Part shown: piece by piece, positions 1 to 64,000 of the stretch
Position numbering within the stretch: position 1 is the stretch's first letter
Layout of the letters: each line of letters opens with the position of its first letter
Source of the DNA: Plumapathes pennacea
Lineage: Eukaryota > Cnidaria > Anthozoa > Antipatharia > Myriopathidae
Direction: 5' to 3'
DNA length: 64,000 nt
NCBI GenBank assembly: GCA_964036295.1
Contig: OZ038463.1
Coordinates: 21,687,069 to 21,751,068 of the forward strand
The notes under the pieces: model-generated
Database searches by the model: none
What the model was told of the DNA's origin: nothing
Seen by the model: the letters and a program-made list of their open reading frames with translations, nothing else
Position numbers and translations under genes: made by a program

Positions 1-600
1 GAACACACTGTGAACAAAACCGCAATAATATTTTAAACATGATTCGTGTTACATTCCTCGCTTTCAATTTTATATTTGTTACAAAGCACGAATACTCGAA
101 AGCCTGATTAGAAATAAGAGTCGAATTCGATTGTGCATAAGAAGAGATGTCAGAATTTCGCCCCGAAATTTTTACCGGTTCCAGCGAGTGCAGCAAGCTG
201 ACGTTCGGAGAGAGGTAAGATGACGCGCAACTAAACATATTTAGCCAGTTTTTAAGTTCAATCGTTGCCGAAGACCGCCGTTCGGCGAACGACCAAAATC
301 CCCATACATTTCTTTATAAATGCCAAAGGTCATGTTCTTTCGTAATAACAAAGGTATCACATATCACTGTGTGACAGACAGACAGACCCTCGGAGCCTGG
401 GCTGCCCTGTGTGTATACTAGAAATGAAAAATACACCGAAATAGTCCCGAGCATTGAGTTTGCAGTCACAAATGGACTGAACACGCTGTGAACAAAACCG
501 CAATAATATTGTAAACAAGTCTCGTGTTGGGCTCGTGTTACATTCCTCGCTTTCAATTTTACATTTGTTACAAAGCACTAATACTCGAAAGCCTGATAGA
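1..600. repeat. Direct duplication at left edge
   Basis: Positions 1-110 and 479-600 are near-identical direct copies; both contain the string GTGAACAAAACCGCAATAAT and end around CGAAAGCCTGAT. The second copy carries a short insertion (GGGCTCGTGTTA region). The left copy starts at the window edge, so the repeat may be one unit of a longer tandem array with a period near 478 bp. No coding potential is visible. Confidence 0.7.
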
Positions 601-768
601 AGTGAAACGCATTCAGTTAAAAAATAAGACAGACTAGTATTGAAGCGAAGGCTGGAATAATCGTGGCCTCTGATTAGAATTAAGTGTTCGAAGTCAAACT
701 GTCAAAATTGATTCATAAAAAGACAAGTCACGCATTACTCAGATTTACTCGGTGGGTAACCGCGTTTC

Positions 769-925
769 TAAGCTCAAAATGCAGAGTCGCTCAACCTTTA
801 AGAACCAAGTGTATGAGTGTTGTAATGATAAATTTATACTTTAATCAGGTTTCATTTAAGCAAGGTTTCAAAAGCCAAGTTCTCTATACTGTGTGATATA
901 TTTCTGGTGAGAAACTGGAAGTCTC
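769..925 (-). repeat. Truncated copy of the CCCTTTCACTCCCAA element family
   Basis: This stretch contains AGCTCAAAATGCAGA, then ATCAGGTTTCATTTAAGCAAGG, then CAAAAGCCAAGTTCT and TTTCTGGTGAGAAACTG. It parallels 51085-51294, a fuller copy of the family also seen at 17725-17923 and 30196-30397. The terminal CCCTTTCACTCCCAA arm is missing here. I see nothing else in 601-1236. Confidence 0.55.
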
Positions 926-1236
926 CCGAAAGTTCCGCTCTTGTCCTTGCTTCCATTTTAGTTTATTTTGCTCTCGACCCAACTAACGCCGCGAGCTCAC
1001 TGGCAACACCAGTCTAGTTTAAATACAAATGTAATCAGTACGTCCATATCAATATTTCCGTTTGTTTACCACTGTTATTTGCTATTCAGTTTGTAAAAGG
1101 GAGCCCAAAAACCGTATAAGCCTGGGCCGTTTATTTGGGCCGTCTATTCGTACTATTGTGTAAGATAAAATGAAGCTGAACTCAGCTCCATGCCATGTAC
1201 CCTGTGCCCTTTTGTATCCTATATCGAGTGCTATAA

Positions 1237-2150
1237 CATAGTCATGATATAAGCCACGTTCTGATTGGTCGGAGAGCGTGCTCCATAACTTTATCGTGCA
1301 CGCCCGTACTCAATAATATGACGTGAACAAATGCCGCTTCCTTTCGACTTTTTCTAGCTTTCCTCGTTTAAAAATTAACAGACGCTTTACAACTCAGAAG
1401 AAACTAGCTTTATTTTTCTGAAGAAATTTGTACTACATGGATTCACACCCGCACCTAAAGGAAATCGGTAATCAAGTCTGAAATATCCTGTATTTCAACA
1501 GTCGGCACAGAAAATTGTATGAAACAAAACTCACCTACTTCTCGACGGCTTAATTCTCACGGACAGTGAAATCCATCACAGCAAAGATGATAAATCCGTC
1601 AAGCCTTCAATGGTTTTGAAGTTCATTCATTCCGAAAGCCGCCATACTTGCAGTGTTTACAGTACAGTTTGCTAGCAGCTCGAATAACAAACAAGTCCGC
1701 TCGGCAAATATTTCTATCTCTTTCGTTCATGGTGATTGTTCACATTCTTTGACGGATCACTTTGCCTTTCCAGACCCGCATTGTCTGCCATAGATCAAGG
1801 TGAATCTGACATTGTTTTGAAGCGGCGACTTGAATTTCCTGGGTTCATCTTCAACAATATTGTGCCGTTCAAAACATTTACATCGTCACAAATTCTAAAG
1901 TCACCGCAGGCTGCTGGCTTTCACCACGCCAGGTTAACAGTACTTTCAGTGTTTTCGTCGATTAAACGACATCTTTTTCATCAACTCTCACTATCAACTT
2001 TTAGATGACAGAAATGTTTGTAAGTTGTGGCGTGTTTTCAATCAGCCAATGAGAGAGTCTGTTTTTCCTTCTCTCGTGCTCTCCCAACTTCCCGCGTGCA
2101 TCCATAACTTGATAGACGCACGCTAAGCATGAACCAATTCTTAAATGTTT
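1237..2150 (+). repeat. Dispersed ~0.9 kb non-coding repeat, copy 1
   Basis: The stretch from the ATAAGCCACGTTCTGATTGG end to the GATAGACGCACGCTAAGCAT end matches, in reverse orientation, the sequence at 18482-19590. A third, more diverged partial copy is at about 17090-17440. Shared landmarks are CTCGACGGCTTAATTCTCA, AAACAAGTCCGCTCGGCAAA and CTCCCAACTTCCCGCGTGCA. No long open frame is shared between copies, so I read it as a non-autonomous element. The superfamily is not determined. Confidence 0.7.
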
Positions 2151-3275
2151 GAAAATTGTACCAAAATTGCATTGTGTGATCAAGTGGAGTGGTGTAAATC
2201 ATTAATTGCACTGACAACTCATGAATACTTCTGATCATGTGACTATAGAAGAGTTCATTGGGACAAAATTCTCTCATTTTAGGCACGTGCGCTAAAGTCA
2301 CGGTTGAAAACTGGTTATCGGACACTGAAATCTAACTCTTGTCGGATAAAGCCGTGGAAAAGCTAACAGAAAGTACAGAAAATTGAGAAAATAATTGGTT
2401 GGTTGCTATGTAAATATTACATGATATATTGCATTGAGTACAATTGTGGTTTCAAATTACACTCAATACAACTTTACGATTAAGCATATCTGCGTATCCA
2501 TTTCAACATATACCTCAAAAATTTAAGGGGAGAAGGAGAGAGAGAGAGGGGGGAGGGGGGGATGGGGGGAGTATCTGCGTTCCGATCTGCGTCCACCGTA
2601 CTTAGATTTAACTAAGCGTTTATTTCTTGAACGAGATAAATCAGGGGTGGGCAATGTTGAAAATTGAGGAATCCTTATTTGGCGTGTGTTGTCCCGTCTG
2701 TTACACTGTGTGCGCAAAATTATGCACCCGACACAATTGCACCCGGCATGAATTTCGCCTTACCCCACGCATCCCGTACATTTCTATTGCACTACCATAG
2801 TCCACGAAAAATATACAAATAAACTTAAAAGTAGCAAGCATTTCTGAACATTTAGGAGCTCTTTTTAGGAGTTATTTTAGGTCTTAACAAGTATGACCAC
2901 ATTTCCGAGGGACGCAAATCGCTGAAATGGTTCAGTGTCAATGACAAACTTCTCTTAAAAGACCTAGTAATGACGCATAAATGGTTTTCAGGAGGAGGGT
3001 ATGTAACCTACTCATGGCAGAGCGATTATAGCTATCTATGCAATTCTACAATCATTTTCAATATTGTCTTGCACAAACTTTTCAATATATATATATTTTT
3101 TTAGATATATTTGATGATAGTTGATATGTTGAAATATTTTAATGTTTCACTTTTCATTTATTTTTATCTATCTTATGTATTGATCAGTTGTAACTTATAA
3201 TTTTGTGATATATATATAGTTATTTAATACATTGTAGCGGAACAGCCCTGGATAAGGGAGCTTCAATAAAGTATG
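2151..3275. other. Non-coding stretch without recognised gene
   Basis: AT-rich sequence with a purine-rich GGGGGAG tract near 2526-2570 and TATATA runs near 3085-3110 and 3208-3222. No conserved open frame, splice-consistent exon or RNA gene was recognised. The AGTATG at 3270-3275 is the left flanking duplication of the foldback element. Confidence 0.5.
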
Positions 3276-4884
3276 TACGGTGGCCCACAACTGTCACGGC
3301 AAAAGAGAACAGCTCACGGCAAAACAAAACAGCTCACGGCAGTAGCAAATAGCTCACGGCAAAACAAAACAGCTCACGGCAATAACAAATAGCTCACGGC
3401 AAAACAAAACAGCTCACGGCAAGATCAAATAGCTCACGGCAAAACAAAACAGCTCACGGCAAGAGCAAATAGCTCACGGCAAAACAAAACAGCCGCACGG
3501 CAAGAGCAACTAGCTCAAAAACCGCAGGCCTGGGTACAAGTAAAGCAAAGCATCATGGAACATTTCCAAGATGGCGGCTGCATGTTTCAGGTTCTGAGAT
3601 GTTTTGTGCAAGCTGCGGTTCGGAATTGTTCGAATTTGCCTATGTTTGAGATCACATCAAACAAAATTAATCGTTTGATATCCGAACTCTACCAGAGTAT
3701 ATTCATTTGTAAATGATTGTGTCCAGAAATGTTGTTTCTTTTTCTGAGATTTCAGTCGTAAATTTGGTCATCGGGTGAAAGCGATTAGCTTGCTCAATGA
3801 ACTGTTCAACTTCCTGTCTGTTGTTATCCCACAGAGAGAATATGTCATCAATGTAACGTTTCCACTCAAGTGGTTTGATGCTGCTTTGGCTTAGAATTTA
3901 TGTTTCTGTAGACGTTATGTAAATGTTGGCAAATGCAACTGCCATTTTTGTGCCCATAGCATTAGCCTGCATAGCTGGCGGTCTCATTCGATGCGGTTGA
4001 ACGGTGTTCACGGGCGCCATTTTGTACTGATGGCAGAAGGGAGACTGAGGTCAAGTGACAAAATTACGGGGCGGGGGGAGGGGGGTGGGCCTTCGGCTTG
4101 CGTTTCTCCCTACACTTCTTTCGTGCTCTCGTCACTTGCTGCGTGCTTTATTTCTGAACGGAGCACGCTTGAAGCTGGTTTATTTGTTAATCAGAACCTG
4201 AAACATGCAGCCGCCATCTTGGAAATGTTCCATGATGCTTTGCTTTACTTGTACCCAGGCCTGCGGTTTTTGAGCTAGTTGCTCTTGCCATGAGCTGTTT
4301 TGTTTAGCCGCGAGTTATTTGCTCTTGCCGTGAGCTATTTGCTCTTGCCGTGAGCTATTTGCTCTTGCCGTGAGCTGTTTTGTTTTGCCGTGAGCTATTT
4401 GCTCTTGCCGTGAGCTGTTTTGTTTTGCCGTGAGCTATTTGCTATTGCCGTGAGCTGTTTTGTTTTGCCGTGAGCTATTTGCTATTGCCGTGAGCTGTTT
4501 GTTTTGCCGTGAGCTATTTGCTCTTGCCGTGAGCTGTTTTGTTTTGCCGTGAGCTATTTGCTATTGCCGTGAGCTGTTTGTTTTGCCGTGAGCTATTTGC
4601 TATTGCCGTGAGCTGTTTGTTTTGCCGTGAGCTATTTGCTATTGCCGTGAGCTGTTTGTTTTGCCGTGAGCTATTTGCTATTGCCGTGAGCTGTTTTGTT
4701 TTGCCGTGAGCTATTTGCTCTTGCCATGAACTGTTTTGTTTTGCCGTGAGCTATTTGCTATTGCCGTGAGCTGTTTGTTTTGCCGTGAGCTATTTGCTAT
4801 TGCCGTGAGCTGTTTGTTTTGCCGTGAGCTATTTGCTATTGCCGTGAGCTGTTTGTTTTGCCGTGACAGTTGTGGGCCACCGTA
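3276..4884. mobile_element. 1.6 kb foldback transposon with tandem-array arms
   Basis: The outer ends are inverted copies beginning TACGGTGGCCCACAACTGTC; about 29 of the first 30 bases match. Immediately inside each end lies a tandem array of ~20-bp units alternating AGCTCACGGCAAAACAAAAC and AGCTCACGGCAATAGCAAAT. The left arm has roughly 11 units (3290-3520). The right arm has about 28, in inverted orientation (4270-4868). Inside the arrays is another perfect inverted pair (3519-3600 and 4189-4273). AGTATG directly flanks both ends (3270-3275 and 4885-4890), which fits a target-site duplication. The loop (3600-4188) holds a decayed reverse transcriptase fragment and no transposase that I recognise. 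The structure resembles foldback/FB-like elements; the superfamily is open. Confidence 0.85.
3704..3990 (-). pseudogene. Penelope-like reverse transcriptase fragment
   Basis: The minus strand reads, in one frame, a block with AMGTKMAVAFANIYI, then KPLEWKRYIDDIFSLW, then QFIEQANRFHPMTKFTTEIS and ETTFLDTIIYK. The order GTKMA, (Y/F)IDDIF, IKFT-like strand and NFLD-like motif is characteristic of the core of Penelope-like element reverse transcriptases; the catalytic Asp pair (IDD) is retained. In-frame stops follow INIYITSTET and FLDTIIYK, and both the N-terminal part and the GIY-YIG endonuclease are absent. It is therefore a dead fragment. It lies exactly in the loop between the foldback arms, so it was either captured by the element or inserted there. 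Confidence 0.8.
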
Positions 4885-5190
4885 AGTATGTATGTATGTA
4901 GCTCAAATTGATTGTTGCTACATTATCTACAGATAGTAGTCAGAGTTGATTAATCCACACAAATTATTTTAATACTGTGTAAAAAATGTTACTTCATATT
5001 ACAAGTCTTCCACTAACTGCACGGTTACTTTTTTACTCGTGTCTATTTATAGACCTGTCCTCTGCAGATTCTTTACTTCACAGTTGCCTTCAATTAATAG
5101 TCACTTTTGCGCATGTCCCGTCTACTCATAAACTGCAAATTCTTTGCCTAACGGTCACCGCTACATTAGCCACTTTAGAGCGGTTTTTGC

Positions 5191-5484
5191 ATGACTGTCG
5201 AAAGTAATCGTGTGATTGCTTTGGTTTTGCGTTTGCCACCCTTTCCGATTGGTCTAACAACTTTAGAGAGCAAAAGCAAAACCGATATTGCAATATTCTC
5301 ACGCAAGAAAGCAAGTCGCGGTGGCGTGTTCTCGCACTGCTGATTGGTTTGCGAAACAAAACCAATCGCAATTACTTGGTTTTGGTTTTGGTTTTGCTCG
5401 GACTTCTAGCTGGTCTATAATGTGTTTTGGCTCGCCTCATTGATTGGCTCTGTGATTGCGATGGTTTTGGTTTTCGACAGTCAT
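5191..5484. repeat. Short inverted-repeat element
   Basis: Terminal inverted repeats ATGACTGTCGAAA (5191-5203) and TTTCGACAGTCAT (5472-5484) bound a 294-bp interior rich in GGTTTTGGTTTTG-type tracts and imperfect internal palindromes. It looks like a miniature inverted-repeat element. A diverged relative may lie at 35420-35580 (GTGATTGCTTTGGTGTTTTG). The flanks 4885-5190 and 5485-6433 show G-rich and C-rich simple tracts (5937-5975, 6173-6210) and no recognised gene. Confidence 0.6.
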
Positions 5485-6433
5485 CAGAAAAGCGTTCTTA
5501 ACACTTCAATATATAATAACTATGTCTGTAACTAAACTAGCCTTGTAAATCATCTACTCGGTTTTGCATGACCCGCCTACTTAAAATCTTTCTCCGTTTT
5601 CCAGACAATGGTCACCACTTTAAAATTTAACTTTACCACTTTTTCATGTTGCGTGTCTAAAACCTCAGTCGATTTTATCAGCCATTCCGGATTTGTGCAA
5701 AATCTATCCAATATCAAACCAACTTCTTACAAGATGGAGTACAGATAAGTTAATATATAATCTCGGTTTCAGTACGATTTGTCTGTCAGAAACCGAACTG
5801 TGAGATTTAACAAACCCAAAGAGACTTAGTGTGTGGAAGGGGGTGCATGTCCCCAACTCCATACTAAAGCCTCCTATTTTTCTGAATGTTATAGGCTCGT
5901 CATTCAGTTTCTGATGGACCAATTGTGTTGAAACTGGGGGAGGGGGGGGGGGGAGGGGTAGGAGGGGAGGGGGGTACTCTCATATATCCATCGTATCCAT
6001 ATATATATTGTGCCGACCGAAAGTGGCTATCGTTTTTAAACATTTTTAGTTTGAAATAGGGAACTATCAGTTTTGTGTCTTTGGTCCAAAAAATATATAT
6101 ATATATATAATTTGGTCCGAAATAGAAACCGGACGGCACGCTCCACTTCCACCCAAAATTGTGAGAAGTACAACCCCCACCCCCCACCCCCACTCCCCAT
6201 CCCCCTCCCTCAAAGGATACCACCGACTGGAATGCTTGTGCTTGAATTTAAGACATGTCAGCCTTGCACTGGTTTTTCAGTTGATCATTACACAGTCAGA
6301 CGCTTTTCAGATAGCGGTTCCTCGTGGAGCTCCTGCAACGGAAAGAACCAAGTGACACACTCTTAGAAAGTTTCATTGCAAGCCAAACCGTGTGATCACT
6401 CACTGGACGACGAGTCCTTAGCGAATATATACA

Positions 6434-7600
6434 TTATACACTGGATGTGTTCATATTATATAAACAATAAACTACTTTTGGCGAGGAAATATACACGGAT
6501 AATTGTCCGAGGATATTATCTGTTTCTAAAAGCTCACTACGTCCGCTGACGAGGGGACTATATAAACAATAAACTACTTTTGGCGAGGAAATATGCACGG
6601 ATAGTTGTCCGAGGATATTATCTGTTCCGAGAAGCGAACACCAGTTGCCCGAGAGTGAAGCTCGAGGGCAACTGTGAGCTTCGAGGAACAGATAATGTCC
6701 AAGGTCAATTATCCGTGCATGTTTCCTCGCCAAAAGTAGTTTATTGTCTTTATTATCCTTCAAATATTTCCTTTCGCAGTGCAAATAATGGCGCAAGGAC
6801 TATGAAGCTTGTTGGTGCTTTCCGGAACTGCTTTTTCGACAAATAAATTGATGTCCTCCTCGGTAGTCATCTCGTGATGCTTTTTGTGATTAAATGCATG
6901 AAGCTGTCTTCGGATATTGTCAATAAACAGCGATAGGTAGGCAGGCGGGGGTTATTCGCTGATAACGTCCGCTCGTGAGCGGACGTTATTCGGTCACGTG
7001 TCACGATTCCACCAATCACGCGCGGGAGGAAATATTTGATGGGTCATAACAGCGAATAACCCCCGCCTGGCAAACTATCGCTGCTTACTGACAATATCCG
7101 AACACAGTTTTTATATTAATCACAAAAAAACCATTACCAGATGACTACCGAGGTGGACATCAATTCATTTGTCCAAAAGCAGTTCCAGAAAGCACATTCA
7201 CAGTCCTTGCGCCATTATTTGCGCTGCGAGAGGAAATAGGTGAAGGATAATAAAGACAATAAACTACTTTTGGCTTCGGAAATATGCACGGATAATTGTC
7301 CTTGGACATTATCTGTTCCTCAAAGTTCACAGTTGCCCTCGAGCGAACTGTTCGCTTCTCGGAACAGATAATATCCTCGGACAATTATCCGTGCATATTT
7401 CCTCGCTAAAAGTAGTTTATTGTTTATATAAACAATAAGCTACTTTTGGCGGGGAAATGTCTACAGGGAAGTCTCCAAGGATATTATCTGTTTTGAAAAG
7501 CGAACACTCAGTTGCCCGAGTGCAAAGCCCTAGGGCAACCGTAAGCTTCGAGGAACAGATAATGTCCAAGGACAATATTTATGCAAACTTCAACTGAAGC
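6434..7600. repeat. Nest of palindromic repeats (large foldback)
   Basis: About four copies of a hairpin unit begin or end with CAATAAACTACTTTTGGC (near 6465-6545, 6564-6748, 7255-7425 and 7427-7580). Arms of roughly 350-400 bp around 6564-6940 and 7075-7425 are inverted copies of each other. The centre is a second palindrome, 6943-7067, with arms AGGCGGGGGTTATTCGCTG / CAGCGAATAACCCCCGCCT. Each arm carries a short conserved open piece starting MTTEVDINSFVQKQF on the right and MTTEEDINLFVEK on the left, too short and broken to call a gene. Confidence 0.75.
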
Positions 7601-7971
7601 CAAACTTAGTATAATTTATTGGCTTTGTTATCCTTCAAATATTTCCTCTCACAACGAAATTAAACATCTGGGCTGGGGACTATGAAGCGCAATCATATCA
7701 CGCCGATTTTTAAAACAATAGGGATATTTTCACGCTAGTTACTTCTGAAGACATCTTATAATTTTGTGTGTGTGTGTGTGTGTGTGTGTGAATTTAAAAT
7801 TAATAAAACTAGGGTTTATTTATTATTTATAATGACTAGCGTTCCTCAGCCAGAGGTTGTCGACCTATAACGTCCGCCTTATTCGTTCACGTGTAACGAT
7901 TCCATCGCGCTTGAGAGTAATATTCGATGGTCATAAAAAGTAGTACGTATTTTACTCATTATTCATATAAT
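7601..7971. other. Spacer with (TG)n microsatellite
   Basis: Non-coding spacer downstream of the TPR-CHAT stop codon. A (TG)n run sits at about 7765-7790. GATAACGTCC/AACGTCCGCC-type sequence near 7860-7900 resembles the central palindrome at 6943-7067, so a diverged partial copy is likely. Confidence 0.5.
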
Positions 7972-10900
7972 TTACATACCCAACAGAGTCACATCTTCCC
8001 CCAGGAGAACAAAAGGAGCCCAGTAGCGGGGATGACTGAAATTCTTGTCGCCCATCATGGCTTTCATGGCTTCATTAAGTGCCTTGCTTACACTTTCCTT
8101 GCGCATCAGGTGATCGTAAAAGTGAGTCATAAACAGAAAAGTACCGCGATCGTCAATTCTCCAAAGTGTTGCAACAACTGCACGAGCTCCGGCTCCGAGA
8201 AATGCGCGAGCGATGCCGACTACAGCCCCTGCTCTGATGTCGCCACAAGCACTGAATGCACTGCTAAGAACAACCAACTTTGCCTTGATGCGTTTATGCT
8301 GCAAATCGGACATGGTCAGCACGATGCCTTCAAGCTGGTTTGCTTTTGTTTTAGGACAAGCGAGCACCATCTCTCCATTCTTTGCATCTCCAAGAGCTGC
8401 AATATGAATCAATATGGCGCTTTCAACTTTTTTTAGGAACTTCCTTTTGGTTGCTCTCTTTCGCACAAGTGGCTTAACACTGAGAACTTCACCGACCATT
8501 TCGACTTCTTTGTTTGCAAACGGTAATCTTGGCATATGAATTACTTTGCCATCCTTTACAAATTTGTCCACATCTGGGTCTCCTACCACCAAGGGTCTTC
8601 CTAGTTGGCCTGCCAGATTTTTGGGACGGTGTTTGATTGCTTTTGCTGCTGCTAGTGACGATATTAGCCTCACTTGCAAGGATTGTGCTACGTAGTGCCT
8701 GTTCCCATCCATGAGGGCGGCAAATGGAACCAGAGCGAGTGGACCATCAGGGACAATGATTACCTGGGACCCCACCACATATTGCCGTACAGGCTCCAGA
8801 AGGATCTGGTACAAATCTTTAAGCACACGGTTCAGCACTGAGTCTCCTGGTTCTGCATCGTTGCTAGGGTTATTCGGTTTTTCAAGTCTCTCACAGTATA
8901 ATGGATCCAACATTTCCACAGCCTTGTTAATCAGTGAGACTAAATCCCCAACAGACACTTCATTCTTCATGCCAATCTTCCTCGATTCCTGGACTCTTGC
9001 AGTGGAACGTCTTTCAAACAACACATCTCCATTTGGTTGTATGATCCACGTACAAATCTCAGGCAAAAGCAACGTTACAAAAACCACAGTATGTCCCAGA
9101 ACTTTGACCACTTTACGGATTTCATGCAGATTTCCCAAACTGGCCTCAGCGATTATAACATTGGTAGTGAGCATACGATCAGCCAAAGCCTTTCCCTTCT
9201 CAGCAATAACCAGAGCCTCGTCTCTTTTCTCTCGAGACAAAAGAATTTTTGCTAGTTCCTTATAAGAATTTATGATTGAGTCCGCACAAGAAACTTTAAC
9301 TTCCATCAGCGTTGGTGCATTCTCAAACAAATCCTCACAGCATTCCACACAGTTTCGGAAATTACTTTCTGCTTTATCGTACTGGCCCAGAGATCTATAA
9401 CATGTACCAAGGTCACCATAAACGTCTCTTTCGCCTTTCTTGTCTCCTATCTCTTTTGCGATATTGAAGTGCATTTCATGATACTTTATTGCCTTGTCGT
9501 ACTGGCCAAGGGAGCCAAAACAAGTGCCGAGGTTCCCATAAGCTTCTCCTTCGCCTTTCTTGTCTCCAATCTCTTTTGCGATATTGAGGTGCATTTCCTG
9601 ATACTTTATTGCCTTGTCGTACTGGCCAAGGGAGCCAAAACAAGTGCCGAGGTTGCCAAAAGCTTCTCCTTCGCCTTTCTTGTCTCCAATCTCTTTTGCG
9701 ATATTGAGGTGCATTTCCTGATACTTTATTGCCTTGTCGTACTGGCCAAGAGAGAAAAAACAAGTGCCGAGGTTGCCATAAGCTTTACCTTCGCCTTGTT
9801 TGTCCCCGATCTCTTTTGCGATACATAGCTGCATTTCCTGATACTTTATTGCTTTGTTGTACTGGCCAAGGGAGCTAAAACAAGTGCCGAGGTTGCCATA
9901 AGCTTCTCCTTCGCCTTTCTTGTCTCCAATCTGTTTTGCGATATTGAGGTGCATTTCCTGATACTTTATTGCCTTGTCGTACTGGCCAAGGGAGCCAAAA
10001 CAAGTGCCGAGGTTGCCATAAGCTTCACCTTTGCCTTGTTTGTCCCCGATCTCTTTTGCGATACATAGCTGCATTTCTTGATACTTTATTGCCTTGCCGT
10101 ACTGGCCAAGGGAGCTAAAACAAGTGCCGAGGTTGCCATAAGCTTCTCCTTCGCCTTTCTTGCCTCCAATCTGTTTTGCGATATTGAGGTGCATTTCCTG
10201 ATACTTTATTGTCTTGTCGTACTGGCCAAGGGAGCTAAAACAAGTGCCGAGGTTGCCATAAGCTTCTCCTTCGCCTTTCTTGTCTCCAATCTCTTTTGCG
10301 ATATTGAGGAGCATTTCCTGATACTTTATTGCCTTGTCGTACTTGCCAAGGGAGCCAAAACAAGTGCCGAGGTTCCCATAAGCTTCTCCTTCGCCTTTCT
10401 TGTCTCCAATCTGTTTTGCGATACATAGCTGCATTTCCTGATACTTTATTGCCTTGTCGTACTGGCCAAGAGAGCTAAAACAAGTGCCGAGGTTGCCATA
10501 AGCTTCTCCTTTGCCTTGTTTGTCCCCGATCTCTTTTGCGATACATAGCTGCATTTTTTGATACTTTATTGCCTTGCCGTACTGACCAAGGGAGCTAAAA
10601 CAAGTGCCAAGGTTGCCATAAGCTTCTCCTTCGCCTTTCTTGTTTCCAATCTGTTTTGCGATATTGAGGTGCATTTCCTGATACTTTATTGCCTTGTCGT
10701 ACTGGCTAAGGGAGCTAAAACAAGTGCCAATGTTGCCATAAGCTTCTCCTTCTCCTTTCTTGTCTCCAATCTGCTTTGCGATATTGAGGAGCATTTCCTG
10801 GTACTTTATTGCCTTGTCGTACTGGCCAAGGGAGCTAAAACAAGTGCCGAGGTTGCCATAAGCTTCTCCTTCGCCTTTCTTGTCTCCAATCTGCTTTGCG

Positions 10901-12192
10901 ATATTGAGGTGCATTTCCTGATACTTTATTGCCTTGTCGTACTGGCCAAGAGAGAAAAAACAAGTGCCGAGGTTGCCATAAGCTTCACCTTCGCCTTGTT
11001 TGTCCCCGATCTCTTTTGCGATATTGAGGTGCATTTCCTGATACTTTATTGCCTTGTCGTACTGGCCAAGAGAGAAAAAACAAGTGCCGAGGTTGCCATA
11101 AGCTTTACCTTCGCCTTGTTTGTCCCCGATCTCTTTTGCGATACATAGCTGCATTTCTTGATACTTTATTGCCTTGTCGTACTGGCCAAGGGAGCTAAAA
11201 CAAGTGCCGAGGTTGCCATAAGCTTCACCTTCGCCTTGTTTGTCCCCGATCTCTTTTGCGATACATAGCTGCATTTCTTGATACTTTATTGCCTTGTCGT
11301 ACTGGCCAAGAGAGCCAAAACAAGTGCCGAGGTTCCCATAAGCTTCTCCTTCGCCTTTCTTGTTTCCAATCTGTTTTGCGATATTGAGGTGCATTTCCTG
11401 ATACTTTATTGCCTTGTCGTACTGGCCAAGGGAGCTAAAACAAGTGCCAAGGTTGCCATAAGCTTCTCCTTCGCCTTTCTTGTCTCCAATCTCTTTTGCG
11501 ATATTGAGGTGCATTTCATGATACTTTATTGCCTTGTCGTACTGGCCAAGGGAGCTAAAACAAGTGCCAAGGTTGCCAAAAGCTTCTCCTTCGCCTTTCT
11601 TGTCTCCAATCTCTTTTGCGATATTGAGGAGCATTTCCTGATACTTTATTGCCTTGTCGTACTGGCCAAGAGAGAAAAAACAAGTGCCGAGGTTGCCATA
11701 AGCTTTACCTTCGCCTTGTTTGTCCCCGATCTCTTTTGCGATACATAGCTGCATTTCCTGATACTTTATTGCTTTGTTGTACTGGCCAAGGGAGCTAAAA
11801 CAAGTGCCGAGGTTGCCATAAGCTTCACCTTCGCCTTGTTTTTCCCCGATCTCTTTTGCGATACATAGCTGCATTTCTTGATACTTTATTGCCTTGCCGT
11901 ACTGGCCAAGGGATCTAAAACAAGTGCCGAGGTTGCCATAAGCTTCTCCTTCGCCTTTCTTGTCTCCAATCTGTTTTGTGATATTTAGGTGCATTTCTTG
12001 ATACTGTATCGCCTTTTCGTGCTGGCCAAGGTAACCATAACAAGCGCCAAGTTTGCCATAAGCATTTCCTTCGCCTTGTTTGTCTCCATTCTCCTTTGCT
12101 ATAGTGAGTTGTGTTTCATGATATTTGATCGCCTTGTTCTCCTGTACTTCAGTATCCTTGCAGTTGCCAGGTAGCCCTTTAGAATCATCCAT
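7972..12192 (-). CDS. TPR-repeat CHAT-domain protein (TTC28-like), predicted pseudoprotease
   Basis: A single-exon gene of 1406 codons. About 23 tetratricopeptide units of exactly 40 residues (roughly residues 26-950) follow a short N-terminus. The consensus includes GEGEAYGNLGTCFSSLGQYD, KAIKYQEM and LNIAKEIGDK. After a linker comes a C-terminal CHAT domain (about 1120-1400) with VIIVPDGPLALVPFAALMDG, GVVGIARAFLG-like (AVVGIARAFLGAGARAVVAT) and YWAPFVLLGED. CHAT domains are caspase-like cysteine peptidases with a His-Cys pair. Here the HIAAHG motif reads HIAALG (Leu1267, codon at 8392-8394), and the LSCCHSG motif reads LSSAFSA (Ala1312 at the nucleophile, codon at 8257-8259). The protein is therefore probably inactive as a protease and may act as a scaffold. 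The ATG has A at -3 and G at +4. Family size and function in cnidarians are poorly known; no NACHT, NB-ARC or death domain is visible. Confidence 0.9.
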   Translation of the reverse strand: MDDSKGLPGNCKDTEVQENKAIKYHETQLTIAKENGDKQGEGNAYGKLGACYGYLGQHEKAIQYQEMHLNITKQIGDKKGEGEAYGNLGTCFRSLGQYGKAIKYQEMQLCIAKEIGEKQGEGEAYGNLGTCFSSLGQYNKAIKYQEMQLCIAKEIGDKQGEGKAYGNLGTCFFSLGQYDKAIKYQEMLLNIAKEIGDKKGEGEAFGNLGTCFSSLGQYDKAIKYHEMHLNIAKEIGDKKGEGEAYGNLGTCFSSLGQYDKAIKYQEMHLNIAKQIGNKKGEGEAYGNLGTCFGSLGQYDKAIKYQEMQLCIAKEIGDKQGEGEAYGNLGTCFSSLGQYDKAIKYQEMQLCIAKEIGDKQGEGKAYGNLGTCFFSLGQYDKAIKYQEMHLNIAKEIGDKQGEGEAYGNLGTCFFSLGQYDKAIKYQEMHLNIAKQIGDKKGEGEAYGNLGTCFSSLGQYDKAIKYQEMLLNIAKQIGDKKGEGEAYGNIGTCFSSLSQYDKAIKYQEMHLNIAKQIGNKKGEGEAYGNLGTCFSSLGQYGKAIKYQKMQLCIAKEIGDKQGKGEAYGNLGTCFSSLGQYDKAIKYQEMQLCIAKQIGDKKGEGEAYGNLGTCFGSLGKYDKAIKYQEMLLNIAKEIGDKKGEGEAYGNLGTCFSSLGQYDKTIKYQEMHLNIAKQIGGKKGEGEAYGNLGTCFSSLGQYGKAIKYQEMQLCIAKEIGDKQGKGEAYGNLGTCFGSLGQYDKAIKYQEMHLNIAKQIGDKKGEGEAYGNLGTCFSSLGQYNKAIKYQEMQLCIAKEIGDKQGEGKAYGNLGTCFFSLGQYDKAIKYQEMHLNIAKEIGDKKGEGEAFGNLGTCFGSLGQYDKAIKYQEMHLNIAKEIGDKKGEGEAYGNLGTCFGSLGQYDKAIKYHEMHFNIAKEIGDKKGERDVYGDLGTCYRSLGQYDKAESNFRNCVECCEDLFENAPTLMEVKVSCADSIINSYKELAKILLSREKRDEALVIAEKGKALADRMLTTNVIIAEASLGNLHEIRKVVKVLGHTVVFVTLLLPEICTWIIQPNGDVLFERRSTARVQESRKIGMKNEVSVGDLVSLINKAVEMLDPLYCERLEKPNNPSNDAEPGDSVLNRVLKDLYQILLEPVRQYVVGSQVIIVPDGPLALVPFAALMDGNRHYVAQSLQVRLISSLAAAKAIKHRPKNLAGQLGRPLVVGDPDVDKFVKDGKVIHMPRLPFANKEVEMVGEVLSVKPLVRKRATKRKFLKKVESAILIHIAALGDAKNGEMVLACPKTKANQLEGIVLTMSDLQHKRIKAKLVVLSSAFSACGDIRAGAVVGIARAFLGAGARAVVATLWRIDDRGTFLFMTHFYDHLMRKESVSKALNEAMKAMMGDKNFSHPRYWAPFVLLGEDVTLLGM
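9440..12130 (-). repeat. 120-bp coding tandem array (about 23 TPR units)
   Basis: The TPR section of the gene is a strict 120-bp tandem repeat with very high identity between units. Units fall into a few types that differ at fixed sites: EMQLCIAKEIGDKQGEG, EMHLNIAK(E/Q)IGDKKGEG and EMLLNIAK; and CFSSLG, CFGSLG or CFFSLG. Multi-unit blocks recur: units 2-4 resemble 18-20, and units 12-13 resemble 16-17. This indicates recent block duplication or gene conversion. Edge units at each end are diverged, as expected for an array homogenised from its middle. The even spacing also keeps long open frames on the opposite strand. Confidence 0.95.
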
Positions 12193-14380
12193 TTCGCGTG
12201 AACGAGTTGTTTGTGGTATCCTCTTATTAGCTAGGCATTTGCGATCCAGAACATGAAAGTATATTAGTTAGTGGATTTTACGATGTTCTTTGAGATAAAC
12301 GTTTCAGTATAATTGTTGGTCGTCTTATCAAGAGTTTTTGTGAAAAAAAGAATTGATACAGAAGTTTGAATCCTACATGACTAAAATATTTTGCCAAGCC
12401 TCTGTCTTATGAAACCGAAATTGTGGTTCGTGTTCTCCATGTTTACTTATTTTCTTGTTCTGCTTTTGTATGCTGTACTATAGATAGTAAATTTTTCAGA
12501 GCTTAAAAATTGTTGTGAATCAAATCTATTCGACAATCTTTGTGCCCTTTGTCATCCCGTTAACTGTCCACAGGTTGGTATCAAAGCCCCAGAAACTGTA
12601 CCGAGTGCAGTGGGATTCAAAAGAAAGTTTCAAATAAATCGATAGACTGAAATGTATTGTTCGGTCGGTCAAAAAATTCACATGACTGGAGGGAACGGTG
12701 CGCGATTTAAAAATAGGCCGCCACGCTGTATCAGTGATGCTCTGCCTATTGTCAACAAACACAACATGAAAACGAACAGTTGACGATTTGTAAACGTAAA
12801 TCTTGTTGTGTAAAGCCGGTTATCTAGTTGACAGTTTTGTTTGTGCCGAGAAAAGCGAGAGGCTTTTTGTTCACTTTCTTCACTATCCGCCTATTTGTAA
12901 TTAAAATAAAAATTAAAAAAATTCCCCTCTTATAACGCGCCCCCCGCGTTTGTTACTTTACTCAGTGTATTTTGGTAATAAAATTCAGAAATAAGTTGAA
13001 CAAATTATGTAGAAGCGGCGTGGCTACGATGTTTTAGATATTGTAAAGTCGATAAAAACAATCAGAGGCAAAAACTATTCTTCAGAAAATGGCAAACCCT
13101 TCATTGCAGCTAGAATTAATACAACCCCGCGGTACTACTACAAAGTTTTCTATAGTCACGTGTGCGTGCACAGCAAACCACGTAATGGGTTAACAAAACT
13201 GGTCTAAAATGCAGCTGCCATCTTCCACTGAGCTGTTGGTTGGCCACCGCGTAGGTTTAGGTTTAGGTTTAGGGTTAAGTATTGGTTAGGATTAGTTGTT
13301 TTGCCCATTTAACCATAAACCTAACCTTGTATTAAAATGTATGTGGTGAGAAAATTCAAAATCATAAAAATTCTTGTTTTCAGCAACAGTTTGGCTGATA
13401 ATGTCCCTACAGAGTTCAAATTTTAAGTAAAAAAAAATTGATTGAAGTTGTGTTCTTAATTTTCTTTCTTTTTTTTTTTTTTTTTTTTTTTGTTTTTTGT
13501 TTTTTGTTTTTTTTTTTTTGCTCGAGCACTGCAGAAACGGAAAATCTGTACCAGAACAAAAAGCACCGTTTTTGTGACATTTCAGATTCTGAACGGATAG
13601 TCATGCATGAGCCAATAACGAGTTAGTGTTTCTTACAGCCTCAGCGATCGTCGTGTACTTGGTGTTCAATTTAAATTTGTTCTTAATCATTATAATGTCA
13701 AAGTCAACATTCGGCCTCTTTTTTCTCGCAGAGTTTTACAAATTATATTTCGGTGTGTTGCAATGAAAGACTATCTTCCAAAAGATGCTGAAAAATTCAC
13801 TGGCAATATCTTGATACAAAATATATTTCACTTTTGTATGGCCAATACTCCAAATTGTAGAGTAAATCATTTAAAGAGACACAAATAATTATATTAAACT
13901 GTTTCAATCTAATATAACTACTTACGCATGCAGGGAAGGGAGAAAATATTTGTGTGTTGATCACTGCTTGGCATTGAAGAGATAAACAAAACTTTAACAT
14001 GAAAATGAAATAGCAACTCACCTCACGTCTTCAGTGACAGTTCAACTTTCTCGGTGACTTTCAGTGATAACTTATTAGATTCTGTAACTTGAAGTTAAGG
14101 AAAGAAATGTTATGTAAAGAATCACAAAAGCTTTAAAATTGGAGAGATATACCAAGAAAGAAAAAGAAAGTAAAGTACACCTAGAGATTTCGGCATGACC
14201 AGGCACTCTTGCTCTTTTTTCAAACGTCGAGCTTCACATGCGCATGCATGCGTCTCGGAGGACAAGGCAAATGTATTTTGTCACGTTTGGAATGCACGCT
14301 TGTCGCGGTAGCTCGGACGTGTTGGTATTCACTCTGTTCATAGTTGTGAAGTGTGCATGACTATTCGTGAGAAGGTACGG
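12193..14380. other. Upstream flank of TPR-CHAT gene; no gene seen
   Basis: No recognised exon, repeat end or RNA gene. It contains a degenerate TTTAGG-type run at 13250-13295 and a long poly-T tract at 13463-13520. The promoter of the TPR-CHAT gene must lie in the first part (just above 12193), but I see no convincing TATA box. Confidence 0.4.
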
Positions 14381-14605
14381 TATATAAGGCCTGTTTCACA
14401 AGCAAGTGTCACTCGATGGCATCTCTCGTTTACCTTCCGTCAAATTTCTTTAGTTTTTGTTACGGTGTGCAAGTTAATCATTATTGCCCCTGTTAAGAAT
14501 TACTATTGTGTGCCAGATATCAATTGATATTGTATTAGTCCTCATATATTGTTAAATGGCTACTGTTTCACTGCCCATTATATTGTAAGCCTGGCTATCA
14601 ATAAA
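14381..14605 (+). promoter_or_regulatory. TATA box followed by AATAAA; possible solo LTR core
   Basis: TATATAAGG at 14381-14389 in a GGTACGG..GCCTG context is followed 211 bp later by AATAAA at 14600-14605, with no open frame between. A promoter and a poly(A) signal packed this closely are what the U3-R-U5 part of a solo LTR looks like. A very short non-coding transcript is the alternative. I could not define LTR termini or a target-site duplication, so this stays tentative. Confidence 0.25.
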
Positions 14606-16446
14606 CGAGATGCCCATTCCTGATTCTTGTATGTTTGATGGTAATTAGTGTCAAAATGATTTGTTCTCGTTTCACTGCAGAGTGATTAGAGAATAAATGA
14701 GCAAAATTTATTGTTTCAGCCGCTAAGTTACACGCGACGCATTTGAAGTTCGACGTTTAAAACAGGCCAAGTTCTGACAAAATGTTTGTCTTATTTCTTT
14801 GTTCAAACTTTGAACATTTCATTAAAAAAAAAACGTTAAAAAAAAATACTTGCAGAAAAACGAAAATGTGCAGGTTCGAAAGCATAAAAAATTATAAATT
14901 CGTTTTAATTACAAATTCAAATGCTTCATGCTGCAGAGATCCCGTAACTTGTTCCATATTCATGTCGTTTGTTGTTTTATACATGCACTTGTTTATAGAT
15001 AACCAAACACAAATATTCACAAATATTCACCTTCACAATGAGCAGTTGAACTCTAATTTCCTCCAAGTACAGGAATTGACAGCTTCACCGGTGATCCTTT
15101 CGAAAACGTCTGTTGGTTGATAAACAAAAGGACAACTGATTGAAAAATTAAAAACAGATGTTCGTGGTAAGTCGTTTTGATGCTCTGTTTTGCCAGTTTG
15201 CTTGACTGTTTGCTTCCTTTCGAGCTTCCTCGCGAACAAGAAAAATTGGAGATCTTCTTAGTGCTCAAGTAAGGAAATTTGTTTTTTTTAAGTTTTTTTC
15301 TAAGTTTCTTGCTAACTAAAATACAAACATTAACTAAATTACGTTAATATAAACTTTGAGAATTTGTTGCATTCGTGGGATGAAGTGTTCCACAAGCGGG
15401 GCGAGGAAGCATGCGAGCAGTGATAACAACTAAAATACTCTCTCATACTAACATACACATATTTCTCGTGAGAATCTCGCTTTATATGAGGCTTACCTTC
15501 TATCCTTAAAGAAACAAATCCGTCTTCAACGATTGCTTCGAAAGTATGTTTTGTCTACACATGCGCTCTAACAACAACCTGTTGCACTTTCTGTGAACTC
15601 AGCTGAATCATGTCCTATATCGGGAAGGGACAATACCTAATGACGAAACTTGAAATAAAAAACTGAAACATTCTACGGAAACAGCGGCAAAATTACCAGA
15701 ACTCTGATCATTTCAAGTTCAGATGGCGAAAAAAGTATCAATTACTTTACTACCATTATGAAACTCTTATATATCCCTGGCTGACGTCACCAAAAATGTG
15801 GACAAATTTTTAGACGGTTAAAGCTAAAATAGAGACAAGTGACGAAAGATTAACGGGTATTTTCCTTTATAAAAATGTTGTTTGAAGTGTTTGAACATCC
15901 GCAGCTTTTGTATCAAAACATGCTGGTGACATAATCACATCAAAGATCGAAACCCAGAGTATAATATTTTAGTTTCCTCACGTTTTTCTAATTACGTCAG
16001 ATAATCATATAAGTCAAACAATGGCTTTTGATGATTTGCATCGAGTTCGACTCAAGTATAGTTCGACACTAATTTAACCTGGGTCTTTCCCTTTCTTTTC
16101 TTCCTGGGTGCTATCTTTCTGTTCTTATTCAGTGCAAATACAGCTTGGAGCCGTGTTTACAGTAAATTATTTATACTTGTCAGTTTTCTGGTATTAACTT
16201 TTGGTAACATTGGTGATCCTCAGAGTAAGAACAGCCAAGGAAAGGCAATTTTGACTGGTACAAAATATTCTATATCTTCAGAACCAGAACACCCTTTTGA
16301 AAGTGATTTATTGGCTAAATGCACGTTTCTGGTAAGGTTTCAATTGTACTTCCTTCGTCACAGCAAAAATTAGGGCATTCTTTATGACGTTCGATATTCG
16401 ATCAATCTTACGTCGACGCACACTAAGATAACTAATTATTAATAAT
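14606..16446. other. No gene recognised
   Basis: AT-rich sequence with A-runs at 14825-14845 and no conserved open frame. I see no splice-consistent homologous exon on either strand. Confidence 0.4.
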
Positions 16447-16590
16447 GGTAATAGGACTGAGTGGAGTCCGATTCGGTCTGTAATCATACGAGTGATTACG
16501 AAATCGGACGACCGCGCTTCGCGGGAGTCTGATTTCGTAATCACGAGTATGATTACAGACCGACATCGGACGACACGAAGTCCTCTTACC
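16447..16590. repeat. Hairpin MITE-like element
   Basis: GGTAATAGGACT at the left and AGTCCTCTTACC at the right are imperfect inverted ends. Inside, TCGGTCTGTAATCATACGAG pairs with TCGTAATCACGAGTATGATTACAGACCGA around the turn CGCGCTTCGCG. Nearly the whole 144 bp can fold on itself. AT-rich TTATTAATAAT flanks it. Similar ATTAATAGTTAA sequence near 17610-17622 could mark the far end of a larger composite unit, which I cannot prove. Confidence 0.65.
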
Positions 16591-17089
16591 AATTAATCAT
16601 AAATATTACAATTTCTGAGAATGAAATGATCATATAGCTTCAGCGTCTTCTCCTGTACTATACATAAAAACAAAGCATCAAGAAGTACTTCATCGCCGAT
16701 CTATTTTAACACGCGCGTACACACGGTTCGGCGTTTGTAAACACGCCGCTTGTTCGTAGTTATCTAGCTCTCAGTTATATCAACTTAAAATACTTGAGAG
16801 AAAGAAGAAGCTAATTTACCCAATGATTTGAGTTGAATGCGGATTTTTGAAGTAAAAGTAAAAAATGTGTAAGTTCTTTACACTCAGTAAAAATCAGTAA
16901 ACCCATCACGAACTCACAAATTGAAAGACAGTTTATTTCGACTTTTCAGGTTTACATTTTTTAACATAACAGGTATTTTGAAACTCAGAATACTAGTTAA
17001 TTTTTTTCACAGAAGTTTACTCCAAAGCATTCAAAGGAAATATTCAAGACTGAAAAAATCTGTATCTTAGCGCGTCGGCACAGCAATTA

Positions 17090-17440
17090 CAAACTTACCG
17101 ATTTCTTGACGGCTTAATTTTCTAGGAGCGTTTGTCCATCACAGTCCATCACAACAAAGTTAAGTTTCTTCCATGATTTTGAAATGAATTAACGACGTTC
17201 ATTGACATTGGCCGAGCCGTAAGTTTCAGAGTGTCTATAGCACAGCATGCTGGCGATGTCGTGAACGCCCGACCGGCGAAAATTTCCTGTCTTCTTTCGT
17301 TACATAGTGACTGTTCACGTTCTTTGATTGACCACAAACTGTTCCTTGCATGTTAAGTTGTCCAAGAATTAACAAAATTCGCCTTTCGAGAAGCCACAAA
17401 CTCACACCGGCAATCGAGTTTTCCACTGAAAATCAGTGTA
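17090..17440 (+). repeat. Diverged partial copy 3 of the ~1 kb dispersed repeat
   Basis: CTTGACGGCTTAATTTTCTA, GTCCATCACA, GAAATGAATTAACG and GTGACTGTTCACGTTCTTTG align in order with 1530-1760 (copy 1), with clear divergence. The flanks 16591-17089 and 17441-17724 hold no recognised gene. Confidence 0.5.
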
Positions 17441-17724
17441 ACGCTGATTGGTGCATTTAAATTTCACTCTTGCTTATGATTGGTCAAGCCAACTGTCCGA
17501 TTACAGAACAAAGAAGTATCCGATTACAGAACAATAGGTGTCCAATTAATGATTAATCGGGGGGTTTATGAACCAATCACATTCGAGGAAATTGCAATAT
17601 TTATGATTATTAATAGTTAACACGTTTTCCGTGCGTTGACGATACTGTAAATTCTCGGGTGAACGCTGACTTCAATGAACAGTGGTCTTCGTTGGACACG
17701 GTGCCCAATCCACTCAACCCCTGC

Positions 17725-17923
17725 TTAACCCTTTCACTCCCAAAATTGATCAAGTTCAATTTTCTCCTTCAGTTTTGGCAGCAAAAAGATATTATACAGT
17801 AAGGAGAATTTGTCTTTTGATACCTTGCTCAGTAGATAGCTAATTAAACTAGCAATTATCACTACATTACTCATACATTTTCCGGCAGAATCTGCATTTT
17901 GATCTTGGGAGTGAAAGGGTTAA
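17725..17923. repeat. TTAA-flanked CCCTTTCACTCCCAA MITE
   Basis: Terminal inverted repeats CCCTTTCACTCCCAA and TTGGGAGTGAAAGGG are each bounded by TTAA (17725-17728 and 17920-17923). A TTAA target suits piggyBac- or Kolobok-type elements. This is the best preserved of four family members in the window; the others are at 769-925, 30196-30397 and 51085-51294. It has no coding capacity. Confidence 0.8.
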
Positions 17924-18481
17924 ACTCGTTAAGAACCTCACGCATTTTTACACCACAAATCTATTGTATATTTCGTGGAAACAAACCATTCCACGCAACC
18001 GTTTGACCTCCGCGGAGCAGACAAAATTAAAAACAAACCGGTTTTTACATTTAAATTTTCACGCGTGTCACCCAGAATTCATTCCGCTGGTTTCGCATGC
18101 ATTGCCAAATCTGTGACTTATCTTGCGCATGCTTGATAAAAATATCAAACGTTTTCGTGCAGACATTTGTTTATCCTCAGAATCTCTGTTTCGCGGGATG
18201 GTTTTGCTGGCCGTTGCCAAGCGTTAGTCTTTGTTGAGCCTCAATTAATAAAAGTCAACGCATGAGTCAGAGACTGGGAGGAGAAGGTTTGGCCGTTGTA
18301 GGGAGGTGGCCGTAGAGATTCGACTGCTTATCATATTTATTTATATTTATTAAATAAGTACGAAGAAATAGGTACACTGGTGTTGTCACAGTGCATGGGA
18401 ATCTCAGTAAAGTCAATATAATCATAATTAAGCAACCATGGTACTCTGGAATCAGTGAATTAAAACAACTAATTAAGAATT

Positions 18482-19590
18482 GGTTCATGCTTAGCGTGCG
18501 TCTATCGAGTTATGGATGCACGCGGGAAGTTGGGAGAGCACGAGAGAAGCGTAAGAGTTGCTCGAGGCGTAGCCGAGAGCAACTCTAGCTTCACGAGTGC
18601 TCTCCCAACTTCCCAAGTGCATCCATAACTCGATAGATGCACAGCTAAAAGCATGAACCAATAATTCTTTTATAACATAGACACACGAAAGTACGAGCGA
18701 AAACAAATTTTCATTTCTGATTGAATGCAAAATTCTCTTTCGACGTGCAAAAGGCAAAACAAACTCTTTCATTGGATGATTGAAAACACGCCACAACTTA
18801 CTAACATTTGTGCCAGCTAAAAGTTGATGAGTGTCGTGAAAAAGATGTCATTTAATCGACGAAAACACCGAAAGAACTGTTAACCTGGCGTGGTGAAAGC
18901 CAGCAGCCTTCGGTGACTTTGGAATTCGTGGCGATGTAAATGTTTTGAACGGAATAATAATTGTTGAAGATGAACGCTTCAAGTCACCGCTTCAAAACAA
19001 CGTGAGATTCACCTTGAACTATAGCAGACAATGCGGGTCTGGAGAAGCAAAGTGATCCGTCGAAGAATGTAAACAATCACCATAAGCGAAAGAGATGGAA
19101 ATGTTTGCCGAGCGGACTTGTTTGTTATTCGAGCTGCCAGCAAACTGTACTGTAAACACTGCAAGTATAGCGGCTTTCGGAATAAATGAACGCCGTTTCA
19201 TTTCAAAGCCATTGAAGGCTTGACGGATATTTATCTTTGCTGTGATGGATTTCACTAGTCCATGAGAATTAAGCCGTCGAGAAATAGGTGAGTTTTGATT
19301 CATACAATTTCCTGTGCCGATCGTTGAAATACAGAATTTTTCAGACTTGATTACTGATTTCCTTTGGGTGCCGGTTTGACTTCATGTAGTACAAATTTCT
19401 TCGGAAAATAAAGCTATTTTCTTCTTAGCTGTAAAGCTTCTGTTACTTTTAAACGAGGAAATCTAGAAAAAGTCGAAAGGAAGCGGCATTTGCTCACGTC
19501 ATATTATTGAGCACGGGCGTGCACGATAAAGTTATGGAGCACGCTCTTCGACCAATCAGAACGTGGCTTATATCGCGACTATGTTATAAA
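18482..19590 (-). repeat. Dispersed ~1.1 kb repeat, copy 2, with terminal hairpin
   Basis: This is the inverted counterpart of 1237-2150; 18600-19590 aligns through CTCCCAACTTCCCAAGTGCA, AAACAAGTCC (as complement) and CGTGCACGATAAAGTTATGG. At its left end, 18482-18560 is an inverted copy of 18592-18665, so the terminus folds into a ~75-bp-arm hairpin around GAGTTGCTCGAGGCGTAGCC. Copy 1 lacks this extra arm. No gene is recognised in 17924-18481 or 19591-19745. Confidence 0.7.
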
Positions 19591-19745
19591 GATGTTTAGA
19601 AATTGACCAATGGCACAAACTTTAAACATTAATTGTGGTGCAAATCACAACTTTCGCTCAGACTCACTTAGTCACTTATTCAGTCATCCATTAAAAATAC
19701 TATATGACCCGATTTATACAATTTGAATCCGTAAAACGCTAACTG

Positions 19746-20500
19746 TTACTTTGAACGGCCTACAATAGACAACAAAGTTACCACTGAATATCTAATGTCC
19801 CACTGCTTATCAAAAAGAGATACATTTCCCCCCATGAGTACAAACGGAGCCCAGTACCGGGGGTGACGGAATTCCTTAAGCTCTCTCACGGCTTTCATAG
19901 CTTCATTGAGTGCCTCGTTTGCACTTTCTCCATGCCACAGGTGGTCATAGAAATGAGATATAAACCTCAGAGTGGCCCCATCATCAACTGCCCATAGCGC
20001 TGCAACAACTGCTCGGAGCTCCAGCTCCGAGAAATGCACGAGCGATGCCGATTACACCATCTCCCTAGCGTCACCACAGCCGCTGTGGCAGCAACTGAGG
20101 ACAACCAGCTTTGCCTTTAAGCGTTTTCGTCCCAAATCAGCAATGGTCAGCATAATATCTTCTATATTTGCTATGTTACTTCCAGAACAACGGGCAAGCA
20201 ATATCTCTCCTCTCTTTGAATCTCCGTGAGCTGCGATGTGACTCAAATTGGCATTTTCAACTCTTTTTAGAATGTTTTCTTTAGTCGCTCTTTTTCCACG
20301 AGTGGCTTTACCCTGAGGAACTCTGCCGACAGTTTCGACTTCTGTTCTCGCGCATGGTAGCCTTGGCACGGAATGTACTTCTTCACCCTTCTTAACCTAA
20401 CCCACGTTCCGGTCTCCTACTACCAAGGGACTTGCTTGGCCTGCTGGTTCTTGTGGGCGCTCTTTGATCATCTTTGCTGTCTTCAGTGATAAACCAGGTC
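19746..20500 (-). pseudogene. Frameshifted CHAT-domain gene fragment
   Basis: Two adjacent reading frames together cover the C-terminal half of a CHAT domain related to the one at 7972-12192. The upstream part (20369-20052) has MPRLPCARTEVE, HIAAHGDSKRGE and VVLSCCHSGCGD. The downstream part (20039-19746) has VVAALWAVDDGAT, FISHFYDHLWHGESANEALN and RHPRYWAPFVLMGG. The frame changes near 20040-20055, directly after the Cys motif. Weak homology continues to about 20500 (TACTACCAAGGG region), and the TPR part is missing. Both catalytic-type residues (His in HIAAHG, second Cys in SCCHSG) are still present, unlike in the intact gene. It is most simply a decayed paralogue; an assembly error could mimic the frameshift. 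Confidence 0.85.
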
Positions 20501-20956
20501 CAAGTTAGACTTTGTCTAAAAAATCGGCCCACGAAGTTTCATTGGGGTCGTTTACCACTTAAAATCTAAACACCGATCAACGACACTGAAAATCAGTTGA
20601 GAACAAAATAAATGTTACTAACTAGTTCTTGTAATGTGAAAATTCTTTCTTACCAAGCTTACCTTCTGTCTCCTTTTAAAAGGAACGTAAAATCCACTTG
20701 GAATGATCTTATAAAACCTCTTTATACACTCTTTGCACTATAACAATATCCTGTTGCACTTTCTGTAAATCGGGAAAGTTGCACAATTTGTGGGTTAATT
20801 AGTGTGCATATGTCCAAATATGGTATCTTATTTAAAAATTGCGATGTTTTAAGAATTCAGCTAAGTTGCGGACTTCTACAAATAAAGAAAGCTAAATCGG
20901 TATATATTAGGGCTCTGCGCACTTTAACCCAACGTACACCTGCGTCCGACACGACT

Positions 20957-21173
20957 AAGGGCGCGTTCGATTGGGTCTATTCCGGAATAGGAGTATCGCT
21001 GCTGATCAGTAACATTCTTTGCTTTGCAGCTGATAAAGGTTAGGATGTATCAGGAGCTGTTTAAAATGCAAGCGTTTAGGTTTTTAAAACAATTTCGAAC
21101 AAAATCTCTCACAACAAGCAAAACTAAGGGTCATTATAGCTATTCCGGAATAGACCAAATCGAACGCACCCTA
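20957..21173. repeat. Inverted-repeat element with GGGCGCGTTCGATT ends
   Basis: AGGGCGCGTTCGATTGGGTC and TATTCCGGAATAG at the left mirror CTATTCCGGAATAGACC and AAATCGAACGCACCCT at the right, giving arms of about 36 bp around a non-coding core. Such ends are often seen on hAT-type MITEs; that assignment is inference. The rest of 20501-21455 shows no gene. Confidence 0.65.
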
Positions 21174-21455
21174 ATGAAATGTTCGTCATGAAAAATGCAG
21201 TACATGGATTCGGTGGAATCGCCTTCCCCTGTTCTAATTTCATCACGAAGCTCCTCCGTCTTGTGAAAACCGCTGAATTCACTCATTTCCATAGTCATGA
21301 TCCTTCCAGCGGCACTGCTCACTCATACACCATACCGGCTTTGATCAATATATGCTGTTGATGGTGCAAATACACGAAACCTTTGCAGATGAAGCGTCCT
21401 CTTATGTGTTCTCATGTGGTGACTCTTGATCACTACTTCAACCCTACTATGTCTT

Positions 21456-23450
21456 CTACTGTACACTATCTTCTTCAGTACTCGAAGTCACGTGTGTAAA
21501 CCCTGCCGCTCCGACCAGCTGATCAGTTCGTAGCAACTGCGATACACACTGCAGCAAATGGCTGAACAACAAATACTTTCCCATGAACGGCTCAAAAATC
21601 TCCCTTTCAAAGGGATTGAAAGAATTTCCAGTTCTTCCGTCGACCCCATGTGCAGTTCCGCTCACCCATGCCTTGTCAGTAGACGACAATACATGGACAA
21701 GTTTACTTTTTTGACCAATGGATGTGTGTGAATTAAGATGTAGCTGCCTTGGTATTGCCAAAAGGCCTTTACTCAAGATACGACAAGCTAAGGCCTCATA
21801 GGAATCTGCTGAAGTCTTGGAATAAATGTCCAACTCGTGGCTAACGACAGCTTCTGTAGCCCCTCCAGCTGGTAAGAGCTTCAACTCGTCCTGGTCTTTG
21901 TCAAACGCCATTCGGATGGTTTTCAACGCGCCAAGCACAGCAATAGAGTATTGCTGGCAAATGCCTTGAAATGACCCGCACAGCAACAAACTGTGAGGTG
22001 AGGCTTCCTTAGTGTCCGTCTGGACACCCAGGTGGGGTGAGGCTTTCTTAGTGTTCGTCTGGACACCCAGGTGGGGTGAGGCTTCCTCAGTGTCTGTCTG
22101 GACACCTAGGTGGAGCGAGGCTTCCTTAGTGTCCATTTGGACACCAAGGTGGGGTGCGGCTTCCTTAGTGTCCGTCTGGACACCCAGGTGGGGTGAGGCT
22201 TCCTTAGTGTCCGTCTGGACACCCAGGTGGGGTGACGCTTTCTTAGTGTCCGTCTGGACACCCAGGTGGGGTGCAGCTTCCTTAGTGTCCGTCTGGACAC
22301 CAAGATGGACGTATCTGTGCTGTCCGAGGATGGTTCGTTTACAAAACACTCCTGTACCCACAAAGCTGGTGGCGACGCAATCTTCGTACACATCAAATTC
22401 TGCTAGTGGGTTAATTTGAGCGCATACACAGATATATTCTGTGTATTCTGGAGGAATCATGTGAACAGCGCAAATCTTAAGCTGCCGACAAAAGTGCAAG
22501 ATGAAGTCAGCCAGTGTTTCAGAGGACAGAATCAGACTTACACCATTGTTTTTCAACTTATTTAAAATCCGTAGAACTCGCGTCCTTTTCCAAATCAAAG
22601 CATCGTCTAAAGCAGACACGCTTTTCAATTCAAGGGCAGCATTAACCTGCAGGTCATCCGAATCTAACCGGCAATCAAGGACGACGAATTTGAACGGGCC
22701 ATCGACAGGTGACAAGGGAAGGTTGTGTTGATCTGTAGCAAAGTCTCGCGGAATAAGAATTCCTGGAAGAACTTTCGAAGAGGTCACAGGAATTCCTGGA
22801 ACTTCGACGCAAAGCCGTGGAAAATTGTCAATCAATCGTAAAACTGTATCGTGGATCGTTTTGTCTTCTGCAGACGACCAAGCATTGAACACAAACTCGG
22901 CAAGAAGCTTGCTCAATAGGGACACAGTGCCAGATGGAAATTTACCGCAGAGAGTAGTCTTTATAAGAGATATGACTCTCTGTTTCACTGAAATGTTACT
23001 TTCGGTACGTAAATTAACCTTCAGAGATAATCTCTCCAGTATCGGTAGTACTAATGTATCCAGAATTCTCGCGTTTAGCGAGGCGAATTTCTGTGACATT
23101 GCGATGAGAAACCTTTTTTGCCCTGGGTCAAGTTCAGTCGAGTCCCTGGTAATTGGGCGGCCTTCATAGCTGTTCATAGTACTCCTCAGCACTTCAGCAA
23201 GGATCAAGACAAATGACGAAGCACCATCGCCTGCGATTCCACAATGGCAAACGATCTTGTCAACAATCATGCGTCCAATCGGATGGGCGACTGAGAGCGA
23301 CTTGAGAATCACAGCACCGCTGTTTGTTATGAGAATATTCCCAGAAGAGGATGTTAACATGACGTCTAGACCGTTGGGTCCGAAAGTACTCTTTAAAACG
23401 CTTTCCAAACTCTGCGAAAGCATCACAGCATCTTTCACGACAACCGCCAT
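21456..23450 (-). CDS. BBS10: BBS10, chaperonin-like Bardet-Biedl protein
   Basis: A single-exon gene of 664 codons. BBS10 is a vertebrate-type divergent group II chaperonin homologue that works with MKKS, BBS12 and CCT subunits to assemble the BBSome for ciliary membrane traffic. The N-terminus keeps chaperonin motifs (GPNGLDV at 24-30, ILITNSGAVILKSL, HPIGRMIVDKI, GDGAS at 74-78). Later segments match BBS10 specifically as I remember it: VPGIPVTSSKVLPGILIPRDF, HRYVHLGVQ, HSLLLCGSFQGICQQ and MGKYLLFSHLLQCVSQLL near the C-terminus. An eight-copy 13-residue repeat (residues 382-485) interrupts the region between HRYVHLG and LLLCG. The ATG has A at -3 and G at +4. A weaker out-of-frame ATG 7 bases upstream opens a 65-codon overlapping uORF. 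It is divergent from RUN-DEF8. Confidence 0.9.
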   Translation of the reverse strand: MAVVVKDAVMLSQSLESVLKSTFGPNGLDVMLTSSSGNILITNSGAVILKSLSVAHPIGRMIVDKIVCHCGIAGDGASSFVLILAEVLRSTMNSYEGRPITRDSTELDPGQKRFLIAMSQKFASLNARILDTLVLPILERLSLKVNLRTESNISVKQRVISLIKTTLCGKFPSGTVSLLSKLLAEFVFNAWSSAEDKTIHDTVLRLIDNFPRLCVEVPGIPVTSSKVLPGILIPRDFATDQHNLPLSPVDGPFKFVVLDCRLDSDDLQVNAALELKSVSALDDALIWKRTRVLRILNKLKNNGVSLILSSETLADFILHFCRQLKICAVHMIPPEYTEYICVCAQINPLAEFDVYEDCVATSFVGTGVFCKRTILGQHRYVHLGVQTDTKEAAPHLGVQTDTKKASPHLGVQTDTKEASPHLGVQTDTKEAAPHLGVQMDTKEASLHLGVQTDTEEASPHLGVQTNTKKASPHLGVQTDTKEASPHSLLLCGSFQGICQQYSIAVLGALKTIRMAFDKDQDELKLLPAGGATEAVVSHELDIYSKTSADSYEALACRILSKGLLAIPRQLHLNSHTSIGQKSKLVHVLSSTDKAWVSGTAHGVDGRTGNSFNPFEREIFEPFMGKYLLFSHLLQCVSQLLRTDQLVGAAGFTHVTSSTEEDSVQ
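21996..22307 (-). repeat. In-frame 39-bp coding minisatellite in BBS10
   Basis: Exactly 8 x 39 bp encode eight copies of HLGVQTDTKEASP with minor variants (TDTKEAAP, MDTKEASL, TDTEEASP, TNTKKASP). The unit begins at the conserved HLG of the HRYVHLG motif and ends at the HSLLLCG motif, so it arose by tandem duplication of resident sequence. Length is a multiple of three in every unit, so the frame is kept. Confidence 0.95.
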
Positions 23451-23768
23451 CTTGCATTTGAGCCGAAGTCAGCGGTTGTGTCCGTACTTTATATAAAAAT
23501 CATTTTATGTCCCAATACACTGATGACATAAGAAAATATGGCGGAGTTTACGTGCGGTTAGAAATTCTTTCGCCTTTCCCAGTTTTTGGAACAATCGAAT
23601 AGAACCATCAGAGGCACTGATAGCTAAAGCTTTCTATACCTACCAAATTACCGGACGGTCAAGAGAAATTGCTGGAAAGTTATGGGAAAGTGTTTATTCT
23701 TGGCACAAAGTCACATGAGGATTTGGTTCTTGTCTTCTGGTGAAATCTGACACTGTATACCGCGTGAT
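23451..23768. promoter_or_regulatory. Bidirectional promoter region BBS10 / RUN-DEF8
   Basis: 318 bp separate the two start codons, which point away from each other. Both transcripts must start here, or the plus transcript slightly upstream of its first coding exon. I see no TATA box at a fitting place for either gene. A decoy ATGGCGGAG at 23538 opens only seven codons. Confidence 0.6.
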
Positions 23769-41989
<18,221 letters not shown>

Positions 41990-42337
41990 AGTTATCCTTG
42001 AGTGAATATTAGTTGGTTGTTGTTGTTGTTGTTGTTGTTGATTTTTTAGTTTGTTTCTTGCCATTTATCTGACCCTGATTGTAGAATCAGACAGTACAAT
42101 ATGTTGTATACATGCTATTATTATATACATACTGAGACATACTCACGAAAAAGCCATATCGTAAAATTTCGTACGCAAATGAGTTCTAGCCAATGAGAGG
42201 CCGCGAACGACGCTTTTCACACGTGAAAAAAATCGTTCGTCCAATCACAAGCTGCGAACGACGATTTTTCACTACTTTTAAAGGGTTTCCCGGTCCCATC
42301 ATAAATGTCTCAGTATGTATATAATAAACAGAAAACA

Positions 42338-42476
42338 TCATGGAAAGTGCTTTGTACAGTTTTTATTCACTCGTTGTTTCGTATCATAAAACTCACTCGC
42401 TCGCAAAGCCTCGCTCGTTCGTTTTATGATACTTCACAACTCGTGAATAAAAACCGTACGCGCGCACTTTCCATGA
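42338..42476. repeat. Palindromic MITE-like element
   Basis: TCATGGAAAGTGC and TTTTTATTCACTCGTTG are mirrored by CAACTCGTGAATAAAAACC and GCACTTTCCATGA. The middle also pairs (ATCATAAAAC / GTTTTATGAT around CTCGCTCGCAAAGCCTCGCT). Confidence 0.7.
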
Positions 42477-43859
42477 AGTAATCTCTATTTAGTGTATCCT
42501 TTTTAATAATTTTAATTTAGCACCAATATTATTAGCTGTTAAAGTTATGGTATAGAGATAGTTGTGGTGGAATTCTTAGTTGTAGCAGAAGCATTGTTAC
42601 AAGATTGTCGATATTGTTATTGTGTTATTATTACTTGTGATATGGTGATATTCATCCATCGACTGGCACTTCCAAATATGGAGGTTTAAAATTCCCACTT
42701 TTGTGACTAAAGTTGTCAAAAAAGTATTTATTAATAGGTAAAAAGAAAGATTGGAAAAGTGGGGAAGAGATTACTGAGTTGGGCTCAATATGTACATGAT
42801 GTCCATGAACTTTTTGTTTTTATGTTGAGACTTCCTTGCTGGGAAGAAGGGGTTCGCTTTACTGCCTCAACAAACCGATTTTTCGCATCGCTTTACGGGC
42901 CATAATTTTCAATGCAACAGTTGTTTAACGACCAAATGTAACAAAACGTCTTTGAAAGACTCAGTGTGAAAAACGAGTATGTCGGCCTCGATGTCGAAGA
43001 TAATCCAAACGTTGGAAGTCCAGATTGAAAGTTGCGGACCGTTAGCTGGGATGCGCGCACCTCTATCTTCAATTGGTGTGAAAAAAATGCAAATTGGGTG
43101 TGGGGATTGGACGGGAAAAGGGAGAATGGGGTTCCTTGCACGGGAACTGGCACGAGTTTCAAAACGAGGCTGCCTGGCATAACTGAGAATGTTACCTTGG
43201 AACTTTGTGTATGTAATTCTCCCCCAATGAAACTTGTGCATCTCCTCTGTAAACGCTTTGGTGCTTTAGAGCGATAGCAAACTCTCTTGTTTCGTGTCTG
43301 GCGAATTTCGTGCCAGGTTAGCCGCGCTTTGAATCCAAAATGGCGGCACCGTGCAATGAGCGAAATGAGTGGCATGTTAGTTGAAAAAGAGTTTTCTGTT
43401 GAACAGACTTAAGTATTCTACAGCAACCTAGACGTGTTTTACATGGGTCGAACACAACTTGTGGCTCAGTAAGCTACATGGCGGGACTGTTGTTATGCTA
43501 AAGGAATATTTAAGTGAAGTATTTGAGTGCTAATTTCTATTTTGTCCCATTAATTGTAAGGTTTTATAGAAGAAAAAGCTCGAACCGCCAATTTTTAATG
43601 TGTAATATTTTTCAGTTTGAAGACAAACTCAAATAAAGAAGTTAAGGTGTGAAAACGAGTCATCGTGTTACCTGACAGAGCGGCAGCTTACATTGCAAAC
43701 GCTCAAGTCTGTCGGAGTCTCCCAAAGATAATCAACAAAATTGTCTTCTTTAATATCACGAGTCAAACTAACTTTTCACTGCCACGTTTTGTTGTTGTTT
43801 ATTTGTTTGTTATTTTGAAAAGATGTTAACGACATAAAGTCCTTTCGACGTTCGCTAAA

Positions 43860-44133
43860 ACCAGGTTTTCCATATGATCGCTTTGATTGCCGGAATCGTC
43901 CGCAAAACTTATGGAGCGATCGAAGCGATTATATGGAAACACATTCACCGGCGATTCCGGCGATCGAAGCGATTGCCGTCACAAGGAACGTCCCGGTTCT
44001 ATCTCAGACGGCCAGATTCCGGCGATTGGTGCGATAGAAATATTTGTAATGGAAACCAACCCGGACACTAGACACGATCATATGGAAACCTCTGGGCGGT
44101 CGCAGCGATTCCGGCGACCATATGGAAACCAGG
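43860..44133. repeat. Inverted-repeat element with CATATGGAAACCAGG ends
   Basis: ACCAGGTTTTCCATATGATCGC at the left end mirrors GCGACCATATGGAAACCAGG at the right end. The interior repeats GATTCCGGCGA and ATATGGAAAC several times, mixing tandem and inverted order. Confidence 0.6.
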
Positions 44134-44513
44134 CTCAACACTGCTGACAGAATCTACTCGATCACTGGGAGCTTTATCAGCTTTCATTTGACAGTCCTTG
44201 AATTGTACTACGACATTAGTCCAGTTGGTATTTAGATCCAAAATAGCTGGAGCAGCCCAAACGACTGTCTTGCTTCATATGGCGCGTTCCTTTTCCATAA
44301 AGCTTGCTAGAGCCCAGATGAAGCTTCATTTTTTCGTTGTACCGACCACAGGAAAGTCTACTGACGCAGGTCAGTGTATATATAAGCATACCAGTAGAAT
44401 TGCACCAACATCGACAAACAGGGAAATCACTTTTATGAAAATTAAGGATTGAACAACTTTTAAGTTATTAAAATAGTACAGGAATGTTTCATCGGCAAGA
44501 GTCATGTTGAAAA

Positions 44514-46146
44514 CTATTTGGTCCCCAGTGGAATGTTGGTCCCGCAATGACGGTAGAAATCCCGCTGAACAGTTGCAACGCGGACGTGTTGGCGTGAGGA
44601 GAGCTCCAGTTGAGGCCGGAGACCGTACAGTGATGACGTCAGGACGGGAACAGCCTTCTGCCGCTCCTGTCGAATACATAACCCGGATGATATTTGTCTA
44701 TATTCTACAAAACTTGACGTAAAAAAGAAGTATTATTTTTAAAGCGATGTCATGCGCAAAACCCTGAATGAAGCAGGAAAGTTGTAAATGGCTTACTTCG
44801 GCGTTCACATTAAGTCCACGGGTGTGCTCTCTGTCGTCCCGGTGAAGCTTGCTACAGTAGCCTTCAGTGATGTGAAATGTCCGATCAAACGGAGACAAAA
44901 TGTTGTACTGAAATGATGACAAGACAATGATTTAGAACAGCGTCTCACTTCCACACAAGAACAATGACAACGACGCTATTAGGGTCCCAGTTTAAAAAGC
45001 CAAAGACACTAACAGTCGTATTTTTGGTGGTTTGTGGGACTTCGGCATTTTTCGTTTTAGAATTGTTCAAGTCCACAATTTTTAAGGTTGGCCAAACACT
45101 GCCAACATTCACAAAGAGCTATTTTTGAATGATTTTCGTCAAACCAATTGTTTAGAGCGCCAACCACAAAGATTGTAAGAAAACGCTTTCAACCAAACAA
45201 AACCCAAAGATCGCAATCAGGTTTTTCTGTTGTTCCTAAATGGACAAATTTGTTTGGAGCAATCCAGAAGCGTAGTAAGCACAAAGCAATATTACCCGAC
45301 TATGCTCTATAAAAACTGGCTACTTTACTCTAAGGTCCCCAAAGGCTCACACGTGGAACTCAAGACAGCATCGTATTTACGTACCTCCTTGTTGGTGTTG
45401 AAGTAGTTCAGACTTTTGAGGTCAGCGGTTGCCGGGTTTGGGCTCGACTTCACACACCAGGCATTGGACAGGCTTTCACTTGTTCCTGCTGTGATCAAAT
45501 GAGAGTCGCGCAAACGATTTTCTGCCTGCAGAATATAATAAGAAAGAAGTCCCTAACAGATATTTGAAACTGACAGCAGTTATCCTGGTCACAGAGCTGT
45601 TTTTGAGGAAAAATCTCCGGGCAGTGTATGTATAGATCAAACACAGTTGACTCGATACTATAAGCTGATTTGTTTATTGTACACCCCTGCACTACAGGCA
45701 CCTCAATTTGTTGACTGAGTTTCAGTTCAAAATATAGAACTTAAAAATATTAATTTGTCAGAGTTTATGGCGCTTTTATTCTTCAAGTCGTCCCAGAAAT
45801 GACACTGAAGAAAATGAAAGCACACATGGAGCAAGACGACAAATTATTTAATTTCTATTTGTAAAGTTTCACTGAAACTCGGCTGACCACTAGTTGTAAT
45901 CCCATAGAGACAAGATAAATACTTGGATGATGAAATACTAGATGATAAGCCATAGATAACAGTCTGTTCCGGCAATACAAAATTTGAGAATATTTCATTA
46001 TCAATCTGGCAGTTACGTGAGTTTTGTTCAATTTCCTCACCTACCCGAATACTTTCGCGCCACTGTTCCTTGATCTGCTCGTGTGTGTAAGTCTTGAGTC
46101 CATAACTGGACATTTTATGCCCTTCACCTGGATATTTAGTGGCCAT
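44514..46146 (-). CDS. CFAP90: CFAP90-like ciliary/flagellar protein
   Basis: Four exons on the minus strand: 46146-46045, 45525-45385, 44907-44797 and 44666-44514. All junctions are phase 0 with GT-AG (GTAGGT, GTACGT and GTAAGC donors; CTGCAG, TTTCAG and CGACAG acceptors). The product is 168 residues. Segments LNYFNTNKEYNILSPFDRTF, CSKLHRDDREHTRGLNVNAE, RQKAVPVLTSSLYG and VATVQRDFYRHCGTNIP correspond to the conserved core of CFAP90 (C5orf49 in human), as I recall it. That is a small axonemal protein of motile cilia associated with doublet microtubules. The first exon (MATKYPGEGHK...) is not recognised from vertebrates but is joined by phase. No exon exceeds 51 codons, so open-frame scans miss this gene. 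It is divergent from MPHOSPH6, 204 bp away. Confidence 0.75.
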
Positions 46147-46350
46147 CTCTGGATCTATGTTTTATAACTCTTATGTGACTGAAAGGTTAGAATCCGTTTG
46201 ACTCATTCACTTATGACGTCAACTTCCAGTGACACAGAAGGAGCGCGTGCCTTGCAATCTGGTACCCAGACCCTCTGAATTTCGCTAAGACAATAGAGAG
46301 TCTGGGTACGAGATCTAGCCGAGGTGGACTGAGTCCGAACATAAACCAAG
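46147..46350. promoter_or_regulatory. Bidirectional promoter region CFAP90 / MPHOSPH6, with palindrome
   Basis: Only 204 bp lie between two opposed start codons. Inside, GGTACCCAGACCCTCT (46260-46275) and AGAGAGTCTGGGTAC (46295-46309) form an inverted pair around a ~20-bp loop. It could be a tiny inverted-repeat insertion or a regulatory palindrome. No TATA box stands out. Confidence 0.6.
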
Positions 46351-48352
46351 ATGGCGGACGAACCGAGAAAAGTGCTGTCGAAAAACTTGATGAAAATGAA
46401 GGTAGCAAAGCTCGCTCGAAAGCATTTTGATTGTGTCCTGAGCGATAATAATCGGTAGGCTTTGTTTTTGTGTAGTTCATGCAAAGGAGGGTTGAATCAG
46501 ACTACAGAAAACAGCTTGAAGAGGAACGGCAGCGAGAGATTGACGAGTCTCACTGGGTTGCCGACAATGTCGACGGACAGAGTGAAAAGTAAGTCTTATG
46601 GCGCCGTCTAAAACACCTGCATTGATTGATACCAGCGATAATTTATCGAGGAACTGCCTTATTTACCTGGTTTAGCCTTATAAGAATTACACCATTTATA
46701 GCCCCTAACGAAATAACTGAAACAGCTCTATGCCCTGAGGAAATGCGTTCTATGCAACAAGCCATCCCTTAAGAATTCCATGAAAAATGTTTTTTTTTTA
46801 CCTCGTCAATGGAATACTAGTCCCTGTGAGGAATTCATAATATGGTCAGTGTGGCAGCAAAACTTTTTGTGACGCTTGAAACATCAGTCAGCAATACTGT
46901 ACATTACTGTAATTTTGTCTCTAATTTAGCTCATGTTTTAGTTTCTGTTCTCTTGCAATAAAAATTGTGTGCTGGCCATTTCACGTTGTATTGTTAGTAT
47001 CACTAAAATGTTCAACACTGTCTTGCAGGAACCTCATTGAAGTGGAACCCAGTTATGTTTATTGTGAGGAACTGTACACTAATGGACGAATGTCTTTCAA
47101 GAATTTCAACCCTGCTGTTGAGGTTAAGACTAATATTATTATTTCAGTTAGACTTTCTGCAGTGTGTATGTAGTGAATACTGCAATAATACACACACAGT
47201 TTATTTGTACCTTTTTTTACACAAGTTTGATAAAAGCTATAATTGGAAAAAATGTTCATGAGATGGTACTATTATAATAGCTACCTGAAATAACCATGTA
47301 GGGCTAGACTAGTCAGGCAGCTGTTTACAGTATTTTTACATTGTTTAGGATCATACCAGACAAGATGGACACAAACAAACCAACAAGCAAACAAACAAAC
47401 AAGCAAAATCTCAAAATAATTATAATAATATCCAACAATATCCATTTGACCACTTCTCACCTGCGATCAGGCCCTCCTTTTATTTTTCGTGTTTTTTGCC
47501 ATCGCAGGTTAGACCACTTCTGATACCTAAACTTTGCTTGACCGAACCAAGTGCTAAGCTTAACACACAGACTACTAAATAAAACAGTATGTAGTAAAGT
47601 AATGTATAATTAGTTTCCAAGACAGTGTTCCCAACCTACAGCTGTACATATCTTATTATTGGCAAGTGTATACTGTATATTTAAGTACCTACAGTTAGTT
47701 GTTTAGAACAGCTATTTTGTGATTCTTTGTAGAAAATGTTCAAGGAGATGCTTGCACAGGAGGAGGAGGTGCAGGCAGAAATACGGGAAAGAGAGAACAC
47801 TATATCTGATGAAGAGATGACCAGAAGGTACAGTGAAACTTGTCTGTGAAAGGACTGGTAAATGCAATGTGAGAACTCTGTCTTGAGCTGTCTGTTTGTC
47901 TTACTGAGTGCATGGTACACTGTAATTTGTTACATGATTGTATATGTGTATCATATTATATTGGCAAAGCACATGTTTATACAACAAATTAAATTAATTA
48001 GCCTCTTGTTTTATCTGTTTATTTGTCACTGAATTAAATGTGAGAGCTCTGTCTCTCTGTCTCTTGTCTGATCTCTCTCTCATTATGTTACTGCATGAAA
48101 GTACTGTCACTTCCCTAACCAGCTGGACTATTTTCCTCTTTTCTCTCCATGTGTACCCTCTTCTTCCTCTTTCTTGTCTGATCTTCCTCTGATATTCCCT
48201 CCCTTGTCAGGTACGAGACTTTAGTGCACACAGTAGGGAAAAAGTTCACAAAACACAAGAGGAAATCAGAAGATCACAGTGTAAAGGGAAGTCCTACTGC
48301 TGTTCAACCAGAAAAGAAGATAAGGCGAGAATTTATGAAGCCCAAAGACTAA
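46351..48352 (+). CDS. MPHOSPH6: MPHOSPH6, nuclear exosome cofactor
   Basis: Five exons: 46351-46401, 46476-46588, 47029-47122, 47733-47827 and 48211-48352. Phases are compatible at each GT-AG junction, and the product is 164 residues (human is 160). Matches to M-phase phosphoprotein 6 run end to end: LSKNLMKMKFMQRR at the N-terminus, QLEEERQREIDESHWV, YCEELYTNGRMSFKNFNP, DEEMTRRYETLVHTVGKKF and a C-terminal EFMKPKD. MPHOSPH6 binds the MTR4/EXOSC10 branch of the nuclear exosome and is needed for 5.8S rRNA maturation in the nucleolus. Start chosen because MADEPRKVLSKNL fits the family and lies in a good context (AAGATGG). Nothing odd in its structure. Confidence 0.95.
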
Positions 48353-50448
48353 ATAACACTTGTACAGTTAACAAGAAAAACTGCACAGCCCTGTGCTCCA
48401 TTCAGGTATCAGTGAAATGTCCATAGAATTATTGTGAGAGTACAATGCAAAGCTGCAGCAGATGAAATGATGACATCCTTCACAAAAAAGATACAATGAC
48501 TCAAAGTTTAGTCATAAAACTGAGGAAAACTGGACAGGTTCTTTTCATCAAGACAGAGTATGACATTATCTTTTATCAACTTCATAATAATGCATCACCA
48601 GTGTTTTGGATTGGTGATACATTTTACTTTTTTTTAGATTGTTTTAGTTAAATGTACTGTACTGGTTTTATGGATGCTCACATTGGATGGTGGTCCAAGA
48701 TACTAAGTGACTGTTCTCAAATATTCAGAAATTCTACTTTTTTATTACCATGATAAAAAAACAGTCATTTTCATATTTTTCAATAGTCCAACACCAGGCC
48801 AGCCACCTACCCTAAAAAATACCCCCTTTAGATTTTTGATGCCCCAAATGGAAAGGATGGGCAATTGGGTGACAAATGGTTGGGAGCAATATTTGAAGTC
48901 TTTGCTCCCTGGGCATAACAAACGATCTAAATTTAGTAAATCAAAGGCTAAGAAAAACATAAATTATTTCAAATAAGCATTACAGGGGTATTATATTTCA
49001 TTTTATCAGCTGCTAGAGCTTGACCAAACAAAAAAAAAAAAAACAAGTGCTGCATAGAGCAAGCAAAGTTTAGTCAGCAAAGTACTGAAAGTTTCAGAGC
49101 CATAAGAACTCAAAGTGCCATCATTTTGACAATATTATTGCCCTTTTTATAAGTTTTGTATGGTCCAAATTTGAAGCTGGATGGGTCAAATCAATCCCTT
49201 TGTTCATTTCTGCAGTAGTAGTGACTCTGCTAAGGTGTCAAAGATGGGTACAGAATTACAATGCACTGACATGATGGTGTATGAAATAAAAATGTGCAAT
49301 ATTTCATTACAAGGTTATATTATTTGCAAACAGTACTGTGAATCAATTACCCTTACTCTATTTTTCCACATATAAGTGTGAGGACCCACATGACATAAAT
49401 ACATGATACTACCCTCATCAATAAAAATTGTTGGCATTTTATTAATTCTTATCTTTGCAGATACATTTACTGTACTGCATGTGTCTACCTGCATGAGTAC
49501 AATAATTGTTACAATAATTATTGGATGTTAATGTATCATTTTCTAGCCCACTGAGATATCATTGAGCCTCCTCACTCTAACCATACAAACATCTTATGTC
49601 ATTCTATTTTTTTCAGAAATCAACAAATTTGTGAGCCTTCAATATACATAAGTATATACTGTACAAATATCAAATGCATTGTGCAAGAAATAATATTGTG
49701 CTCAAATTTTTTTTTTTTTTTTCCAAGTCAAATAGCAAGAGAGCATCACATTTTAACTTGTGTGTCTTTCCGGTGGAATGATGTAGTGCAGTATAGAGTG
49801 CAATTTAAATTCAAAATCCTTCCCACAATTTGCACTTGATATTTGTCTACTGATATACTGTATATATCTTGTATCAGCACTGTGTACCTTTAGGGCCCTT
49901 CAGGCAACTTATCTAGTCTGAAACTAAAAAAACACATGTTCTTAGAGCAAAGAAAATCGGTAAAAAAAGATGTAAAGAAGCTGCAAGAAATAATGTACAT
50001 ATTGCATTGTCCTAAAAAACTACATTTTTTATTATTTTATTGATTGAAGCAACCTGTGCAAGTTCTGGCTCCTTAACATGATGCCCTTTCATGGTCAGAA
50101 GTACATCATATTGGTGCAATAATATTATTGGTCACAAGCTCTTTTCAATAAAATATATTTAATTGCTATCTTTCTCTGTAAACAAGGCCAAACATCAGCA
50201 ACCAAAAATAGGTATAGACTTCTATAAAGAGGCAAAAGTATGTAGTCTGTCACCAATGTAAGTAGAAACTAAAACTTACAGTATTTTGCAAATTTTGTTC
50301 AAAGTTTGTCTCCCACCATAGGGTACAGTACTGGTAAGGCCTTTTAAAAATGTTTTAACTCAATAACTAGTTAGTGATAATTTGATACAGTAAGTGCAAC
50401 AAAACCGACTTAAAGTGAGGTCAGTCTAACATAACTGTACCATTACTG
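48353..50448. other. Convergent intergenic region MPHOSPH6 / TMEM64
   Basis: 3' flanks of two genes facing each other. AT-rich, with A-runs near 49030-49043 and T-runs at 49708-49721. No recognised exon or element end. Confidence 0.45.
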
Positions 50449-53400
50449 TCATAGAGTTAACAAGCTCTTCGTCTCATCATTAATTTCAAGTAAAACAGCA
50501 GATGCTGACTGTGAACGTTTGTGTCCCTTATTTAACTTGACTGTCCGGCTTGTGGTACTTTCTAACATCTGTGATTCAATGTCCCGGCTGGTTAACTGTT
50601 TGTTTGTAGAAGGGTTTGACAAAGGCTCTGGCAATGCAGTCACAACATGGCCATTTGTCTGTGCTTCCACATCTACCTCATCACATGTTCTGTTCAATTC
50701 TTTCCTGGCACGTCGAAACACATAAGTCATTAAAACAGCACTAATGAGGAACTGGACAAACAGTATGACATAACCACCAGACTTCTGCTCCACAACATCT
50801 TCAAGAGATCGGAATGTTGAGCCCATGTATGTGTTCAGAACTTGAGTTGGCAGAAGACCAAAAGTTGAAGAAATGATGTACTTTAGAGTACTCACATTTG
50901 TGACCTGATAGAAAAAGCAAAGAGCAGAAAATTAGACAATTTTAAAGATTTAGAGAATGTCAATGTGAAGACCTTGGCTGCAACACAACCAACCCCCCTT
51001 AAGTCTTTCTTACTGACCCAATACCAAAAAGCACAACTTCCTAAACCATCTGTTACTCTACTGTATATGCCCAAGGCCTTGAAATTAACCCTTTCACTCC
51101 CAAGCTCAAAATGCAGATTTTCTGAACTTTTAAGAGTAAAATGTATGAGTAATTTAGTGAGAATTGATATAGTTTAATCAGCTTTCGCCTTAGCAAGGTA
51201 TCAAAAGCCAAGTTCTTCCTACTGCATCATGTGTTTCTGGTGAGAAACTGAAGGAGAAAATCGAAGTTGATCACTTGTGTGAGTGAAAGGATAAGGGACC
51301 CCTTTTGGGTAAACACTCCTTAGGAAGTACCCTAGCTTTATGACATGCTAAAATGCAGTTAAGGTGGCTCCATAGGGTTTTTCCCTGCACTTGCTTGTAT
51401 TTGGTTTATGACACCAAAACCGTCATATTTTCATTTTATTATATTCTTTCTTGATCAAATTTGCAGGGTAGATGTTTCGAAAGGTCTGTTGCGTATACGT
51501 CTTACTTTTGTCACTCTAGTGTGGTTACTATGGAAACAATACGTCCTTGAAATAAAGGTCTTCTACCCCATTTTCAAACTTTCTTCTCTATTTTCTGGAG
51601 TTTTCTTCAGTGAATTTTTCTGAAACTTTCAGTATGTTTAGAAATTTGTATAAGGTAAACATAACTGTGAAAAAAAGTTGGGGTTAGAGGAGCAGATTTC
51701 GAGCTAATTAGCAATTTATGTTTTTTGCAAATAAAAAAAATTCTGCTCCATAAATTTCCATTAAAATCAAATATTACAAAACCGGATATAATCTTCGTTT
51801 GCCTGCAAAATTTAAGACAGATTCACCAAAGGAAACTCGAGAAAAACTTGATATTTTACGTGCGTATTGCGCCATCAAATGCAAAATAATAACTCTACAA
51901 GATCGACAAGTGCGCATGCGTTAGCCGTAATTGTAAACACGAGGAGAAAGCGGCGATCGCACGCCAGCAAGTACAGCAAGTTTTCTTGGTGCAAAGCTAA
52001 AAAGAAACGCCATGCAATTCCTGAATTTCTGTCTTGAGAAGCTCGTACTGGATATGTCAGCCACGAATTATGCTGTGCGAACTACTGTTGGCGAAGTCTC
52101 AAACAATTTCAGGGTGATAGCTGTTCAACAACTCAATCTTTTTCAATACAAAGCCGTGAAGATGGTTCGAAAGTCGTCAGTTCAAGCCGTCGTATGCTAG
52201 TCCACTAGCTCCCAACAAGTTTGTTGGCAGTTTTTTCCCATCAAGTTCATTCATACTTATTCAGTACAGTTCGTGAATATTTAGTTTTGCGACTGCTCAC
52301 CTGAGATAATATGCCACAGACTGACATGGGATCAAACTCTGCAGGTTAGTAGGATTTGCAAAGCTTCATAACAACGCCAATAATTTCTGTCTAAGTTTTC
52401 TTACATCCAAGAATTGCTGTCAGTGTTGTGACTAGGCCGAATGCACTGGTTTGTCCATTGCAACTGATGATTGCCGAAATGACCGTTGGAGCCGCGTTTG
52501 TCACGGCTGTTCATTTCAAAGTCAAACAAAATAAAATCTGAAATGTAGAACTTCTTCATCGACGTGTGTTGCTTGTTTAGTTATTGGCCTGACAGGATGT
52601 GCAGAAACAATACTTTCAAACTAATTCAATAGAGTTATATACATTCGAAGGTAAAGTGATAAAGATCGGCGATCAAGTAAAGCCGGCGTGTACTTAGTTT
52701 GATTGAAAGGCTTGCAAGTTTGGTTTCTTCGTGACACAAAGAACTGTGCACACATCGTAAACGGTTTTTATTCCGAGTTTTTAGAATTTCCTGTTAAATT
52801 CAGATTTCCTCCAAAGAATTACAAAAGTCGGGTTTTTATTTCATTGTGATTTTGGTGCCCACGCGAAAATGTGTCTGAAAACCCTATGGAGCCACCTTAA
52901 AACAAAAATGCCCACAGAGACTGAATAGCAGTTACCCACCAATCTAAAAGTAATGCAAACACATGTCATTTCACACACAATTATGTGTAAATATTACTGT
53001 AATGTTTTCAGCTGCCTACTAACAGAGCATGCATATTCTAGACTCCATTTGCACAGAATTCACAGCACACATTTTCATTCTCTTCACCTTTTTGGTAATG
53101 TTCCACTTGAGCCTAAAAAAATCTACAATAAGCAGCAGTATGTCCCACTTCTCAGTATCAAATGTTGCACAAAATGATTTAAAACTATAAAACATGAATT
53201 TATGAATAATTATATTTAGTCTACATTCTCAAATAATTTAGAAAATAAGGTATAAAATATATTAATTTTAGCTTCATACAAGACAAGTAGATGTAGGTAT
53301 TAATTTCAAAATATGCATGTTACAAGTTATTCTCTGCCACAATGCCATTCCTGAATAAACTCTGACTACAATAAATTACATAAACAATTAGTGAACCTAA

Positions 53401-55501
53401 TAAAAACCCTAAAAACAAAAATGAATTACAAATGGGAAAATTGAAATATTACATTTCGTGAATGTACAGGCTGGTATAGCCTTTAGTGAAGCCCAAAATA
53501 ATGTAATAACCCTGCTGTACAATTTCAACATATTCACCAACAATGATATTTCTGCCATATTTCACTCATAATAAATGTACCTGTGCAGGTTCAAAGCCAT
53601 TCATGGTATTTCCTGCTTCTTGGTATTTTATCCAGAAGAATCCAAATTTTAACCACCTGTGAGGTCCGTTTTGTAATGTAAACTATTATATCTAATGGCT
53701 GAATTATATATTGTATGAGTGCCCTTCTTTCACCTTGTGTGAACATACAGACCCTGGGTTCAAAATTACTTTGTCACATATTTTGGTTGCTCTATTAAAT
53801 CTCTTAGTGCCACACATTTGTGTTGAAAATTAGCATCATCATGCAGCACTAAATTGCATAATTTTTCTCTAAGCAATTGGTTGCCCAAGGGACAACCATA
53901 GCACACCATTTGGTTGCCCCAGCATGTTTTTGGTCATCCGGGATGACTGTTTCGATCAACCTGTATCCTGTCTATGTTTCCAATACTGCAGCTGTGTTCT
54001 AATTCTAATATTTAACTAAAATAGGCTGTTGCAGAATGAGAAAACTTTAAAACACCAGTGCTTATAGTGTGTGCTTTTCTAAAATGATCCAATGTAAATA
54101 CCATACATACATGGTACAGTCGAACTCTGCTACTCTCTCAAACTCTAGGAGTATGAAAAAAAGAGTTTCGAAATACAGTAGCAAATAATAAATGACTGAA
54201 ACATATATCCACAGGGATTCAGCTTGACTTTGAAATAACAGGGATTTCGAATTATCCAAGTTCGAAATAGCGAGGTTCAACTGTACATGTATTCGAGGTA
54301 AAAATGTTTTAAGAGGAATTGGATTATTCTGCACATGATAACCCAGTCACTACTTGTACCAGCCAACAAGAAATTATCTTTCAGTGATGTTTAAATCAAA
54401 TTATATCACTGGTATTAATGATTACGTGCAGAAAACACATTTAATTCTGTAAAGCTTGTACCAGTGGTTTTATAAGTACAGTATTATTATTGAACTGAAC
54501 TTATTTGTAATGGTTATAATATTTACAGTACATACTGTATTTAAATATACTACTTCGTGTCTTAGCCCAAGATCTTTTGCAAAATACCGTATAAATTGTA
54601 CAGAGGAACACTTTGACCCTTAAGAATCGCTCAAGAATTTCACGGACTAATTTACAGAATGTCAACGCCCGTCACGACATTAATGCAAATACCTCTAGTC
54701 TGTATACATTTAGTTACAAGAAAAATTAACTGTCTATCTAAAAATATCGCTGACCCACTGCGCAATTTAGTAACGACAGTACTAACACCGAGAGAGCCCA
54801 AAGCCTTATGCAGTTGATGATGTTTTGGTGTTCGTCGGTTTAAGTATATTTGCGTGCCAAGGGTTATTGCGTGTAGATATAACCGTTCTATAACCTAAAA
54901 AACTTACCGCAAACAATCCATTCTGTAGTCCAAAAGGCACAGGGGTCAAACGTGTTAAAGCAATGACTTTGAAGCCTCTTTTGCCTTCCACAACCCGCAT
55001 AATAGCTTTGAGGCTATCAGACTCCAGTTTAGATCGAACAAAGTCGCGAAGACATCGTCTACAAACCAAAAACGCTGTGGAGAATCCAAATGTTACACAT
55101 ACCGAGACGACAACTAAGCCAACTTTAAATCCATACAAATAGCCAGCAGAAACGTTGAGAACGATGTATCCCCAAGTCATCGGAAAGGAGACGATTGTGA
55201 ACATTACTAAGAACAAGAACAGGGCTTGCCACTCGTCCAAATTTTGTAGCCATTCGAGGAGATCTTTCAAATAACGTCTACACAAGATCATAAGCACCAT
55301 TCCGAGCAAAAGAACAACCAAAGCGGTCCCTGAAATGTGAAGACAATGGGTCTGGGTCCTTTTCTTCAAAACATGATCGAATTTCGTTGATTCGCCAAGG
55401 CATTTCTCGGCCTGTGACTGAATCTGCTCCGCACATTTCTGGCCGTAATTAAAAACCATGCTAGAGCCTTTCTCCCGCGGGTCAACTGACTTCTGGGACA
55501 T
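50449..55501 (-). CDS. TMEM64: TMEM64, VTT-domain membrane protein
   Basis: Two exons on the minus strand, 55501-54908 and 50904-50449, joined in phase 0 across a 4-kb intron, give 349 residues (human about 380). The VTT (DedA/SNARE-associated) domain is clear: FTIVSFPMTWGYIVLNVSAG, YLYGFKVGLVVV, MRVVEGKRGFKVIALTRLTP then VPFGLQNGLFA across the junction, STFGLLPTQVLNTYMGSTFR and a final membrane segment YVILFVQFLISAVLMTYVF. Hydrophobic segments start near residue 56. The C-terminal tail (about 290-349) is hydrophilic and Ser/Thr-rich. Vertebrate TMEM64 is an ER-type multispanning protein linked to SERCA2 calcium signalling and Wnt/beta-catenin output. VTT proteins as a class are lipid scramblase-related, so a lipid role is possible. 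It is divergent from METTL9. Confidence 0.92.
51085..51294 (-). repeat. CCCTTTCACTCCCAA family MITE in TMEM64 intron
   Basis: TTAACCCTTTCACTCCCAAG opens the element, which contains ATCAAAAGCCAAGTTCTTCC and TTCTGGTGAGAAACTGAAGG and ends in a degenerate GAGTGAAAGGATAA. The interior is in the orientation opposite to the copies at 17725 and 30196. Confidence 0.7.
51363..52896. mobile_element. 1.53 kb TTAA-flanked inverted-repeat transposon in TMEM64 intron
   Basis: GGTGGCTCCATAGGGTTTT at the left is an exact inverted match of AAAACCCTATGGAGCCACC at the right. TTAA lies immediately outside both ends (51359-51362 and 52897-52900). TTAA targets are used by piggyBac- and Kolobok-type transposases. 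The interior has no open frame longer than about 70 codons and no transposase motif, so this copy depends on another element for movement. The clean ends suggest a comparatively young insertion. Confidence 0.8.
54115..54285. repeat. TA-ended MITE, mariner/pogo-like ends
   Basis: TACAGTCGAACTCTGCTA at the left and TAGCGAGGTTCAACTGTA at the right are imperfect inverted ends with internal pairing (GAGTTTCGAAATA and TTTCGAATTATCC). TA at both outer edges and the CAGT-GAAC-type ends are what I expect of Tigger/pogo-derived MITEs; the family is inference. Confidence 0.6.
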
Positions 55502-55792
55502 TCTGCAATAGTGGCAGTATCATGTCGTAACCTTCAAGCAACGATATTGCCCGGCAGGAGATGTAGAACTAGTTAACTCGTGACATTCCCGTAATCAATC
55601 CATTTACCGCCCGCCTTTGCCTTGTCAGTTGAGCAAATCATGAACATACAGTAGCTGGTCAGCGGCGCAGTCCTTATATTTTTCTTACACAACGTATCTG
55701 TGGCAACCAAAAGACACGTCGAAAGTCTGGCAGAATTGTGCGCAAAATGGAGCACGGGAGAGCCTGTCGCAGAACCCTTACTTGACGTTTAC
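55502..55792. promoter_or_regulatory. Bidirectional promoter region TMEM64 / METTL9
   Basis: 291 bp separate the TMEM64 start from the METTL9 start on opposite strands. A short out-of-frame ATGGAGCACGGG at 55747 opens 12 codons and would act as an upstream ORF if included in the METTL9 leader. No TATA box is evident. Confidence 0.55.
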
Positions 55793-62832
<7,040 letters not shown>

Positions 62833-63656
62833 CCCCCCAGCATGCCCTAAACTCAGGGCATGACATGTCACAATTGCATGTTCTCATGCTGGAGGTTGTT
62901 CATCACCCATATAAAGTGACTAAAAACCAACATTGTCATTATGAGTGTCAAAGATACTTGGTAAGCACTTCTGGCCTGGATGATGAACAATGGAAATCCA
63001 GAATTTGGCATCCTGGACCTTGAATGAACTTCTTACATACTGTAGGATTACTATCCAAGCTGAAGCTCTTTAGACAATAACACTAGAGCTGCCAAGGATT
63101 TTGTAAGGTCTAACATTTTACAGGATTTGTAATCAAGATAGAACAGTTTAGCTGGGGGTAATATGTAAAATTATTTAAATTGTTTTTGGAATTTGTATTT
63201 TTAAACATTTAAAAGTCTTACAAAATTAATGAAATTATGATAATGGTGATGATGATGATGATGGTTATGGTACTGGTAAAACTGCATACTTTTACGAGTA
63301 ATGCAGTAATTTTGGCAAGCCCCTTCAGCAAGCCAAAATACAAACAAGAAGTTATGTTTTTAACAAGTTATTTTATTATTAATCCAACTCCCTTAGTAAA
63401 GTGCAAACACAGCATTTGAACTTGTCAAACAAGTTTTCCCTTGGAAATGTACAACGCCATATGGCTGTACATTTTTTTTTTTACTGACAGAGGTTATTTG
63501 TAACCCTACTGTGGGTACCAGGAGGCTCTTTTTCGTCTCTGGCGTGTCAATGAACACCGAGCTCAATGACCAGTGAGTTAATGATATGTGTGTATTCTAC
63601 TTATCAGAAAAATCATGCAGATTCCACTTTGAAGCATGTTCAATTGACAGTAGCTT
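62833..63656. other. Convergent intergenic region METTL9 / SLC3-like
   Basis: 3' flanks of two converging genes. It contains a short (ATG)n-type run at 63239-63270 and a poly-T tract at 63471-63483. No gene or element end recognised. Confidence 0.45.
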
Positions 63657-64000
63657 CTAGTACAAGCTGATAACCAAAGCTTGGCCAACATTAAGATGCA
63701 GGTCATTCAATGCTACCTTGTTTCCCACTGCCTTCATCTCACTATCTACAACAACTTCACCTGCACCCTTCAAAGCACCAATACTCCCTTTCCAGATTTT
63801 CCTCCCAAAGTTGATAACAATAAGATACTGGGAAGACCTTTCAAATCGTGTGTAGGCTAAAAGAGCAGCATCAAAATAGACAACCTTGAAGTTCAAACCC
63901 TTAAATGCAGACAATGTTGATCTCAACAGTACAAGCTCTCGGTAGAGGTTCAGTATTGACAGGGGGTCTTTTTTCTGATCTTGCACATTCACAATATGGC
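63657..64000 (-). CDS. SLC3A1/maltase-like protein, C-terminal fragment (runs off window)
   Basis: The minus strand is open from the window edge to a stop at 63657 and gives the last 114 or so residues: HIVNVQDQKKDPLSILNLYR, ELVLLRSTLSAFKG, LLAYTRFERSSQYLIVINFG and a closing ALVISLY. NV..Q...P.S.LNLYR.L..LR followed by a beta-rich tail with YLIV(I/L)NFG is the C-terminal end of GH13 alpha-glucosidase/maltase proteins and of the rBAT (SLC3A1) heavy chain of amino-acid transporters. The catalytic barrel lies beyond the window, so I cannot tell a sugar hydrolase from a transporter subunit. There is no intron in the visible part. It converges with METTL9. Confidence 0.8.
   Translation of the reverse strand, partial: HIVNVQDQKKDPLSILNLYRELVLLRSTLSAFKGLNFKVVYFDAALLAYTRFERSSQYLIVINFGRKIWKGSIGALKGAGEVVVDSEMKAVGNKVALNDLHLNVGQALVISLY

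Follow-up and report, generated by a model that had tools for sequence, protein, structure and literature searches.

A coral TPR-CHAT open reading frame without its catalytic dyad, a candidate retained pseudoprotease

The TPR-CHAT locus

In the window, by which we mean the whole 64,000-nucleotide stretch of Plumapathes pennacea DNA analysed here, the minus strand carries a long TPR-CHAT open reading frame (ORF) and the remains of a second CHAT sequence. The features on which the analysis is based are the following:

7972-12192, minus strand: TPR-CHAT ORF of 1406 aa, ATG to TAA, in a single open frame
9363-12137, minus strand: TPR array, 120-bp unit, 23.1 copies, 90% matches
7996-8829, minus strand: CHAT domain, residues 1122-1399 (Pfam PF12770, E 8.9e-55)
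8389-8406, minus strand: His motif HIAALG, in which Leu1267 replaces the catalytic His
8242-8268, minus strand: nucleophile loop LSSAFSACG, in which Ala1312 replaces the catalytic Cys
7815-7824, minus strand: two overlapping AATAAA hexamers, weak evidence of a poly(A) signal
19812-20489, minus strand: decayed, 5′-truncated CHAT fragment, 53% identical to the CHAT of the ORF (E 9e-56) and 7.6 kb from it

No internal stop interrupts the 1406 codons of the TPR-CHAT ORF. Upstream of its ATG, the frame stays open for 25 codons without another ATG; therefore, a 5′ exon is possible. The encoded protein contains 23 in-register TPR units of 40 residues, of which the first and last are divergent, with many Pfam TPR matches. 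The PF12770 match reaches 186.6 bits against a curated cut-off of 24 and covers profile positions 2-289 of 289. This layout, a long array of TPRs and then one CHAT at the C-terminus, fits the architecture of the animal TPR-CHAT (TTC28-like) proteins. Neither a broken frame nor a truncation, either of which would mark a pseudogene, is seen in the ORF, and its CHAT is complete. The first-pass annotation called the protein giant, a term that holds at 1406 aa only in a relative sense, since the TPR part is reported to reach 3,832 aa in Acropora digitifera (PMC12314368). The overlapping hexamers lie 150 and 154 nt past the first base of the stop codon, and two more are found at 354 and 553 nt. The plus-strand ORFs at 9469-9828, 10078-10428, 10558-11148 and 11278-11748 overlie the TPR array because the 120-bp repeat has an open complementary frame, and they are no evidence of genes.

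Nearby ORFs match a Cpn60/TCP1-like protein, a VTT domain, a Rubicon homology domain and a DREV methyltransferase; from the last three of these matches, we infer that the DNA is of animal origin. The Cpn60/TCP1 family member is a single-frame ORF of 664 aa (21456-23450, minus strand) with a 39-bp tandem repeat (21993-22308), and a Pfam Lysostaphin_N match under the cut-off overlies this repeat. ARAGORN found no tRNA genes in the window. Two 40-bp minisatellite arrays, located at 3294-3517 and 4271-4866, form an inverted pair approximately 750 bp apart, and their consensus units, compared by eye, are reverse complements save one base. Additionally, approximately 2.5 kb of an 11-bp satellite (59400-61877; 222.5 copies, 70% matches) shows a strong strand asymmetry, with a GC skew of +0.40 and an AT skew of -0.46 in 60001-62000. 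The NCBIfam search gave no match, and the one weak PADLOC match (BovA, E 0.0054) was left out of the argument.

The CHAT fragment at 19812-20489 contains in-frame stops and one out-of-frame stretch, and no TPR part belonging to it was found; therefore, we regard it as a decayed, truncated copy. It keeps the motifs HIAAHGD and LSCCHSG and is the source, within the window itself, of the motifs with which the ORF is compared below. The window thus pairs an intact gene without the dyad with a broken copy that keeps it.

Replacement of the catalytic residues

The first-pass annotation had read both catalytic residues of the ORF as replaced, and our alignment confirmed it: Leu1267 and Ala1312 stand in the columns of the His and Cys of bacterial CHATs. 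Leu1267 is encoded by CTT (window 8394-8392) in the motif H1263-I-A-A-L1267-G, and Ala1312 by GCA (window 8259-8257) in the motif L1309-S-S-A1312-F-S-A-C-G. Ser1311, Phe1313 and Ala1315 likewise differ from the LSCCHSG motif of the decayed neighbour, i.e., four of five residues differ between CCHSG in the neighbour and SAFSA in the ORF. The strand preceding the loop, residues 1303-1310, is identical to the neighbour at all eight positions. The replacement of Cys by Ala takes at least two coding steps, and together with that of His by Leu, the minimum is three. A sequencing error is an unlikely origin of these differences: the loop departs from the neighbour in several codons, including double changes, and the frame is otherwise open.

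The bacterial CHATs were examined in two samples. The first control consisted of the best 80 of 579 bacterial CHATs, obtained with two patterns, one of which contained the Cys; aligned to residues 1015-1406, all 80 kept both the catalytic His and the catalytic Cys. Since this search favoured the Cys, the second sample was chosen by Pfam profile, among the matches listed, from 5 genomes that were themselves reached through loci of the first control. We fetched 130 places, i.e., 30 plus 60 near-full-length CHATs and then 40 lower-scoring or partial places, one of which (L188) could be matched in no frame and was left out, so that 129 remained for alignment. Both residues were kept in 89 of the 90 near-full-length CHATs and in all 39 aligned lower-scoring or partial places, so that, among the matches listed, the dyad was kept in 128/129, the His was lost in one and both residues were lost in none. 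The sole departure (L113, 1501-2370) is a bacterial CHAT in a 452-aa open frame with HLAANA, in which Asn stands for His, and LTGCDTA. In three of the sampled genomes, at least 53, at least 31 and at least 59 CHAT matches were found; loss of the dyad is rare in the sampled bacterial CHATs, even in genomes with dozens of copies. On viral contigs, scans with the CHAT and TPR proteins of the window or with one exact 27-base pattern found no relatives; a scan with the bacterial alignment found two CHATs (L089 and L090), which were left out of these counts.

Based on the same best 80 of 579 bacterial CHATs, we then compared the ORF with the bacterial sequences column by column. At columns conserved in at least 95%, it keeps 29/34 and departs at five, namely both catalytic positions, loop residues 1311 and 1314, and one Ser that is replaced by Thr. 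In the 24 such columns that are also common to the neighbour, the ORF keeps 22 and departs exactly at 1267 (His) and 1312 (Cys). At columns conserved in at least 90%, it keeps 36/45, or 27/30 where the neighbour agrees, the third departure being a change from Val1346 to Ile. At the 80% threshold, 44 of 65 columns are kept and 21 are not. The ORF has Ser1311 and Ser1314 where bacteria have Ala and Thr; since the neighbour also departs there, with Cys and Ser, these two residues are not damage by themselves. The first-pass statement that the gene shows no other damage thus stands for the open frame and has to be given up for the nucleophile loop and for the wider set of conserved columns.

A protease that is still active through other active-site residues would have to draw on a substitute pair. 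Candidates lie close by, namely C1316 four residues after the nucleophile position, H1263 four residues before that of the catalytic His, and Ser1311 adjoining the nucleophile position. Each His and Cys between residues 1015 and 1406 was listed and compared by sequence, and no substitute pair was found in this region. H1263, as a relocated His, is rejected, being invariant beside the catalytic His in all 80 bacterial CHATs of the first control (best 80 of 579), and so is C1316 as a relocated nucleophile, being also present in the neighbour with its normal motifs. Within the comparable part, 1179-1404, the ORF has no Cys that is new with respect to the neighbour, and the only new His, H1188 and H1299, are distant from the motifs in sequence. 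Continued activity by such residues is highly improbable, and the reading of a dead site, for which the first-pass annotation had named another active-site His or Cys as the critical test, stands as far as the primary structure goes.

An AlphaFold2 model of residues 1015-1406, built from an 81-row alignment, reached a pLDDT of 82.5 and a pTM of 0.85, and strands lead into both catalytic motifs. With this model, Foldseek found 45 PDB matches that reach E 0.001, the best being 8d9f, the Craspase TPR-CHAT (E 8.9e-13), and the fourth 5fby, separase (E 1.5e-12). The model thus predicts with fair confidence an intact CHAT fold of the caspase/separase kind. When the CHAT sequence alone was searched against the PDB, only chance matches were obtained; profiles did better. 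Foldseek further matched the model to chains 9ijj_A (E 6e-5) and 9ijj_B (E 5e-4) from the central apparatus of mouse sperm, where a related fold may be used structurally and without cutting.

The ORF lacks the His-Cys dyad by which a catalytic CHAT cysteine peptidase is recognized. Taken together, the dyad columns, the conserved-column test, the predicted fold and the lack of a substitute His or Cys give good support, at the level of sequence and model, to the reading of the ORF as a catalytically dead TPR-CHAT. Loss of the catalytic residues with the fold kept, here a predicted fold, is what defines a pseudoprotease.

Possible retention and function

A copy free of selection would soon break. 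According to a Poisson calculation that ignores indels and assumes an active ancestor, a neutral copy of 1406 codons is expected to gain 2.1 new stops at a distance of 0.01 per site (P of none 0.12) and 10.5 at 0.05 per site (P of none 3e-5). The chance of three hits in the two catalytic codons at a neutral distance of 0.05 is 0.004. The open frame therefore speaks for retention.

The comparison of the ORF with the neighbour CHAT over 207 comparable codons gave a dS of 0.97, a dN of 0.30 and a dN/dS of 0.31, in which both lineages are mixed; the comparison excludes stops, gaps and codons 1321-1336, where the neighbour is read out of frame. Among the TPR units, pN/pS was 0.31 for the 19 core units, 0.43 for all 23 units and 0.33 when 21 units were compared in all 210 pairs. 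It was higher in the closest pairs: the 51 with no more than 6 differences gave 0.51, and the 13 with no more than 3 gave 0.71, values that are biased by the selection of pairs for few differences. Subject to this bias, the youngest TPR repeats show weaker constraint than the array overall. The dN/dS and the core-unit pN/pS fit constraint but may reflect selection that preceded the loss of the dyad, and the single neighbour, a decayed copy whose synonymous sites have diverged far, gives no date for this loss. The first-pass view of a maintained gene, with dN/dS on the CHAT part as its proposed check, is therefore upheld in part: the open frame and the change of only the catalytic pair among the 24 columns speak for it, whereas the possibly earlier origin of the dN/dS signal and the values of 0.51-0.71 in the closest TPR pairs speak against it. 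On balance, the evidence on selection leans to retention, and a retained role for the dead TPR-CHAT is plausible.

The main rival explanation is a pseudogene in the making, i.e., a duplicate in a birth-and-death family in which drift has removed catalysis before any stop has arisen. Its sister fragment in the window is already dead, the constraint in the closest TPR unit pairs is weak, and the coral family is reported to be tandemly duplicated and variable in copy number (PMC12314368). Nevertheless, the changes in the dyad and loop amount to several steps, yet 22 other strongly conserved columns and the whole frame are intact, and a neutral distance giving even the three catalytic steps would bring many stops. 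We consider such a dying copy somewhat unlikely.

According to another explanation, the CHAT is a passive relic and the protein works via its TPR array alone, the loss of the dyad being inconsequential, as may hold for TTC28-type proteins. Human TTC28 may likewise be without a Cys at the nucleophile position, which would favour this explanation; if so, dyad loss in the animal TPR-CHAT family would be less unusual than the bacterial counts suggest. What the TPR and CHAT domains do in human TTC28/TPRBK is described as poorly understood (PMC12314368), and one bacterial TPR-CHAT, described in work on DiCas7-11, inhibits its nuclease partner with the N-terminal part being sufficient (PMC11089037). 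However, the CHAT of the ORF is well kept at the most conserved columns (29/34), which points to a domain that is still required or was so until recently. A passive relic appears quite improbable.

A retained pseudoprotease that acts as a decoy or scaffold has, in our judgement, about an even chance of being the correct reading. Under this reading, a member of the expanded animal TPR-CHAT family would have lost both catalytic residues and kept its frame, a CHAT predicted to be foldable and its TPR array, and the protein would most likely work by binding, without cutting. Approximately two dozen similar TPR units joined to a dead CHAT with a predicted fold would be the anatomy of a binder. The TPR superhelix, whose units are alike and presumably like those of active paralogues, could capture whatever ligands or partners those paralogues bind; the dead CHAT could stand in for an active one and thereby set a threshold or block the pathway. 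The protein could thus serve as a decoy, a scaffold or a natural substrate trap, and the simplest model would be competition for the ligands, partners or substrates of active TPR-CHATs. Pseudo-orthocaspases (PMC6426788, PMC7889975) are a precedent for a caspase-fold protein that has a role despite a dead site, and the DiCas7-11 study (PMC11089037) is one for inhibition through the N-terminal part of a TPR-CHAT. In the fungus Podospora anserina, a TPR-bearing CHAT protease is reported to activate a gasdermin (review PMC12881547), and TTC28-like TPRs are reported fused to TRADD-N domains in immune-type proteins of animals (PMC8195603). A gasdermin-activating pathway is one kind that such a decoy could restrain.

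The broader proposal that corals keep dead TPR-CHATs as substrate traps or decoys competing with the active proteases of the family is, at present, doubtful. If true, dead TPR-CHATs would be the inhibitor arm of an expanded caspase-like network. Inactive caspase relatives restrain caspases elsewhere.

Known systems and significance

Many coral genomes carry a strongly expanded set of TPR-CHAT genes, whose role there is not established; reported copy numbers are 276 and 304 in two Acropora and range from 6 to 362 among the corals compared (PMC12314368). If some of these copies are retained dead proteases, the family would be a mix of cutters and binders, not simply proteases, and dyad status would be an easy first test for sorting TPR-CHAT copies by function. 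If dead copies prove young and broken elsewhere, ordinary gene death would be the account. The expansion in corals and the existence of dead caspase relatives are already known. As far as the available main texts of the literature searched go, neither a dead member of the TPR-CHAT family nor the dyad status of coral TPR-CHATs is described.

The closest known system is the coral TPR-CHAT (TTC28-like) family (PMC12314368, PMC9145168, PMC6208414). Like the ORF, its members have a long TPR array and then one C-terminal CHAT, and the family is marked by tandem duplication and variable TPR length. Unlike the family as described, the ORF is without both catalytic residues; the available text of these accounts is silent on the dyad.

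Pseudo-orthocaspases (PMC6426788, PMC7889975) resemble the ORF in keeping the caspase fold with both dyad residues replaced. They belong to the p20 family, have Tyr and Ser for His and Cys, and are reported to be conserved over many genomes of photosynthetic bacteria, one of them with a knock-out phenotype.

Csx29 of Craspase (PDB 8d9f and 7y9x; PMC9729208), the source of the best structural match, shares with the ORF a CHAT fold and a TPR part. In contrast to the ORF, it is described as having an active dyad, H585/C627, which matches H2003/C2029 of human separase (PMC9729208). Additionally, the Craspase TPR-CHAT works with a CRISPR effector and RNA, and nothing of these was seen around the ORF. 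Separase (PDB 5fby) shares with the ORF, judged from the model, a caspase-like fold of the CHAT kind and differs from it by its active His-Cys dyad.
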